From Symmachiella dynata (GTDB taxonomy: Bacteria; Planctomycetota; Planctomycetia; Planctomycetales; Planctomycetaceae): 64,000 nucleotides of DNA. The translations under genes were made by a program, and so were the position numbers. A model generated the notes under the pieces. It was not told the DNA's origin. It made no database searches and saw only the letters and a program-made list of their open reading frames with translations. The DNA lies in contig NZ_CP036276.1 in the NCBI RefSeq assembly GCF_007747995.1, forward strand, positions 6,004,001 to 6,068,000. The letters run 5' to 3'. This document shows positions 1 through 64,000 of the stretch, piece after piece. Numbering within the stretch: the first letter of the stretch is position 1; each line of letters opens with the position of its first letter.

Positions 1-68
1 TACCCCCCGGCGGACGTCACGACCAGCGTCGTCAACAGCGCGATCCATCCGCGTCGTGAGTATTTCAT
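1..68 (-). CDS. Start of an exported protein (partial)
   Basis: The first 68 bases, read leftward, open with ATG and encode a typical signal peptide: Met-Lys-Tyr, two arginines, then a hydrophobic stretch (WIALLTTLVVTSAGG) with small residues where cleavage would occur. The gene runs off the left edge, so only about 22 residues are visible and no function can be given. It is divergent from the DUF1501 gene that starts at 330. The call rests on the signal-peptide shape alone. Confidence 0.5.
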   Translation of the reverse strand, partial: MKYSRRGWIALLTTLVVTSAGG

Positions 69-104
69 AGGTTGTTGCGCCTTAATGATTTCGCGATTGT
101 ATGG

Positions 105-180
105 GTAGGTCATGCTGTGCATGACGAATCGGGTAGCGTTGAGCGTTTGTTTTAGCAACGTCATGCACAGCATGACCTAC
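105..180. repeat. Perfect 22-bp inverted repeat, REP-like
   Basis: Positions 105-126 and 159-180 are perfect reverse complements separated by 32 bp. Each arm also contains a small internal palindrome (GTCATG..CATGAC), so both a long cruciform and two short hairpins are possible. It lies in the divergent region between the partial gene ending at 68 and the DUF1501 gene. Confidence 0.8.
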
Positions 181-329
181 GAAAGGGGAAGTATAACGTC
201 AAATGGCGTGCGAACGCGAGTAACCCCAGGCACTCCAAAACCCATAAAGGGTTGCCGATATTTACCACGTTACGGTACGATGCTTCCGTCGTTAATTTGC
301 AAAAACCCAGATTTCACCAGGATTTTTGT

Positions 330-1700
330 ATGGCCCCTGTTCGTTGCCCCGGTCCGGTCAATCGCCGCGAATTCTTGCGTATTGGATCGCTTGCGCTGGG
401 GGGAGCGACATTATCAGAAATTTCCGCCGGGCGCGCGGCGGCGGGAACGTTGAACAGCGACACGTCGGTTATTTTGTGCTATCTGCACGGCGGTCCGTCG
501 CAACTGGAAACCTACGACCTCAAGCCGCATGCGCCGGTGGAAACACGCAGCGTCTTCTCGCCGATTTCCACATCGGTGCCGGGGATGGATATCTGCGAAC
601 ACTTTCCGCTACAGGCGAAGATCGCGGATAAGTTTTCGATCGTCCGCTCGCTGAACCATGACGTCGGGATTCACAGTGACGGGGGCATTATTGTTTGCAC
701 CGGCAAACGTCCGGCGGTCCTCGATCCCACGTCGCAATCCAAAAGCGAACATCCCGACATCGGCAGTATTGTCAGCCGCGTACGGGGCGGGCATCGCTCG
801 GGGATGCCGCAATATGTGGCGACACCCTCATCGTTTTATTTCACGCGGCCGACCTACTTGGGTGTTGCGCAACAACCCTTCGTCGTCGGTAATCCTGCCG
901 CCAAGAGCTATGCCCCGCCCGAATTGAAGATCGCGCCGCAACTCCAAGAACGGGGGCTGGATGACCGCAAGGCACTGCTAGCGCAGTTTGATCGATTTCG
1001 CAGTGACTTGGATCTCAACGAGGCGCTGGCCGGGACGGACGCGTTTCGCCAACACGCCTTCAACATGCTGACCACTCCGCAAGTCGCCGAGGCCTTCGAC
1101 ATCAATCAGGAACCCGACAAGCTTCGCGATCAATACGGCCGCAATATGTGGGGCCAATCGTTTTTGCTGGCGCGGCGTCTGGCCGAAGCGGGGACAGGGG
1201 TCGTGAGCCTGATGATGAACTCGCCAAAGAGCGGCGAGGAATTCACGAACTGGGACGACCATCCCGGCAATGCCGGCCGCCCGGGACATTTTGCGACCTT
1301 CATGCGGACACGCTTGCCCTATCTGGACCAAGCGTTGACGACGATGATCGAAGACATTTGGGACCGGGGTTTGAATCGCCGGATCATGGTTGTGGTGGTC
1401 GGCGAATTTGGCCGCACACCACGGATTCGCAAGGGAGCACCGAATGACTCCGTTGGCCGCGATCATTGGCCCAATGCCTATTCGGCGTTGATCTCAGGCG
1501 GTGATTTGCAAATGGGACGCGTTATCGGAGCCACTGACAGCAAGGCCGCCTATCCGGTCGAGTCGCCGCATTCGCCGCAAGATTTGTTGGCGACCGTTTA
1601 TCGGCATTTGGGCGTTGATTATACGCAGCAGTTCGTCGACTATGGAGGACGCCCGATATCCATTTTGCCGTTCGGCGAACCGATCGCGGGATTACTTTGA
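330..1700 (+). CDS. DUF1501 family protein, Tat-exported (first of tandem pair)
   Basis: A 456-residue member of the DUF1501 family, which is greatly expanded in planctomycetes and structurally related to sulfatases and phosphatases; substrates are not known. The N-terminus carries a Tat-like signal ([15 protein letters not shown]). Family landmarks are [16 protein letters not shown] near the start, the [12 protein letters not shown] block and [16 protein letters not shown] near the end. The ATG at 330 is preceded by AGGA at about 8 bp and gives the signal peptide the right length; an in-frame start at 252 would add 26 unlikely residues. The next gene begins 31 bp after its stop. DUF1501 genes usually follow a DUF1549/DUF1553 cytochrome gene; none is seen here. 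Confidence 0.9.
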
Positions 1701-1731
1701 GTTTGCGGCGACACGTTTCAGGAGTGATCTC

Positions 1732-3171
1732 ATGCTGACTCCGGCCCATTGGAAATCGATGTTAACACGGCGGCATTTTTTTGGCCGTTCCGCCAGCGGC
1801 ATCGGCGTGGCGGCTTTAGCGTCGCTGCTGAATGAATCCCCCACTGCTCAAGCGGCCGAGGGAGGGGGATTGCCGGGGTTTCCTAATTTCGCCCCGCGCG
1901 CGAAACGGGTGATCTATTTGTTCCAATCGGGTGGTCCCTCGCAGATGGACCTGTTCGATCACAAGCCAAACTTGGGCGAACTCCGCGGCACCGATTTGCC
2001 CGATTCGATTCGCCAAGGGCAGCGACTCACCGGAATGACCTCGCGGCAAGCCCATTTTCCCGTCGCGCCGAGCAAATTTCGTTTTGACAAACATGGAGAA
2101 AGCGGGCAGGAAATCAGCGAGCTATTGCCGCACACAGCGAAGATCGCGGACGATATTTGCATCATCCGTTCGTTGAACACCAAAGCGGTCAATCACGACC
2201 CGGCGATTACGTTTTTTCAAACAGGAGCCGAACTCGCCGGGCGGCCCAGTATGGGATCGTGGTTGGCTTATGGTTTGGGCAGCGACAATCGTGACTTGCC
2301 GGCGTTTGTGACGATGGTGTCCGGCGATGGCGGACAACCGCTTTACGACCGGTTGTGGGGCAGCGGTTTTTTGCCCACGCAATACCAGGGCGTCAAATTC
2401 CGCTCCGTCGGCGATCCGGTGCTGTTCCTCTCCAATCCACAGGGAATCGACGATCCCACGCGACGCCGCGTGCTGGACGACTTGGCGGAAATGAATCGGC
2501 TGAAGCTGAACGAATTCGGCGATCCCGAAATCGCGACCCGCATCGCCCAATATGAACTCGCCTATCGCATGCAGACCTCGGTGCCGGAATTGACCGATGT
2601 CTCCAGCGAACCGCAACATATTTTTGACCAGTACGGTGCCGATTCCAAGAAGCCGGGAACGTTCGCCGCGAACTGTTTATTAGCGCGGCGGTTGGCTGAG
2701 CGCGGGGTGCGGTTTATTCAGTTGTTCCATCGCGGTTGGGATCAACACCTCAACTTGCCCAGGGACATTGGCAAGCAATGTGCTGCCACCGATCAAGCGT
2801 CAGCGGCGCTGGTTCAAGATTTGAAACAACGCGGGTTGCTGGAAGACACGCTCGTGGTCTGGGGCGGGGAATTCGGACGCACGGTTTATTGCCAAGGCAA
2901 GCTGACGGCCGACGATTACGGTCGCGACCATCATCCCCGTTGCTTCTCGATGTGGCTGGCCGGCGGCGGAATTAAAGGCGGACTGACGTTCGGCGAGACG
3001 GACGACTACAGCTACAACATCACCGCTGATCCGGTGCATATCTATGATTTGCATGCCACGATGTTGCATTGTCTGGGAATAGACCACGAGAAATTGACAT
3101 ACAAATTCCAAGGCCGCTATTTCCGGCTGACGGATGTGCATGGGAAGATCGTGCGCGAGCTGTTAGCGTGA
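1732..3171 (+). CDS. DUF1501 family protein, Tat-exported (second of tandem pair)
   Basis: A 479-residue DUF1501 protein, a diverged paralogue of the gene just upstream and probably in one operon with it. The Tat-like signal is [20 protein letters not shown]. Family blocks follow in the same order: [44 protein letters not shown] and [17 protein letters not shown] at the C-terminus. ATG 1732 has AGGAG about 7 bp upstream, which decides against longer in-frame starts. Function in the cell envelope is inferred from the export signal only. Confidence 0.9.
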
Positions 3172-3217
3172 TTTTCTGTTGAGTGTTACCTGCCTGATGA
3201 GGGACGCAACTTGTTGT

Positions 3218-3248
3218 GCGCGGCTCAGCGGGAGCTTCGCCCTCCCGG
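3218..3248. repeat. Single copy of dispersed GC-rich repeat
   Basis: The 31 bases match, with about two mismatches, the inner arm of the nested palindrome at 46079-46110 and, inverted, 45995-46023. Here it is a single copy, 46 bp after the DUF1501 stop codon and before the pectate lyase gene. Confidence 0.7.
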
Positions 3249-3316
3249 GGGGCGGGATTGGGATCAATTGAAATCATTTGAGACACGCTATTGTGTTGTT
3301 TGAGGAGTGAGATTCT

Positions 3317-4822
3317 GTGCGGCGCACTACGATGATAATTGCTTTGATCGCTGTGATGATTCCGTCCACAGCTACTGCGGACGACCTGAGCGTTGATGAG
3401 GCGCAACACGCCCTGCGGCGCGGGGTGGAATACTTTCGCGATCACGTGTCGATCGAAGGAGGATACCTGTGGCGGTATGCGGCGGATTTTAGCGAGCGCG
3501 AAGGGGAAGTCCCCGCATCTGCAACAACCGCTTGGGTGCAACCACCGGGAACCCCGTCGGTCGGAGCAGCCTATCTGGATGTCTATGAACTGACCGGCGA
3601 GGAATATTACCTCGAAGCGGCCCGGGAAACGGCGCTCGCATTGGTGCGGGGACAACTGCAATCCGGCGGCTGGGATTACCGAATCGAATTCACCCCAGAG
3701 GATCGCAAAAAGCACGCCTACCGGGCGGATGCGAACCAAAGCGACGACCAAGACAAATCCACCCCGGATGATACGCGTGATAAGAAAAAGAAAAAACGTC
3801 CGCCGCGGAACACAACGACTCTGGATGACAACACAACACAAGCCGCGCTGCGGTTTCTGATGCGGATTGATCGTGCGCTCGGTTTTCAGGATCAACCCAT
3901 TCATGAATCCGCGTTATTCGCACTGCAATCGCTGTTGGATGCGCAATACCCTATTGGCGCATGGCCGCAACGGTTTTCGGCGGCGCCTGACCCGGATAAA
4001 TTTCCCGTCAAATCGGCAAGTTTTCCTGACCAGTGGTCACGGACCTACCCGGCGATCGATTATCGCAGCTACTACACATTCAACGACAACACGATCGCGG
4101 ACATGGTTGATCTCATGTTTCGGGCGGCGGAAATCTACGATGACCCCCAATATACGGCCTCTGCGGAGAGAGCGGGTGATTTTATTTTGTTGGCGCAACT
4201 GCCCGAACCACAGCCGGGTTGGGCACAACAATACGACGCCGAGATGCATCCCGCTTGGGCACGCAAATTCGAACCACCCGCGCTCACCGGCGCCGAGTCG
4301 CAAGGCGTGATGCGGACGCTGTTGCGGCTGTATGACCGGACCGGCAAGGCGAAGTTTCTGCAGCCGATCCCACGCGCCTTGGCTTATTACCAATCCGGCG
4401 TTTTGCCCGATGGACGATTGGCGCGGTTCTATGAAATGGGGACCAACACGCCGTTGTACTTCACCAAGGATTATCAGTTGACCTACAGCGACGACGATAT
4501 GCCCACGCATTATGGATTCAAAACCCGCAATAACCTGGACGCGATCGCCAAAGAATACGACAAACGAAAAAACAGCGATCATCCAGGCTCTGCGAAACCG
4601 CTCACCGAACTTAACAAAGCACCGCGCTTGTCAGCGAAATTAAAACAACGAGCTGCCGCTGTTGTTGACGCCCAACAGGAAAACGGCGCGTGGATAGAAC
4701 CGGCTCGTCAGCGGAATCGCAGCCACATCCCGGCCAATGCCCCTTGCATTAACTGCCAGACATTCTCCGACAACATCGTGACGCTGGCGCGCTACATTGC
4801 CGCATCGAAAAACTCACGCTAA
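3317..4822 (+). CDS. Secreted pectate lyase-like protein (PL10 type)
   Basis: A 501-residue exported protein resembling pectic acid lyases of polysaccharide lyase family 10. The N-terminus is a signal peptide (MIIALIAVMIPSTATA). Family-like blocks are TAWVQPPGTPSVGAAYL early, LDDNTTQAALRFL in the middle, then YPIGAWPQRF followed by YYTFNDNTIADMVDLMFRA, which corresponds to the PL10 GWPQ..TFND region. An acidic, lysine-rich linker interrupts the N-terminal part at about residues 135-165. The start is GTG at 3317 with GAGGAG 9 bp upstream. It ends tail-to-tail with the next gene, overlapping by four bases. Substrate is inferred; a related uronate polymer is possible. Confidence 0.75.
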   Translation: MRRTTMIIALIAVMIPSTATADDLSVDEAQHALRRGVEYFRDHVSIEGGYLWRYAADFSEREGEVPASATTAWVQPPGTPSVGAAYLDVYELTGEEYYLEAARETALALVRGQLQSGGWDYRIEFTPEDRKKHAYRADANQSDDQDKSTPDDTRDKKKKKRPPRNTTTLDDNTTQAALRFLMRIDRALGFQDQPIHESALFALQSLLDAQYPIGAWPQRFSAAPDPDKFPVKSASFPDQWSRTYPAIDYRSYYTFNDNTIADMVDLMFRAAEIYDDPQYTASAERAGDFILLAQLPEPQPGWAQQYDAEMHPAWARKFEPPALTGAESQGVMRTLLRLYDRTGKAKFLQPIPRALAYYQSGVLPDGRLARFYEMGTNTPLYFTKDYQLTYSDDDMPTHYGFKTRNNLDAIAKEYDKRKNSDHPGSAKPLTELNKAPRLSAKLKQRAAAVVDAQQENGAWIEPARQRNRSHIPANAPCINCQTFSDNIVTLARYIAASKNSR

Positions 4823-5313
4823 CTGGTCGTGATCGGGTCGGCGGCAAAGCGTTGGCGGATTGTCTGCTGTCGGTACGAGAAAATTCGTTCCAGGTCACGT
4901 TTCACCAACAGGCGATGAATCAATGCTCCGCCGGGGACGGAATAGTGGACGGTGTCGCCTACAATCGTTCCGCCATTGTCTGTGCGGAACGTATGCTCGT
5001 GTTCCCAGTGCCTGTAAGGGCCTTTGCGCTGAAAATCTATGAACCGGAAAGGGGGTTCCCAGACGGTGATTTCGCTCCGCCAACGCATCGGAATGCCGTG
5101 CATACGGAGCTTGTAATCGATCAGCGTGCCGGCGGTAATTCCGATGGGAGTAGGGGTTACGACATGGAAATTCAGCCAAGGGGGCGTAATCGACTCCAGG
5201 GCACAGGCATCGGAAAAAAAGTCGAACACCTCCTCCAGCGGAGCAGGCAGTCGTTGTTCGCAATGAAGTATAAAACCACCGCGTTGCAGGTCAGGGATGA
5301 TGGTGATCGGCAT
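4819..5313 (-). CDS. SRPBCC family protein
   Basis: A 164-residue protein of the START/SRPBCC fold, which binds hydrophobic ligands in a deep cavity. Typical features are the opening ILHCEQRLPAPLEEVFDFFS, the GTLIDYKLRMHGIPMRW strand region and a WEHEHTFRTDNGGT block, as in the SRPBCC subgroup often annotated as cell division inhibitor-like. There is no signal peptide, so it is cytoplasmic. It stands alone on this strand. The ligand cannot be read from the sequence. Confidence 0.8.
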   Translation of the reverse strand: MPITIIPDLQRGGFILHCEQRLPAPLEEVFDFFSDACALESITPPWLNFHVVTPTPIGITAGTLIDYKLRMHGIPMRWRSEITVWEPPFRFIDFQRKGPYRHWEHEHTFRTDNGGTIVGDTVHYSVPGGALIHRLLVKRDLERIFSYRQQTIRQRFAADPITTS

Positions 5314-5582
5314 AATCTAAGGATCTATCTCATATGAATGGATAGCGGCAATTTCGTACAATTCTAGTCACTCGCGGGATGAAGCCAACTTTTTTTCCGC
5401 AAGTTTCACCGAGGAATGAAAGGGCGCGGTCTGTGGCACCGCTTTTTTTTATAACCATAGGAAAACTGCCTTGCGGCAGCTTGGGAATGTCGTGACGATA
5501 GGGAGTCAATCCTTGTTTTCTTATCGCATTCATCAATTTTCAAAAAGAAACGGCGGACGCCCTGATTTTGAAAGGTCTTGCC

Positions 5583-6317
5583 ATGAACCGTTTAATCTTG
5601 GGTTTGATAGTGGCCACCGGGTTGTCCTGCATGGTGGCCTGCCTGGGGACCAAAGAGGAAGTCGAGAAACCTGCCGAGGCGGTCCCCGTCCCTCCCAAGG
5701 TCGACCCCAGGCATCAACCGCAAACCGAGCGAGTTGAAAAGGCTGCCGTCGAGATCAAATCGATGGAACGCGTTGGAACCGAAGAACACGCGTCGATTGC
5801 AGCGGAGTTTTTCGTCAAGCGGTTTGTGCAGCAGAAATATCGCGCCAACGGCGACTATCGCGACCCACTGATGAAGTATTTTACTAAGACCGAAGAATGG
5901 TCCGCATTCGGCATCCTGCAAGGCAAGGACCCCAACCTGCCCCGTTATACGGTGGAATGTTTTGTGCACCTGAATGACCAGGACGAATGGGAATGCCGGT
6001 TAATGCGGATCGACAAACAACAGGTTTATGGCATGGATGTCCCCGACCCGGATGTGACGTTGCCAAACATCCAGGTGGGCGCTAACGGGAAAGCCAGACC
6101 GGTAGAAGAAAAAGCATCCGCCGCTGCCGATGGCGAGACTGAAACGTCGCAGCGAACGGCTGACACTGAAGCCGCCGGCGATCTACGAATGGCCAAATCC
6201 TTGATGAAGCGAACCCCAGAGAAAGCAAAGCAACGATTGCAGGCAATCATTGCTGAATTCCCTGAGACCCCGGCAGCCGCAGAAGCCCGTGAATTGATCC
6301 AAACGATCAAGGAATGA
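5583..6317 (+). CDS. Putative lipoprotein with TPR-like C-terminus
   Basis: A 244-residue protein with a short hydrophobic leader ending in MVAC, a plausible lipobox with Cys20 as lipid attachment site. The charged middle part matches no family I recognise. The last 45 residues (SLMKRTPEKAKQRLQAI, then EFPETPAAAEARELI) look like one tetratricopeptide-type helix pair, often seen in envelope proteins that bind partners. ATG 5583 has AAAGG at 7 bp; an in-frame TTG at 5568 is less likely. Confidence 0.65.
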   Translation: MNRLILGLIVATGLSCMVACLGTKEEVEKPAEAVPVPPKVDPRHQPQTERVEKAAVEIKSMERVGTEEHASIAAEFFVKRFVQQKYRANGDYRDPLMKYFTKTEEWSAFGILQGKDPNLPRYTVECFVHLNDQDEWECRLMRIDKQQVYGMDVPDPDVTLPNIQVGANGKARPVEEKASAAADGETETSQRTADTEAAGDLRMAKSLMKRTPEKAKQRLQAIIAEFPETPAAAEARELIQTIKE

Positions 6318-6449
6318 GCAGAGCGAATGCGAGACTGATAATACTGCTTGACAGCACGAATTGGCGGCGCAACGTATCGCTACGACGCGAACGCACAACA
6401 GATACATAATTTTCATAGATCATCATCAACGCGTGAGGAGTGCAGCGAA

Positions 6450-7397
6450 ATGAATGTTATCCGAGGAATTCTGGCAATTGGCTGCGTGTTTGCATGCAGC
6501 ATCACCGCGGCGGTTGCGGAAGACGAGAACAACGGCAAGCGGTATTTGATTATTCATTCCGACGATGCGGGGATGTCGCATTCGGTCAATCGTGGGACGA
6601 TTGAAGCAATGGAGAATGGGATTGTCTCCTCGGCGAGCATCATGGTCCCCTGTCCCTGGTTGCCGGAGTTCGCTGCCTATGCCCGCGAAAACCCGGACAA
6701 GGATTACGGCATTCATCTGACGGTCAATTCGGAGTTTAAAAACTACCGTTGGCGGCCCGTTGCTGAGCGGAACAAGGTTCCCAGCCTGTTGGATGAAGAT
6801 GGGTACATGCACCGCGGCGCCGCAGCAGTCGTCGCCAATGCGCGGGCGGATGAGGTTGAAATCGAACTGCGTGCGCAAATCGAACGTGCCAAGGAAATGG
6901 GGATTCCACTGTCACACCTCGACACCCATATGGGCACGCTGCTGATGCGAGCCGACCTGTTCGAGATCTATGTGCGATTGGGCGTCGACTACAATTTGCC
7001 AGTCTTGTTCATGGCGAATATTCCTCCCGAACGTTTGAAACAATACCCGGGACTCAAAGACAACTTCGACGCCAAAAAACAATTGCTGCTATCCAACGGC
7101 CTGCCGGTCTTGGATTTTGTGACCATGTATTATCAAGGCGGCCCGCACGAAGTTCGTAAAGCCCATTACATGAATGTGATTCGCAATCTGAAACCGGGAC
7201 TCAGCGAAATCATCATTCACTGCGGCTACGACGGACCGGAGCTTGAGGCGATTACCGGCAGCTACAAATTGCGGGATGACGACCGCCGGATCTTCCAGGA
7301 CCCGGAAGTCATCGCAGAGGTCAAAAAACTCGGCATCGAAGTCATCACCTGGAAACAGGCGCACGAGATGGTCGAGAAACCACAGGCTGCCAAGTAA
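6450..7397 (+). CDS. YdjC/ChbG-like secreted carbohydrate deacetylase
   Basis: A 315-residue protein of the YdjC family, metal-dependent deacetylases of N-acetylated sugars. A signal peptide (IRGILAIGCVFACSITAAVA) precedes the fold. The metal-binding elements are visible: LIIHSDDAGM at the start, GIHLTVNSE, and the SHLDTHMGTL histidine block; EIIIHCGYDG near the end completes the site. ATG 6450 has GAGGAG 9 bp upstream. The family is usually cytoplasmic in enteric bacteria (chitooligosaccharide deacetylase); export, common in planctomycetes, suggests action on glycans outside the cytoplasm. Exact substrate unknown. Confidence 0.85.
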   Translation: MNVIRGILAIGCVFACSITAAVAEDENNGKRYLIIHSDDAGMSHSVNRGTIEAMENGIVSSASIMVPCPWLPEFAAYARENPDKDYGIHLTVNSEFKNYRWRPVAERNKVPSLLDEDGYMHRGAAAVVANARADEVEIELRAQIERAKEMGIPLSHLDTHMGTLLMRADLFEIYVRLGVDYNLPVLFMANIPPERLKQYPGLKDNFDAKKQLLLSNGLPVLDFVTMYYQGGPHEVRKAHYMNVIRNLKPGLSEIIIHCGYDGPELEAITGSYKLRDDDRRIFQDPEVIAEVKKLGIEVITWKQAHEMVEKPQAAK

Positions 7398-7412
7398 CAG
7401 CGGTTGGTGCCG

Positions 7413-8627
7413 TTAAAAAACGGTGAGCAGCAGAAATTGGGCGGAACGGATCAACCAGGGACGTTCACCGGAACGGAGTTCTCCCCGCTCGATGATGCTG
7501 CCGAATTTGGTGTGGATGTTTGAGACGAAGAATTTTTGCACACTGCCCATTTGCAACGTGCCCTCCTCCTCAGCTGCGAGGATTTTTGAGGTGATTTCGT
7601 AGAGTGTTTTCACCTCTTCGATGTCGGGTGTCGTTTGCGACGTCCAATGCGGCGGTTCGTCCCCATTCGCCACGCTTTGGGAAATTCGGAACACCAAACT
7701 GGATATACGGGCCAGTTGCTTATAATCGATGCGGTCGGCCGTGTCGCGAGGCGTGTGATAGTCGGGATGTTCCCCGGTGGAGAAAAACAAAAACGGAATC
7801 TGCCGATCGTGAAACGGCCCGTAGTCGCTGCGCGTACCAATCAAATCGACCCCCAACCGATGCACCTTCAATCCGTCGGGCTGTCCCACCTGTTGCATGT
7901 GATCGCGCAAATTCGGCGCGAGTTCGCTACCGATGACGAACACCGATCGTAAGGGAAGATCCCCCAACGAACGTCCCAGCAAATCGGCCGTGATGAACAG
8001 CTTGACCCGTTCCAGCGGCCAGGGAGGATGTGAGGCAAACCAACGCGATCCCCACAGCATGTTCTCTTCGAGATCGAAATTGAGAAACACGATGCTGCGT
8101 CGCGGCGGCTGGGCAGCAGATGTGAACTGTCGCGCCGCTTCTAACACCATCGCCACGCTCGAGGCATTGTCATCCGCCCCGGGATAGACTTTGCCCCGCC
8201 GTACTCCGAGGTGATCATAATGCGCACTAATGATCACAAACTCGTCACGTAACTGCGGATCGCTTCCTGGCAACCATGCGCCGACGTTGTATCCGCGAAT
8301 CGAAGGACGGCCGTCAGTGGTCGTCGATCCGGGAATCGGCTGCAGGTAACTTCCACCGGAAAAGAGTGGTTTCAGCCCGCAGTCGGTATATTGTTTAATG
8401 AGATAGTCACGGGCCAACCGTTTACTCTGCTCATTGCCGCGCCCCTCCAGGCGCGGGTCGGCCAGAAACCGTACGTGAGGCTCGACCTGAGCCGCTGTAA
8501 TGGGGCCGTTAAAGCTGGTGGACTGACGAGAGTTTGCCGGTTTTTCGGCCGCTGAAAGCGGTGGCAGCGACACACAAAACAGCAGTAAAACAAGCAAATA
8601 TCCGGATAATTTACGGCTCGAAATCAT
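7413..8627 (-). CDS. Exported M28 family zinc peptidase
   Basis: A 404-residue zinc aminopeptidase-like protein. A signal peptide occupies residues 1-27. Zinc-site elements appear in order: SAHYDHLG (about residue 136), GADDNASSVAMVLEAAR (150-166), NFDLEENMLWGSRWF with the catalytic Glu pair (187-188), DLLG, and the late HPDYHTPRDTADRID histidine block. A PA-like insertion is absent. The start is ATG 8627 because GGGAG lies 8 bp upstream, whereas the in-frame TTG two codons earlier would have only 2 bp spacing. It ends 15 bp from the converging YdjC gene, around a small CCGTT..AACGG hairpin at 7410-7423. Confidence 0.88.
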   Translation of the reverse strand: MISSRKLSGYLLVLLLFCVSLPPLSAAEKPANSRQSTSFNGPITAAQVEPHVRFLADPRLEGRGNEQSKRLARDYLIKQYTDCGLKPLFSGGSYLQPIPGSTTTDGRPSIRGYNVGAWLPGSDPQLRDEFVIISAHYDHLGVRRGKVYPGADDNASSVAMVLEAARQFTSAAQPPRRSIVFLNFDLEENMLWGSRWFASHPPWPLERVKLFITADLLGRSLGDLPLRSVFVIGSELAPNLRDHMQQVGQPDGLKVHRLGVDLIGTRSDYGPFHDRQIPFLFFSTGEHPDYHTPRDTADRIDYKQLARISSLVFRISQSVANGDEPPHWTSQTTPDIEEVKTLYEITSKILAAEEEGTLQMGSVQKFFVSNIHTKFGSIIERGELRSGERPWLIRSAQFLLLTVF

Positions 8628-9081
8628 GCACAATACTCCCGGAATTTCCGTCGAAACGGCGGTTGGCGAGGAGTCGTTAAGTTAGTGGGCTGTTTGAATT
8701 TGGGCAATACCGAATCACCGGACATCATGGCCGCGCGACTCGAGATCAAGAGGGCTTACGGATCGGCTTCGTAAACCGATGGTACCGAACTTCCCGTTTA
8801 TTCCTGTTGCAAGGGACGGTAGGGCGCCGATGAATAGTGTGGTCGCGCCGCTCATGCTCGGCTAGGTTCCGTTGATTCGGGCCACAAAAGATTACAGACG
8901 AAAGACCAATCGTTCGGGGGATGAAACGGAGCATCATCCCGCCCTACGAGACGGAGGACCAGCCGGTTCGGGTAAGACCTTGAATTTGGCAGGGACGCGG
9001 TTTGAGTCGTGCCGGACCCGTATTCCGTCAACGCACGATAAAAACATCATCAGCCGTTTTGGGTACTAAGGAGAGATCCCC
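8628..9081. other. Intergenic region between divergent genes
   Basis: About 450 bp without a convincing gene between the M28 peptidase and the small exported protein. Apart from a short GGGATGA..TCATCCC hairpin near 8920-8940 I see no structure; promoters for both neighbours must lie here but none stands out. Confidence 0.5.
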
Positions 9082-9396
9082 ATGCGTCGGACCCTATTGG
9101 CAGGATTAATTTTCCTGTCGACCATTATTGGCATTCCCACGATGGATTGCTCAAACAGCACGGCCCAAGTCCACGCCGCCGGCGTTGGGCAACCCAATGA
9201 TTGGGGCCGTTTTTACCACTACCCGTATGTGTATTACCCCCGCAACTACAGCGCACACATGCGATCCTATGACAGCTTGTATCACCGTTATCCGCCGGAA
9301 ATGCGGATCCCGGTCTACAATCCCGCCTGGCACAACTTCTACCCGACCGAACGCCCCTACCACTCGGGGAATCACTTCAAATTGGATGTGTTTTAG
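9082..9396 (+). CDS. Small exported Tyr/Pro/His-rich protein of planctomycete type
   Basis: A 104-residue protein with a clear signal peptide (RRTLLAGLIFLSTIIGIPT) and a mature part dominated by Tyr, Pro, His and Asn: GQPNDWGRFYHYPYVYYPR, then YHRYPPEMRIPVYNPAWHN. I recognise this pattern as a conserved short family in planctomycetes, but its function is not known. The ATG has AAGGAGAG about 9 bp upstream, a strong ribosome site. No cysteine appears in the presumed mature domain apart from one near the cleavage region. Confidence 0.7.
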   Translation: MRRTLLAGLIFLSTIIGIPTMDCSNSTAQVHAAGVGQPNDWGRFYHYPYVYYPRNYSAHMRSYDSLYHRYPPEMRIPVYNPAWHNFYPTERPYHSGNHFKLDVF

Positions 9397-10028
9397 TCAT
9401 CGTTCACGGATAGAATTCGCCAAAAAATTCGCCGCCGCCATCAATTGATTGAGACAGGATGTCTCGCGAAGGCGGAACACACGGCATTGATGCCGTCGAC
9501 GGGCAGGAAGCCTCTCGACGGCATTTGGCGTTGGTACCCTGCCAAGTTGCCAAAAATCCGCACGCCGCCGCTGGATTCTGCCCCCCAGGTTGCAATGGGG
9601 ATGCATCATGCAATCTGCCCGTCATTTCGGTACCAACGCTGTGTCAACACCGCGCAGTTTAGACTTGAACACGGCTCAACTGACGGTAGAATTGAGATAA
9701 GCCCCTTCGAACGATTGGGTTTGCCCTTGCCGGTACACGTCATTGGCTGAGCGATGGCTTCCCAAGCCAAACGAAGCGCGAGGGCAAAGCTGCCGAGCCG
9801 TTTTTAATTTCTGCACGCAGGTTCACAACCAAGTCGTGAACCGACCATTTCTGAGATTTCTCTCATCATTTGCCAGAAACGTCCTGACAGTCGCAGGTTT
9901 TGATCGGTCCTGAGCAGTTGGTTACAGACAATCAGCAGTGTGGAAACTGCTGGTAGGAATTGATTCGGTACAAACGTCGCTCAGTTTCAAGTGAACTTAA
10001 ACCAAATTGCGATGTGGAGAACCGATCG
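9397..10028. other. Intergenic region with a tRNA-like hairpin
   Basis: About 630 bp without a credible gene, upstream of the cytochrome. It contains a GAGACAGGATGTCTC hairpin near 9451-9465. At 9745-9784 there is a segment resembling the D-stem side and anticodon arm of tRNA-Gly (TGGC stem, TTCCCAA loop, GCCA stem), followed by a T run at 9801-9805. No promoter is obvious. Confidence 0.4.
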
Positions 10029-11981
10029 ATGGCCCGGCCTATTGGATCGATCAAAGATCATCTTGTCTTCCTACTGACTCTCGTCGGGTTTGCTGGTCTG
10101 ATTCTCTACGCCTATTCTCGGCAGGATTCTCAACCAGCGACGACCGAAGTCGCAAAACCGCCAACCCCCACCCGCCCGGCAGGGCCCGTCCGGGTTCAAG
10201 AGTTTGGCCAATACGCACTGTGGTGGGATGGCATCCCTGAACAAGTCAAAGCGGATCGCGTGGACACCGGGGCACATACCAACATCTACCCGTCCGATTA
10301 CAGCGGTCCCGAGTCGTGTCGCAAATGCCATGAGGAAAATTACGATTCATGGTCAAAGCACCCGCACCATTGGATGAATGCGCTAGCAGACGCTGAAACC
10401 GTCAAAGGCGATTTCTCGGGAAACGCCAAAATCGAGTACTTGGGTGGAACGGCCACGTTCTACCGCGATGGCGAAAAGTATTGCATGCAACTCGAACGTG
10501 ACGGCGTGCGGCACGTGTCCGAGATTAACCAAACCATTGGATCGCGTTTTTACCAGTACTATGTGGGTCGGCAACTGGAAGGGCCAGAACCGGCTGACCA
10601 TCCTCGTTACACCGAGGACCATGTCCTTCCGTTTGGTTACTGGTTGGATCGCAAGGAATGGGTTCCGATTGTTCACGTACATGAACCGGACCGGGAAAGT
10701 AAGGATTACGATCCCTTCCCGTTGCAAGCATCACCGCCTTGGAACGACTGGGATACCTATTGCGACCAGGCAACCGATCTTTACCGGGCGCAGTGCAATT
10801 TCTGCCACACAACGTTTCCGGTCGGTGATATGCTGATGCGCGATCAGCAGAAGATCGGGCTGTTTGTGCCGGTGAATTTAAATCTTTCCCTGCCGGACTA
10901 CGTGGCGAAAGCCACACCAGAGTTGTGGGATCCTCAACGGCAGCCCTGGGAAGTCACCAATGACGAGATTGTTTCAATTCTTAGAAAATATCGTACGTTC
11001 GAAGCCAAAGACAAAGCAGTGACCCTAGGAGTCAGTTGCGAGGCTTGTCATTTGGGGGCTAAAGAACATGCGGAAAACAAAGCCATCAAACCCAAATTTT
11101 TCCCCGCAAGCCCCGACCTCGCAATCCATACCGCTGATGGTCAGATGGATTTTGGCCGTACCCATGACAATGTGAATTGGGCTTGTGGTCGCTGCCATGT
11201 CGGCCCTCGTCCATCATTTGCCTCAGGCAGTTCGACCTGGAACTCGACCGAGTATTCCGACGCGATGAAGGGGAGCTGCTACACAAAGCTGACTTGTATC
11301 GAATGCCATGACCCGCACGAGGCGACTGGACCGAAATGGTCACAGACACCTGCCCAGGATGATGCGTCCTGCCTGAAGTGCCACGAACAGTTCTTGCCCA
11401 CGGACGCTCGGCAGGCACATACGCACCACCCGATCGACAGCGAAGGAAGCCGCTGCATGAACTGCCACATGCCACGGATCAACGAAGGGCTGCAAGACGT
11501 CGTTCGCACACACACGATTTTCTCACCCACCAACCCTGACATGATCGAGGCCAACGAACCCAATGCCTGCAACATGTGTCATGTCGATCGCCCGATCGAC
11601 TGGACGCTTGAGCATTTAAAAGAATGGTATGACACATCGTTTAACGAATTCGCTTTGAAGAGAAACTATCCAGAGCGTGAAGCTCCCGCGGCGATCGGCT
11701 GGCTGAAGAGCGACAAAGAGCACGTTCGACAGGTCGCCACTGATGCCTTAACACGCGAGGACTCAACCTGGGCTCTGGCCGATTTGCTAGGCGCACTCGA
11801 TGATCCATTCCGTACAAATCGTCAATTTGCGCGTATCGGCCTGGAAAGAATGTTGGGCATCCAACTTTCTGATTATGGCTATCAGTACTATATGACCGAA
11901 GAACAACGTCAAGAACCATTAAAACGAATTCGCGAAGCTTTGATCCCGGAGGATCTCCCCTCAAAGCCCGATGGATCGTGA
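10029..11981 (+). CDS. Membrane-anchored octaheme c-type cytochrome
   Basis: A 650-residue protein with one N-terminal membrane segment (about residues 11-28) and eight CxxCH haem-binding motifs: CRKCH (Cys97), CNFCH, CEACH, CGRCH, CIECH, CLKCH, CMNCH and CNMCH. Many extra histidines could be distal ligands. After the last haem site a helical segment (about residues 560-640: WLKSDKEHVRQVATDAL, DLLGALDDPFRTNRQ) resembles HEAT-type repeats. It should be an electron-transfer or redox-enzyme subunit on the outer face of the cytoplasmic membrane. Sequence around the haems does not match octaheme nitrite or hydroxylamine enzymes I know, so no reaction is assigned. ATG 10029 has GGAG 9 bp upstream; a 23-residue longer start at 9960 lacks one. 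The gene stands alone before a tRNA. Confidence 0.85.
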   Translation: MARPIGSIKDHLVFLLTLVGFAGLILYAYSRQDSQPATTEVAKPPTPTRPAGPVRVQEFGQYALWWDGIPEQVKADRVDTGAHTNIYPSDYSGPESCRKCHEENYDSWSKHPHHWMNALADAETVKGDFSGNAKIEYLGGTATFYRDGEKYCMQLERDGVRHVSEINQTIGSRFYQYYVGRQLEGPEPADHPRYTEDHVLPFGYWLDRKEWVPIVHVHEPDRESKDYDPFPLQASPPWNDWDTYCDQATDLYRAQCNFCHTTFPVGDMLMRDQQKIGLFVPVNLNLSLPDYVAKATPELWDPQRQPWEVTNDEIVSILRKYRTFEAKDKAVTLGVSCEACHLGAKEHAENKAIKPKFFPASPDLAIHTADGQMDFGRTHDNVNWACGRCHVGPRPSFASGSSTWNSTEYSDAMKGSCYTKLTCIECHDPHEATGPKWSQTPAQDDASCLKCHEQFLPTDARQAHTHHPIDSEGSRCMNCHMPRINEGLQDVVRTHTIFSPTNPDMIEANEPNACNMCHVDRPIDWTLEHLKEWYDTSFNEFALKRNYPEREAPAAIGWLKSDKEHVRQVATDALTREDSTWALADLLGALDDPFRTNRQFARIGLERMLGIQLSDYGYQYYMTEEQRQEPLKRIREALIPEDLPSKPDGS

Positions 11982-12029
11982 GAGTCTGTTGCGACGTTTT
12001 TTCGAATTGGTAACATAGACGCTAACTTT

Positions 12030-12101
12030 GCGGGCGTAGCTCAGTGGTAGAGCGTTAGCTTCCCAAGCTAAATGTCGAGGGTTCGATCCCCTTCGCCCGC
12101 T
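12030..12101 (+). tRNA. tRNA-Gly (anticodon CCC)
   Basis: A complete cloverleaf: acceptor stem GCGGGCG/CGCCCGC, D-arm GCTCAGTGGTAGAGC, anticodon stem TTAGC/GCTAA with loop TTCCCAA (anticodon CCC at 12062-12064), and T-arm GAGGGTTCGATCCCC. The discriminator base is T and no CCA is encoded. The 3' end is followed within three bases by the left arm of a large palindrome. Confidence 0.95.
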
Positions 12102-12103
12102 CT

Positions 12104-12347
12104 GCGGCTCAGCCACTTGGTGCGAGCTGCCGCTCGGAGGGGGCGATTGCCGCTCCCGTTGGTCGCTTGCATGGAGAGTGTAAGGCGTTGGGCAACGCTG
12201 CTTTACTCTGGATGGGCATTGGGCAAATGCTACCCTTTACGCGACTCCGCAAAAACCATCGCCCACCCGACCACCCCCCGTAGCGACCAACGGGAGCGGC
12301 CTCCCCCACCTCGAGCGGAAGCTCGAACCAAGCGGCCACGCCGCCGC
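12104..12347. repeat. Large imperfect palindrome at converging gene ends
   Basis: Left arm 12104-12167 and right arm 12282-12347 are imperfect reverse complements, sharing GCTCCCGTTGGTCGCT and a CTTGG..CGAGC..CCGCTCG core. The left arm starts 3 bp after the tRNA and the right arm ends at the stop codon (12348-12350) of the leftward DUF1501 gene. The centre holds smaller hairpins (GGCGTTGGGCAACGC). The same arms recur at 45904-46197. A terminator or REP-like role is inferred from position. Confidence 0.85.
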
Positions 12348-13766
12348 TTAGGAGATGATTTGGTTGATGACTTTTCCGTGGACGTCGGTGAGTCGGCGGT
12401 CGATGCCGTTATGGCGGAAGGTGAGGCGCTCGTGGTCGATGCCGAGCAGGTGCAGCAATGTGGCATGGATGTCGTAACAGTAGGCCGGGTTCTCGACCGC
12501 TTTGTAGGACCATTCGTCGGTTGCTCCGTAGGTCACGCCCCCTTTGATCCCACCGCCCGCTAGCCAATTGGTAAAGCCGAAGGGGTTGTGGTCACGGCCC
12601 ACATTGCCTTGGCTGCAGGGCATGCGACCGAATTCTGTGGTCCAAAGGATGATCGTATCATCCAGCATACCGCGCTGTTTGAGGTCCTTGATCAGCCCGG
12701 CGATCGGTTTGTCGATGCTGGTGCCCAGGATGCCGTGATCCCGCTCGACGTCTTCGTGGGAATCCCAGTTCCGTCGCGGATGCCCGTTGTCTGCTCCGCT
12801 CCAAATTTGTACGAACCGCACGCCTCGTTCCAGCATCCGCCGGGCGACGAGACAATTCCGGCCGACTTCAGCTGTCTCGGTTTGGTCTACGCCATAAAGT
12901 TTTTGCGTTGCTGCGGTCTCTTCGGTGATGTCCAATACTTGCGGAGCGCTGACTTGCAACTTGGCTGCTAACTCGTAGGAACGAATGCGGGCCGATAAAC
13001 GCGAATCGCCCGGTCGTTGGTCCGCATGCCGTTGATTGAGTTTGGCAAGTACGTCCTGCCCGGCGGCATCGCCAGCGGCGGTCACGTAACCGGCTTCGGG
13101 GGGAAACAAATCTGAGATTGGGTTTTTGGCCGAGGGGCGAATCATCGTGCCTTGATACGATGCCGGCAAAAATCCAGCGGACCAGTTTTGCGGACCCGAG
13201 GGCGCAAAGCCGCGACTGTCGGGCAACACAACGAACGCAGGGAGATTGTCGTTTAGACTCCCCAGCGCGTATTGCACCCACGATCCCGCGCTGGGAAATC
13301 CGGGGAGTACAAAACCAGTTGCCTGCATCAGCGTGGCTGGGCCGTGAATATTGGATTTGGCGACCATTGAATGCACGAAGGCAATGTCGTCGGCGCAGGA
13401 ACCGATGTGCGGGACAATGTCGCTGATCATCTTGCCGCACTCACCATGCGCCCGCCACTTCCAGGGGGACTGCATGACCTTGCCGGGGCTGGATTGGAAC
13501 AGCTCGACCTTTTCGCCGGGATCAAACGGCTCGCCATTTTTCTTGAGCAGAGCGGGTTTGTAGTCGAACAGATCGCATTGGCTGGCAGCGCCCGACATAT
13601 AAAACTGCACGACCCGCTTCGCACGCGGCGGATGATGCACGATCGGCTCGCGTCGTCCGGTGGAGGTCTCCGCTAACAGCCCGTCGCGATCCAGCAACGA
13701 CGCCAGCGCAATGCCTCCCAAACCACCGCCATACCGCCACAGAAATTCGCGTCGATCAATCGCCAC
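12348..13766 (-). CDS. DUF1501 family protein, Tat-exported
   Basis: A third DUF1501 protein, about 472 residues, unlinked to the tandem pair at 330-3171. It starts with a Tat-like signal (IDRREFLWRYGGGLGG) and shows the family blocks QFYMSGAASQCDLFDYKP, TEFGRMPCSQGNVGRDHNP and ATLLHLLGIDHERLTFRHNG. The GTG at 13766 is preferred because AAAGGCGG lies about 7-10 bp before it; a start at 13787 is in frame. Its stop codon touches the right arm of the large palindrome. No DUF1549/1553 partner is adjacent. Confidence 0.88.
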   Translation of the reverse strand: MAIDRREFLWRYGGGLGGIALASLLDRDGLLAETSTGRREPIVHHPPRAKRVVQFYMSGAASQCDLFDYKPALLKKNGEPFDPGEKVELFQSSPGKVMQSPWKWRAHGECGKMISDIVPHIGSCADDIAFVHSMVAKSNIHGPATLMQATGFVLPGFPSAGSWVQYALGSLNDNLPAFVVLPDSRGFAPSGPQNWSAGFLPASYQGTMIRPSAKNPISDLFPPEAGYVTAAGDAAGQDVLAKLNQRHADQRPGDSRLSARIRSYELAAKLQVSAPQVLDITEETAATQKLYGVDQTETAEVGRNCLVARRMLERGVRFVQIWSGADNGHPRRNWDSHEDVERDHGILGTSIDKPIAGLIKDLKQRGMLDDTIILWTTEFGRMPCSQGNVGRDHNPFGFTNWLAGGGIKGGVTYGATDEWSYKAVENPAYCYDIHATLLHLLGIDHERLTFRHNGIDRRLTDVHGKVINQIIS

Positions 13767-13855
13767 AGGGATTCCGCCTTTCACCAAACCAAGTTTGCGC
13801 TACGTCCAAGAACCATTATTCGTGGTTTTGCAGTGGTGAGCAAGTGCTTGAAAGA

Positions 13856-13985
13856 ATTCACCACGGAGGCACAGAGTTTACTAGACCATAGGCTATAGAC
13901 CGTAGGCTTTAGGGTTGAGCTGCAAATGCCCTGCCTACGGACTATGGTCTAAAGCCTACAGCCTCTTTCCGCCTCCGTGGTGAAT
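13856..13985. repeat. Nested inverted repeat after ruvA
   Basis: Outer arms 13856-13870 and 13971-13985 are a perfect 15-bp inverted repeat (ATTCACCACGGAGGC). Inside, 13882-13891 and 13942-13951 pair perfectly (TAGACCATAG), with further short repeats of CCATAGGCTATAGACC type. It lies 10 bp downstream of the ruvA stop codon and could end its transcript. Confidence 0.8.
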
Positions 13986-13995
13986 CGTCACAGCG

Positions 13996-14616
13996 TTACT
14001 TCTGCTGCCGATAAACCTCCGCCAGCAAGTCCTCGATCGATTTGAACTTCTTGCCGCTCTCCGCAACCGTTTCGATTTTCAGTCGAGCGTCGGCGGTGGA
14101 GTGTCCTAGGCTGAGCAGGGCTTCGTAGGCCTCGGTGAGAATGTCGCCGTCGGTGCTCTTGTCGTCGGGGAAGTCGCGTTCGATCATCAGTGCGAATTTC
14201 GCCATTTTACGGCGCAGTTTGGCGACGATGCGTTCGGCCACCGCCGGGCCGATGCCGGGCAGCGCGCTGAGTTGTTTGACGTCCTGTTCCTCAATAGCGG
14301 TCGCCACCTCGCGAACCGGTCGGACGATCGCCCGCAGCGCCTTTTTGACGCCCACACCATCGACCGAACAAATTGCGTCGAAGAACTCTCGCTCGACGTC
14401 ATTGGCAAACCCGATCAGCCGCGGCGTGAGGCGGCCTTTTTGCGGATTGCCTTCGATGTATTCGATGGTCTTTAAGCTGACTTCTTCACCAATTTTCGAC
14501 TGCAACTGCCGTCGTACGAATTCGGGAATGAAGACTTCATATTCAAAGGCGCCGACGGCAATCGTCGCTTCCCCCGCAGATAGCCGCACCAACGGACCGG
14601 TAATTTTGGTTCTCAA
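13996..14616 (-). CDS. ruvA: Holliday junction branch-migration protein RuvA
   Basis: A 206-residue RuvA, the tetrameric protein that holds the Holliday junction and recruits RuvB helicase. The N-terminal OB fold opens with [18 protein letters not shown]; the two helix-hairpin-helix motifs are [14 protein letters not shown] and [17 protein letters not shown]; the C-terminal domain ([17 protein letters not shown]) is the RuvB-binding part. Length is normal. The start is TTG with GAGGG about 7 bp upstream. ruvB (44808) and ruvC (33467) lie elsewhere in this window, not in a ruvCAB operon. Confidence 0.95.
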
Positions 14617-14653
14617 TGTCGTTCCCTCAAGTATGCTGTGCCGCGCGTGTAGG

Positions 14654-14670
14654 ATGCGTCGTGACGCACC
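14654..14670. repeat. REP-like palindrome, copy 1
   Basis: GATGCGTCGTGACGCAC is a near-perfect palindrome. A second copy with a perfect TGCGTCATGACGCA core lies at 15168-15182, on the other side of the cupin gene. Confidence 0.6.
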
Positions 14671-14742
14671 TTTCTCGCGTAGTACGAATAATTTGCCATC
14701 ACCATAATAATCGATGCATAGAGATCATTGGCGACTGGCATT

Positions 14743-15129
14743 CTAAGACGGTGGCGGTGAATCGCAAGCCGAGTCCCGGTGGACGGTGTCGGGAGAAAAC
14801 GCCGGTAGGCAAACGGCGATATATTCCGCCCCGCCCTCGCCCGGCGTGCTATACCGTACCCATTCCCCCGGCTGTGCGACCACGGCTTGGCCGACTTGGA
14901 CATCAAACTCGCCGGTTTCGTGTTCGACGTGCAACGTACCGCGGATCACGACGGAGATTTCTTGAAATTGCGGCCGCTGCCCCGGTTCCACCCAACCGGC
15001 CGGCGAAACCATCCGGGCGACGCTCACATCCGACTGCCCCGTGTTCACCCGCCCGGCGAATTCCTGAATTTCCTTGGGCAAATTCCCTGCAGCTGCAACA
15101 ACGGTTGGTTGGTTGATCAACGTCGGCAT
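14743..15129 (-). CDS. Cupin domain protein
   Basis: A 128-residue single-domain cupin, a small beta-barrel usually binding a metal. Recognisable parts are EISVVIRGTLHVEHE (first cupin motif, but with few histidines) and VGQAVVAQPGEWVRYSTP (second motif). The histidine count is low compared with metal cupins, so metal binding is uncertain. There is no export signal. It is flanked on both sides by REP-like palindromes and is not clearly in an operon. Role unknown; ligand-binding or isomerase-type functions are possible. Confidence 0.75.
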   Translation of the reverse strand: MPTLINQPTVVAAAGNLPKEIQEFAGRVNTGQSDVSVARMVSPAGWVEPGQRPQFQEISVVIRGTLHVEHETGEFDVQVGQAVVAQPGEWVRYSTPGEGGAEYIAVCLPAFSPDTVHRDSACDSPPPS

Positions 15130-15167
15130 AGACCACCGTCTCCAGAAAGAGTTTCAGTTTTGTTGCA

Positions 15168-15255
15168 TGCGTCATGACGCACCCTACATTCCCTCACGCC
15201 TGTTCCCTCAAGCCTCACGTCTTTTTCCACGCCTGTCCCCTCAAGCCTCACGTCT
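15168..15255. repeat. REP-like palindrome plus short direct repeats
   Basis: TGCGTCATGACGCA (15169-15182) is a perfect 14-bp palindrome related to the copy at 14654. It is followed by two or more imperfect direct repeats of CCTCAAGCCTCACGTCT and CACGCCTGTCCCCTC up to 15255, just beyond the ppk2 stop codon. A similar string occurs at 61475-61500. Confidence 0.65.
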
Positions 15256-15260
15256 ACTTT

Positions 15261-16148
15261 TCACTTCTGTTCGGCGAACATGAAACGGCCTTCCAGTGGT
15301 AGCATGGTTGAGACGGGGCCGACGATGAGTGGGTCGGGTGCTACGGCGATGGATTCGTTTTTGTCGGGATAGGGGAGCCGGTGCAAAAACTCTTGCATGG
15401 CGCCGATACGGGCGCGGCGTTTGTCGTCGGAGCGGATGATCGTCCAGGGGGCGTGGTTAGTGTCGGTGAATAAAAACATTCCGTCGCGGGCTTTGGTGTA
15501 ATCGTCCCAGCGCTGCATCGCTTCAAAATCCATCGGACTGAGTTTCCAATGCTTGAGCGGGTCGTCTTGGCGGGACTCGATGCGACGACGTTGTTCTTTG
15601 CGGCTGACGTCAAACCAGAATTTGAAGAGATGCAATCCGCTGGCAATTTGTGCTGCTTCGAATTCCGGCACCTGGTGGATGAAGCGTTGGTAGTCTTCGG
15701 GAGTGCAATACCCCATCACCGGTTCGACCCCCGCGCGGTTGTACCAGGAGCGATCGAAAAACGTGATCTCTCCGCGGGTGGGGAGGTGCGCCACATAACG
15801 TTGAAAGTACCATTGCCCCAGTTGGGCTTCGGTTGGTTTTGGCAGAGCGACAACGCGAGCCAAGCGGGGATTGAGGTGCTGCAGAAACCGCTTGATGGTC
15901 CCCCCTTTGCCAGCGGCATCGCGGCCTTCAAAGACGATGGCGATCTTTTGATTTGCATCCAGCACCCATTTTTGGACCTTCATCAATTCAATCTGCAGTG
16001 CCAGCAACAGCTTGTCGTACTGTTTGCTTTTCAGTTTTTTGTCGTAGGGATAGGGACCATCGGCCGACTGGACCAGCGGAGCTTTTGCGTCGGCACGGGG
16101 TGCGCCGTTTTCCTGTTGGGATTCGGATTGTGATGGTTTCGTTGCCAT
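15261..16148 (-). CDS. ppk2: Polyphosphate kinase 2 family
   Basis: A 295-residue PPK2-family kinase, which transfers phosphate between inorganic polyphosphate and nucleotides. The P-loop is FEGRDAAGKGGTIKRF (about residues 72-87); FDRSWYNRAGVEPVMG carries the second phosphate-binding aspartate and arginines; WFDVSRKEQRRRIESR and SPMDFEAMQRWDDYTKA are the lid and C-terminal signatures. Length and motifs fit the single-domain class I type that mostly uses ADP or GDP. The N-terminal 30 residues are polar and unlike the core. It is leftward, divergent from kdsD. Confidence 0.92.
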   Translation of the reverse strand: MATKPSQSESQQENGAPRADAKAPLVQSADGPYPYDKKLKSKQYDKLLLALQIELMKVQKWVLDANQKIAIVFEGRDAAGKGGTIKRFLQHLNPRLARVVALPKPTEAQLGQWYFQRYVAHLPTRGEITFFDRSWYNRAGVEPVMGYCTPEDYQRFIHQVPEFEAAQIASGLHLFKFWFDVSRKEQRRRIESRQDDPLKHWKLSPMDFEAMQRWDDYTKARDGMFLFTDTNHAPWTIIRSDDKRRARIGAMQEFLHRLPYPDKNESIAVAPDPLIVGPVSTMLPLEGRFMFAEQK

Positions 16149-16478
16149 GGAGATTCACCGGTTTTTGAAGCGTTGAGAGATGACGGAGTTGAGAGCAGCG
16201 CCACCCTATTATAGGCATACGTGCGGGTGGAAAGTCGAACCAAAATTGCGGCGACAATGCGTGAGAATCTCACTGAAATCGCGCCGCAGGGGACCGAATC
16301 AACGGCTTGTTTTTATCCTGTGCAGAAAAATCGTTATGACTGACGCAAAGTTTTGAGACGAAGCGACGAAATTGAGATAGCGCAGGATCGGACAACTTGT
16401 CAGGGATGAAGAACGGACTCGCGACACAAACCTTTTCACAGACAGGCGTTACAAGACAAGACCGTCAACAAGACCACA
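16149..16478. other. Intergenic region between ppk2 and kdsD
   Basis: About 330 bp upstream of the kdsD promoter with no convincing gene on either strand. Short open frames here lack ribosome sites and resemble nothing known. Confidence 0.5.
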
Positions 16479-16507
16479 TTGACCGGTATCCGCACGACCG
16501 ATATACT
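16479..16507 (+). promoter_or_regulatory. Sigma70-type promoter for kdsD
   Basis: TTGACC (16479-16484), a 17-bp spacer and TATACT (16502-16507) form a near-consensus housekeeping promoter about 77 bp upstream of the kdsD start. It would also serve the OstA-like gene downstream. Confidence 0.7.
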
Positions 16508-16584
16508 CCCGCCCCGTCTCAACTATCCCATGCCGAGCCATCCCAGGCTGGGCTTGCTCTCATTTTTGGTCAAGGACGACCCGC

Positions 16585-17613
16585 ATGAGCGCGTTACAAC
16601 CCGCATCAGTCATCCCCACCGTCGAGGTGGTGCGGCTTCGCGCGGGAAAACAGATTATTCGCGAGGAAGCTACTGCGCTGAGTTGTGTGGCCGAGAATTT
16701 GTCGGTTCAGTTTTCGCACGCGGTCGAGACGATATTGGCATGCACCGGTCGCGTGGTGGTGACCGGCATGGGCAAAGCGGGATGGATCGGGCAAAAGATT
16801 GCCGCCACGTTGTCGTCGACCGGCACCCCCGCACAGTTTTTACATCCCGCCGAAGCAGTACACGGCGACTTGGGGTGCTTGCACGGTGACGATGTCGTCT
16901 TAGCTTTGTCCAATAGCGGCGAAACGGATGAAATCTGTCAGTTGATTCACCATCTGAAATCAATGCAAACCAGCTTGATTGCAATCACCGGGCGAGAAAC
17001 CAGTACCTTGGCAGCGGCGGCCGATATTACTTTGTCGTTAGGTCCGCTGGGCGAAGCAGGACAACTCAAACTCGCGCCGACGAATAGCACAACAGCCATG
17101 TTGGCCGTGGGCGATGCGCTGGCGCTTGTGATCAGTGAAGAACGAGGATTCACCCCCCAAGACTTCGCCCGGTTTCATCCAGGGGGAAGTTTGGGCAATC
17201 GGCTCAAAACGGTCGCGGAAACCATGCGACACGGTTCAGATTTGCGGATTTCCAACGAGACGCTTTCGATTCGCGACGTGTTGGTCGGTCTCAGCCGTCC
17301 AGAACGCCGCACCGGTGCGGTGATGTTGGTCGATGCCGACGGCGGCTTGACGGGGATTTTTACGGATAGTGATTTAGCGCGACTGTTGGAACAACGCGCC
17401 GACGAACAACTTGATCAACCAATCAGCAAGGTCATGACACAGCGACCGGTTACGATTGCCGCCGATGCCATGCTGACTGATGCGCTTGCGATACTCTCGC
17501 AGCGACGCATTAGCGAATTGCCGGTCGTCGATCCCGAGGGCCAGCCGGTGGGACTCATCGACATTACGGACGTCATCGGTTTGCTGCCGGATGTCGCCGC
17601 CCGCCCGGCTTGA
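16585..17613 (+). CDS. kdsD: D-arabinose-5-phosphate isomerase (KpsF/GutQ family)
   Basis: A 342-residue enzyme converting ribulose-5-phosphate to arabinose-5-phosphate, the first step towards Kdo for LPS. An SIS domain (about residues 40-180) contains TGMGKAGWIGQKIAATLSST, SNSGETDEI and PTNSTTAMLAVGDALA; the histidine-containing HPAEAVHGDLG is as expected for the active site. Two CBS domains follow (about 215-340). The next gene, an OstA-like protein, starts 48 bp later, which supports a role in outer-membrane LPS synthesis. Length is close to that of E. coli KdsD. Confidence 0.93.
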   Translation: MSALQPASVIPTVEVVRLRAGKQIIREEATALSCVAENLSVQFSHAVETILACTGRVVVTGMGKAGWIGQKIAATLSSTGTPAQFLHPAEAVHGDLGCLHGDDVVLALSNSGETDEICQLIHHLKSMQTSLIAITGRETSTLAAAADITLSLGPLGEAGQLKLAPTNSTTAMLAVGDALALVISEERGFTPQDFARFHPGGSLGNRLKTVAETMRHGSDLRISNETLSIRDVLVGLSRPERRTGAVMLVDADGGLTGIFTDSDLARLLEQRADEQLDQPISKVMTQRPVTIAADAMLTDALAILSQRRISELPVVDPEGQPVGLIDITDVIGLLPDVAARPA

Positions 17614-17661
17614 CCGTTTTATTCGCACAAACACACTTTAGAGAATCATGTAGGAACTGCT

Positions 17662-20600
17662 TTGCTGAAACGTCTGGCGATCACCATATTGGCCACCGGC
17701 AGCCTGTGCGGCGCATACGGTTTGTATGCGCTGTGCGTCACGCCGATGGTGCAGCGTGAGATACCGGTCGTCCAACAGCAAGTGAAGCCCCGTGTTGTTG
17801 AACCTGGCAAACGCGGGCAGCGGAATGAGATTTCAACAAAGCATCTGCCCGATTCAAAATGGGCGTGGGATGCGCTGTATCAATTCCATGACGGCAACCG
17901 GTATATCTTTACTGAGAAATGGGAACGTAAACCCGAAGTGCCTTCGAACATTCCCGGCGCGAATGGCACGAAAGGGGAAATTGAATTCACTCCGTTTGCG
18001 ATGGTTATCGTCAACGAGGATGACCCGAGCGAGCCGCCCTATACGCTGGTGAGCCGTTCCGCCGAACTGCATTTCGAAAACGGTTTTGAATCGACAAATT
18101 ACAATCCGGGCCGCATTGTTGGCGGAGCGTTGAAAGGCGTCTACGAAATCCGCGGACCGCAAGGCTTGTGGGCGCGGGGTCGCAACTTTTTCTTTCAAGA
18201 AAATCCTCCACGGAATCCTCAATTCGCCAATGCAGGCGATGCATCGCCAAAAGCGTGGAGCGACGACAAGGTCGTCTTTGAATACGACGGTCATCGCGGG
18301 ACTGGCCACGGGTTGGAGCTGAAGCTGATCCCCGACAGCAAGTCGAACAGCCGCGATAAACCGGCAATCGCCGGGATCCATACGATCCGCTTGCGTGATC
18401 ATGTCGAAATGCATTTGCTCAAAGCGGGCAGTCGCCCGGGGCAACCGGACGAGCGCGTGCAAATCAACAGCGACGGCCCGTTTGTGTTTGACATGGTCTC
18501 GAACACGGTCTCTTTCAGCGAAGTCGTCAAAGTCATCCGCCGCACACTGGAAGGCAACGACACGTTGGACAGCGATATGCTGCATATCGTTTTCCGCGAA
18601 GTCAAAAAAATCGTTGAACAGCCTGCCGAGGAAGCGGACGCTGCTCCGCCGCGCAAAAAGAAATCCTCGAAGCGGGAATTCAGCCGACTGTTAGCGACAG
18701 GCAAGCGCGTCTTATTGAAGTCGCAACACAACAACGTGAATGCGACCATGCAGGAATTGACATACGACGGCGACAAAAAACAAATCGTCATGAAGGACGG
18801 TCATCGGGTCCACGTTCGTCAGAAAAACAACGATTTCTACTGTCCGGAATTGACGATCAACCAAGACGAGAACAACGAAATCATCTCCATCTTGGGCCGG
18901 GGTGTCGGCTTTATGACGTCCAGTGACCCGGACACGCACCAATTCGCTTATCGTGCTGAATGGCAAAAGCAGATTTGGAAACGGCCTGACCCGAAGTCCG
19001 ACCAAGACATCCTGGAATTCCAGGAAGGCGCCCGCCTGCTTCAATATAATAAAATGGGAATTGAAGCTGAACTGATCAGGGTCTGGTTAGAAGAAGACAA
19101 GGCACCGCGCACAGCGAAAACGGCGCGGGGCGACGATGATGCATTTGGCGCAAGTCGAAATATGAAAATCCAACGGCTGTTGGCGCGCACCAATGTAGTC
19201 TTCGCAGCCAACCAACCGGAAATGTCCGGCAGTACCAAAAAGCTAGAAGTCTGGTTCGAGGAAGGTAAGATTCCCAGAATCGACGAAACCGCGTTGACCA
19301 CCCCCGCACCGCGAGAACGGCTGGTCAAATTGAACTATCAGCGCCCACAAAAACGACAGCGTAGGCCGAGCAGTCGGACCACGCTCGCCGGCAAGGCATC
19401 GCAACCGCCACACCGTTTGACCAGCCGCAGTCGCGGTCGCGGTCAAGCATTGGCCTCGACCGAAGATGAGATCTCCGCCAGCGCGCTTGATGCTCAGGCT
19501 AGTCCTGACCGGGCCGCTCCTCCACAACAGCTGCGGCAACCGCCCGCAAACGATCAAGAGCCCTATCTTATCGATGCCGACCGGATTCAAATTCGCGTTA
19601 TCCGCGAAGGCGAAGAGCATCATGTTTCTGAAGTGCGCACTGTGGGGCATGTCTCCATTATCCAGGAGCATAATAACGGTGATGAGCCGCTGACCATCGA
19701 TTGTCACAAAATGACGATTCTCAATGAAGATCAGACCAACGATCATCAGAAGATTTGGATCCAAGGCACACCTGCGGACGAGCATACGCCAGAAATGCGT
19801 GCTCACCTTCGTGACAAAGGCATGCATGTCGAAGGACTGGAGATCTTTACCAATCGACGCGAGAATCGTATCCAAGTGGGGGGAGCGGGGCTGATGCAGC
19901 GGCCGGTCGCAAACCGACTGGATGGTCAAGAACTGCAAACGCCGGAATTGCTCACCGTGTGGTGGAATGAACGCATGACGTTCGACGGATTGCACGCACG
20001 GTTTTATGACAATGTGCGAATCGTGCTTGAGGACAGCGAACTGACGTGCGGACAGATGGACGTGGAACTGACCAATCGCATTTCGCTGATTGAGCGGGAC
20101 GGCGACCCGCGACAGGTGGCGGAAATCCGCAAGGTCATCTGCCGCGACGGCGTCCGCATGGATAGCAAACAATTCGAGGGGAACCTGCTCGTCGGAACCC
20201 ATCGGGGTGAAATCTTTGAACTGGCGATGAATCAAGTGACCGGAGAAATGACCAGTTCCGGCGGCGGTTGGATGGAATCTTGGCGGCGGGACAACGGCAA
20301 GGGAGGGGCGCTGGGACCGGGAATTTCAGCATCCTCGAACCGCTCCGTCCGTTCGGGTGACGTGCAGGAATGGAAATACACAAAAATCACCTTCCGTGGC
20401 CATATGACTGGCAACATCTCCAGTTTCAGCGATTCCAATAGCGCGGCCATGACAAAATTCCATGACGACGTCGTCGTGATTTATGGGCCTGTCAAACGTC
20501 CCACGCAGGTCATCGATCCCGATGACTTACCCGAGATGGGCGGGATGTTGGAGTCCGATACGTTGAGAGTGCGGCGATTGCCCGCTACGAATCAATCGAC

Positions 20601-20868
20601 CAAGCCTTACATCACGCTATTGGCCACAGGTAATGCCCGACTGGACGGACAAAAATATTGGGGACGGGCCGACGAGGTCACCTATGATGGTTCCATCGGA
20701 CAGTACACGCTGCGAACCGCACCCAAAAAAGGTTATGCCGAGTTTGGGGTGCGGGAACGATTTCAGGGAAAACGTTCCGCGGGTTCAAAAGCTCAGCAGT
20801 TTATCGTCAATGAGTTGACGGGAGAAGGTCGGATAATCAACGGTGCCTCGATAGGTGGGGGGTACTAA
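17662..20868 (+). CDS. Very large OstA/LptA-like envelope protein
   Basis: A 1068-residue protein with one N-terminal membrane segment (about residues 4-26) and no further hydrophobic stretch. The body is rich in short beta-strand patterns of the LptA/LptC/OstA type, for example TYDGDKKQIVMKDGHRV, FDGLHARFYDNVRIV followed by LTCGQMDVELTNR, and YWGRADEVTYDG at the end. A disordered Arg/Pro/Gln-rich linker lies at about residues 555-630. It follows kdsD by 48 bp, starts with TTG preceded by AGGA, and both facts fit LPS transport across the periplasm. Compared with LptA (about 180 residues) and LptC (about 190) it is several times longer, like several OstA-like units joined. Specific function is inference; it could be a planctomycete LptC/LptA equivalent. 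Confidence 0.7.
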   Translation: MLKRLAITILATGSLCGAYGLYALCVTPMVQREIPVVQQQVKPRVVEPGKRGQRNEISTKHLPDSKWAWDALYQFHDGNRYIFTEKWERKPEVPSNIPGANGTKGEIEFTPFAMVIVNEDDPSEPPYTLVSRSAELHFENGFESTNYNPGRIVGGALKGVYEIRGPQGLWARGRNFFFQENPPRNPQFANAGDASPKAWSDDKVVFEYDGHRGTGHGLELKLIPDSKSNSRDKPAIAGIHTIRLRDHVEMHLLKAGSRPGQPDERVQINSDGPFVFDMVSNTVSFSEVVKVIRRTLEGNDTLDSDMLHIVFREVKKIVEQPAEEADAAPPRKKKSSKREFSRLLATGKRVLLKSQHNNVNATMQELTYDGDKKQIVMKDGHRVHVRQKNNDFYCPELTINQDENNEIISILGRGVGFMTSSDPDTHQFAYRAEWQKQIWKRPDPKSDQDILEFQEGARLLQYNKMGIEAELIRVWLEEDKAPRTAKTARGDDDAFGASRNMKIQRLLARTNVVFAANQPEMSGSTKKLEVWFEEGKIPRIDETALTTPAPRERLVKLNYQRPQKRQRRPSSRTTLAGKASQPPHRLTSRSRGRGQALASTEDEISASALDAQASPDRAAPPQQLRQPPANDQEPYLIDADRIQIRVIREGEEHHVSEVRTVGHVSIIQEHNNGDEPLTIDCHKMTILNEDQTNDHQKIWIQGTPADEHTPEMRAHLRDKGMHVEGLEIFTNRRENRIQVGGAGLMQRPVANRLDGQELQTPELLTVWWNERMTFDGLHARFYDNVRIVLEDSELTCGQMDVELTNRISLIERDGDPRQVAEIRKVICRDGVRMDSKQFEGNLLVGTHRGEIFELAMNQVTGEMTSSGGGWMESWRRDNGKGGALGPGISASSNRSVRSGDVQEWKYTKITFRGHMTGNISSFSDSNSAAMTKFHDDVVVIYGPVKRPTQVIDPDDLPEMGGMLESDTLRVRRLPATNQSTKPYITLLATGNARLDGQKYWGRADEVTYDGSIGQYTLRTAPKKGYAEFGVRERFQGKRSAGSKAQQFIVNELTGEGRIINGASIGGGY

Positions 20869-20885
20869 CCGCTAGGCCGGTTAGT
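20864..20885. terminator. Stem-loop formed by two opposing stop codons
   Basis: ACTAACCG (20864-20871) pairs perfectly with CGGTTAGT (20878-20885) around a 6-base loop. The TAA of the rightward gene (20866-20868) and the TAA of the leftward esterase (20881-20883) sit in opposite arms. There is no long T run, so it may protect 3' ends rather than terminate. Confidence 0.6.
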
Positions 20886-21633
20886 CGCGAAACTTCAATC
20901 GTTCCCGCTCCAGCCGCTGGAATAAAAACTCCACCGTTGCCGGCGCCATGTGGTTGAAGTACTCCCAACTGTGCCCCCCGGCGGACGTCGTCAGGTCCTT
21001 TTCGTAAATGATACCCGACGAGGAGAGCTTGCTGATCAAGCGGTCGGTCCCCTCGAAACAGTCCGCGTCGCGCGGGTCGCAAGCAATGAATTGTTGCGGC
21101 GGCCAATTCAGCGGATGGATCTGCAGCGTCACCGTATCTTGGCGAGCATCGAGCGGCGACTCGTACATCTCGTCGAGCGGAATCCCCTGTCCGAGCCAAT
21201 TTTGAAAATCGACGGCCGGTGCTAGTGCGGCGACCACGGGAAACTCCCGCGGGTACCAGTACGCCAGTCGCAACGCCCCCTGCCCGCCCATGCTCACTCC
21301 ACTCACAGCGATTGCCGGTGGCTCCGCCCCGAACTGTTCGTTGATGTAGGGCAGCAGGTGCTGACGAATATAGTCGACCGGCGAGATCTGCGCATCGAAC
21401 TCAGAGCAGATGCGTTTGCCCCACCACGAGCGTTTCCCATGCGGGCAGACGGCGCGGAGTCCGTATTTTTCAAATTCCGCTGTATAGACCGCATTGTCCC
21501 GCAACGTCCGCCCACCGTGACCATGCAAATGCAACACGACATAATTGTGTTCCGACGGTTGCGACGGCTCGTAGACATCAACCGCTTTGCCGGCGACTTC
21601 GACTTGTTTCCAGGTTCCGACGGATTCGCTCAT
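20881..21633 (-). CDS. Alpha/beta hydrolase, esterase D-like
   Basis: A 250-residue serine hydrolase without export signal. The oxyanion region is HLHGHGGRTLRDN, the nucleophile elbow is SGVSMGGQGALRLAYW, and the late histidine is in TSAGGHSWEYFNHMAP, giving a Ser-Asp-His arrangement like esterase D / S-formylglutathione hydrolase and PHB-depolymerase relatives. The typical formylglutathione-binding signature is not clear, so substrate is open. It converges on the OstA-like gene with only 12 bp between stop codons. Confidence 0.85.
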   Translation of the reverse strand: MSESVGTWKQVEVAGKAVDVYEPSQPSEHNYVVLHLHGHGGRTLRDNAVYTAEFEKYGLRAVCPHGKRSWWGKRICSEFDAQISPVDYIRQHLLPYINEQFGAEPPAIAVSGVSMGGQGALRLAYWYPREFPVVAALAPAVDFQNWLGQGIPLDEMYESPLDARQDTVTLQIHPLNWPPQQFIACDPRDADCFEGTDRLISKLSSSGIIYEKDLTTSAGGHSWEYFNHMAPATVEFLFQRLERERLKFRD

Positions 21634-21725
21634 GATTTTATTTTTGGGGAGAGGGATCGAGGCAAAATGTGAAATGCTCCCCGACAGAGTCGGACAGCTA
21701 TGTAAATGATGATTGCAGCGGCAAC

Positions 21726-23534
21726 TTAAGTGCCGGCGATCAGGTCCAGGAATTGCTCAGCGCGTTGTTCAACGACATCCAGACTCTTGTTCCAGAAATC
21801 AGGTTGTGTCAAATCGTAGCCAAACGTCGACCGGACTGCGTCTTCCGCCGACATACAACCGGTGGCGATGAGGAATTCTCGGTATTGTTTGGGAAAGTCC
21901 CCGCCCGAATCCTGAGACAGCTTGTAGACGCCCAACGACAACAAATATCCGAACGTATAGGGGAAATTATAAAACGGCAATTCGCTGATGTAGAAATGAA
22001 GTTTGGAGGCCCAGAAATTCGGGTTCCAACCATCATCGGCCAAGGCATCGCAATACGCCTGACGTTGGGCGGCTAGCATCAAGTTGTTGAGTTGCTCCGG
22101 CGAAAGTTCTCCCTGCTTGCGTTGGAGGTGCATCTCGTTTTCAAACTGAAACCGCGCATGGATATTCATCAGAAACGCCACGGCATCCCCCAGCATGGAA
22201 TCGAGGATCGCAATTTTTTCATCGCGACTGTCGGTCCCCGCTAAACGCTGTTCCGCGACAATCGCTTCGGCGAACGTCGATGCGGTTTCAGCCAGATTCA
22301 TAGGATAGTCCTGCAGCATCACCGGCTGATCCTTCAAGACCCAACTGTGATAAGCATGTCCGAGTTCGTGAGCCAACGTGGAGAGCGCGTCCTCGGAGTT
22401 GGTGAACGTCATAAAGATCCGCGACTGTTTGTGTCGCTCGAATCCGGTGCAAAAACCTCCTTGCCGTTTTCCGCCACGATCTTCTGCTTCAATCCATCCC
22501 CCGGCACAGGCCAGTTCGGCGAATTCCCCCAAATCGGGACTGAAGCGTGCGAACGTCTCCACGATTTTCTGAACCGCCGCATCATACGTCACGTCCTTAG
22601 CCGTTACGTTGGTGGGATACGCCGTGGTCAGGTCGTACCAAGCTGGTTTCTCCAAACCCAACGCGCCCGCTTTTTTTTGCAGATAGGTCACCAAAACCTC
22701 TTTGCGGGCATCGATGGCTGACCACATAGCATCCAGCGTTTCCCGCTGCATGCGATTTTCGTGCAGCGGTACAACCAAGTGGTCTTCCAAGCCGAGATGG
22801 TCGTAGAGCGTCAATCGGGTTCCGGCAATATGATTCAAGGCGTCGGCACAGCTGCCGGCGATGGAGTCCCAGGCTTTGGTTGCCGCGAAGAAATTGTTTT
22901 CGCGCACTTCGCGGAGCGGCGCGTCGAGGCGAATCTGCCCCGGCGATTTCCGAACGACGTTCCCTTTGTGCATGACCTCCACCCGCAATTCGCCCGAAAT
23001 TCGGTCATACATCCGCCCCCAGGCATGCAGACCGTCGACCGACAAATCGGCAAAGAGCGTTTCCTGGGGTTTGGGCAGCCGCAAAGCCGCATGCCGGCGC
23101 GCTTCGCCAAAAAAGAACGCACTGTCGGCCAACTGAGGGGCCGCTGCTAAGAAGGCCTCGAATTCAGCATCCGTGGCATCCTTCAGCGCAAACTCGAGAT
23201 TCGTCGCCATACGTTGTTGATACGGCATTAATGCTGACAGCGACGCTTCGAACTGCTGATAGCATTTGTTCTCCGCATCAGCCGCGCAGTGACAGCCGAT
23301 GAAGGAATGCAACTCATGGGCACGACTGGAAATGTCCTCGAAATCCTGAAAGAACTCCACCCAAACCGTGACCCCCTCGGCTGCCCCGCTCACCGGGGGA
23401 AGTTGGTCTGAAGCCTCAGCGACTTTTTGTATGTCGGCGCGAAACGCATCGAAGACAGCTGCAAACTCAGCGGTGGAAGGTTCTGGGTATAATACGTCCA
23501 GATTCCAGTTCAGCGGATAGTGATCGGTCATCAT
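21726..23534 (-). CDS. M3 family oligoendopeptidase (PepF-like)
   Basis: A cytoplasmic zinc metallopeptidase of about 602 residues. The M3 signature LAHELGHAYHSWVLKD supplies HExxH-type ligands (HELGH), with the third ligand in ETASTFAEAIVAE about 28 residues on. SRIFMTFTNSEDALST and FYISELPFYNFPYTFGYLLS are family features near the active site. Such enzymes clear short peptides. The start is ATG 23534 or the next codon; GGAAG precedes them. Its start codon sits exactly 20 bp after a 93-bp element that is repeated before the macro-domain gene, suggesting shared control. Confidence 0.92.
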   Translation of the reverse strand: MMTDHYPLNWNLDVLYPEPSTAEFAAVFDAFRADIQKVAEASDQLPPVSGAAEGVTVWVEFFQDFEDISSRAHELHSFIGCHCAADAENKCYQQFEASLSALMPYQQRMATNLEFALKDATDAEFEAFLAAAPQLADSAFFFGEARRHAALRLPKPQETLFADLSVDGLHAWGRMYDRISGELRVEVMHKGNVVRKSPGQIRLDAPLREVRENNFFAATKAWDSIAGSCADALNHIAGTRLTLYDHLGLEDHLVVPLHENRMQRETLDAMWSAIDARKEVLVTYLQKKAGALGLEKPAWYDLTTAYPTNVTAKDVTYDAAVQKIVETFARFSPDLGEFAELACAGGWIEAEDRGGKRQGGFCTGFERHKQSRIFMTFTNSEDALSTLAHELGHAYHSWVLKDQPVMLQDYPMNLAETASTFAEAIVAEQRLAGTDSRDEKIAILDSMLGDAVAFLMNIHARFQFENEMHLQRKQGELSPEQLNNLMLAAQRQAYCDALADDGWNPNFWASKLHFYISELPFYNFPYTFGYLLSLGVYKLSQDSGGDFPKQYREFLIATGCMSAEDAVRSTFGYDLTQPDFWNKSLDVVEQRAEQFLDLIAGT

Positions 23535-23553
23535 GGGGCTTCCGCAAAGTATT

Positions 23554-23646
23554 ACAAGTCGTTTCAAAACCCTCTGACGCGTCTCACTGACACTGATCTA
23601 AACGTTTCGAGAACAAGCGCAATCGGGTTTTGAAACTGGTTCTAGG
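23554..23646 (-). promoter_or_regulatory. 93-bp leader element, copy 1
   Basis: Same length as the element at 48619-48711, with about 30 and 35 conserved bases at the two ends and a divergent middle. It contains an 11-bp perfect inverted repeat, GTTTCAAAACC at 23561-23571 and GGTTTTGAAAC at 23626-23636. It ends 20 bp before the M3 peptidase start. Confidence 0.75.
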
Positions 23647-24146
23647 AAACTACGTTCGTTCGGCATCGCCTCTGAGTGTAATGTGCGGCGGCGTGCGGCT
23701 AAAGCGTCTGCGGAAATTCGGTGACTCACCCGCGTAAAAGGAGAAAACTGAAAAAAATTGCAGGCCGTAAAATCCGGAATAATGCGACCGAGGGCATTTC
23801 AACGATTGTGAATTGTGGATCGAGACCACTACAATCCCAACTGCTAGGGGGGAATCCAGATCGGGCGCGGCAAAAAGCCGGCCTAGGGGTAAGCTTCGAG
23901 ATACGAATTCGCACGGCAGCGAAGCGATCTCCGTTCCGTGGATACGTCAATGCCATCAATTCCTGATGCGTTAGGTTGAGACATCTCAGCGCGAACAACT
24001 TTCCATATTAGTTTGCGTACCGAGTCTCCTAATCCTCATGACGCCTATGAGCCGTTGCAACAACGCTTGAATCCCCGCGATTCCGCAATAAATCTGCGCT
24101 CGCGCGAGACGTGGACACTACATCTAAAGAAAAGGATCGGATCATT
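23647..24146. other. Intergenic region without recognisable gene
   Basis: About 500 bp between the 93-bp element and the SnoaL-like gene. Small open frames occur but have no ribosome site and are lysine/arginine-rich in a way expected from chance. No promoter stands out. Confidence 0.5.
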
Positions 24147-25073
24147 ATGTCGAAATACCTATTCCCGGCCTTGGTTCTGGCAGCGGCGGGGTTGTCCGCT
24201 TGTTGTCTCACATCTGTTGCGGACGAACCGTCAAAACCGCAAGAGAATCATGCAGCCATCCAAGAGTCGGCCGAAAAATTCACAAAAGCGTTCAATGCGG
24301 GCGACGCAGCCACAATTGCTGCGCAGTTCACAGAGAATGCGGAATACCTCTCGGAGGACGGTAGTGTCATTGCCGGCCGCGAGGCGATTCTCGAGGATTT
24401 CACTGAAACGTTTAAGCAGTCGCCCGGCTTGAAAATTGAAACGACCATCGAGTCGATTCGTTTTCTCGGCAAAGGGGTGGCCATTGAAAAAGGGACGACA
24501 TGGGTCACCCGCAAAGAGGGGGACGAACCGATTCAAGGCGGTTATGCCGTGCTGCACGTCAATACCGGCGAAGGTTGGCAAATCGCCCACGTGCGTGAAA
24601 TCGCTGTCCCACAAACCTCGAACTACCATCGGTTGAAGGAACTGGAGTGGATGGTCGGCGACTGGGTCGATGAAGGGAACGATTCCTTAGTCGTCACCTC
24701 CTGTCGCTGGTCGAAGAACAAAAATTTTCTATTGCGCTCATTCAAAGTTCGCATAGCGGGACGGGATGCGTTGGAGGGAACGACTCGCATTGGTTGGGAT
24801 GCTGAGGCCAAAAAGATCCGTTCCTGGACATTCGACGACGCTGGTGGATTTGCTCAAGGTTTTTGGACAAACGACGGAGATCGCTGGATCGTGAAGATGA
24901 ACGGCATTGTCAATGATGGACAAATCGCATCGGCGACGAACGTCTTTACTTACATTGATTCCAATACCTGCACATGGCAATCGATGGATCGAGTTCGTGG
25001 CGACGAAGTCATGCCGAACATTGACGAAATCACCATTGTCCGCCAGCCACCGCCCCCGCAAATAGACAAATAG
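24147..25073 (+). CDS. Exported SnoaL/DUF4440-like protein
   Basis: A 308-residue protein with a signal peptide (FPALVLAAAGLSACC followed by small residues). Residues 35-160 form an NTF2/SnoaL-like domain of the SgcJ/EcaC type (SAEKFTKAFNAGDAATIAAQF, GREAILEDFTETFK, GYAVLHVNTGEGWQIAHVRE). The second half is a beta-rich repeat of the kind found after this domain in planctomycete proteins (LEWMVGDWVDEG). Ligand or catalytic role is unknown. Start is ATG 24147 with AAAGGA a little far upstream; a GTG at 24111 is possible but would bury the signal peptide. Confidence 0.8.
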   Translation: MSKYLFPALVLAAAGLSACCLTSVADEPSKPQENHAAIQESAEKFTKAFNAGDAATIAAQFTENAEYLSEDGSVIAGREAILEDFTETFKQSPGLKIETTIESIRFLGKGVAIEKGTTWVTRKEGDEPIQGGYAVLHVNTGEGWQIAHVREIAVPQTSNYHRLKELEWMVGDWVDEGNDSLVVTSCRWSKNKNFLLRSFKVRIAGRDALEGTTRIGWDAEAKKIRSWTFDDAGGFAQGFWTNDGDRWIVKMNGIVNDGQIASATNVFTYIDSNTCTWQSMDRVRGDEVMPNIDEITIVRQPPPPQIDK

Positions 25074-25196
25074 ACAATAACTACACGTTTTCAATGAACG
25101 TCCCGTTGCTTCCCGCAACGCATGAATATCCACCTCACCGTTGAGGCGACTCATAATCCGCTTCAAAGCGAGTTTTCCGTTTGAGGAGAAGGTTCG

Positions 25197-26993
25197 ATGA
25201 AAAAATACATCTCGATCACCATGGTCATCATTCTGGTCCCCCTGCTGATGAGCGGTGACGCCTTCGGTCGCGGCGGACGCGGAGGCGGAGGCGGACGCGG
25301 CGGAGGAGGACGGGGAGGCGGACGCAGTGGCGGTGGAGCACGTAGTGGTGGTGCACGTGCTGGCGGTGGATCGCGTGGCGGTGCCAACCGGAGCGGCTCA
25401 TTCAGCCGTCCCAGTTCACGCCCGAGCTCGCGCCCCAGTTCACGTCCCGGTGGTTCACGTCCCAGTACACGCCCTGGAGGTTCATCACGTCCCAGCACGC
25501 GTCCTGGTGGTTCACGTCCCAGTACGCGACCGGGTGGAAGTCGCCCCGGTATTGGAAGTGGGAACCGTCCCGGTGGCAGTCGCCCCGGCTCAGGTAATAA
25601 CAACCGTCCCGGGGGCAGCCGCCCCGGCATTGGGAATGGCAACCGTCCCGGTGGCAGTCGTCCAGGTGGCAGCCGACCGGGGAATGGCAATCGCCCCGGA
25701 GGAAGTCGCCCCGGTATCGGTGACCGACCCGGCAATGGAAATCGCCCAGGCAACGGCAATCGCCCCGGCAACCGACCCGGCGATGGAAACCGTCCAGGTA
25801 ACCGACCTGGCAATGGCAACCGACCTGGAAACCGCCCCCCCGGCAATCGGCCTGGTAACCGACCTGGAAACCGTCCCGGAAACAGGCCTGGCTATGGCAA
25901 TCGCCCGGGGTACGGGAAGCGTCCCGGTTATGGGGGAGCACGATGGAACTACCACAACAACCGTTACAACAACTGGCATCATGGGTACTGGAACGGACAC
26001 CGGGGCTATGGCTGGCGCGCGTATCCGGTTGCCTGGGGTTTCGCCGCCTACGGTCTGGGCAGCGCGATCTACAACTGGGGATATGTTCCGTATAGCAATC
26101 CGTATTATGTCAGTACTCCCAGCACTTCTGTTGTTTATAACTACTCGCAACCAATCGAGGTGGCTGCGCCGGATGAATACGGTGAAATCCCAGCGGATTC
26201 AGCCCCCGATCCGGCGATGGATCAATTTGATCAAGCCCGTGAAGCCTTTAAGCAAATGGACTACAAGCGGGCTTTGCAACTCGTCGATGAGTCGCTGAAA
26301 GAAATGCCCAACGACGCGGTCTTGCATGAATTCCGCGGATTGGTTTTGTTCGCGATGGGCGACTACGACCAAGCAGCCGGTGTGATTTATGCCGTGCTCT
26401 CCGCAGGGCCGGGATGGGATTGGACCACGTTGAGTGGCCTGTACGCCGATCCGGCGACCTATACCGAGCAACTGCGAAAGCTGGAGAAATATCGCAACGA
26501 ACATCCCGATTCGGCCAACGTGCGATTCTTGTTGGCCTACGAGTACATCACCTGCGGCCATAACGAAGCCGCGGTCAAAGAACTCAAAAAGGTTGTCGAG
26601 TTGAACCCGAATGACCAGTTGTCCGCCCAATTGTTGGCCGGCATGACCGAAGGCAGCGACGGAGAGGATCCGCCTGCCGCAGTCGAACCACCCCCGAGCA
26701 ATCCACAGCCAGAAGGCGCGACAGTCGACGGCAAATGGTATGCGGCGCGTGGCGACGATCGGTTTGACTTAGACCTGACTAAGGATGGCAAGTTCACTTG
26801 GGTCTACACCAGCCAAGGCAAGACCGACAAGTTTTCCGGAACTTACACCGCCGGCAACGGCATACTGACTCTCGTTCCCAGTGACGGAGGCGGAGCAATG
26901 GTCGGAGACATGTCGTGGGACGGCCCTGAGGGCTTCAATTTCCGCATGACGGGCGGAGCCCCCAACGATCCGGGACTGAATTTCAAGAAATAG
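25197..26993 (+). CDS. Exported Gly/Arg/Pro-repeat protein with TPRs
   Basis: A 598-residue protein with four parts. A signal peptide (residues 1-24) is followed by a Gly/Arg/Ser-rich then Gly/Arg/Pro/Asn-rich low-complexity region to about residue 245, built of units such as RPGNGN and RPGGSRPG, very basic and probably disordered. Then comes a Tyr/Trp/Asn-rich stretch with a hydrophobic turn. Residues 340-480 are TPR-like (FKQMDYKRALQLVDESLKEM, GDYDQAAGVIYAVL, AVKELKKVVELNPNDQLSA). The last 90 residues form a small beta domain (GKWYAARGDDRFDLDLT..). The ribosome site GGAGAAGG is strong. An envelope or surface role is inferred. Confidence 0.8.
   Translation: MKKYISITMVIILVPLLMSGDAFGRGGRGGGGGRGGGGRGGGRSGGGARSGGARAGGGSRGGANRSGSFSRPSSRPSSRPSSRPGGSRPSTRPGGSSRPSTRPGGSRPSTRPGGSRPGIGSGNRPGGSRPGSGNNNRPGGSRPGIGNGNRPGGSRPGGSRPGNGNRPGGSRPGIGDRPGNGNRPGNGNRPGNRPGDGNRPGNRPGNGNRPGNRPPGNRPGNRPGNRPGNRPGYGNRPGYGKRPGYGGARWNYHNNRYNNWHHGYWNGHRGYGWRAYPVAWGFAAYGLGSAIYNWGYVPYSNPYYVSTPSTSVVYNYSQPIEVAAPDEYGEIPADSAPDPAMDQFDQAREAFKQMDYKRALQLVDESLKEMPNDAVLHEFRGLVLFAMGDYDQAAGVIYAVLSAGPGWDWTTLSGLYADPATYTEQLRKLEKYRNEHPDSANVRFLLAYEYITCGHNEAAVKELKKVVELNPNDQLSAQLLAGMTEGSDGEDPPAAVEPPPSNPQPEGATVDGKWYAARGDDRFDLDLTKDGKFTWVYTSQGKTDKFSGTYTAGNGILTLVPSDGGGAMVGDMSWDGPEGFNFRMTGGAPNDPGLNFKK
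25395..25930 (+). repeat. In-gene degenerate tandem repeats
   Basis: The DNA consists of imperfect tandem units of about 12-24 bp around CGTCCCGG and GGCAACCG words, encoding Arg-Pro-Gly and Asn-Arg-Pro-Gly runs. Such tracts can expand or contract by slippage. Confidence 0.75.
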
Positions 26994-27147
26994 TCCCATC
27001 AGTGCGATTCGGCAGCAGTTTCAGGGGAAATGATGTTGGCGCAAGCTGATCATCATTTGCGTTGAGGGTCCGCCCACGGTAGCATGAATTCTGCTCTTCT
27101 CTGGTTATTCAACTCGGAATTCTCCCCTCTCCAAAGGATCGTGATCC

Positions 27148-28686
27148 ATGAGATTAAAACTGCACTGCCGAATCCCGCTGGCGGCCGTTGTTGTTGCGTC
27201 GTTCGTTTGCACGGCCAATCAGGCCGAGGCACAAATCAAAAAACTATCGACTTATTTGCCGGCTGAAACGAATGCGCTGATCGCGATTGATGTCGATGCA
27301 CTGGAAGCCTCGGAAATGGCCAAGGCTGAAAAGTGGAAAGAGCAGCGGGAAGCAGTCCGCGAAAAGACGGGGAGAACCGGTCCTGAAATTAATCAGGTGT
27401 TGATGGGAGCGATGGTCCAGCCGATGAACATCGAGTCGACGTGGGAAATCACGTTGATCGAAACAGAATCTGCGCCAAACATGCAAGACGTGGCCGACCA
27501 GCTCAAATCCAACGTCGACAACATTGAGGGCAATCCTGCTGTGGAAACCGGTGGGGAGTCGTATGTCGTTCGTATTGGGGAAAAACAAGAGGCCATTTTG
27601 CATCCCGCGAACCGGCAAAAGGTGGCACGTTGGTTGCGAGCCAAAAAATCCTATGCGCTCGGTGAGTATCTGCAGAAGGCTATGCAGAGGGTGACAGATC
27701 GCACGCCGATTGTTATGGCTTTGGATTTGCAGGATATTACAACTCCCGATGTCGTGCGCGTGCATATCGCCGATCATGAAGCCTTTGAAAAACATCAAGA
27801 CCAAGTTAATGAAATCGCTGAAATAATCGCCAGCGTGCAGGGTTTGTCATTCGACGTGCAGATTTCGAAAAATGCTGCCGCCACTTTACGCTTTGATTTT
27901 GACAAACCGGCCGGTCCGCTGAAGGACTACAAGGATCTGATGATCGACCTGTTAGCAGACATGGGGATTCATGCTGACGAGTTCCGGGAATGGAATGCCA
28001 GTGCGTCGGGCAAGACATGGATGCTGCAAGGCAAACTGACCCGCCAAACCATCGACCGCTTGTTTGCGATGGTCGACACACGGTTCCAGGCAAAAATGTA
28101 TGGAGCCGGAGACTATCCCGGCGGTAACGAGCCTGAGGACGAGGCAAGCAAACAGGCACGAATGGCCCTCAATTACTACCGGGATATCGAAGACATCGTG
28201 GCTAAGGTTGGGGACTACCGAGGAGCGAACGCAACCATGTATGCACGCTGGTTCCGCGAACGCGCTGACGACCTGGAAGCCCTCCCCACGCTGGGCGTCG
28301 ATCCACAGTTGGTCGATTTCGCGCTCAATGTCGCCATCACCTTGCGACAGACAGCTGCTACTCTGCGGGGAACATCGTCGCGCAAAGTGCTGCAACAAAC
28401 CAGTGTGAATCTCAGTCGCGGCGGCTCATACGGCGCGTTCTATGGCGGAACGCGGTGGGGTGGATGGGGTGGCAGCTCCAGCTACGGCTATTACCGTGGA
28501 GGTGGTCTGTACAACGCCAACGCCGAAGCGGCCGGCCGCGCCCGACGTGGTACGCAAAAGCGTATGATCAGCGTCGAACAGCGGTCCAAAGCGGCCTCTG
28601 CCACGTTCAACACACTGGATGCCATCGCAGAAGAGATGGCCAAACTACGGCTGCAAATGACGGACAAATACAAGGTTCAGTTTTGA
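27148..28686 (+). CDS. Conserved exported protein of unknown function
   Basis: A 512-residue protein with a signal peptide (RIPLAAVVVASFVCTANQAEA). Its opening, LSTYLPAETNALIAIDVDAL, resembles the start of DUF3352-type exported proteins, but the rest is not familiar. The middle is mixed alpha/beta and charged; residues 420-460 are Gly/Tyr/Ser-rich (GGSYGAFYGGTRWGGWGG), then a helical C-terminus. No catalytic motif or membrane helix beyond the signal is seen. AAAGGA precedes the ATG. It follows the Gly/Arg/Pro protein by 154 bp, which may mean co-expression. A strong bidirectional hairpin follows. Confidence 0.7.
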   Translation: MRLKLHCRIPLAAVVVASFVCTANQAEAQIKKLSTYLPAETNALIAIDVDALEASEMAKAEKWKEQREAVREKTGRTGPEINQVLMGAMVQPMNIESTWEITLIETESAPNMQDVADQLKSNVDNIEGNPAVETGGESYVVRIGEKQEAILHPANRQKVARWLRAKKSYALGEYLQKAMQRVTDRTPIVMALDLQDITTPDVVRVHIADHEAFEKHQDQVNEIAEIIASVQGLSFDVQISKNAAATLRFDFDKPAGPLKDYKDLMIDLLADMGIHADEFREWNASASGKTWMLQGKLTRQTIDRLFAMVDTRFQAKMYGAGDYPGGNEPEDEASKQARMALNYYRDIEDIVAKVGDYRGANATMYARWFRERADDLEALPTLGVDPQLVDFALNVAITLRQTAATLRGTSSRKVLQQTSVNLSRGGSYGAFYGGTRWGGWGGSSSYGYYRGGGLYNANAEAAGRARRGTQKRMISVEQRSKAASATFNTLDAIAEEMAKLRLQMTDKYKVQF

Positions 28687-28744
28687 ACCGAACGCCTTGA
28701 AAGTTGTGTGACATGCAACGCAGGGCTTTAACGACCTATTCATG

Positions 28745-28782
28745 AAAACAGGCTGGACCAAAATTGGTCCAGCCTGTTTTTT
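28745..28782. terminator. Bidirectional intrinsic terminator
   Basis: AAAACAGGCTGGACCA and its complement TGGTCCAGCCTGTTTT form a perfect 16-bp stem around an AAAT loop, with T6 on the plus strand and a shorter U run on the other. It lies between the converging unknown gene and the histone-like gene. Confidence 0.9.
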
Positions 28783-28823
28783 GTTTGCCACGTTTGCAAC
28801 CGTCACCGGTCGACAACAACTGC

Positions 28824-29336
28824 TTACTTAGCAGCTTTGCGTGTGCGAGTGGCCGGTTTCTTGGCCGCAGCCGGTTTGGCTTTAGTCGAGCGAGTGGCCG
28901 TCTTACGAGTGGTGGCCTTGGCGCCAGCCTTGGCTTTCGTCGAACGGGTGGCCGTTTTGCGTGTCGTGCTCTTGGCACCGGCTTTGGCTTTCGTCGACTT
29001 GGCGGCGGTGGCTCGTTTGGCCGTCGCTGGTTTGGCCTTGGTGGTCTTTGCAGCACCGGTCTTGGCTTTGGTCGACTTGGCAGCGGTGGTCCGCTTGGCT
29101 GTTGCCGTTTTGGCCTTGGTCGATTTTGCAGCTGTGGCCCGTTTGGCCGTGGCCGGTTTGGCCTTCGTGGTTTTTGCAGCTCCTGTTTTGGCTTTTGTCG
29201 ACTTGGCAGCTGTCGCCCGTTTGGCGGTTGTCTTAGCTGCGCCGGTCTTGGCCTTCGTCGACCGGGTCGCAGTCTTGCGTGCGGCGGCCGGTTTTGCGGG
29301 GGACTTTGATTTCTTCGCAGCTGTACGTGTTGCCAT
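28824..29336 (-). CDS. Histone H1-like Lys/Ala-rich protein
   Basis: A 170-residue protein made almost only of Lys, Ala, Thr, Ser, Arg and Pro. It is a tandem array with seven copies of an STKAK core in units of about 13-25 residues (AAKSTKAKTGAAK and variants), like the C-terminal tail of histone H1 and bacterial AlgP/HctB-like proteins. There is no acidic residue at all, so it must bind nucleic acid or polyphosphate. In planctomycetes such proteins may help condense the nucleoid. A near-consensus promoter lies at 29501-29529 and the gene ends at the terminator at 28745-28782, so it is a single-gene unit. Confidence 0.85.
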   Translation of the reverse strand: MATRTAAKKSKSPAKPAAARKTATRSTKAKTGAAKTTAKRATAAKSTKAKTGAAKTTKAKPATAKRATAAKSTKAKTATAKRTTAAKSTKAKTGAAKTTKAKPATAKRATAAKSTKAKAGAKSTTRKTATRSTKAKAGAKATTRKTATRSTKAKPAAAKKPATRTRKAAK

Positions 29337-29500
29337 ATTCCGTGGCTCCTAGACTTGAAAAGAAGGCACCGGCTGTCTTAGAGGTGCTTCTCTTGGGCGC
29401 CCAATACAAAGAGAAGCGACGGTTAAAACACTTCATCGCAAAGCGTGCGATGTTTACACAAATTCTTTTGCAGCCATTTAACCCGATCCATCTGCGCGCA
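29337..29500 (-). other. Long leader of the histone-like gene
   Basis: About 160 bp between the inferred transcription start (near 29494) and the start codon of the histone-like gene. It contains no open frame of note and a short TTCTCTTTGTATTGGGCGCC-type stretch without a clear hairpin. Confidence 0.35.
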
Positions 29501-29529
29501 CTTATAATAGCTTGCAAAAAATCCGTCAA
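29501..29529 (-). promoter_or_regulatory. Sigma70-type promoter for the histone-like gene
   Basis: On the minus strand TTGACG (29524-29529), a 17-bp spacer containing a T6 run, and TATAAG (29501-29506) match the housekeeping consensus well. The spacer length is optimal. Confidence 0.75.
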
Positions 29530-29785
29530 GCGGAATCTCTTGCCGTGTAAGCCGTTGCTGAATTTCACCTGCCCGTAACCGGCGTCGTGGTGCAACGCAG
29601 AGATTGACGTAACTCGATCGGGCCCGCGCAGACCGCCGCCGACCGATGCGAAAAATTGGGATTTTGGCACGTGAGATGGCCAAGGCACTTGACGCCTCGA
29701 CACCCGGCGAGAACAATCGACCTTGGGTTCCAGCAAGCCCTCGATTTGTGTTTCACGCTATCTTAAAACGAAGTTCAGAATCGCC

Positions 29786-30976
29786 ATGAAGATCTCCGCG
29801 TCCATTCGCTCCCTGAAACCATCCGCCACGATTGCCGCGGCCGCTAAGGCCAAAGAGCTGAAAAACAAGGGCGTTAAGGTCTATGAATTCACGCTAGGCG
29901 AACCGGACTTCACCACCCCGCAGCACATACAAGACGCGGCCATCGCCGCCATGAAAGCCGGCCATACGCACTACACCCCCTCAGGGGGAATCGCTGAATT
30001 GAAGCAGGCGATCTGTAGCGCTTACGAACGGGATCACGGTCTGCAGTATCAGCCCAGCGAGGTTCTGGTCTCCAATGGCGCCAAACACTCGATCCACAAT
30101 CTGCTCACCGCCACCTGCGAACCGGGCGACGAAGTCATCATCCCCACCCCCTACTGGGTCAGCTACAGCGCCCTGGTCGAACTGACCGGCGCGACCCCGG
30201 TGATGGTCGACACGACTGAGGAGAGTGGATTTTGCATGTCGGCTGAGCAATTCGAGTCTGCCATCACTGAAAAGACGCGACTGATGATGCTCAACAACCC
30301 CTGCAATCCCACCGGCGCCGCCTATCCGGTCAAGGCATTGGAGGCCATTGCCCAAGTCGCCGTCGAACGCGACGTGCTGGTCATGTCGGACGAGATCTAT
30401 GAAAAACTGATCTACGAAGGCTCCGAGTTCCGCTCGCTCCCCACGCTCCGTGAAGGGATGTGGGATCGAACGGTGGTGGTGAGTGGTGTGAGCAAAGCCT
30501 ATGCGATGACCGGTTGGCGGATTGGTTGGGCGATGGGCCCGGCGGAGGTCATCAAGGCGATGGACAAGCTACAAAGTCAGGAAACCTCGAACCCCTGCAG
30601 CATCAGCCAGTACGCAGCCATTGCCGCATTAAACGGGCCGCAAGAGTGCGTGGAAGAGATGCGCAAAGAATTCGCCGTGCGACGGGAATATGTGCTTGAG
30701 CGGTTGCGCGCCTTGCCGCAGGTGACCTTCGCCGAGCCGGGAGGCGCGTTTTACGCGTTCTTTAATGTCGCAGCACATTTCGGTCGGCCGTTGGGCGGTG
30801 GTAAAGTCGTCGACAATGCCAGCGATTTCTGTACCGCATTGTTGGAAGAAGCGCACGTCGCCCTGGTGACGGGCGATGCCTTTGGTGCTCCGGGATACGT
30901 CCGGTTGTCGTTTGCGACCGACATGGAGACGCTCAAGGCGGGCTTTGATCGGCTCGAGGCGTTTTTGTCGGCCTGA
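29786..30976 (+). CDS. Class I aminotransferase, aspartate aminotransferase type
   Basis: A 396-residue PLP-dependent enzyme transferring amino groups between aspartate and 2-oxoglutarate or similar acids. The motifs of subgroup I-gamma are clear: YEFTLGEPDFTTPQHI, HTHYTPSGGIAELKQAI, LNNPCNPTGAAY, VMSDEIYEKLIYEG, and SGVSKAYAMTGWRIGW with the PLP lysine, plus RLSFAT near the end. Length is normal. ATG 29786 is chosen over an upstream start at 29723 that would add 21 unlike residues. ispF follows after 154 bp. Confidence 0.92.
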   Translation: MKISASIRSLKPSATIAAAAKAKELKNKGVKVYEFTLGEPDFTTPQHIQDAAIAAMKAGHTHYTPSGGIAELKQAICSAYERDHGLQYQPSEVLVSNGAKHSIHNLLTATCEPGDEVIIPTPYWVSYSALVELTGATPVMVDTTEESGFCMSAEQFESAITEKTRLMMLNNPCNPTGAAYPVKALEAIAQVAVERDVLVMSDEIYEKLIYEGSEFRSLPTLREGMWDRTVVVSGVSKAYAMTGWRIGWAMGPAEVIKAMDKLQSQETSNPCSISQYAAIAALNGPQECVEEMRKEFAVRREYVLERLRALPQVTFAEPGGAFYAFFNVAAHFGRPLGGGKVVDNASDFCTALLEEAHVALVTGDAFGAPGYVRLSFATDMETLKAGFDRLEAFLSA

Positions 30977-31130
30977 TCTCAGCGCAGCCATTGCGTACGG
31001 CCGGAGTCAGGCAGGTCACGTTGCCCTGATCCGGCCCGCTCGCTATGATGCGCAACCGGTATACTCCGCCGGAGTTGCGCGGATTATCTGCCGCCAAGAC
31101 AACAACCGTTTTTGCTAGAAATGGCTTTCC

Positions 31131-31625
31131 ATGAATCCGCCAGATCTCCGTGTGGGGATGGGTCACGATACGCACCGACTGGAAATGGGACGCCCATTGG
31201 TGCTGGGTGGTGTGTCGGTCGAATTCGATCATGGACTGGCCGGTCACAGCGACGCCGATGTGTTACTGCACGCAATCATCGATGCCCTGCTGGGAGCAGC
31301 CGGAATGGGCGACATCGGTGAGGAATTTCCCAATACCGATGCCCAGTTTGCCGGGATCGATTCGGCGGAGTTATTAAAGCGGACCTGGGAAAAGGTCCGT
31401 GCTGAGCGTTGGCAACTCATGAACTTGGATTGCACGATTCACGCCCAACAACCTAAGCTCGCACCCTACAAACCACAAATTCATCGACGCTTGGCCGAAC
31501 TGTTGGGCATTGCTGAAGCGGTGGTCAACGTGAAAGCCAAAACCGGCGAACACGTGGGGCCGATCGGTCGCGGCGAATCGATGGATGCGACAGCGGTGGT
31601 TTTGTTGTGGCGAGAGAATTCTTAA
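31131..31625 (+). CDS. ispF: 2-C-methyl-D-erythritol 2,4-cyclodiphosphate synthase
   Basis: A 164-residue IspF of the non-mevalonate isoprenoid pathway, forming the cyclic diphosphate. The metal ligands are in VGMGHDTHRL (Asp and His) and the later HSDADVLLHAIIDALLGA; GDIGEEFPNTD is the next signature. The C-terminal block reads KTGEHVGPIGRGES instead of the usual TTE.LGF.GRGEG, a difference also present in some other lineages as far as I recall. Start at ATG 31131. ispD is not in the window. Confidence 0.93.
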   Translation: MNPPDLRVGMGHDTHRLEMGRPLVLGGVSVEFDHGLAGHSDADVLLHAIIDALLGAAGMGDIGEEFPNTDAQFAGIDSAELLKRTWEKVRAERWQLMNLDCTIHAQQPKLAPYKPQIHRRLAELLGIAEAVVNVKAKTGEHVGPIGRGESMDATAVVLLWRENS

Positions 31626-31799
31626 TCACAGATCGAATACAGATTAAACACAGATTCGCGGACGGGGAACTAAAAAGTCCCAAACCGACGGCTTGCCGTC
31701 GTTCAGAGCGAGCCAGAATTTTTTAACTCCCCCAATGTCAATTCGACAATAGTAATGATAAGCCTCCTTTCCTTTTAAACGACACGACACGGAAGACCT

Positions 31800-33353
31800 A
31801 TGACACTGCGCGTTTACAATACGTTGACCCGTCAAAAAGAAGATTTCCAAACCGTCGTGCCCGGCAAGGTGGGCATGTATTTGTGTGGGCCGACGGTCTA
31901 TAAACCGGCGCACATCGGGCACATGGTCGGGCCGGTGATTTTCGACACGGTCAAACGCTATTTGACCTACGTCGATTATGAAGTCACCTTTGTGATCAAC
32001 ATCACCGACGTCGACGATAAGTTGATCGTGCGGGCAAATGAAAACGGTACAACCGTCGAAGCCCTCGCCAAAGAGATGACACAAGACTATTACGACAACC
32101 TCAAGACGATGGGCGTCGAATCGGTCGATCTGTTTCCGCACGCGACGGAGCACATTCAGGAGATGTTGGACATCATCTCCAACTTGATCGAAAAAGATGC
32201 TGCTTATCCGCTGGAAGGAGATGTCTATTTCTCGGTCGATGCGGATGAGGATTACGGCAAGTTGAGCCGCCGCAACGTCCAGGAAATGATGGCCGGCACC
32301 CGCGTCGAAGCCAACGATCGCAAACGCAATCCCGCCGATTTCGCCTTGTGGAAAAAATCAAAGCCGGGCGAGCCCGCTTGGGAAAGTCCCTGGGGACCGG
32401 GACGACCGGGATGGCATATCGAATGCTCGGCGATGAGCATGAAGTATTTGGGCGAGACGCTCGACATTCATGGCGGCGGTTTGGACTTGATGTTCCCGCA
32501 CCACGAAAACGAATTGGCTCAATCCGAAAGCTGTACCGGCAAGCCCTTTGCCCGCTATTGGCTACACAACGGTCTGATGCAGGCCAGCGGTGCTCCAGGG
32601 AAAGTCGGCGGCGGACATGATCGGCACGGTGATGCCACCGACCAAGCGGCGCAAGAAGCCAATAAACTCGCCGGGTCCAAAGGGGCTGCTTCGGTGAAAG
32701 AATTATTCGCCGTGCACCAGCCGGAAACGGTCCGCTTCTTCCTCTTGGCAACGCACTATCGCAGCCCGATCGATTTCGGCGATGAACGGATTGCCGAAAC
32801 CGGCAAGGGACTCGATAGCTTCTATCGGTTATTTGAAGCTTACGAGCGAATCAGCGGACAAAGCTTTTATGACATCCAAGCTCCGACGAAACGGGAATCG
32901 ACCACGCCTCTGAAGGGGGGGCCGCCCGAGTTGTTCGAAGAACTCGAACAGTTGCGTCGCCGGTTCTTGGATGCGATGGATGACGATTTCAATACCGGCG
33001 GCGCCATTGGCACGTTGTTTGAAATGCGCAAAGCCATCAACGGATTTATCAATGCCAACAAACTGGCCGACGGCGGCGCAAATGAAGAGTCAATCGCCAC
33101 GCTGACCACCGCACTGACCATGCTCAAGGAATTGGCCAACCTGCTCGGCGTGTTTATCAAACCGCTGGAAAAAATTGGTGGCGGCGCGGACGACGAATTC
33201 GCTGCTGCTTTGATGGACTTGATCCTCGACATTCGTGGCGAAGCGCGTGAAACCAAAAACTGGGGTGTCGCTGACAAAATCCGTGACAGCCTGGCGGCAC
33301 TGAACGTTGTTGTGGAGGACCGGCCTGACGGTGTGCAATGGAGTCGGTCATAA
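31800..33353 (+). CDS. cysS: Cysteinyl-tRNA synthetase with altered KMSKS region
   Basis: A 517-residue class I synthetase. Zinc and cysteine recognition residues are seen in MYLCGPTVYKPAHIGHM (Cys plus HIGH motif), GWHIECSAMS and HHENELAQSE. The tRNA-binding helical region follows (FLDAMDDDFNTGGAIG). The KMSKS signature expected between HNGLMQ and ETVRFFLLATHYRSPIDF is missing: the segment holds a Gly/His/Asp/Ala-rich insert of about 20 residues and then NKLAGSKGAASVKEL where KMSKSLGN should be. The frame is intact, so this is a natural variant rather than a frameshift. It is followed by ruvC. Confidence 0.93.
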   Translation: MTLRVYNTLTRQKEDFQTVVPGKVGMYLCGPTVYKPAHIGHMVGPVIFDTVKRYLTYVDYEVTFVINITDVDDKLIVRANENGTTVEALAKEMTQDYYDNLKTMGVESVDLFPHATEHIQEMLDIISNLIEKDAAYPLEGDVYFSVDADEDYGKLSRRNVQEMMAGTRVEANDRKRNPADFALWKKSKPGEPAWESPWGPGRPGWHIECSAMSMKYLGETLDIHGGGLDLMFPHHENELAQSESCTGKPFARYWLHNGLMQASGAPGKVGGGHDRHGDATDQAAQEANKLAGSKGAASVKELFAVHQPETVRFFLLATHYRSPIDFGDERIAETGKGLDSFYRLFEAYERISGQSFYDIQAPTKRESTTPLKGGPPELFEELEQLRRRFLDAMDDDFNTGGAIGTLFEMRKAINGFINANKLADGGANEESIATLTTALTMLKELANLLGVFIKPLEKIGGGADDEFAAALMDLILDIRGEARETKNWGVADKIRDSLAALNVVVEDRPDGVQWSRS

Positions 33354-33359
33354 AAGGAG

Positions 33360-33393
33360 TGGCCAGTGGTCGGTGGCCAGTGGCCAGAAATGA
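33360..33393. repeat. GTGGCCAGTGG-type tandem repeat
   Basis: Imperfect direct repeats of GTGGCCAGTGG and GTCGGTGGCCAG directly after the cysS stop codon. Related strings occur at 40876-40907, 40991-41021 (inverted) and 61396-61409, each also next to a stop codon or gene end. Confidence 0.7.
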
Positions 33394-33466
33394 GGGAGCG
33401 CGTTCCTACTGCCGTAGCGATATCGTGAGGTAAGGTACGTCGGTCGCGTTAACTGAGGATTCCACT

Positions 33467-34003
33467 ATGGATGGTGTTCCGACTCATACGATTCCGCAAC
33501 TGGGCGAGCGGTATGTGGGGATTGATCCTGGACTGCATCGCACGGGTTATGCGGTGCTGGAACGTGGGCGCCGTGAACCCCGCTTGCTTGAGGGGGGCGT
33601 GATTTCCTCGACAGTCGAGAACTCGCTGCACAAACGCGTGCACGAGTTGAGTGTCGGCTTGCAAGAAGTGCTTGATGAGTTCCAGCCTGGTTGCATGGCG
33701 ATCGAGCAGATTTTTTCCACCGGCAAATATCCCAAACCGGCGCTGTTGATGGCTCACGCGCGCGGTGCGATATTGTTGGCAGCTGCCGAGCGGAACATGC
33801 AGGTCGTGCACTACACACCGACACAGATCAAACGTCTGCTCACCGGCAGTGGACGGGCCTCGAAGGAACAGATGCAGCACGCCATCAAAAACGAGTTGCG
33901 TCTGGAGGCGATTCCCGAACCCAACGACGTCGCCGATGCCTCAGCGGTGGCCCTGTGTCATTACTACAGTAGCCGCATCACAAACATCAACGCGCTGACG
34001 TAA
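33467..34003 (+). CDS. ruvC: Crossover junction endodeoxyribonuclease RuvC
   Basis: A 178-residue RuvC, which cuts Holliday junctions symmetrically. The four acidic catalytic residues are visible as Asp20 (VGIDPGLHRTGY), Glu80 (MAIEQIF), Asp154 and Asp157 (PNDVADASAVALCHYY), spaced as in the E. coli enzyme. An extension of about 13 residues precedes the core. It lies 113 bp after cysS and converges on trmH with 14 bp between. ruvA and ruvB are elsewhere in the window. Confidence 0.95.
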   Translation: MDGVPTHTIPQLGERYVGIDPGLHRTGYAVLERGRREPRLLEGGVISSTVENSLHKRVHELSVGLQEVLDEFQPGCMAIEQIFSTGKYPKPALLMAHARGAILLAAAERNMQVVHYTPTQIKRLLTGSGRASKEQMQHAIKNELRLEAIPEPNDVADASAVALCHYYSSRITNINALT

Positions 34004-34017
34004 GTTTCCTGCGCACG

Positions 34018-34767
34018 TTATGGGTGATAGACATCCAGCGGCTCGTTCCCGCGCCCCAGGCGGCGGAGGTATTTCTCGCCCGCTTCTCCACGATACCGTC
34101 GGACCCATTCGTCGTACAACTGTCGTTGGTCTTTGTCACTGAGATCCCCTTTGGCGGCGTTCGTCAATGCTTCTTGCCGCAGTGTATAGAGCGTAATCGC
34201 CGCGGAGACGGAGACGTTGAGGCTTTGCGCGAATCCGACCATGGGGATCAGAAAACGCATATCCGCCTGCGAATCGGCGAACTCGCTCGCGCCGGTATGT
34301 TCGTTGCCGAATACCAACGCCAATGGTTGCGACTCCAAGACAGGCAAGAGATGTTGCGGCCCCGGCAAGGCATCGTCTGAGAGCCCGCTGACTGCAATTT
34401 TGAAACCGTCGCGGCGCAACTCCGCATACGCCTCTTCGATATTTACGTGCGTGCGGATATCAACATGATGATGCGAGCCACCGCTGACGCGACGATTCAC
34501 ACGGTAGGGTGTCTCACCCACGATGACATGCAGTCGGTTGATGCCAAATGCGTCACAGGTTCGCGTGACAGCTGTGGCATTGTGCGGATCGTGGCAGTCC
34601 TCAACGACGACCGCGATTCGTCCGGTCCGTCGCAATAGCACTTGGCGATACCGCGCGACCCGTTCTGCGGTCATCTGCGCATCGAGTGGATGTTCAGGGA
34701 CGGGGCTGGCCAAAATCGGCAAGTCGCGAACCGCATCGCGCGTGCGGCCATTGGCGGCTTTGGGCAT
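34018..34767 (-). CDS. trmH: tRNA (guanosine-2'-O-)-methyltransferase TrmH
   Basis: A 249-residue SPOUT methyltransferase. Motif 1 is PHNATAVTRTCDAFGINR, motif 2 is LALVFGNEHTGAS, and motif 3 is IPMVGFAQSLNVSVSAAI, together forming the knotted SAM site. The TrmH-type DCHDPHNA opening and the C-terminal helical extension (RQLYDEWVRRYRGEAG) match TrmH rather than RlmB, so the target is probably the 2'-hydroxyl of G18 in tRNA. The first 30 residues are poorly conserved in type and a later ATG (MTAERVARYRQV) may be the true start. Confidence 0.88.
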   Translation of the reverse strand: MPKAANGRTRDAVRDLPILASPVPEHPLDAQMTAERVARYRQVLLRRTGRIAVVVEDCHDPHNATAVTRTCDAFGINRLHVIVGETPYRVNRRVSGGSHHHVDIRTHVNIEEAYAELRRDGFKIAVSGLSDDALPGPQHLLPVLESQPLALVFGNEHTGASEFADSQADMRFLIPMVGFAQSLNVSVSAAITLYTLRQEALTNAAKGDLSDKDQRQLYDEWVRRYRGEAGEKYLRRLGRGNEPLDVYHP

Positions 34768-34824
34768 GGTGACATTCGTTCCCGCAGGGCAAACACAGTC
34801 CGCCCGTCGGCCAACTGCTTCTGT

Positions 34825-36237
34825 TCACACGTCGTAGTACATGGCGAATTCAAATGGATGGGGTCGGGCGCGGAGCGCCTCCACCTCATGTTCTGTTTTG
34901 TACCAAATCCACGTGTCAATAACATCCTCAGTGAACACATCGCCGCGCAACAGGAATTCGTGGTCATCCCGCAACGCATTCAATGACTCTTCCAAAGAGC
35001 GCGGCGTCTTGGCGACCGTCTCCAGCTCATCCGCCTGCATGTCGTAGATATCCTTATCCAATGGCGGACCAGGATCGATCTTGTTCTGGATCCCGTCCAA
35101 GGCCGCCATCAACATGGCCGAAACCGCCAGATAGCCATTGGAGGAAGGATCGGGGCAACGGAATTCAAAACGCTTTTTGGCTGGACTGGGACTATAAACC
35201 GGAATGCGGATCGCTGCCGAACGGTTTTGACTGCTGTAAGCCAAATTCACCGGGGCCTCAAACCCCGGCACCAGCCGCTTGTAGCTGTTGGTCGTCGGAG
35301 AACAAAAGGCCAACAATGCCGGAGCATGTTTCAAAATCCCCCCCATCGCATACATCGCCACGGGGCTTAAGCCCGCATAGCCGCTGCCGGCAAAGAGGGG
35401 TTCGTCATTTTTCCATAACGAGAGATGAATGTGCATGCCCGACCCATTGTCGTTCCAGATTGGTTTGGGCATAAAGGTCGCTGTCTTGCCATGCCGCGCT
35501 GCGACGTTTTTAACGACGTATTTATACAACAGCAGATTGTCCGCCATATTGACCAGCGGCTGATATTTCATGTCGATTTCGCACTGCCCACCGGAAGCGA
35601 CTTCATGGTGCTGCGACTCGACCTCGACACCGCAATCCATCAACGTCAGCATCATCTCGGTACGGATGTCCTGCAGCGTATCCGCCGGTGGGACAGGAAA
35701 GTAACCTTCCTTGTAGCGAATACTATAACCCGCATTGCCTGCTGCTCCCTCGCGGCCGCGATTCCATTGGCCTTCGCTACTGTCGATGTGATAATAGCCT
35801 TCATGTTCGTTTTGCTCAAATCGCACGCCGTCGAACAAAAAGAACTCCGCTTCAATGCCAAAAAACGCGGCGTCGGCCAGACCGGTCGACTTCATGTAAT
35901 TTTCGGCTTTGCGGGCCACGTTGCGGGGATCCTTGGCATATTCCTCGCCTGTGACGGGATCGTGAATGTTACAATACAGCGCCAACGTACTTTGCATGAA
36001 CGGATCGACCATCGCCGATTCCGGCACGGGGATCAACAGCATGTCCGCTTCGTTGATCGCCTTCCAACCGCGGATTGACGAACCATCGAAACCGAATCCA
36101 TCCTCGAAGCTCTCCTCCGTGAGCGCTTGCATCGGCACGGTAAAGTGCTTTTGCATTCCTGGAAAATCCATGAACCGCAGATCGACAGCTTTGATTTCCC
36201 GTTCGCGGCAGAGCGCGAGAACTTCACGTGGGGTCAT
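34825..36237 (-). CDS. glnA: Glutamine synthetase type I
   Basis: A 470-residue GSI enzyme, which makes glutamine from glutamate and ammonia. The ATP and metal motifs are present: FDGSSIRGWKAINEADM, FGIEAEFFLFD, NDNGSGMHIHLSLW, and SSQNRSAAIRIPVY, with FEFRCPD following. The adenylylation loop has KDIYDM with the target tyrosine, so GlnE-type control is likely. Length is that of the GSI-beta subtype. The next gene on this strand is trmH, 57 bp away; there is no nitrogen regulator beside it. Confidence 0.96.
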   Translation of the reverse strand: MTPREVLALCREREIKAVDLRFMDFPGMQKHFTVPMQALTEESFEDGFGFDGSSIRGWKAINEADMLLIPVPESAMVDPFMQSTLALYCNIHDPVTGEEYAKDPRNVARKAENYMKSTGLADAAFFGIEAEFFLFDGVRFEQNEHEGYYHIDSSEGQWNRGREGAAGNAGYSIRYKEGYFPVPPADTLQDIRTEMMLTLMDCGVEVESQHHEVASGGQCEIDMKYQPLVNMADNLLLYKYVVKNVAARHGKTATFMPKPIWNDNGSGMHIHLSLWKNDEPLFAGSGYAGLSPVAMYAMGGILKHAPALLAFCSPTTNSYKRLVPGFEAPVNLAYSSQNRSAAIRIPVYSPSPAKKRFEFRCPDPSSNGYLAVSAMLMAALDGIQNKIDPGPPLDKDIYDMQADELETVAKTPRSLEESLNALRDDHEFLLRGDVFTEDVIDTWIWYKTEHEVEALRARPHPFEFAMYYDV

Positions 36238-36430
36238 GGAATTATTCCTGACAGTCGGTTACGTCAACATGTATGATTGCAGGGTGAAATATTCGGGCGA
36301 CAACTTCATTGCGGGGAGACCCCAATGCCACCTGTAGCCTCCTGCGAGGCCGCACAATAGCCCACCAGAATACCCGAACTAGAGCGAAACACGCGCCCTT
36401 TGGCGAAAAAATTGGAGCCAAAATCGAAAA

Positions 36431-36796
36431 ATGCCTAATTTTAAGGCAAAATTTGTGGTGCTCGTGCATGATTGGCCCGAATTGCACTGGGACCTCATGC
36501 TCGAAAAACAGGCATCTCTGCGCACTTTCCGGCTCTCCCACCCGCCCGATCACCCCAGTGCAGTCGTCGCGGAACCACTCCCGGATCACCGGAAAGTATA
36601 CCTGGACTACGAAGGCGAGGTCAGCAGCAACCGAGGAACCGTCACCCGCTGGGACGTGGGTGCATACGAATTGCTGTCCGAAACGGATCTGCGAATCGAA
36701 TTCCGCTTGGAGTCTGAGCGCTTGACCGGCACGGCGGTGTTGTCGCGGGAGACGGATGATGACGACTGGACGTTCGCCTTTACGTCCGCCTCGTGA
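36431..36796 (+). CDS. Free-standing LigD-type 3'-phosphoesterase domain protein
   Basis: A 121-residue protein resembling the N-terminal phosphoesterase domain of bacterial DNA ligase D (PF13298). The diagnostic histidines are in FVVLVHDWPELHWDLMLE, followed by RTFRLSHPPDHP, the DHRKVYLDYEGEV strand and NRGTVTRWDVGAYEL. In LigD this domain trims 3' ends of broken DNA. Here it is not fused to ligase or polymerase domains and no Ku gene is nearby. It has no ribosome site of note, but the frame has the right codon pattern. DNA-repair function is inferred from family. Confidence 0.8.
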   Translation: MPNFKAKFVVLVHDWPELHWDLMLEKQASLRTFRLSHPPDHPSAVVAEPLPDHRKVYLDYEGEVSSNRGTVTRWDVGAYELLSETDLRIEFRLESERLTGTAVLSRETDDDDWTFAFTSAS

Positions 36797-36827
36797 GTTG
36801 TGGATCGCAACAGAATGCCGCTGCAAA

Positions 36828-37085
36828 CTACTCGGCCGATTCGGTTTCGAACGTCGCCAGTTGGGTCGGCGATTCGTTCAGCTCCGTGGACTTGTTGAGC
36901 AGGGCCATTTTTTGCGACGTATATTCCGCATCGGTCAGCGCACCGGAGTCAAAGGCCGCTTTGAGATGCGTCAATTGCTCGCCGACCGAGGGAACGACGG
37001 TTGTCTTTTCGCCGATCGTTAAGGCCAAGCAACCGATCAGCAAATTCAACAGCAACAACGCTCCGCACAGCAAGGCAGGACGCAT
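36828..37085 (-). CDS. Small lipoprotein with SHOCT-like domain
   Basis: An 85-residue protein. The hydrophobic leader ends in LLIGC, a fitting lipobox. After a linker, residues 40-70 (QLTHLKAAFDSGALTDAEYTS) match the SHOCT domain, a short helical module often at protein ends that may promote oligomerisation. ATG 37085 has GGAG 8 bp upstream and gives the right leader length, unlike the ATG at 37103. It converges on the LigD-like gene 31 bp away. Confidence 0.75.
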   Translation of the reverse strand: MRPALLCGALLLLNLLIGCLALTIGEKTTVVPSVGEQLTHLKAAFDSGALTDAEYTSQKMALLNKSTELNESPTQLATFETESAE

Positions 37086-37262
37086 AGAACGACTCCGCAG
37101 CATTGAGAAAAGTGAGGCGCAATTGGGAGTAAGAGAGAGGAGAGGGGCGGGAATTTAACCGGGCCATCAAAACCGGTCAAGGCGAATAGCGACCCCGAAC
37201 GCCTATCTCAATGGGCAGCGCTTGCCGATAGCGCGTTTGCTGGTGCGCGTTGTGGGCCTAAC

Positions 37263-37487
37263 CTAAGTGGCCGTCTCATTTGATTTCACCTGCAGGTACG
37301 CCCGTTGCCAATAATAAAACGTCATCGGGGTCACGAAAAACAGAAATATGAACGCGAGGCCCCAAATGAGTTTGTCGTAACGTCCCGGAAAGCAGTCGTC
37401 GGGCAAGAGCATCAACGTGATGAACCGCCGGAACCATTCGTAGAAGAAAATCGCCAACACCACCGCCAGCAGAAAGAAAATACCCAT
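37263..37487 (-). CDS. Small two-helix membrane protein
   Basis: A 74-residue protein with two membrane helices (about residues 2-19 and 42-60) joined by a loop with FRRFITLMLLPDD. Its family is not clear to me. ATG 37487 is favoured over TTG 37499. It stands upstream of the divergent GntR-ABC operon and may or may not be linked to it. Confidence 0.6.
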   Translation of the reverse strand: MGIFFLLAVVLAIFFYEWFRRFITLMLLPDDCFPGRYDKLIWGLAFIFLFFVTPMTFYYWQRAYLQVKSNETAT

Positions 37488-37654
37488 GCGAAATCCCAAT
37501 CCCTGTTATTGCCTTGTGTGAACGCGGAGCGAAAACGTTGCTGTTCGCCCAACAGACTTTACCGAAATTTGGTGCGGAGATCACGGGAAATTTTGGCGGG
37601 GAGGGGCGTGGGGGGGCGTGGGGGGGCGTTGTCAGTTATCCAAGAGTTTTTCTC

Positions 37655-37683
37655 TTGCATCGCGACTCACCCCTGGCTACACT
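37655..37683 (+). promoter_or_regulatory. Sigma70-type promoter of the GntR-ABC operon
   Basis: TTGCAT (37655-37660), a 17-bp spacer and TACACT (37678-37683). The -10 box lies 3 bp before a perfect palindrome that would cover the transcription start. Confidence 0.75.
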
Positions 37684-37686
37684 GCA

Positions 37687-37698
37687 TTAGTGCACTAA
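37687..37698. promoter_or_regulatory. Palindromic operator TTAGTGCACTAA
   Basis: A perfect 12-bp palindrome centred 9 bp downstream of the -10 box, covering the expected start of transcription. Its shape and place fit autorepression by the GntR-type protein encoded 20 bp downstream. Confidence 0.75.
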
Positions 37699-37717
37699 CC
37701 CAACGGTGGAGCAGCAA

Positions 37718-38116
37718 GTGATTATCGATCCCAAAAGCCACGTTCCCATCTATAAACAAATTGCATCGCAAATCCTGCAAGCGATCGACGCGGGAATCTA
37801 TCGCGCGGACGAAATGCTGCCGTCGCTGCGGGCTTTGGCGGGGGAGATTCGCGTCAATCCCAACACCGTACAGCGGGCCTACGACGAACTTGAGCGTGCG
37901 GGGTTTGTTTATTCGAAACGAGGGGTCGGTTTGTTCGTGGCTGGCGGACAGACCGCGTCCGCGCGGGGCGCGGCGGAACGGAAAGTCGTGAAACTGCTGT
38001 GCACTGCGATTCGTGCCGGACATACAGCCGAATTGCCGCCCGACCGGATTCGGATGCTCTTTGAGAACGCTCTCAGCCAATCCTTGGACCAGCCAGGAAA
38101 TCCAATCAAATCATGA
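37718..38116 (+). CDS. GntR family regulator, YtrA-type
   Basis: A 132-residue regulator of the YtrA subfamily: an N-terminal winged helix (IYKQIASQILQAIDAGIY, LPSLRALAGEIRVNPNTVQR, ELERAGFVYSKRGVGLFV) and only a short C-terminal helix rather than a ligand domain. Such regulators control ABC transporter operons that they head. The GTG at 37718 has GGTGGAG 6 bp upstream; a GTG four codons earlier overlaps the ribosome site and is unlikely. The stop codon overlaps the next start (ATGA at 38113-38116). Confidence 0.9.
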   Translation: MIIDPKSHVPIYKQIASQILQAIDAGIYRADEMLPSLRALAGEIRVNPNTVQRAYDELERAGFVYSKRGVGLFVAGGQTASARGAAERKVVKLLCTAIRAGHTAELPPDRIRMLFENALSQSLDQPGNPIKS

Positions 38117-39021
38117 TCAATCAAACCGAAGCAGCCATCCAACTGCAAGGCCTGACAAAGCGGTACGGCAAGACGACCGCCGTCGAAGACCTGAGCCTCG
38201 TCATCCCCCGTGGCAGCACGTTCGGCCTGCTGGGGCCAAATGGAGCGGGTAAAAGTTCCACCATCAAAATGTTGATGGGCATGCTCTCGATTGATGCCGG
38301 AACGGCGACTGTGTTGGGAATCAACGTGGCGGATTCTCCGTCCGCCATGAAACAACGCGTCGGCTACGTCCCGGAATTACACCACATCTATCGCTGGATG
38401 ACGGTTCGTAAAGTCATTGGTTTCGTAAAGTCGTTTTATCCGTCCTGGAACGACGAATTGTGCGACGAGCTATTGGATCTATTTGAGCTGCCGATCGATA
38501 GAAAAGTCGCCCAGTTATCTAAGGGCATGGTCGCCAAATTGTCGTTGTTGTTGGCGATGTCCCACGAACCGGAGTTGCTCGTGTTGGACGAACCGATGTC
38601 TGGGTTGGATCCCCTGGTTCGCGAGGAGTTTTTGGATGGCGTACTACGGACCATTTGCCGCGGCGATAGTACCGTGCTGTTTTCCAGCCATTCAATCGAC
38701 GATGTACAACGTCTGGCCGATGATGTGGGCATCATGTATCACGGCCGATTACTCGTGAATCGCCCGTTGGATGATTTGCTGGGTTCGACGAAACGGGTCC
38801 GCGCGGTGCTGCGCGACGGCTGCCTGCCGCAGCATTTACCCGAGGGAACAATTTGGCAAAGCGTGCAACGGCGCGAATGGTCATTGACCGTCGCAGGGTT
38901 CTCGACAGATGTCCTCACCCAATTGCGGGCGGAAAACTCGGTCGAAGTGGTCGACGTCGCCGACCTCTGTTTGGAGGATTTGTTCAAGGATTATGTCAAA
39001 GGAGCGAAGACAACGATATGA
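38113..39021 (+). CDS. ABC transporter ATP-binding protein
   Basis: A 302-residue ATPase of the CcmA/YtrB type. Walker A is GLLGPNGAGKSS, the signature is QLSKGMVAKLS, Walker B and D-loop are VLDEPMSGLDPL, and the switch histidine follows in FSSHSID. The C-terminal 80 residues form the small extra domain of this subgroup. It overlaps both neighbours by ATGA, so the three genes are translated as one unit. Substrate is not evident; relatives export peptides or antibiotics or respond to envelope stress. Confidence 0.92.
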   Translation: MINQTEAAIQLQGLTKRYGKTTAVEDLSLVIPRGSTFGLLGPNGAGKSSTIKMLMGMLSIDAGTATVLGINVADSPSAMKQRVGYVPELHHIYRWMTVRKVIGFVKSFYPSWNDELCDELLDLFELPIDRKVAQLSKGMVAKLSLLLAMSHEPELLVLDEPMSGLDPLVREEFLDGVLRTICRGDSTVLFSSHSIDDVQRLADDVGIMYHGRLLVNRPLDDLLGSTKRVRAVLRDGCLPQHLPEGTIWQSVQRREWSLTVAGFSTDVLTQLRAENSVEVVDVADLCLEDLFKDYVKGAKTTI

Positions 39022-39692
39022 AGGCATTATTCTGGAAAGACGTGCGCATTAACCGCCTGCCGCTGATCGCGGGACTGTTTTCTCTTGTGGCCCCATATGT
39101 GCTTGTCGCTCTCGTACCGAATGCGGGTTCGCCGACGTCGTTTTGGCCACGCATTCTGATGTCGGGAGGCTCTCTCGGCTTCGCTGGTTTTTACATCAGC
39201 ATGGCACTGCTGGGTGGTAATATCATTGCCACGGAACGCGCAGACCGTTCCGCGGAATTTCTCGCTTACCTGCCTCCCTCTAAGCGGCAAATTCTCGTCA
39301 GTAAGGGAATCTTGTTGTTCGGGGTGGCGGCGATCATGATTGGCTGGAATCTGACAGCGATTGGAGTGGGGATCTTTCTGAAAAGTGACATGGAATGGGC
39401 AGGAAGATTCTATGAATTCTTATGGACAATGGGGGCAGTGGGGGCATTCGGAATTGCGGCGGCCGGCACGGGGTGGTGCGCGTCTTCAATGCTTTCGAGT
39501 AACGGCGGACCGGTAGGGCTGGGGCTACTGGTCCCATTGGTCATTGCCATCGGGATAAGCGTATCGAACATGCTAATGGGGGTTCCTAGCGATGCTTGGT
39601 TCCCTCAGACAATCTGGGCCGCCTGCAGTTTGGTGGGGGTGGCGTCGTTTATCGTCGGCTGCGTGTATTATTTGCGCCGTGTCGAGCCTTGA
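39018..39692 (+). CDS. ABC-2 type transporter permease
   Basis: A 224-residue membrane protein with about six helices. The opening MKALFWKDVRINR is typical of ABC-2 permeases working with YtrB-type ATPases. Charged loops such as ATERADRSAEFLAYLPPSKRQ match the family. The start overlaps the ATPase stop by four bases. Together with the regulator it makes a complete transporter operon, ending just before a hairpin at 39726-39744. Confidence 0.88.
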   Translation: MKALFWKDVRINRLPLIAGLFSLVAPYVLVALVPNAGSPTSFWPRILMSGGSLGFAGFYISMALLGGNIIATERADRSAEFLAYLPPSKRQILVSKGILLFGVAAIMIGWNLTAIGVGIFLKSDMEWAGRFYEFLWTMGAVGAFGIAAAGTGWCASSMLSSNGGPVGLGLLVPLVIAIGISVSNMLMGVPSDAWFPQTIWAACSLVGVASFIVGCVYYLRRVEP

Positions 39693-39725
39693 TAGAGTTC
39701 GGCTGTTTGGCGTATGGCGTGGTGC

Positions 39726-39744
39726 CCCCCGGCGGAGCCGGGGG
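39726..39744. terminator. GC-rich stem-loop between converging genes
   Basis: CCCCCGGC (39726-39733) pairs perfectly with GCCGGGGG (39737-39744) around GGA. It lies between the ends of the ABC permease gene and the leftward dehydrogenase gene. No T run follows, so its role may be 3'-end protection or pausing. Confidence 0.6.
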
Positions 39745-39756
39745 CTGGGGGGCCCG

Positions 39757-40860
39757 TTAGCCTTCGGCGACGTTGACGTACACCTTCAGCGCTGATTTCT
39801 CTTCCACCAGCAACCGCATCATCTCGGCGTAGTTCTCCAAACCATCGACCGGGTTGGTTAGGATGCGCTCCGTGACGCCGGGGTAGGTGACTTCGCCCAG
39901 GGCCATGTCGGCGATGCCCGATTCGAAGTGGCGGTAGTTGGCGTTCACTGAGCCCAACAGTAGTTTGTTGCCTAATACCCAGTTGAGGTTTACGTGGTCG
40001 GAGGGGATTTGGATGTTGCGTTGGCCGCCGGTGATGCTGGTCCAGACGATCGCGCCGTTGTGGCCGAGGACTTCCATTGCTTCAAAGGCGACTTGGCTGC
40101 TGCCGGTGGCTTCGATGATTAAGTCCGGCTTGCCGACCTGTTCGACCAACTCCTTGAGCGATATCTCGCGGGTGCTGACGTAGGTCGCGCCGTAGGCTTC
40201 GGCGATTTCGGCTTTCAGGCTGGGCTTGCCGCTGCGGGCGATTGTGTAGACTTCCATGCCCCGCAGTCGCAGGATCAATGTGGCCAACAGGCCGATTTGC
40301 CCGGCACCGGTGACGAATGCCCGCTCTGGTTTCCAGACCTGCAATCGCTTTTGCGCTTCGAATGCCTGCTCGACCGCCTTGGCGGCGCAGCTCATCGGTT
40401 CGGCCAGTACGTGCAGGTGCTTAAGCCCGACCGGGACGCGGACGATGAATTCCGCGTCGTCGACGAAGTATTCGGTCAGATAACCGTGCAGCAGGTTAAT
40501 GCCCCGCTCGTAGTAGACCTCTTCGCTGGTGATGTCGCTACGGCCAATTTGATCGAAGATTGAGCCACCGGGACGCCGCACCGTGCAGGTCACATAATCG
40601 CCCGGCTGCACATGTTTGACGGCCGGGCCGACTTCTTCAACAATGCCGAACGATTCGTGCCCGAGCACCAAAAAGTCGTATCCTGGCGGCGAGGCACCAT
40701 ACAGGGCGTCGTTGATTTCTCGGTCAGTGGCATCGACGCCAATTTTCAGCACACGGACTAACACCCCCCGCCCGTCGGGAACATCCGCGACAGCAGGCTT
40801 GGGCAACTCGGCCATGTGAACACTATTGGCTTGACCAGGACGTACGGCGATGGCTTTCAT
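39757..40860 (-). CDS. Zinc-type glucose dehydrogenase-like protein
   Basis: A 367-residue medium-chain dehydrogenase resembling archaeal glucose 1-dehydrogenases. Clues are DATDREIN in place of the usual [21 protein letters not shown] with the zinc histidine, [15 protein letters not shown], and the nucleotide fold [19 protein letters not shown]. The C-terminal part ([21 protein letters not shown]) is of glucose dehydrogenase type. The usual catalytic cysteine at the first ligand is replaced by Asp, as in Haloferax-type enzymes. ATG 40860 is chosen; the 25 residues before it come from repeat DNA. Confidence 0.85.
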
Positions 40861-40875
40861 TGGTTTCCAGTTGAA

Positions 40876-41021
40876 GCAGTGGCCAGTGGCGAGTGGCCGG
40901 TGGCCAGAAAAAAAGCTGCGGAATGCCACCGCCATGGGGGTGGCTTGGTCGCAAACCGGCAGCCTGAAAATGGATTAAAAACTACGGAGACTGGCCACTG
41001 ACCACCGGCCACTGACCACTC
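40876..41021. repeat. GTGGCC-type inverted repeat
   Basis: Left arm 40876-40907 and right arm 40991-41021 are imperfect reverse complements built from GTGGCCAGTGG and CCGGTGG words. The block fills the gap between the Gfo/Idh stop codon and the dehydrogenase start. A small ACTCTTT/AAAGAGT hairpin overlaps the Gfo/Idh stop. Confidence 0.7.
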
Positions 41022-41024
41022 TTT

Positions 41025-42341
41025 TTAAAGAGTCCATCCTTTGCGATATTCGCGTTGGATGTATTGATCGGCTTCGGGGGCGTTGGTGGCTTTTAGGTTT
41101 TCTGCGTCCCATTGCAGTTCCTTGCCGCCGGTGCGGTAGGAGACATTGCCCAATAGGACCGCTTCGGCCAGTGCGCCGGAGTAGTCGAAATTGCAGGTGG
41201 TCGGTCCACCGGTTTTGACAGCTTCGACGAATTCTTTGTGATGGCCAATCGAGTTGGGAATCGTCTGTTCGACCGGTTCGGCTTCTTTGCCGTTGTCGAG
41301 AAAGACTTTTCTGGACCCATAATCGGCGAGGATGCGGCCTTTATCTCCTTCGAAGAGCACGGCCGATTTTTTGTTGTACACCTCGGCCCCTTCGGGCATC
41401 CAGCCGCCGTGGTACCAGGTGAGGTGGACCGGGGGTTGGTCGCCGCGGGCGGGGAATTGGTAGTCGACCTGCATTTTGTGCGGCACCTCGTTGTCGCCCT
41501 CGTGCGCCTTCTCTCCTTTAGCAACCACGCTGGTTGGGTAGCGCAAATCGAGAGCCCAAAACGGCAAGTCCATGTAGTGGCAACCGAAGTCAGCCAACCA
41601 GCCGCCCCCAAAATCCCACCAGTAACGCCAATCGAAATGGAAGTGCGAGACGTGAAAGGGACGATAAGGTGCCGGTCCGAGCCACAAGTCGTAATTGATG
41701 CCCTTAGGAACTTCGGCTTTTTTGACACGTTTCCCCACGACGGTCGGCCCATTGCCTAACCAGACATGCACGCGTTTCACATCGCCAATGGTTCCTGCTT
41801 GAACTTCTTCGACCACGCGGCGGTAGTTATCGCCGGAATGAATCTGTGATCCCATCTGCGTGACCGCTTTTTTCTCGGCGGCCAAATTGCGAATGACGCG
41901 GCATTCATGCACGGAATGCGCCAGCGGTTTTTCACAATATACCGCCATGCCCCGTCGCAATCCCTCGGCAACCGGAATCGCGTGGGTGTGGTCGGGGGTG
42001 CCGACGATCAAGATGTCTAGGTCTTCGTAATCGAGAACGTGGCGAAAGTCCTCGAAGGTTTTGGTCTTGGGAAACGATTTTGAGGTTTCCGCCATGCGGT
42101 TCGCATCAATATCGGCCATGGCGACGATGTCGACACCGGCCTTGGAAATGCCGTTAATGTTGGCGCGGGCTCGAGCGAATGTGCCGACCGCTCCGGCACG
42201 CAGCCGTTCGTTGGGGCTATTCGATGCGGCGCAGGCAGTGGGAATGACCGCAGGCAGGGCAATGCTGCTGGCAGTCGCTAACGACGCTGCCTGTTTCAAA
42301 AAACGGCGGCGACTTCGGGGATCGTTTGTGAATTCACTCAT
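41025..42341 (-). CDS. Tat-exported Gfo/Idh/MocA family oxidoreductase
   Basis: A 438-residue protein with a strong Tat signal (SRRRFLKQAASLATAS). The Rossmann domain starts near residue 46 and is atypical (RAGAVGTFARARANINGI); the canonical EKPLAHSVHECR block with the conserved lysine follows the DHTHAIPV region. The C-terminal domain has WWDFGGGWLADFGCHYMDLP, a block seen in the secreted planctomycete subgroup. Substrates are probably sugars or inositols, with tightly bound NAD(P) loaded before export. Its neighbour dehydrogenase is on the same strand 164 bp downstream. Confidence 0.9.
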   Translation of the reverse strand: MSEFTNDPRSRRRFLKQAASLATASSIALPAVIPTACAASNSPNERLRAGAVGTFARARANINGISKAGVDIVAMADIDANRMAETSKSFPKTKTFEDFRHVLDYEDLDILIVGTPDHTHAIPVAEGLRRGMAVYCEKPLAHSVHECRVIRNLAAEKKAVTQMGSQIHSGDNYRRVVEEVQAGTIGDVKRVHVWLGNGPTVVGKRVKKAEVPKGINYDLWLGPAPYRPFHVSHFHFDWRYWWDFGGGWLADFGCHYMDLPFWALDLRYPTSVVAKGEKAHEGDNEVPHKMQVDYQFPARGDQPPVHLTWYHGGWMPEGAEVYNKKSAVLFEGDKGRILADYGSRKVFLDNGKEAEPVEQTIPNSIGHHKEFVEAVKTGGPTTCNFDYSGALAEAVLLGNVSYRTGGKELQWDAENLKATNAPEADQYIQREYRKGWTL

Positions 42342-42426
42342 GGGGCTACTCCTTGGGGCAGAATGACGCTATCGCTTGTTTATTAACGCGGATTCGGGCG
42401 TTTGAATCAAGGCTCAAACAAATCAC

Positions 42427-42460
42427 CCGCCCCCCCGGAACCAAGCCGGGAGGGCGGGCA
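42427..42460 (-). terminator. GC-rich stem-loop after the DUF1559 gene
   Basis: A CCCGCCCCCCCGG / CCGGGAGGGCGGG stem with a short AACCAAG loop follows the DUF1559 stop codon by about 35 bp on the minus strand. The downstream T run is weak (TGATTTGTTT). Confidence 0.6.
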
Positions 42461-42495
42461 CATCGAATCCGCGCATGATAGACGTTTTTTATAGC

Positions 42496-43383
42496 TTAGA
42501 ATTCGCCCAAGATCTCTCCGCCGGAAATCGTGCAGAGTCCCTGATAGACGCCCAGGTCGATCGATTCGGAGATAAACTTCACACGGCCGTCGCCGAAGAC
42601 ACAAAAAATCCCCCCCGTGTGCATACTGCTAAAATCGTCGAGATGCGCGTCGGGGTGATTGGGGGTATGGTCGGCTGTTCCCAAAATCCGGGCAAAAGCC
42701 TCTTCCCCTTCCGGCACGACTCCCAACCAAGTGGACATATCGATTGCCGAACTCCGTTCGGCGGCCATGATCACATTGCTGGTCCCGTCGGACATGTTCT
42801 TCAGTCGGACCGAACTATTGTGGTAGAAGGTCCCGTCTCCGCTACAGATAAAACCGGGAGCCTGGCCTTCACAGTCCTCCATTTCAATGGTCCCAATACA
42901 GCCGACGTAATTGGATGTCGCCAGTTCCGTAATCGGCATGCCGGTTCCTTCGTTATTGATCGTCCAAGTGGGAGGGCCGGGGTCGGTCGGACAGCGAAAG
43001 GCACTGAGCGTATACACACGCTCCGGATCGTTGGTCGGATCCAGTAGCGGAGCCTGTAAGTCGATTGCTTTATACAGCGGGTCTTGTTCGAGCATCGGCA
43101 AAATCATGGTTGCCCAGCCCCAACCGCCATCCCCTTCGACCCAGGGCAGGTTCGTGGAACCATCGACGCCGATCCAACCTGGGGGCAATGTCAAATGGAT
43201 GTCGTGGTAGTTGTGGAGCGCCAAGCCGATTTGCTTGAGATTATTGCGGCACTGGGTCCGCCGTGCGGCTTCGCGGGCTTGCTGGACAGCGGGAAGAAGC
43301 AGTGCGATGAGGATGGCGATGATCGCGATCACCACCAAAAGTTCAATCAGAGTAAAACCCCTGCGGAGGCGTTTGGAATGCAT
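42496..43383 (-). CDS. DUF1559 protein with prepilin-type N-terminus
   Basis: A 295-residue protein of the DUF1559 family, found in large numbers in planctomycetes. The prepilin motif [19 protein letters not shown] is perfect for peptidase cleavage after the glycine, followed by a single hydrophobic helix (about residues 10-30) and the DUF1559 opening [18 protein letters not shown] and GLALHNYHD. The C-terminus ends in the family's conserved [15 protein letters not shown]. Pseudopilin or envelope filament function is inferred. ATG 43383 has AAGG 7-8 bp upstream. Confidence 0.93.
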
Positions 43384-43696
43384 GTGACGTACCTTATGAA
43401 GAAATTTTATGAGGAAATAATGACGCAATAATCTGTGTGTATAACCGCGCATCGAAGTCCGCTTCGCGCAGGCGCGAACCGATATCAGCAAGATGCCTGA
43501 TGGTCTGAACCGACCGCTGCTGCCGAACATCGCGAAGGAGATACGTGCAGATTCAATACATCACACGGCGGCCTGCCCTGTTGGGGCGATGACAGAAACG
43601 CGGACGCTTTAGAGAATCGACGCATCGCACCTGGCGCTGTCGGCTCGCGGGGAGTCGCCTGTTGAATTTCCAGCAGAAACTGGTGAAACGGGTACT

Positions 43697-43762
43697 ACCG
43701 GTGGATCGTCCACCGGTGTTTACGCAGGTCGCGATTAGGCACTGGCGGACAAGCCGCCAGTG
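43697..43762. repeat. Twin perfect hairpins, copy of a dispersed element
   Basis: ACCGGTGGA (43697-43705) pairs with TCCACCGGT (43709-43717), and CACTGGCGG (43740-43748) pairs with CCGCCAGTG (43754-43762) around ACAAG. The flanks carry a short GTTGAAT/ATTCAAC pair. The second hairpin has the same GGACAAGCC centre as one at 56870-56892. It lies just after the His-rich gene. Confidence 0.75.
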
Positions 43763-43785
43763 GCACCCTGATTCAACGGGCGAAG

Positions 43786-44235
43786 TTATGCTGGCGGTGC
43801 GCGAGGGTTGCCGCCAAACGGTTGATAAACCGTTTGCAATGGCGCCGCTGTCGCTACCGACACTGCATCCCGGGGCGCCTCGGGCAGTTCCACTGCGTCG
43901 GCAACAATGGCCATCGTCAGAGCAGTGAAATGGCAAATGAGACAATCATGATCGTGCCGAGGTTGCGGCGCATGGTCATGATTGCTGTGAGGCAACGATG
44001 TCTTGTTGGCCTCCGCCTGAGCCGTCTTGTGCACAGGGCCATCGTGGTGATGATGATGACCATGGTGATGCCCATGATGCTCCGATTGCGTGACCGATTC
44101 CGGCGTAGCTGCCGCATGGGCCGTATGGTCGTGATCGCAGGTGACGTCATGCAATGCATGCCCGCCCACGGCCAGCCCGATATAGGCGGTGACCGCGACG
44201 ATGGCAATGCATTTGCGTACGTAGCGAAGGACCAT
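43786..44235 (-). CDS. Small exported histidine-rich protein
   Basis: A 149-residue protein with a hydrophobic leader (CIAIVAVTAYIGLAVGG) and a His/Asp-rich middle of HDHTAH, EHHGHHHGHHHHHDG and PRHDHD runs. Near the C-terminus a CLICHFTALTMA motif, with CxxCH, might bind metal or, less likely, haem. Proteins of this type often buffer nickel, zinc or copper at the cell surface. ATG 44235 has GGAA 8 bp upstream. There is no metal transporter beside it, so the metal is not known. Confidence 0.7.
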   Translation of the reverse strand: MVLRYVRKCIAIVAVTAYIGLAVGGHALHDVTCDHDHTAHAAATPESVTQSEHHGHHHGHHHHHDGPVHKTAQAEANKTSLPHSNHDHAPQPRHDHDCLICHFTALTMAIVADAVELPEAPRDAVSVATAAPLQTVYQPFGGNPRAPPA

Positions 44236-44807
44236 CACTGAAATTCCAATGGAAAAATACGATTCATTGCGGCTTACGTTTTTGCTTCATGAACGACTCG
44301 CCGTTCATTGATTATGGCAACGCCGCAAACCGATTGCAATAGCGCATTCGATGCAGATACAGCAATTCTCCCGATTTCTATGTGAAGAAAACTGCGATGG
44401 CAATGTGCTCGTCGCCCCCTGCTCTCACCACGCTTTTCCACGAGGAAACGCCGAATTTCTACAAACTTACTGGCCGATAAGAGTTTTTCTTATTGCGGCA
44501 TAATTCTGACACGTTCAAATGGTGCTTAAGAGCCGTTTGAGTCGCGGTGCAGATTTTTTTTCGAAGGACCGCGTCTCATCCCTTCATGCTGATAACTCAG
44601 TCAATTGAGTTTCAGCCATCACATCTAAACGCACGGTTCTGACCAATCTGTTCAGATTTTCATTTCGGCCCGTAAACCACGGGGCTATGGTGATCCCCTC
44701 TACAAAGGTATACTTTCGCGAGTGCAACACTGTTGGCGAAAAACGCCCGATCCCGGTCCTTTTGACAAAACCGGAGCGGGAAGCCTGTTTTACTTGCGAG
44801 GTCACGG
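44236..44807. other. Divergent intergenic region, no clear features
   Basis: About 570 bp between the His-rich gene and ruvB. A TATACT sequence near 44709 and a TTGACA at 44762-44767 each lack a partner box at the proper distance, so no promoter is claimed. No open frame looks real. Confidence 0.5.
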
Positions 44808-45902
44808 ATGGTGCGGAAACCGATCATCGGCGGCGACAATGACGATCAACATGACGTTCATGAGAATCAACTTAGCGAAGACAACAGCGGTGGGTTAGGG
44901 ACCCCGTTGTTTGACGAGGACGGCCTGGACGACCTTCGGCCTCAACGGCTGGCAGACGTCGTGGGGCAGCAGGCTGTCGTCGAACGGTTGCAGATCATGC
45001 TGAACGCTGCCCGCAAACGGGATGAGCCGCTCAGTCACCTGTTGCTGGACGGCCCTCCCGGCTTGGGTAAAACCACCTTCGCGACCGTGCTCCCCCGCGA
45101 ACTGGGCACGGAATGTCAAATCACCTCCGGGCCATCGCTCAGCGCCCCGAAAGACCTGTTGCCGTATCTGACCAATGCGAGTCACGGTTCGGTGCTCTTC
45201 ATCGATGAAATCCACCGCATGCCTCCGTCGGTCGAAGAATTTATCTATCCGGCGATGGAAGATTTTCGCGTGGACATCACTCTGGGCGAAGGGCTCAATG
45301 CGCGGACGATTAACATGAAGCTCAAACGCTTCACCCTGATCGGTGCCACCACACGGAGCGGCATGCTGACAGCGCCGCTGCGAGATCGTTTCATCAATCG
45401 TGAACACCTTGAGTTTTATACGGTCGAGGAACTGACGGAAATCGTCACCCGCAATGCGAAAAAGCTAAACGTCGAAATCACGCACGATGCTGCAATCGAG
45501 ATCGCTCGCCGCAGCCGGGGGACACCTCGCAACTCGAATAGCTTCCTCCGCTGGACACGGGATTTCGCCGATAGCGAAGCGGACGGCCGCATCTCCACCG
45601 AAGTAGCTGTCGAGGCTCTTAAAAAACGGGAAATCGATGTAACGGGTCTGGATCGCCAAGACCGCCGCTACCTGGAAACGCTGATCCGCGTCTTCGACGG
45701 CGGACCAGCCGGTGTGGCAGCGCTGGGACATAGCATGAACATCCCCCCCGATACGCTGGAAGATGAAATCGAACCGTTTCTGTTACGGAGCGGATTCATC
45801 AAACGTACCCCCCGCGGCCGGATGATCTCCCTATCCGCCTTCCAACACCTCGGCCTCGCCACCCCCGCAGACGACGGCACAGGACAAGCCAAACCATTCT
45901 AA
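44808..45902 (+). CDS. ruvB: Holliday junction helicase RuvB
   Basis: A 364-residue AAA+ motor of branch migration. Walker A is [12 protein letters not shown], Walker B is [10 protein letters not shown], sensor 1 is LIGATTRSG, the arginine finger lies in APLRDRFIN, and sensor 2 is the [11 protein letters not shown] region; the winged-helix end is [10 protein letters not shown]. The stretch after sensor 2 ([13 protein letters not shown]) differs from the usual IANRLLRRVRDFA. A 30-residue acidic extension precedes the core. The stop codon at 45900-45902 abuts a large palindrome. ruvA and ruvC lie apart from it. Confidence 0.95.
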
Positions 45903-45903
45903 T

Positions 45904-46197
45904 GCGGCGGCACAGCCGCTTGGTGTGAGCTTCCGCTCAATTTGTATAGGCCGCTCCCGTTGGTCGCTGCGCGTTGAGAGGTGGTGAGGTGTTTCCGGGA
46001 GGGCGAAGCTCCTGCTGAGCCGCATCGTTGCGTTGGGCGTGATGCGGGAATCATTGAACAATTGACAGGTTACGGTAGCGCGCGGCTCGGCGGGAGCCTC
46101 GCCCTCCCGGGAATGCTGTATTCCCAAATCCCAGCGACCAACGGGAGCGACAATCGCCCCTCGAGCGGAAGCTCGCACCAAGCGGCTGTGCCGCCGC
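45904..46197. repeat. Large nested palindrome at converging gene ends
   Basis: Outer arms 45904-45969 and 46133-46197 are close reverse complements of the same type as those at 12104-12347. Inner arms 45995-46023 and 46079-46110 form a second palindrome of about 29 bp, of which 3218-3248 is another copy. The element begins one base after the ruvB stop and ends inside the stop codon of the Hsp70 gene. Confidence 0.85.
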
Positions 46198-47972
46198 TAG
46201 TTGGCGCGGACGTTGAATTCTAGTTTCCAGCGTCCGTCGTTGGTGGTGCTGACGCCCCACAGTTCGAACATTCCAAGCTCGGTGATTTTGGCGTGAAATT
46301 TGACGGGCACGTAGCCTTCGTCGGTCTCGGCGGATGCTGGTAATGTGGCTTCCAGTGGATCGGTTTCGGTGATTTCGTCGGTCGTCCAAGAGGCAATCAC
46401 GCTGCCTGGTTGGTCGTCGCGGCGCGTGGCGGAGCTGAAGAAGCGAAATTGCGCGGGCTGGCCGACGACCAAACCGATTTCGGCGGAAGGCACGTCGACT
46501 TCGGTGCCTTCTTCCATTCCCAGGGCAGCGACGCACAGTGCGCGTAAGGGACGGGGGACGCCGGGAATCGCCGGGCCGGAGGTCTCAATCCCGACGTAAT
46601 ACGCATGCGACGTCCCGCCGCGAATGCGAATGCCGCGGCCTTGTTTGGCGCGGGCATAGTAGGCAGCACCGCGCGCTACGGCGTAATCGAGATCGTGTTC
46701 ACCGTCGAGCAGCTTCGGCTTCACCTCGGACCAACCGGCGATGGTTTGTTGTAGGCGTTTGCGCAGCTCAGCCGCTTTGAAGACACCGCCGTTGAACAAC
46801 AGCCGTGTCGGCTGTACTGCTTCCCCGTCGCCCTGCGCGCTGAGGAATGCCGCCAAGTGCCGCGTTACTGCTGTGTCTGCTTCGAAAGGTAAACCGATTT
46901 CTTGAAATCCGGAGGTCGCCGCCGCTTGCGGTTTTTCTGTGATGTCGCACTTGGGGAAAAAACCGTCCAGTAGCAGCGACGCTGATTTTTTGCAGTCCAT
47001 GTCGATGGAGACGGTGCCGCCAATCAACTTACTGCCGCGCCCCAGCACAGTGACCGGATGCGTGTCGGGGCCCTCGGCGGCGAAGATTGTTTCTTTGGCG
47101 TTGCGACAGGCGTGCCATAAAGAGACGGACTGCCAAGCGTCGAGTTGGGTTCCTTTTTTTGCGAACTGGGCAGCCGCCTGATGCGCCAAGGCGAGGTCCA
47201 TGTTGTCGCCCCCCACCAACAGGTGATTGCCAACCGCGCGGCGCTCTAAGGTTAGCTCACCCTCCTCTTCGTTGACTTCAATTAACGTAAAGTCAGTCGT
47301 ACCACCACCGACATCGCACACCAATAGTATGTCGCCGACCGACAACTCTTTACGCCATGCATCACCGGCAGCGGCCAGATAGGCGTAGAGTGCCGCCTGT
47401 GGTTCCTCGAGCAGCACAAAGTCTTCGGGCAAACCGGCGGCCAAGGCTGCTTCGCGGGTCAAATCCCGCGCGCTGGCATCGAATGAGGCAGGTACCGTGA
47501 GTACGACGTGCTGCTGGGCTAAAGGGGCGTCGGGATGGGCGGTGTCCCAGGCGGCGACGAGATGGGCCAAGTATTGCTGTGCGGCGGAGACGGGCGAGAC
47601 CTTGGGAATGTCCTCCCCCGCACCCCACGGCAGGATGGGTTCGTGACGATCCACGCGATTATGGCAAAGCCAAGATTTCGCCGAGACGACGGTCCGCGTG
47701 GGGAGGTCGGCTGCCTGTTTGTGGGCCAATTCGCCAGTCGTTACGGCTGGGTGGTCCTCCCAGGGAAGTGCGAATGCTTTTCCGGATTTTTCCGTTTCGG
47801 TGGGGATGTAGAGAAACGATGGCAACGCTTTTTTGGCGTCCACGGTTCCGGCCGCCACGAGTTGCGGGATCGGTAGCAACTGGATCTCCGCATCCTCGCT
47901 ATCCAGTGAGGAATAGGCCAATACGCTGTTCGTGGTACCCAGGTCGATGCCAACGGCAAATTCAGTCGTCAT
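46197..47972 (-). CDS. Hsp70/DnaK-type ATPase, divergent
   Basis: A 591-residue chaperone-like ATPase. The actin-fold motifs are GIDLGTTNSVLAYSS, LTVPASFDASARD, CDVGGGTTDFTLIE, and the late LFNGGVFKAAELRKRL. The N-terminal ATPase is preserved but the C-terminal substrate part is short and unlike DnaK (RFFSSATRRDDQPG, ELWGVSTTNDGRWKLEF), as in the divergent Hsp70 subgroup of planctomycetes. In many genomes this form is followed by a second, larger Hsp70-like gene; none is seen here. Stop codon touches the large palindrome. Confidence 0.88.
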   Translation of the reverse strand: MTTEFAVGIDLGTTNSVLAYSSLDSEDAEIQLLPIPQLVAAGTVDAKKALPSFLYIPTETEKSGKAFALPWEDHPAVTTGELAHKQAADLPTRTVVSAKSWLCHNRVDRHEPILPWGAGEDIPKVSPVSAAQQYLAHLVAAWDTAHPDAPLAQQHVVLTVPASFDASARDLTREAALAAGLPEDFVLLEEPQAALYAYLAAAGDAWRKELSVGDILLVCDVGGGTTDFTLIEVNEEEGELTLERRAVGNHLLVGGDNMDLALAHQAAAQFAKKGTQLDAWQSVSLWHACRNAKETIFAAEGPDTHPVTVLGRGSKLIGGTVSIDMDCKKSASLLLDGFFPKCDITEKPQAAATSGFQEIGLPFEADTAVTRHLAAFLSAQGDGEAVQPTRLLFNGGVFKAAELRKRLQQTIAGWSEVKPKLLDGEHDLDYAVARGAAYYARAKQGRGIRIRGGTSHAYYVGIETSGPAIPGVPRPLRALCVAALGMEEGTEVDVPSAEIGLVVGQPAQFRFFSSATRRDDQPGSVIASWTTDEITETDPLEATLPASAETDEGYVPVKFHAKITELGMFELWGVSTTNDGRWKLEFNVRAN

Positions 47973-48059
47973 GGAATATCAATGCTTCAATTCAGGTGAG
48001 GACGTGCGTGCCGCGCATTCTAACGGGCTCGGGACGGCGTGCAAGAAACGCGCACCGTT

Positions 48060-48599
48060 TCAATTGGCCATCAATTCCAACACGCGGGCAAATGCACCAT
48101 AACTCCCGCCGCTGAAGAGAACAAACCGGACCAACTCCGGTCGCCCCTGCTGTTGCAGAAAGTCACGGACAACGGCCAGTGAAGTTTCGGCCGCTAGATC
48201 GATGGGATAACCATAGACGCCGGTGCTGATGGCGGGAAAAGCGATCGAGCGACAATTGTGCTCAACCGCTAGTTCCAGGCAGCGACGGTAGGCTCCGCCG
48301 AGCAAATCGGCCTCGTTCTGTCCGCCGCCCCGCCAGATCGGACCGACCGCGTGGAAGACAAACTTGGCCGGCAATCCGTAGGCTGCCGTGGCGACTGCCT
48401 CACCAGTGGGACAACCGTCGGGATAGGCTCGGTCTGTTTCCTGCATCAATTCCGGACCGGCGGCGCGGTGAATAGCACCGTCGACTCCGCCGCCGCCATG
48501 CAGCCCGCTATTGGCCGCGTTGACAATAGCGTCGACCTGCTGCGTGGTAATGTCCCCTTGCGCGAGTTCCAAGCGACTCTCACCGAATTGCACCAACAT
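48060..48599 (-). CDS. Macro domain protein (O-acetyl-ADP-ribose deacetylase type)
   Basis: A 179-residue macro domain binding ADP-ribose. Key loops are [34 protein letters not shown] and [15 protein letters not shown], matching the YmdB-type deacetylase. ATG 48599 gives the usual length, and a longer in-frame opening would run into the repeat element. It starts exactly 20 bp after the 93-bp element shared with the M3 peptidase gene. Confidence 0.92.
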
Positions 48600-48618
48600 G
48601 ATTTTGAATTTCTCGACT

Positions 48619-48711
48619 ACAAGTAGTTTCAAAGCCCTCTGACGCGTCACGTAATCTCTTGTATTATAGATTCCTGAACAGGCGCAACCGGGTTTTGAAA
48701 CTGGTTCTAGG
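48619..48711 (-). promoter_or_regulatory. 93-bp leader element, copy 2
   Basis: Matches 23554-23646 in length and in both ends, with an 11-bp inverted repeat that keeps pairing through one G-T wobble (48626-48636 with 48691-48701). The divergent centre holds a perfect TATAAT on the minus strand (48663-48668). It ends 20 bp before the macro-domain start codon. Confidence 0.75.
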
Positions 48712-48746
48712 GAAGTCACCAGGGAAATGAAAAGGTACCCTGAACA

Positions 48747-50534
48747 CTACAGGCTTTCTAAAAACCGAACTAGATCTTTGAACTCTTGTGCCCCCAAGTC
48801 GCGATCCAATTGGTGCTGATGCTCGGTGAACACAGCTCCGAGCGTTGCGGCACGTTTGTCGTGAAAAAATCCTCGGCGTCGGCCGATACCGCGCAGGGAC
48901 GGTGGATTGAACTTTCGGTTGCCGACCTCATCGACCAGATCCACATCGAAGACTCCGCCAGTCGTATAAGTCACCGGCGGGACGTGGCACTGGATACAAA
49001 TCATCTCATGAAACAACGTCTGGCCGCGGGTGAGACTGGCTTCATCCGACGCATCGATTGTTTGCGGCCGTAAAGGGGGTGGCGGTTTGAGGGTCTGCAA
49101 GTAGGCGGCCAGATCGTTCACGTCTTCCCCGCTGGGAGGATCGCCGTGCAGCGTGGTGCGGATCGATTGATCGATTTGATCATGAAGTTCTTTCATGCTG
49201 CCATTCCAGGCCCACAGATCGGTTTGCGAGACGCCGAGTAAGGTTGGAATGCGCTTCGGGGCACCGTACGAACCGTCTCCTAATGTGTCAGCTGTTAATC
49301 CGTTTGTGTGTCCGTCGGTGTGGCAACTGTGGCAGCTCATCCAACTGTCGTGCGAAATACCGGCGTCAAAAAATAACAACTCGCCTCGTGTCTGCGGGGA
49401 TGGATCAGGTGACGGACCGAGGGAAATGTCTCGCACGGGTGGATCAGCGGCGGGGTCGATCACGGAAATGGAATCGGAAAGTGTGTTGGCCACGACCACC
49501 TCACCGGAATCGACGGTCGCGAGCAGGGCTGTGGGGCGTCGCCCCGTTTTGTAGCGCCGCATGTCGCGGCCAGCAAGATCGGTGATCGCCACTTCGCCCG
49601 TCCCGGCGAAGGCAATGGCTATGCGGCCTTTGTCCAGCAGGGCGATATCTGACGGGTCAGCCGCGCCATGGCCCACGTCTCCCAAACGGACAGCCCCCCG
49701 CCCGTCGAGCAAGTTGTCCATCGGCGACAACAACCGCTGGACTGAAATCGGGCGAGCGACGTTGTTGGAGAGCATCCCCCAGTGCAGATCGTTAAACGTC
49801 GCACGGGCCAACGGATTGAGTTGTTGATGCGTGATCAACACCGCATCTTGCGCGTGATTGAGTGTCAGGCCTTGTAAGTTGTGGGCGGGGAGGTCACGAA
49901 CGGATGCGACTTCGCCGGATTCGGCATCCACAACCGCAAGCTGTCCGCCGAAGGCGTCTGCGACAACCAGCATCCGGGCATCGCCGAGTAACAGCAGCTT
50001 TCGCGGCTCGAACGGTAACGCGACGGTTTTGAAGATTTGCAATTCGACATTCGAATCGTCGTGCGACGAGACACTCACAATCGACAGCCGCCGCGACCAC
50101 AGCGATGCGACGTAACAGCGCGTTGCGTCGTCGTTGAGAATCAATTCTACGGGAGACGGGCTAACGGGGAGGCGTGCGGTTTCCTGTAGTGCATCGTTGT
50201 CGTAGCGCAGCGCGATCAATTCATGACTCGCCTCGTCGGTGACTAATAGTTGTTTTCCACCGGGAAGAACGGCCAGGTCCGACAATTGTTTGCCCGCCGG
50301 AAACTCGTTGATCACGCTCCACGTGTCGGTGTTGAGCAGACTGACAGTGCCGCTACGACGGTTGGCAACGGCAAGCCGCGCTGCGTCATCAAGCCACCCC
50401 AAGGCGATGGGGCGGCGGAGCTGTGTGGGCAATGGGGGCGTGACTTCCTGTGGCTCCCCAGCCCAGGCAGGTATCAATGCGCTGAGAGTCAAAAAGGCGC
50501 TCAGGAAAATGCAGCGAGCATTCATATTCAGCAT
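48747..50534 (-). CDS. Exported beta-propeller and di-haem cytochrome protein
   Basis: A 595-residue exported protein. After the signal peptide (IFLSAFLTLSALIPAWA) comes a seven-bladed YVTN-type propeller (blades such as LAVLPGGKQLLVTDEASHE and VVVANTLSDSISVIDP). The C-terminal part is like cytochrome c peroxidase-type proteins with two haem motifs, CHSCH and CIQCH, and NPPSLRGIGRRRGFFHDKR. It is likely to take part in electron transfer or sensing at the envelope. ATG 50534 is chosen by position after AGGCC; the in-frame ATG at 50525 also works. Between it and the kinase is a 38-bp imperfect palindrome. Confidence 0.85.
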   Translation of the reverse strand: MLNMNARCIFLSAFLTLSALIPAWAGEPQEVTPPLPTQLRRPIALGWLDDAARLAVANRRSGTVSLLNTDTWSVINEFPAGKQLSDLAVLPGGKQLLVTDEASHELIALRYDNDALQETARLPVSPSPVELILNDDATRCYVASLWSRRLSIVSVSSHDDSNVELQIFKTVALPFEPRKLLLLGDARMLVVADAFGGQLAVVDAESGEVASVRDLPAHNLQGLTLNHAQDAVLITHQQLNPLARATFNDLHWGMLSNNVARPISVQRLLSPMDNLLDGRGAVRLGDVGHGAADPSDIALLDKGRIAIAFAGTGEVAITDLAGRDMRRYKTGRRPTALLATVDSGEVVVANTLSDSISVIDPAADPPVRDISLGPSPDPSPQTRGELLFFDAGISHDSWMSCHSCHTDGHTNGLTADTLGDGSYGAPKRIPTLLGVSQTDLWAWNGSMKELHDQIDQSIRTTLHGDPPSGEDVNDLAAYLQTLKPPPPLRPQTIDASDEASLTRGQTLFHEMICIQCHVPPVTYTTGGVFDVDLVDEVGNRKFNPPSLRGIGRRRGFFHDKRAATLGAVFTEHQHQLDRDLGAQEFKDLVRFLESL

Positions 50535-50638
50535 GTCTGTTTGGCCTAACAATTAGTCGACGGTCGGTTTTGTTTTTTTGAATCCCTTCAACAAAACCTC
50601 TTCCGCTTTTCTTCTTTTGTTGACATTCGCCAAAATCT

Positions 50639-50676
50639 CCGCTGATCATGTGGTATTGATCATACCGCATCAGCGG
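50639..50676. promoter_or_regulatory. Imperfect palindrome between kinase and propeller genes
   Basis: CCGCTGAT and ATCAGCGG flank a TGATCA-rich centre with two GTGGTATTGATCATACC-like halves. It could be an operator for the cytochrome gene or the terminator of the kinase gene upstream. Evidence is symmetry only. Confidence 0.4.
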
Positions 50677-50696
50677 TGATCAAGCGCTGCTGTGTC

Positions 50697-53600
50697 CTAC
50701 GTATCCTTATCAGCGGGTCGGGAGATGTCGTAGACGATGATCGTGCCGTTGCCTAACAGGCAGAGCAAACGCTGGCTATCGGCTGTGAACAGGACTTGAT
50801 CAATCCCATCCACTTCGGTGCCGAAATCAAACAACGGTTGACCGGTTTGGCAGTCCCACAGTTTCACCACTTGGTCATTGCCACCGGTGACAATCGTCTT
50901 GCCGTCCGGTGAAAACGCGACGGTCTTGATTTTATCGACATGGGCGATCACCGAGTACAGCTTCTCGCCGTTGTGAGCATTCCACAGTTTTAACGTTCGA
51001 TCATGGCTGACCGTGGCAATCAAATCGCCGCTCGGATGATAGGCACAGTCTGACAATGTGCTGGAGTGCTCATTCAAAGTAAAGAGTTCCTTGTTGTGAA
51101 CGATGTCTACAACAATCAGGTCATTCATTGTTCCGTATGCCAAGCGATCCCCATCGGGGGAAAACTCGATCGCGTGGCTTTGCGTGGCGGGAAAACGCTG
51201 GATTTCATCCGGCTGATCCAAATCGTAGATCTCGATGTAGTCCACGCTTGACCACCAAGCGGTGGCAATTTTTTGCCCGTCGGGCGAGACTGCTATACGT
51301 GGATCATCAAGCTCAGGAGAAATTGGCCACGAATGGATGAGCTGTTGTGAATCGAGATCAAACAGGCTTAATTTTTTCTTGTCGGTCGCCGCCATCCGGC
51401 GACCGTCCTTCGAGGTCCCGATCGACATCCAACGCGGTTGTGGGGTTGTAAAGGCGCTAGTCCCTTCGCGCCGGGCTAGATCGTATTGAATAATGTCTTT
51501 ATCAGCGAGATACAGCTGACTGTTTTTCCCGATCGCCATTTCTGTAACATTCAGTCCCGGTGTCGCGATCTTCCATTCAGCGGACTGTGGGTTGGTTGCC
51601 CACATGTTGATCACACCATCGAGTCCGCCGGAGACCAGTAAATTACTCCCAGTACTGACAGCCAACGCTTGAACGCGATCAGAGTGCGCTATCCAGTAGG
51701 GCATAATTTTCTTCTCTGACATCGAGTTCTCCTGACTGGCGCCTGCGGTCACCGGCCAAAGATGAATTGTCGCGCCGCGATCGCCGGTCGCTAGCCAATC
51801 GCCGTCGGCCAAGAACGTCACCGACTCCACACCATCGGGTTGGCTGCCCAGCTTTCGGTACTCCATGGTTTTTGTATCAATCAGGAACACTCCACCGTGG
51901 ACTGTGCAAGCGGCTATGTGGCGACCGTCTTGGGAATAGGCCACACACAACACACGTGAATCTTTGAGATCCCAGACAAATGGTTTTTCTTGTTGATTCT
52001 GCAGATCCCACAACCGCAAGGTGCGATCACTACTCGCGGAGGCCACATATCGACCGTCGGGAGAGACCGCAAGTTGTTCTGGATCCCGTTCGTGTCCGGC
52101 GAACTCTCCCAGTTTTTTGCCTGTGGTGCGATCCCACAGATAAATCATTTCGTCATCGCCGGAGGAAACGATCGCCGCATCATCAGGCAGATAATGCAGG
52201 CAGTACACCTCTCCATCATGTGCATCGATCGACTGCACTTGCATTCCATCAGAGACGTTCCAGGATTGGATACGGCCGCTGGAATCGGCAGTTGCAATCT
52301 CCGCTTGATCGCTGGTCCAACAGACGTAATTGGCGGATTCCGCCCCGGTCGGAATCGTGCGGACCTCCTGGCCCGTCTGCGTATCGAAGATGTAAATATT
52401 GCCGTCGCCGCAAGCGGCCGCCAAGAGCAATCCATCGGGAGAGGGTTGCACACAAAAAACGCCAGCAGGACAACTGATCGAAGCATGGCTGGGGAGTTCG
52501 ACGAGTCGGTTCATGTAATACCATTCAAAACCGGGCAGATCCTCCTCACTTTTCGCTGGATGATGATTATTCAATAAATCGACCGCCGAGGGAATATCTT
52601 CGCGGCGCAGCGCGTCGGCTGCGACCTTCATTTCTGAGACATACAGCAGCCGTTGCATGCGGTTGTTCGCTTGTTCTGCCCGCTCTCTTTGCAAATCGGC
52701 AGTTTCTGAGCGTTCGTCAGCAATTTTCCAGGCACGGTGCATTTCCAATGCCTGCCACGTACTGACGGCGATGCCTAGAATTAAACTCAATGCAATCGCA
52801 GCGGCGGACCCCAAAGCTGTCCGGTGCCGACGGGCAAATTTCCACAAGCGATACGAAGCCGAGGGAGGCCGCGCGGCGACCGGTTCATCGTTAAGAAACC
52901 GTTGCACATCGTCGGCAAATTCGCCCGCTGTTTGATACCGTCGCTGAGGATCTTTTTCGATCGCACGAACGATAATCCAATCCAAATCGCCAGTGAGGGT
53001 TTGGCCCAATCGTTTGCGATCCGTCCGGCGACATTCCAAAACGTCGGTCAACGTTCCTTCGTCCAACGTGTTAATGCGACTACTGGGGCGTAGCGGTTCG
53101 TCCTCGCGAATAATCCGCCGCATTTCGTCCTGAGTCGCTTGATACAAAGCCTGCCGGTCAAATGGCGTGGTGCCGGTTAATAGTTCGTACAGCAGGACGC
53201 CCAGCGCATAAATGTCGGTCCGAGTATCGACGTCCGCCCCGCCCCATTCCGCCTGTTCGGGACTCATATACAGCGGCGTCCCCACAAGCTGCGCGAACAA
53301 CGTATGTGCGGTCTCCTCACTACCTTCCTGATTGATTGCCTTGGCGACACCAAAATCAATGATCTTAGGAACGGGAGTTCCATCGTGATGTGTGACCATC
53401 ACGTTACTGGGTTTGATGTCGCGGTGAATAATCCCCTTTTGGTGCGCATGCTGGACCGCGTAGCAGACTTTGATGAATAGCCGCAAACGATCCCGCGCGC
53501 GCAGCTTGGCGTCATCGCAATAATCGGTGATCGGCTTGCCCTGCACCAACTCCATGACGAAATATGGTCGGCCCGATTCGGTTTCACCCGCATCAAAAAC

Positions 53601-54050
53601 ATGCGCGATGTTGGGGTGATCCATCATCGCCAACGCCCGTCGCTCGATTTCGAAACGGGCGATCACCTGCTTGGTGTCCATTCCTGGTTTGACAACTTTG
53701 AATGCCACCCGCCGCCTGACCGGTTGGGATTGATGGGCGATGTAGACGACGCCCATCCCGCCTTGGCCAATCTGCTCGGCCAACTGATAACCATCGACAA
53801 CGGTCCCCGTGAGATTGCCCATGGACTGCGATTTGCCGAGGGACGCCAAGATCGTTGGAGGTTTGTCGAAGTATCCCGACACGATCTTGTGAGCGGCAAG
53901 CAGTTCCTCAACGCGCGCTTGAAGCGAGGTGTTCTCCCCACAGGCATCACGCACGAATTGGTCCCATTGATCAGCCGGAATCTCATCAACGGCTCTTAGG
54001 AATATCTGTTGTGCGAGCGCGGACTCCGAATCGTCCAGCGGATCTGCCAT
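50697..54050 (-). CDS. Ser/Thr protein kinase with WD40 propeller
   Basis: A 1117-residue membrane kinase. Residues 90-360 are a Pkn2-type kinase: G-loop QIGQGGMGVVYIA, Lys118 in VAFKVV, HRDIKPSN (209-216), and IDFGVAK (231-237). A membrane helix follows at about 430-455 and a helical stretch links it to 13 or so WD40 repeats (SPDGRYVASASSDRTLRLWD, FSPDGKTIVTGGNDQVVKLWD). The planctomycete pattern places the propeller outside and the kinase inside. ATG 54050 has GGAGAG at about 8 bp; the ATG at 54140 has none. Substrates are not known. Confidence 0.93.
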   Translation of the reverse strand: MADPLDDSESALAQQIFLRAVDEIPADQWDQFVRDACGENTSLQARVEELLAAHKIVSGYFDKPPTILASLGKSQSMGNLTGTVVDGYQLAEQIGQGGMGVVYIAHQSQPVRRRVAFKVVKPGMDTKQVIARFEIERRALAMMDHPNIAHVFDAGETESGRPYFVMELVQGKPITDYCDDAKLRARDRLRLFIKVCYAVQHAHQKGIIHRDIKPSNVMVTHHDGTPVPKIIDFGVAKAINQEGSEETAHTLFAQLVGTPLYMSPEQAEWGGADVDTRTDIYALGVLLYELLTGTTPFDRQALYQATQDEMRRIIREDEPLRPSSRINTLDEGTLTDVLECRRTDRKRLGQTLTGDLDWIIVRAIEKDPQRRYQTAGEFADDVQRFLNDEPVAARPPSASYRLWKFARRHRTALGSAAAIALSLILGIAVSTWQALEMHRAWKIADERSETADLQRERAEQANNRMQRLLYVSEMKVAADALRREDIPSAVDLLNNHHPAKSEEDLPGFEWYYMNRLVELPSHASISCPAGVFCVQPSPDGLLLAAACGDGNIYIFDTQTGQEVRTIPTGAESANYVCWTSDQAEIATADSSGRIQSWNVSDGMQVQSIDAHDGEVYCLHYLPDDAAIVSSGDDEMIYLWDRTTGKKLGEFAGHERDPEQLAVSPDGRYVASASSDRTLRLWDLQNQQEKPFVWDLKDSRVLCVAYSQDGRHIAACTVHGGVFLIDTKTMEYRKLGSQPDGVESVTFLADGDWLATGDRGATIHLWPVTAGASQENSMSEKKIMPYWIAHSDRVQALAVSTGSNLLVSGGLDGVINMWATNPQSAEWKIATPGLNVTEMAIGKNSQLYLADKDIIQYDLARREGTSAFTTPQPRWMSIGTSKDGRRMAATDKKKLSLFDLDSQQLIHSWPISPELDDPRIAVSPDGQKIATAWWSSVDYIEIYDLDQPDEIQRFPATQSHAIEFSPDGDRLAYGTMNDLIVVDIVHNKELFTLNEHSSTLSDCAYHPSGDLIATVSHDRTLKLWNAHNGEKLYSVIAHVDKIKTVAFSPDGKTIVTGGNDQVVKLWDCQTGQPLFDFGTEVDGIDQVLFTADSQRLLCLLGNGTIIVYDISRPADKDT

Positions 54051-54205
54051 GCCCAATCTCTCCCCCCACTGGTCACCTAGACTTGCCAGACCAGCCAGCG
54101 ATGACGACTGAGCGACCGCACGACATCGCTGTTGGCACAACGAATCTCAATCGTACTGCACAATTTGGGCCGTCACAATGCTGTTTGGCGGGGAGGGAGA
54201 ATGCG

Positions 54206-54931
54206 TTAGCGGACGGAAAGTGCTTCCCGCTCCGCTTGCCCTAGAAATAATTCCGCCAATGTGATGTCGCCGGAGTTGAGGCGCCGACCTGCAACAGAGA
54301 GCGAACCGGGACGGACTTGCAGCGATTCCAAGACAGGCTGTTGAAAACCAAACTGACCTAATTCGACAAGAATCACCTGATTTCCGTCGCGTTGCGTGAA
54401 GACATGCAGGCACCCCGATTCGGTCAACATTCGCGACATTTCAGCCAACACATCGTCCATTGGCAATGGAATCCCGCCGGCGCGCGCACTAGCAAATTCG
54501 ACTGCCAAACAATCCGGAGTTTCGATATCGGGCTTCAACTGCACGCTAATGACCGTGTCCCAATATTCGTCTCGATAATGAAACGCGAGGTGGATCGTAT
54601 CCTCAGTAAAATGTAGCCGTGGTTCACTCACACCGATCGGCAACCAATGCGCGCGATGTCGGGGAAGTTCCTCGGCCAACCAACTGTTGATTTGGGTCGC
54701 TGTGAATTCTTGCGACCATTCATCGGCATGATAAATGTCATCGACCAGACGCAGTGTCCGCTGCTCCAGATGTTGGGCTTGTTGTTGCCGCTGTTGGGGA
54801 TCGGCTTGTTGCTTTAAGGCGTCTTGGTAAAACCGGGGCACTTGGTGAAAGGACCAGCCCGTGGCCGCGGCGACCGCGGTCAGTAAGAGGACGACTAAAC
54901 AACCGCCGATCAATGCATGTGATCGTTTCAT
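54206..54931 (-). CDS. Membrane-anchored protein of unknown function
   Basis: A 241-residue protein with one N-terminal hydrophobic segment (ALIGGCLVVLLLTAVAAATG) and a periplasmic body. The region ATQINSWLAEELPRHR and the following SEPRLHFTEDTIHLAFHY is reminiscent of YceB/DUF2993-like lipid-binding proteins, but I would not assign it. It lies upstream of the WD40 kinase with a 155-bp gap and could be an operon partner. The ATG has GGGGAGAA about 8 bp upstream. Confidence 0.7.
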   Translation of the reverse strand: MKRSHALIGGCLVVLLLTAVAAATGWSFHQVPRFYQDALKQQADPQQRQQQAQHLEQRTLRLVDDIYHADEWSQEFTATQINSWLAEELPRHRAHWLPIGVSEPRLHFTEDTIHLAFHYRDEYWDTVISVQLKPDIETPDCLAVEFASARAGGIPLPMDDVLAEMSRMLTESGCLHVFTQRDGNQVILVELGQFGFQQPVLESLQVRPGSLSVAGRRLNSGDITLAELFLGQAEREALSVR

Positions 54932-55534
54932 GAGCAATTCTCCCCGCGGACGCCATGTCAAAATGAAGTCCGCGTCGAACTGTCGTCAAAACTGCCTTAC
55001 GCGTGTCAACATCAGCGGTATCTTGCTATCGCCGAAACTCGTAAAGTCGGTTTTGCACCGCGTTGCCGAATTTGACTTTGCGTGGAGTCGATTGCTTCCT
55101 GACACCGCACGGCGCAGGGAGACACAATGAGGCCCAGATAGGTTGGGCAAGACGACTCAGGGGGACTCCGCGAAAATCCAACGTTTGAGGGATCACGATA
55201 TGGAGACAAACGTCAGCCGACCTGTCACCGATGACTTGGCGACTGCCGTGTGAGGCGGGAATGCCTCAACTAAAAAAGAGGGGACTGAACTTGTGACTGA
55301 TTGCGATGAGAAACGGGTGTACGCCCATGCGAACACCGGAAAATGCAATGGCAACGTGCTGTGAAGTTCGTCAAAAAATGATGTGCATTGCCGCGCGTCG
55401 CCCCAACCGGACGAGAGTGCGCGGTGGAATCCTACGGCGGAAGGTGAAATGGGTCAAGATGTGTCCGCTGGCGAAAGTTGACACCGACCACATAAGTTGG
55501 AATCTCTTTCACAAACGGCTAGAAATTTATCGTT
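54932..55534. other. Intergenic stretch without recognised features
   Basis: About 600 bp between two leftward genes. The few open frames are short and without ribosome sites. No repeat or hairpin stands out. Confidence 0.5.
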
Positions 55535-55882
55535 TTATGACTCGCCCGATTCGCCTTGTAATGGCACGTCGGACATGTCGTCCAGTGGCTGGATTGTCGG
55601 CATCGGGGAATCGTTTTTCAAAAATTTCCGATCACGGTTGATGATGCCGCGGCGCATGGCGCACGTTAGGCAAAATCGCTCACCACCATTTTCGAGATAG
55701 ATTTCTCCGGTGATCAGTAAATGGAAAAAATCTTGGCCGGGGTGTTGGGCAAAACAGCGTTCTGTGCCGCCGGAATGTTTGATATGCGCCGACCAGCCTG
55801 TGGAGTGGGGCACGTATAGTCGTTCGTCGACCGCCGGTTGCGTATCCTCAAGAACTATTCCGTCGTGGTCGCTGTTAGCCAT
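55535..55882 (-). CDS. Small conserved planctomycete protein
   Basis: A 115-residue soluble protein with a GGERFCLTCAMRRGII stretch that contains a CxxC pair and looks like a metal site, and LLITGEIYLENGG just before it. I believe this is a lineage-specific family but know no function. The ATG has GGGAG 6 bp upstream. It stands alone. Confidence 0.6.
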   Translation of the reverse strand: MANSDHDGIVLEDTQPAVDERLYVPHSTGWSAHIKHSGGTERCFAQHPGQDFFHLLITGEIYLENGGERFCLTCAMRRGIINRDRKFLKNDSPMPTIQPLDDMSDVPLQGESGES

Positions 55883-56483
55883 GCCTCACTCCCGAAGTAA
55901 ATCAAAATCTTTGTGCGGCGAAAAATTGCACAACTGGTTCTGCCGAGGTCATCATCTCAAAACGTACCCACCGGCGCCTAGCAAGGCGCCCGATTCTCGC
56001 GCGGACCGCTAAGATCAGCACGATCCGAAACGGACTCTCAACCTCGACAACTCTTCTAAACCAGACAAACAGATGCATTGAAGGGCTTACGGCACCGATG
56101 CTGCGGCCCTTTTCCCTCCGTAATACTTCCGCCGCTAATGAGAGTATAGGGCAATTTGTGCAATTGGTGCAGTCTAGTCAACAGAGCTCGTCGTTCAGCG
56201 TGCCCGACAGCGGCTTCCTGCAGCTAAAATTTTAGAGATCCAATTGCGCAAACCACAACGTCCGCGCAACGGGTACCGGTCGAAACGCCGGTCTCCATCA
56301 TCGCCAAGCCCAAGCAACGGAATCGCCGATACCCGTATCGCTAAGTCAAGACGATCACAGCAAAACGCGACGGGGAGGAATCGCGATCGGCATGCACGCC
56401 GGCGCGATTCTCGGTTGGAAAACCGAACTCTCCTTGCGTTTGAGAAACACGCCCCTCCGAATGACTCAGAGGTACCATACACG
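55883..56483. other. Divergent intergenic region
   Basis: About 600 bp between divergent small genes. An open frame covers 56244-56483 in phase with the next gene but is Arg/Ser-rich and implausible. I see no promoter with confidence. Confidence 0.45.
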
Positions 56484-56774
56484 ATGTTAGAATGCGTTGA
56501 CGAGATTCGTTGTTTGGATGATTTGCGAAACTTTATCCATCACAAATTGTGTGAATGCGAAAACCTGGTTCTCGAACAATTTTCCATGAGTGAGATGCAA
56601 CTCACTCGCCGGGGCCGCGACTGCGGATTGCAATTCTCGCTGCAAGGCCCCCGTAGCGTCCGCTTGGGAGCCATCTGGGCCTCCGACCACAATATCATTT
56701 ATTTTTACGACGCACGCGGCATCCGTTACCTAAAAGTCAAACTCCGCCAACGGTTGCTCCCTCAAGCCGCGTAA
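56484..56774 (+). CDS. Small conserved planctomycete protein
   Basis: A 96-residue protein with the opening MLECVDEIRCLDDLRNFIHH, then CENLVLEQFSMSEMQLTRRG, and ending SDHNIIYFYDARG plus KVKLRQ. The pattern is one I associate with a widespread short planctomycete family of unknown role. Because the first 240 bases of the longer frame are low quality, ATG 56484 with AGAGG about 11 bp upstream is taken as start. It converges on an esterase gene, with a nested palindrome between. Confidence 0.65.
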   Translation: MLECVDEIRCLDDLRNFIHHKLCECENLVLEQFSMSEMQLTRRGRDCGLQFSLQGPRSVRLGAIWASDHNIIYFYDARGIRYLKVKLRQRLLPQAA

Positions 56775-56832
56775 TTTGATGCGACAAACCGGATGGTTGG
56801 CGGGACAGGTCTGGAGAATGCGTCGTTTAGCC

Positions 56833-56956
56833 AACCGTTGAAAAACAAAAACATACGAGAATCGGGTGCCACTGCTGGCTTGTCCAGCAGTGTATTGCCG
56901 GTCGCTCAGTTTGCACTGGCTCAATAAGCCGCCAGTGGCCCCCTTTTTCAACGGTT
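56833..56956. repeat. Nested palindrome with twin hairpins at converging gene ends
   Basis: Outer 13-bp perfect arms AACCGTTGAAAAA (56833-56845) and TTTTTCAACGGTT (56944-56956). Inside are two hairpins, CACTGCTGG/CCAGCAGTG (56870-56892) and CACTGG/CCAGTG (56914-56937). The CACTGCTGG hairpin has the same GGACAAGCC centre, on the other strand, as one at 43740-43762. Confidence 0.8.
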
Positions 56957-56984
56957 TCTTGGCCCACCCTGCCTGCCCCGCAGA

Positions 56985-57980
56985 CTATTCGGTCGTCGCC
57001 CGGCGTTGTTTGGCCAGCCAGGCGCAACATGCTTCGGGCAACCCTTCATGACCTCCTTGAAAGATGGTCACCCGTGCGTTGCCTGATTTGCGCCGCAATA
57101 TAATATCGCGGCCATAGGTCTCGTCGGTCACCTGATCGCTCGCTTGCGGCGCGGTCAGTTTTTGCGCCGTCCACAATTGCTCAGCCTCGTCGTCGGAGAC
57201 CCCATCGTCGCCGTTGGTTGTTGCAATGCGATTGAAGGCATTCAGCGAATGCGCGATCGGGACCGACCCGGTATGCCCGTCTTTGACCCCGGCAGCAATG
57301 TCGACGTGCAGGTCGCCCACTTGATGCAGAAAATGAATCGGCGACCGCGCACGATAGTCGGCATCGATTTCCTCTGACTCGCCCGGTTTCCCTTTCAGGA
57401 CTTTGAGGATGTCGAGCGCATAGCCTGCGGGTTTGCCGTCCGGTGCATGAAAGTTGTACCACTGCGGCAGGTCCGTGATTCCGACCCAGGCCGAAACCGC
57501 TGAGAAACGCTGCGGATAGTATCCGGCCATCAACAACGTCATATGCCCTCCGCCGGAGGCACCGGCCAAGTAAACCCGCTGCGGGTCGACCTTGTAGTGC
57601 TGTTCGACATAATTCATCGCATCGATGATGTCGGTCCGTGCCAATTTCGATCCGCACGCCTCGGGGCGCTTGTTGGGTCCGCGAAAATTGGGCAACAACA
57701 AAATCCATCCGCGACGGACGGCTTGCTTTTGATACTCGAGCGATGCTTCCTGCCGATAATCCGCGCTCCAAGAGTGCAACCAAATCAGTAGCGGCGTGGG
57801 TTGCTCGCGGGCCGTCTCGGGCGCCCACAACAAGGATGTTTGCGGCGTCCTGTCGAGTGAACTGGTTACGGATATTTTTTCGAGCATGGGCAATGGGTCC
57901 TCACCACGGCAGACGGAATCCGGCCGTCCGAATCCGCTGACTACCAACAAGGCCAACAGTACGCCGACGGCACGACTCAT
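56985..57980 (-). CDS. Exported alpha/beta hydrolase (prolyl oligopeptidase-like esterase)
   Basis: A 331-residue serine hydrolase with a signal peptide ([15 protein letters not shown]). The elbow is [16 protein letters not shown], the oxyanion region is [14 protein letters not shown], and the histidine is near the end in [11 protein letters not shown]. Its ATG overlaps the stop of the upstream permease gene (ATGA), so the two are co-translated. Substrate is not evident; an ester or peptide related to what the permease imports is possible. It has an extra insertion around residues 170-240. Confidence 0.85.
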
Positions 57981-59590
57981 TCCACGGTCTCCTGGGGTTT
58001 TTGCAAAACTCCGATGATAAAGAATACAGCGGCGAACAACAAATATCCCACCGCAATCTGATTAGCACGAAATGCCAATGCCCCTTGCATCGGTTGGGTT
58101 GCTCCGAACAAATAATCGAGCGCATTACCGCTAATTTGATAAGCATGTGTCAATCCGCAATAGGCAAACGCTGCGGCAAACAGCGACCAGATGGCGGCCG
58201 TATAGAAACGCTGCTCGATCAAAAACACGGAGATCGCAGCCAGCATCATACAGGTAAAAATGTAACCGCGTTCCATCACGAACATGCCATGCAGCAAAAA
58301 ACCATTGACGGCGACTGTGGGGTTGGCTTCTAACGCTTTTTGCGCCGAGCCTCCCGCTTGAGTGTAAGCACCTAGCACGACCGTGGCGCCCCAGGCGGCG
58401 ATGGCCGGGAAGAGTCCGACCGCCACGGCCGGTGCATGTTCACGCGGCGTACTTTGAAATGCTTGGGCCGTAATGATGATGCCGATCCACAACACGATCG
58501 CAATCCCCGCTTGCATCGGAATCAGGCTATTGACCAGCGCCACCGTTCCGGTCAGGCACATCAAAGCAATCACCACGCCGTTGAGCGTCGAGTAACCCGC
58601 CCGCGCGCCGAGCCCTTTCCAACCGGGGTGTCCGATGTAGATCGTCGTCGGAAAACAACTCCCAAACCCCGCCGCTAACATCGTTCCCACGCCATTAACG
58701 GCCAACGAGGAGCGCGTGTCGTACGAATCGCCGGCGGCTTCGGCCGATTCAATGTTCTGCAAACTACCAATAACGTTGAATAGTCCCATCGGCACAATCA
58801 CTGAGAGATATCTCAACCAATGACTATCAGCGGTCAGCAGTTTCCAAATCTCCGCGCCGGCGAATTGCGGCGGGCACCAGCCACGTGCCTCCCATGCCTG
58901 GGTTGTTTCATGCAGCCCGACGGTCACTCCCGTTATGTCGGCCGGCAGTACCCAGGCAATCAGCGTGCCCAGCGTGACTGCAATCAATCCGCCGGGCAGA
59001 CCCCAGGGCAACGAGATCCTAGAAAAATAGGTAATCAAAATCACCGCCAACGGCAGCATCGCCACGAGCGGGTATTGAAAAATCTCCAGCGCGAAGGTCA
59101 TCGAAATAAAACCGATGGCGATCCCTGCCAATGTCGACAACAATGCAGCACGAGGCGTGTTGCGGCGAACGGTATCGGCCACGAGCGATCCTGAAAATTC
59201 AATCAACCCGCTCCCCAAACAGGCGAGCAATCCCATTTGCCAAGCCGCTTCGGCACTCTGCGTGTCGTCATAGACCGGTTTGATCACGAAGAACACGAAT
59301 ACCAACAGGGAGACCGTATTGATGCCATAAGGCAAAGCGGTAACATCATCTCGCCCCGTCCGTGCTGCCAGTCGATGGGCCTGCCAAGCATAAAACAGAT
59401 TGCCAAAAACGATGCTGACAGCAGCGCCGGGGAGGATATGTTGATACAAATACCGGGCATCCTCACCCGACATTCCGCACAGACCGGTACACAGACTGAT
59501 GATCAACAACAACTGCACCAGGTTGTCGACAAACAACCCGAAGAAGCCATCAAGATCGCGGCGGACAAATAATGGATAGCGTGTTGACAT
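57977..59590 (-). CDS. NCS2-family permease
   Basis: A 537-residue membrane protein with about 12-14 helices of the NCS2 (xanthine/uracil) type. The N-terminal [19 protein letters not shown] and [10 protein letters not shown] blocks and a central [19 protein letters not shown] block with the conserved polar residues, then [23 protein letters not shown], match the AzgA/YgfQ-like subgroup. Substrate may be a nucleobase. It overlaps the next gene by four bases. Confidence 0.88.
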
Positions 59591-59967
59591 AGCCCAGGCA
59601 GCCTAGCGGGCAGGCAAAGGGGACGTCAAGTTCGCCCTGGCGCGAGGCTTGCGGCCGAAGTGCGACGGTGGTTCTCGATTGTGAGAACATATCAGGAACT
59701 GCTAGTCACCATCGCCAGGGCGGCATTTCTCGTGAAAACGGGGTGGAATCGGCTGTGGTCCGCTGAAATCGTGCCCTGCAGAGTTGAACAGCCCTCCCGT
59801 CAGCCGCTAAGCTTGTCGCTTATTCACCACCGAACTATTCATCACCGAACAAAAATCGTATCCCGGACGAGGCTGGATCGCTCTGCGCCCATGTCCCGCC
59901 GTGAACCAACCCCCTTAATACGGGAGTCGGCGACCAACCGTCGATTCACAGAGAGCACACGCAACGT
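59591..59967. other. Divergent intergenic region
   Basis: About 380 bp between the divergent permease and CrtI-like genes. I see no clear promoter, hairpin or gene. Confidence 0.5.
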
Positions 59968-61389
<1,422 letters not shown>

Positions 61390-61395
61390 TTTGAG

Positions 61396-61500
61396 TGGCC
61401 GGTGGCCAGAAGTAGTAGGCAGTAGACGGTAGGCAGTAGGCAGAAAGATATTGGTTGGGGCGTCCCTGGTCTTCCTCAAGCCTGTTCCCTCACGCCTCAT
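61396..61500. repeat. Short direct repeats between two genes
   Basis: After the stop codon: GTGGCCGGTGGCCAG, then three imperfect copies of AGTAGGCAGTAG, then CCTCAAGCCTGTTCCCTCACG related to 15185-15255. The block separates the CrtI-like and FabZ-like genes. Confidence 0.65.
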
Positions 61501-61550
61501 GCCAATCGTCCCACAGCCTCATTCCCCCAACACAGAGGTTTTTTACCCCC

Positions 61551-61979
61551 GTGGATAGCTCTGAGATTGAAAAACTTATTCCGCATCGCGATCCCTTTTT
61601 GTGGATTGATCATGTGACCGAGATCACTGAGACGGGGATTCGGGCGACGAAAGTGATTGATCCGGCGCTGGATGTCTTTCGCGGGCACTATCCACACTTT
61701 CCGGTGTTGCCGGGCGTGTTGATTTTGGAGGCCTGTTTTCAAGCTGGGGCGATTTTCATTAGCCGCACCGCTGAGATCGATGCGGGGATGGTGCCGGTGG
61801 TGACCCGGGTGAACAACGTCAAATTCCGCCAAATGGTCCGTCCGGGAGACACGTTGGATATTGAAGCGGAATTGACCGAACGGCTTAGCAACGCCTATTT
61901 TTTCACCGCCAAGGCGACCGTTGCCGGCAAGGTCGCTGCTCGGGTCGAGTTCGCCTGTGCCGAAGCGCCGGCGGAATGA
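61551..61979 (+). CDS. FabZ-like 3-hydroxyacyl-ACP dehydratase
   Basis: A 142-residue hotdog-fold protein. HRDPFLWIDHV and the active-site GHYPHFPVLPGVLILEACFQ with catalytic His and Glu match the FabZ family, while FRQMVRPGDTLDIEAELTER is the following strand. The start is GTG 61551 with AGAGG about 12 bp upstream; a longer frame to 61455 would come from repeat DNA. Its place beside the CrtI-like gene suggests a specialised fatty-acyl pathway. Confidence 0.85.
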   Translation: MDSSEIEKLIPHRDPFLWIDHVTEITETGIRATKVIDPALDVFRGHYPHFPVLPGVLILEACFQAGAIFISRTAEIDAGMVPVVTRVNNVKFRQMVRPGDTLDIEAELTERLSNAYFFTAKATVAGKVAARVEFACAEAPAE

Positions 61980-62060
61980 TGGGCAGCGCCGACGCCCGGT
62001 GATACAATCCTTTGCCGGTGTCCCGTCATCCCACGGTTGTCACAAGATTCGAGCATTCCC

Positions 62061-62276
62061 ATGGCCGACGATCCCAAGATCACTGCTGAAACCGTGAAAC
62101 AGATGGCAGCTGAATTGCTCGCGCTGCCTCTAGACGAATCCGAACAGGAGATGGTTGCCGGACTGCTCAATTCGCTCCACAAGGACATGCGGGCGCTGCG
62201 GCGGTTGGATATCACCACGGCCGAACCGGCAACGCTCTATCGACCGGGGGACGGGCCGGGAGAAGGGGACGCATGA
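62061..62276 (+). CDS. AtzG/GatC-like small amidase subunit
   Basis: A 71-residue protein. The helical segment ITAETVKQMAAELLALPLD and the end TAEPATLYRPG match AtzG/GatC-type subunits, which wrap around an amidase. It is nearer to AtzG, where EPA.xxRPG is common, than to GatC of about 95 residues. It overlaps the amidase gene by ATGA (62273-62276). The start at 62061 has no strong ribosome site. Confidence 0.75.
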   Translation: MADDPKITAETVKQMAAELLALPLDESEQEMVAGLLNSLHKDMRALRRLDITTAEPATLYRPGDGPGEGDA

Positions 62277-63676
62277 TCTTTCAGCCTCCCCATGTGATTG
62301 AAATCGCAACCGCCGTACGCGAACGGCGGACACTGGCTCGCGAGATCATTGACGAAGCTCTCTCACGCATCTCCCGTTTTCAAGAACCGTTTCATCTGTT
62401 TACGGCCATCTTGCCCGAGCTGGCGCGGCAACAAGCCAAAGCCGTCGATGCCCGCGTGCTCAAAGGGGACGACTTACCGTTGGCCGGCGTGCCGTTTGCT
62501 GTCAAAGATTTGATCGACGTCGCCGGCGTGCCGACCACGTGTGGTTCGCAGGCGTTTGCGAATCACAAAGCGGCGGCCGATGCCACCGTTGTGAAGAAAC
62601 TGGTCGACGCCGGAGCTGTGTTGTTGGGCAAGTTGAACATGCACGAATGCGCGTTCGGCTTTACGGGCGAAAATGCGATCTACGGCAATTGCCCCAACCC
62701 GTGGAACACCGAGCGGATTGCCGGTGGATCGAGCAGCGGGTCGGCGGTCGCGGTTTCACTGGGAATTTGCGGATTCACGTTGGGGTCCGATACCGGCGGT
62801 TCGATCCGCATGCCGGCGGCGCTGTGCAATCTGGTGGGCCTTAAACCGACTTACGGCCGCGTCAGCCGCGCGGGGGTGATCCCGCTGTCGTGGTCGATGG
62901 ATCATATCGGCCCACTCGCACGCACAGCAGAGGAAACCGCGGTTGTGTTGGGGGCGATGGCCGGGGCGGATGGTCTCGATGAATCGAGCAGTTCCAGCGG
63001 TGTGCCGGATTACTCGGCCGAGTTAGGCCAAGAAATTCGCGGCCTAAAAATCGGCGTCCCCCGCAATTGGTTTTTCGATTCGCTGCAACCGCAGGTCGCC
63101 CAAGCGGTCACAACGGCGATTGATCGGATGACGGCGCTGGGAGCGAAGCGGGTGAAAGCCACCTTGCCGCACCTACCAGAAGTCCTCGGTGCGCATCGGG
63201 CCATTATCCTTTCCGAAGCGGCCAGTGCTTTTGAACCGTATCTGCGCGACCGGCCGGAAGATTTCTCGGTCGATATTCGCACGCTGCTGCAAGGGGGGCA
63301 ATTCATTCCGGCGGTCGATTACCTCAAAGCCCAGCGGGTGCGGCGGATTGTGCGACGGGACTGGGCCAAGGAGTTTGCACGCTTTGATTGCCTAGCCACC
63401 CCCACATCGGCGACGGTGGCGACAAGTTACGGGCAATCGAAGGTCAAACTTCCCGGCGGCGACACGCCGTTGTTGAACGCCTATCTGGACATGACGATGC
63501 CGTTTAACCTCAGCGGCCAACCAGCGCTGACGGTCCCCTGCGGATTTTCCGACGACGATTTGCCGATCGGCCTACAACTGGTCGGCGCTCCCTTCCGCGA
63601 AGCCATGCTACTGCGCGTCGCACACCAATACCAACAAGAAACCGCCTGGCACCACCGCCAACCTCCACTGGGCTAA
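62273..63676 (+). CDS. Amidase signature family enzyme
   Basis: A 467-residue amidase. The Ser-cisSer-Lys triad is Lys78 (PFAVKDLID), Ser153 (AGGSSSGSAVA) and Ser177 (GSDTGGSIRMPAA). Downstream blocks (LKPTYGRVSRAGVIPLSWSM, DHIGPLARTAEE) are of general amidase rather than GatA type, where SSLDQIGP would be expected. Together with the AtzG/GatC-like partner and no gatB, an AtzEG-like or other small-amide hydrolase is likelier than a tRNA amidotransferase. Substrate unknown. The C-terminus ends 41 bp before a converging LRR gene. Confidence 0.85.
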   Translation: MIFQPPHVIEIATAVRERRTLAREIIDEALSRISRFQEPFHLFTAILPELARQQAKAVDARVLKGDDLPLAGVPFAVKDLIDVAGVPTTCGSQAFANHKAAADATVVKKLVDAGAVLLGKLNMHECAFGFTGENAIYGNCPNPWNTERIAGGSSSGSAVAVSLGICGFTLGSDTGGSIRMPAALCNLVGLKPTYGRVSRAGVIPLSWSMDHIGPLARTAEETAVVLGAMAGADGLDESSSSSGVPDYSAELGQEIRGLKIGVPRNWFFDSLQPQVAQAVTTAIDRMTALGAKRVKATLPHLPEVLGAHRAIILSEAASAFEPYLRDRPEDFSVDIRTLLQGGQFIPAVDYLKAQRVRRIVRRDWAKEFARFDCLATPTSATVATSYGQSKVKLPGGDTPLLNAYLDMTMPFNLSGQPALTVPCGFSDDDLPIGLQLVGAPFREAMLLRVAHQYQQETAWHHRQPPLG

Positions 63677-63716
63677 TCGAATCCCAATCCCACGGCTCCG
63701 CCGACGTGCGCGGCGC

Positions 63717-64000
63717 TCATTCGTCCAATTTGAACCGGCTGGACAAACGGCGTTGCAATCGCCATTCGGCCTGTGAGGTCACGTTTGTATCGTACAACGA
63801 AACCACCTTTAGGTTTTCCAGCCAATACAAATGCTGCAAGCCTTCGTCAGATATCGAAGTTCCGGAAAGGAAAAGCTTCTGCAAATTGAACGACATGGAG
63901 AAATGCCCCAGTGCCTCGTCGTCGAACGCTTTGTCGCTCAACGACAAGACTTCTAAATGTTCGAATTGCGCAAGTTCTTTAAAGCTCCGGTGCGTTAGAT
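63717..64000 (-). CDS. Leucine-rich repeat protein (C-terminal part)
   Basis: The frame stays open from the right edge to the stop codon at 63717 and gives about 94 residues of LRR pattern: FKELAQFEHLEVLSLSD, NLQKLFLSGTSISDEGLQHL and LENLKVVSLYDTNVT, ending in a basic tail. The beginning of the gene lies outside the window. LRR proteins bind partners; in planctomycetes they are common and mostly unassigned. Confidence 0.75.
   Translation of the reverse strand, partial: LTHRSFKELAQFEHLEVLSLSDKAFDDEALGHFSMSFNLQKLFLSGTSISDEGLQHLYWLENLKVVSLYDTNVTSQAEWRLQRRLSSRFKLDE

Follow-up and report, generated by a model that had tools for sequence, protein, structure and literature searches.

The DNA stretch analyzed here (the window) comprises 64,000 nt of the genome of Symmachiella dynata (G000:C1:6004001-6068000, where G000 denotes the source genome, a single contig of 7.77 Mb). 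Its sister species and a congener are referred to as G001 and G002, respectively, and the individual genomic stretches that were compared carry L numbers. Within the window, the gap between two convergent genes, ruvB (Pfam RuvB_N and RuvB_C) and an Hsp70-family gene (Pfam HSP70), is filled by a near-continuous inverted repeat of 294 nt (45904-46197).

The composite locus between ruvB and the Hsp70-family gene

A repeat search resolved the 294-nt sequence into three stacked inverted-repeat blocks: (i) 45904-45938/46163-46197 (35 nt, 97% identity), (ii) 45952-45979/46122-46149 (28 nt, 86%), and (iii) 45992-46023/46082-46113 (32 nt, 88%). The RNA fold of the composite was calculated at -212.5 kcal/mol, vs. 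-126.3 ± 5.1 kcal/mol for 200 shuffled sequences (z -16.9), which rules out a chance origin. These blocks and this fold bear out the original prediction of a two-layer palindrome between the two genes, whose inner part had been placed correctly to within 3 nt of block (iii). Its borders were also as predicted: the ruvB stop codon ends at 45902 and the repeat begins one base beyond it, at 45904, while its last base (46197) falls inside the Hsp70 stop codon (46197-46199, minus strand). The predicted outer palindrome is present, but its two blocks proved to be parts of one 64-nt unit, named A. Iterated profile models placed A at 45907-45970 and A' at 46132-46194 and gave the order A - 24 nt - B - 57 nt - B' - 21 nt - A', in which A (outer) and B (inner) are, as anticipated, two distinct nested repeat families, each also found without the other. 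A single further copy of the inner unit had been predicted elsewhere in the window and corresponds to the B arm at 3220-3248. A known RNA family could be rejected for the composite, since Rfam recognized tRNA alone in the window and the best match at the locus (E 0.73) was to an unrelated family. The features of the window discussed below are as follows:

3220-3248, minus strand: single B arm (profile model)
12030-12102, plus strand: tRNA-Gly(CCC), followed by an A unit
12104-12167, plus strand: A unit directly after tRNA-Gly
12280-12344, minus strand: A' unit past the stop codon of the facing gene, with a weak B remnant (p 0.007) beyond it
44808-45902, plus strand: ruvB, ending just 5' of the composite
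45904-45970, plus strand: left A unit, sense for ruvB, composed of hairpin 1, hairpin 2 and core CCGCTCCCGTTGGTCGCT
45971-45994, plus strand: A-to-B spacer, 24 nt
45995-46024, plus strand: B arm (REP), GAAGC variant
46025-46081: REPIN loop
46082-46110, minus strand: B' arm (REP), GAGGC variant
46111-46131, minus strand: B'-to-A' spacer
46132-46197, minus strand: right A' unit, sense for Hsp70, its final base inside the Hsp70 stop codon
46197-47972, minus strand: Hsp70-family gene

Unit A: structure, conservation and position at gene ends

Unit A (64 nt) consists of two covarying hairpins and a conserved 18-nt core. Covariation was assessed in 57 of the 72 arms of both sister genomes, after removal of same-letter repeats and three truncated tandem copies. 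In this set 92.7% of the hairpin cells are paired, vs. 25-43% in slid controls, and the 23 double-change cells were matched in none of 500 shuffles; as related sequences may exceed shuffles without any structure, the slid control carries more weight. When 24 orthologous arms of G000 and G001 were compared, nucleotide sequence identity was highest in hairpin 2 (99.1%), followed by the core (91.9%), hairpin 1 (88.8%) and the nucleotides separating these parts (80.3%) (the tandem copies L061, L068 and L078, as well as L086, L063, the left window arm and the 8368/8651 pair of L057, were excluded). Outside A, identity is 72.9% over the 20 nt that follow and 76.1% over the remainder up to +250, and the 5' flank reaches 91.9%; hairpin 2 is thus more conserved than even the upstream flank. 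Judging by these comparisons, A, and above all hairpin 2, seems to be kept by selection. Part of this conservation could result from gene conversion, against which speaks that partner arms are no more alike than arms elsewhere (partner-arm similarity ranks 5-19 of 24); a search for intra-locus homogenization of A arms gave no sign of it.

The hairpins of A are followed by no U-tract (the 11 nt past hairpin 2 are 48% G and 27% T in 25 arms), and this composition is not that of an intrinsic terminator, i.e., a GC hairpin with a U run. The core could pair with B (CTCCCG/CGGGAG), through bases that hardly vary. Tandem duplications of the first ~26-38 nt of A were observed at L061, L068, L078, L391 and at the ruvB-Hsp70 locus of G001 (L127), apparently resulting from slippage in the hairpin part. 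Another repeat, similar to CTCCCTCTCCCTCTGGGAGAGGG, directly follows A at L071, L076 and L066.

The A and B matches in G000 form 87 clusters, and the 60 stretches examined cover all but 15 single-B clusters. Together with the window, these stretches contain 36 A arms and 84 B arms recognized by profile models, ten A matches with E above 0.1 having been left out of the counts. In a plain open-frame test that treated tandem A copies as separate arms, 16 of the 36 A arms begin close to the stop (-3 to +12 nt) of a sense frame with 100 or more codons, and 20 fail this strict criterion; among B arms located away from A it is satisfied by 5 of 63 (Fisher p 5e-5 vs. A). With a wider range (frame end from 70 nt before to 16 nt inside A) the contrast is weaker (23/36 A arms vs. 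26/63 B arms), so it is the close stop distance that sets A apart from B. A frame facing the other side of A lies within the wider range in 6 of the 36 arms. According to a home-made gene finder, the nearest upstream predicted gene reads towards A in 29 of the 36 arms and away from it in 7. The stop-to-A distance varies among arms, and none of the 18 stops near A is TGA, vs. 84 of 266 predicted genes (p 0.002). At L391 (G000:C1:2459230), which is included in the 28 A loci considered below and not in the 36 arms, the first copy of a tandem A shares one base with the TAG stop that closes an 824-codon frame.

The A core (18-mer, at most one mismatch) was found in 41 of 170 genomes of the family, representing 19 of 58 genera, in up to 46 copies, and 18 of the 170 genomes contain it in three or more copies; the reversed core pattern gave one match each in 16 of the 170 genomes, so single core matches are unreliable. 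In other genomes the core often follows a hairpin CGAGC-N4-GCTCG (11 copies, one of them imperfect), and 6 of these 11 lie within 60 nt of the end of a frame of at least 100 codons, as read by eye from a table. No B was called in 20 A-core loci of other genomes. That A might be the REP of another RAYT was considered and rejected: of 29 listed RAYT loci, derived from four A-rich relatives plus G000 and G001, only two lie near A, namely L373 (the L022 locus) and L389 (about 1.2 kb away), and neither is bracketed by it.

Unit B, its pairs and the associated RAYT subfamily

The pattern of the inner unit has 91 matches in the G000 genome (up to 3 mismatches) and none when reversed. B without A is the rule, both in G000 and in the loci examined from other genomes. 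The G000 stretches and the window contain 24 B pairs, 20 of them with 55-65 nt between the arms. Pair 11-20 of the B hairpin, flanked by conserved GA/GA and GGC/GCC, covaries: among 137 arms examined here it is A-T in 83, G-C in 49 and other in 5, and among 121 arms elsewhere G-C in 89, A-T in 27 and other in 5, the search pattern having allowed A/G and C/T independently at the two positions. The two arms of one pair typically differ here (GAAGC vs. GAGGC type), so each arm keeps its own hairpin. Many copies have GCGTC immediately 5', as seen by eye, and B is a candidate for the CGTC-tagged REP super-family (CGTC beside an 8-9 bp stem, CCA-type tail). Between G000 and G001, B arms are 96.5% identical over 22 orthologous arms, a value counting only arms recognized in both species.

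An open reading frame of G002 (L166 1642-2196, minus strand, 184 aa) matches the model NF047646 (REP-associated tyrosine transposase) with 81 bits (cut-off 80) and Pfam Y1_Tnp with an E value of only 0.004, and this RAYT gene is bracketed by B and B'. Its product was used to search the 170 genomes of the family, and 11 of the best loci, together with its own, were scanned for B. Within this RAYT subfamily, found in the congener and in related genera, B arms occupy both sides of the gene in 8 of 12 loci (six clear, and L253 and L254 weak) and are not found in 4. On account of this flanking position B is assigned as a REP, and the B-B' pair, which passes the sequence-based tests for one, is a REPIN. 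Among the RAYT loci of the family, the 30 listed with the best scores have no B within the flanks examined. Among the eight Y1_Tnp loci of G000, only L022 has an A-B unit, located upstream and not bracketing. The best matches to the B-associated subfamily reach only E 2e-5 in G000 and E 8e-7 in G001, and by this measure the cognate RAYT appears to be absent from both genomes. With the entire 294-nt composite as query, matches were obtained in 89 of the 170 genomes, and among the matches listed mostly through B.

In G002, the B pairs (L158-L165 and L167) have a loop of 16-23 nt vs. about 57 nt elsewhere, so the length of the REPIN loop has changed within the genus. At L022 (1340-2060), a RAYT that has inverted repeats of its own, of the GGCCCCGAAAGA type, lies directly downstream of the A-B unit, and the sequence past A-B differs in the matching stretch of G001 (L134). 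Some B-B' pairs of G000 are enclosed in another palindrome, with ends like AGAACGTGTTTTCAA/TTTGAAAACACGCTCT (L080 2050-2245, L089 and L095), and the outer palindromes around B are therefore of at least two kinds. When up to 4 substitutions are allowed, a loose criterion, such ends flank 13 of the 44 B pairs of the two genomes on one or both sides.

Arrangement and history of the A-B composites

The full order A-B-B'-A' is found at the window locus, L057 and L072, the second B arm of L072 being degenerate (gap of 100 nt, remnant). Half forms (A-B and A-B-B') and single A or B units are commoner. Of the 24 A-to-B junctions in G000 and G001, 22 have a gap of 17-20 nt, the exceptions being 24 nt at the left arm of the window locus and 49 nt beside a duplicated A in G001. 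Assembly of the two layers independently of each other, with no shared gain, was not observed, and the A-B junction is near-constant in length. Of the 40 A arms of both genomes without a called B, 33 have no B remnant at p < 0.01 and 7 have one. Where one A is present, an opposed partner either scores strongly (z > 8) or is without trace (z ≤ 2.6), and a search for decayed second A arms at A-B-B' loci found none. The REPIN lies beside A in either orientation, with its GAAGC or its GAGGC arm next to A, which fits independent landings and also a four-armed ancestor that has lost one A. By estimate rather than calculation, convergent genes have opposed A pairs far more often than expected by chance for about 36 gene ends, so there is some dependence between the two arms.

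In G001 the composite occupies the same place (89% identity over a 2-kb alignment), and one of its A units is extended by a tandem addition of 26 nt. As it is present in both sister genomes, this locus offers neither an empty site nor a target duplication. A ruvB gene beside this Hsp70 gene was not found in the other 28 of 30 loci (flanks of up to 1.5 kb) or in 64 named loci (up to 3 kb), most of which come from Pirellulales, Planctomycetaceae or Pirellulaceae. All 28 A loci of G000 have A at the matching place in G001, although in 22 cases an A match was the reason for selecting the G001 stretch; the remaining six (L060, L063, L066, L075, L086 and the window locus) were matched by position or by the Hsp70 protein. 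G001 also has an A at L124, where none was called in the G000 stretch L213.

Unit B is common to both species at L081, L083, L084, L085, L087, L090 and L106. It is present in G000 with none called in G001 at L089, L091, L092, L095 and L096, and present in G001 (L141, L143, L149 and L153) with none called in G000; the unmatched loci were chosen because a first comparison had left them so, and these numbers are not rates. At L056, L058, L061 and L064, B arms are missing in one species while A stays. Several of the differences look like deletions with scars: opposite L092 and L143, the other species retains a B scar, the kind of trace that deletion of a palindrome should leave. The clean case concerns a larger element containing B-B' (L080), absent from G001 (L204), with TTAG single there and double in G000. 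At L072 (2539-2819) and its counterpart L139 (2375-2655), the two species have the interior of the composite in opposite orientations (0.89 inverted vs. 0.64 direct) with the outer A arms kept, so A and A' can act as inverted repeats.

We consider it somewhat more probable than not that the locus is a gene-end composite, in which each convergent gene has an A unit of its own at its 3' end and a REPIN lies between them at a near-fixed distance. A sense-oriented A, i.e., two small hairpins and the 18-nt core, follows the stop codon of each gene and would work in the transcript as a 3'-end structure, blocking 3' exonucleases and/or read-through, or acting on the terminating ribosome. By analogy, it may resemble a 3'-UTR stem-loop serving as exonuclease barrier, termination aid or ribosome brake. 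The REPIN would be a relic or a passenger that landed beside A. The outer palindrome then arises because each of the convergent genes carries its own A, and the concentric symmetry would follow from two genes facing each other combined with the intrinsic symmetry of the REPIN. A is not taken for a transposon end because opposed arms are either strong or traceless, because the two arms of a locus are not each other's nearest relatives and because A by itself occurs widely. A more specific and rather doubtful proposal makes A a hitherto undescribed structured RNA element of 3' ends in Pirellulaceae, which purifying selection maintains and which REPINs use for docking, RAYT insertion being steered to ~18 nt beyond it; the constant junction, the occurrence of the REPIN beside A in both orientations and the concentric palindromes between convergent genes would thereby be accounted for.

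A doubtful alternative is that A-B-B'-A' is one palindromic, MITE-like element with A arms as its ends, inserted whole at a shared stop and duplicating CTAR. Neither spacer varies much among the complete copies (window, L057 and L072), paired arms seem to be in excess by the estimate given above, and the lack of TGA among A-adjacent stops (0/18 vs. 84/266; p 0.002) would suit such a target. The flanks of the window copy, CTAA on the left and CTAG on the right, only suggest a duplication; also in favor is a different B-carrying element that has a clean empty site and a TTAG duplication (L080 vs. L204). An element of this kind is hard to reconcile with the lack of any trace of a second A at A-B-B' loci, with arms that resemble their partner no more than they do the arms of other loci (ranks 5-19 of 24), and with the varying stop-to-A distance; in other genera, moreover, A occurs with no B called nearby, and TGA stops precede it at some loci (by eye).

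The original prediction had also suggested insertion of one element into the loop of another. This is partly supported, as the layers are nested and also occur apart; A, however, is a unit present once per gene end and not a palindromic element with a loop. Insertion of a REPIN into the loop of a pre-existing A-A' palindrome is, in our view, unlikely. REP dimers inside palindromes have been described (PMC3733652), the presence of B differs between G000 and G001, and A-A' without a called B does exist (window 12104-12344, and L126 in G001), but the arm ending at 12344 has a B remnant (p 0.007) and this copy may once have held B. The empty form that this insertion predicts, A-A' with a gap of ~40 nt, is absent among the loci examined, and the REPIN lies at the same distance from single A units as well. 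Selection of the whole composite as one large bidirectional terminator or cruciform is very improbable: the fold is very stable (z -16.9), the composite is kept in the sister species, B arms are 96.5% identical between the species and the inverted interior at L072/L139 points to an interaction of the arms, as inverted repeats, at the DNA level, yet many A loci have neither a second A nor B, B arms are lost in one species while A stays (L056, L058, L061 and L064), and the spacer and loop region diverges strongly (72.9 and 76.1% identity).

As in the REPIN/REP and RAYT systems (Bertels and Rainey, 2011, PMC3116915; Nunvar, 2010, PMC2817692), B is a short imperfect palindrome whose inverted pair forms a hairpin, it brackets a RAYT gene and single copies are also present; unlike in those accounts, the REPIN lies at a fixed distance from an unrelated gene-end unit, and no member of the cognate RAYT subfamily was found in the host genome. 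Bacterial interspersed mosaic elements (BIMEs; PMC2817692) are likewise composites of inverted REPs and other sequence located between genes, but they consist of repeated REP units, whereas the added motif A is gene-oriented, conserved and also found alone. Nested REP dimers are already published (PMC3733652): in GTAG-15 of A. variabilis and CGTC-1 of H. neapolitanus a REP pair is likewise nested concentrically in an outer palindrome, which there is not found without the REP, whereas A is common alone and not itself a palindrome. REPs prefer convergent and unidirectional gene neighborhoods, according to that paper (PMC3733652). In E. coli, REPs located up to 15 nt from a stop codon stall ribosomes, as reported in PMC12306157; A similarly forms a stable hairpin immediately past the stop codon, but it is not a REP, is built of two hairpins in tandem plus a core, and is found once behind a tRNA gene.

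Our literature search returned no REPs described for Pirellula, no palindromic interspersed repeats for Planctomycetes and no occurrence of the B sequence; two papers mention REPINs and RAYTs together with planctomycetes. As far as this search reaches, what appears to be new is unit A itself, the fact that it is conserved at gene ends and the fixed distance at which it is coupled to a REPIN. REPs and REPINs are usually studied in gamma-proteobacteria, and here a REP pair of Planctomycetota is physically coupled to a conserved gene-end unit. If A steers REPIN insertion, the question of how REPINs choose their sites becomes testable. If A ends or protects transcripts, it would represent a 3'-end signal for a phylum whose terminators are, to our knowledge, poorly characterized.
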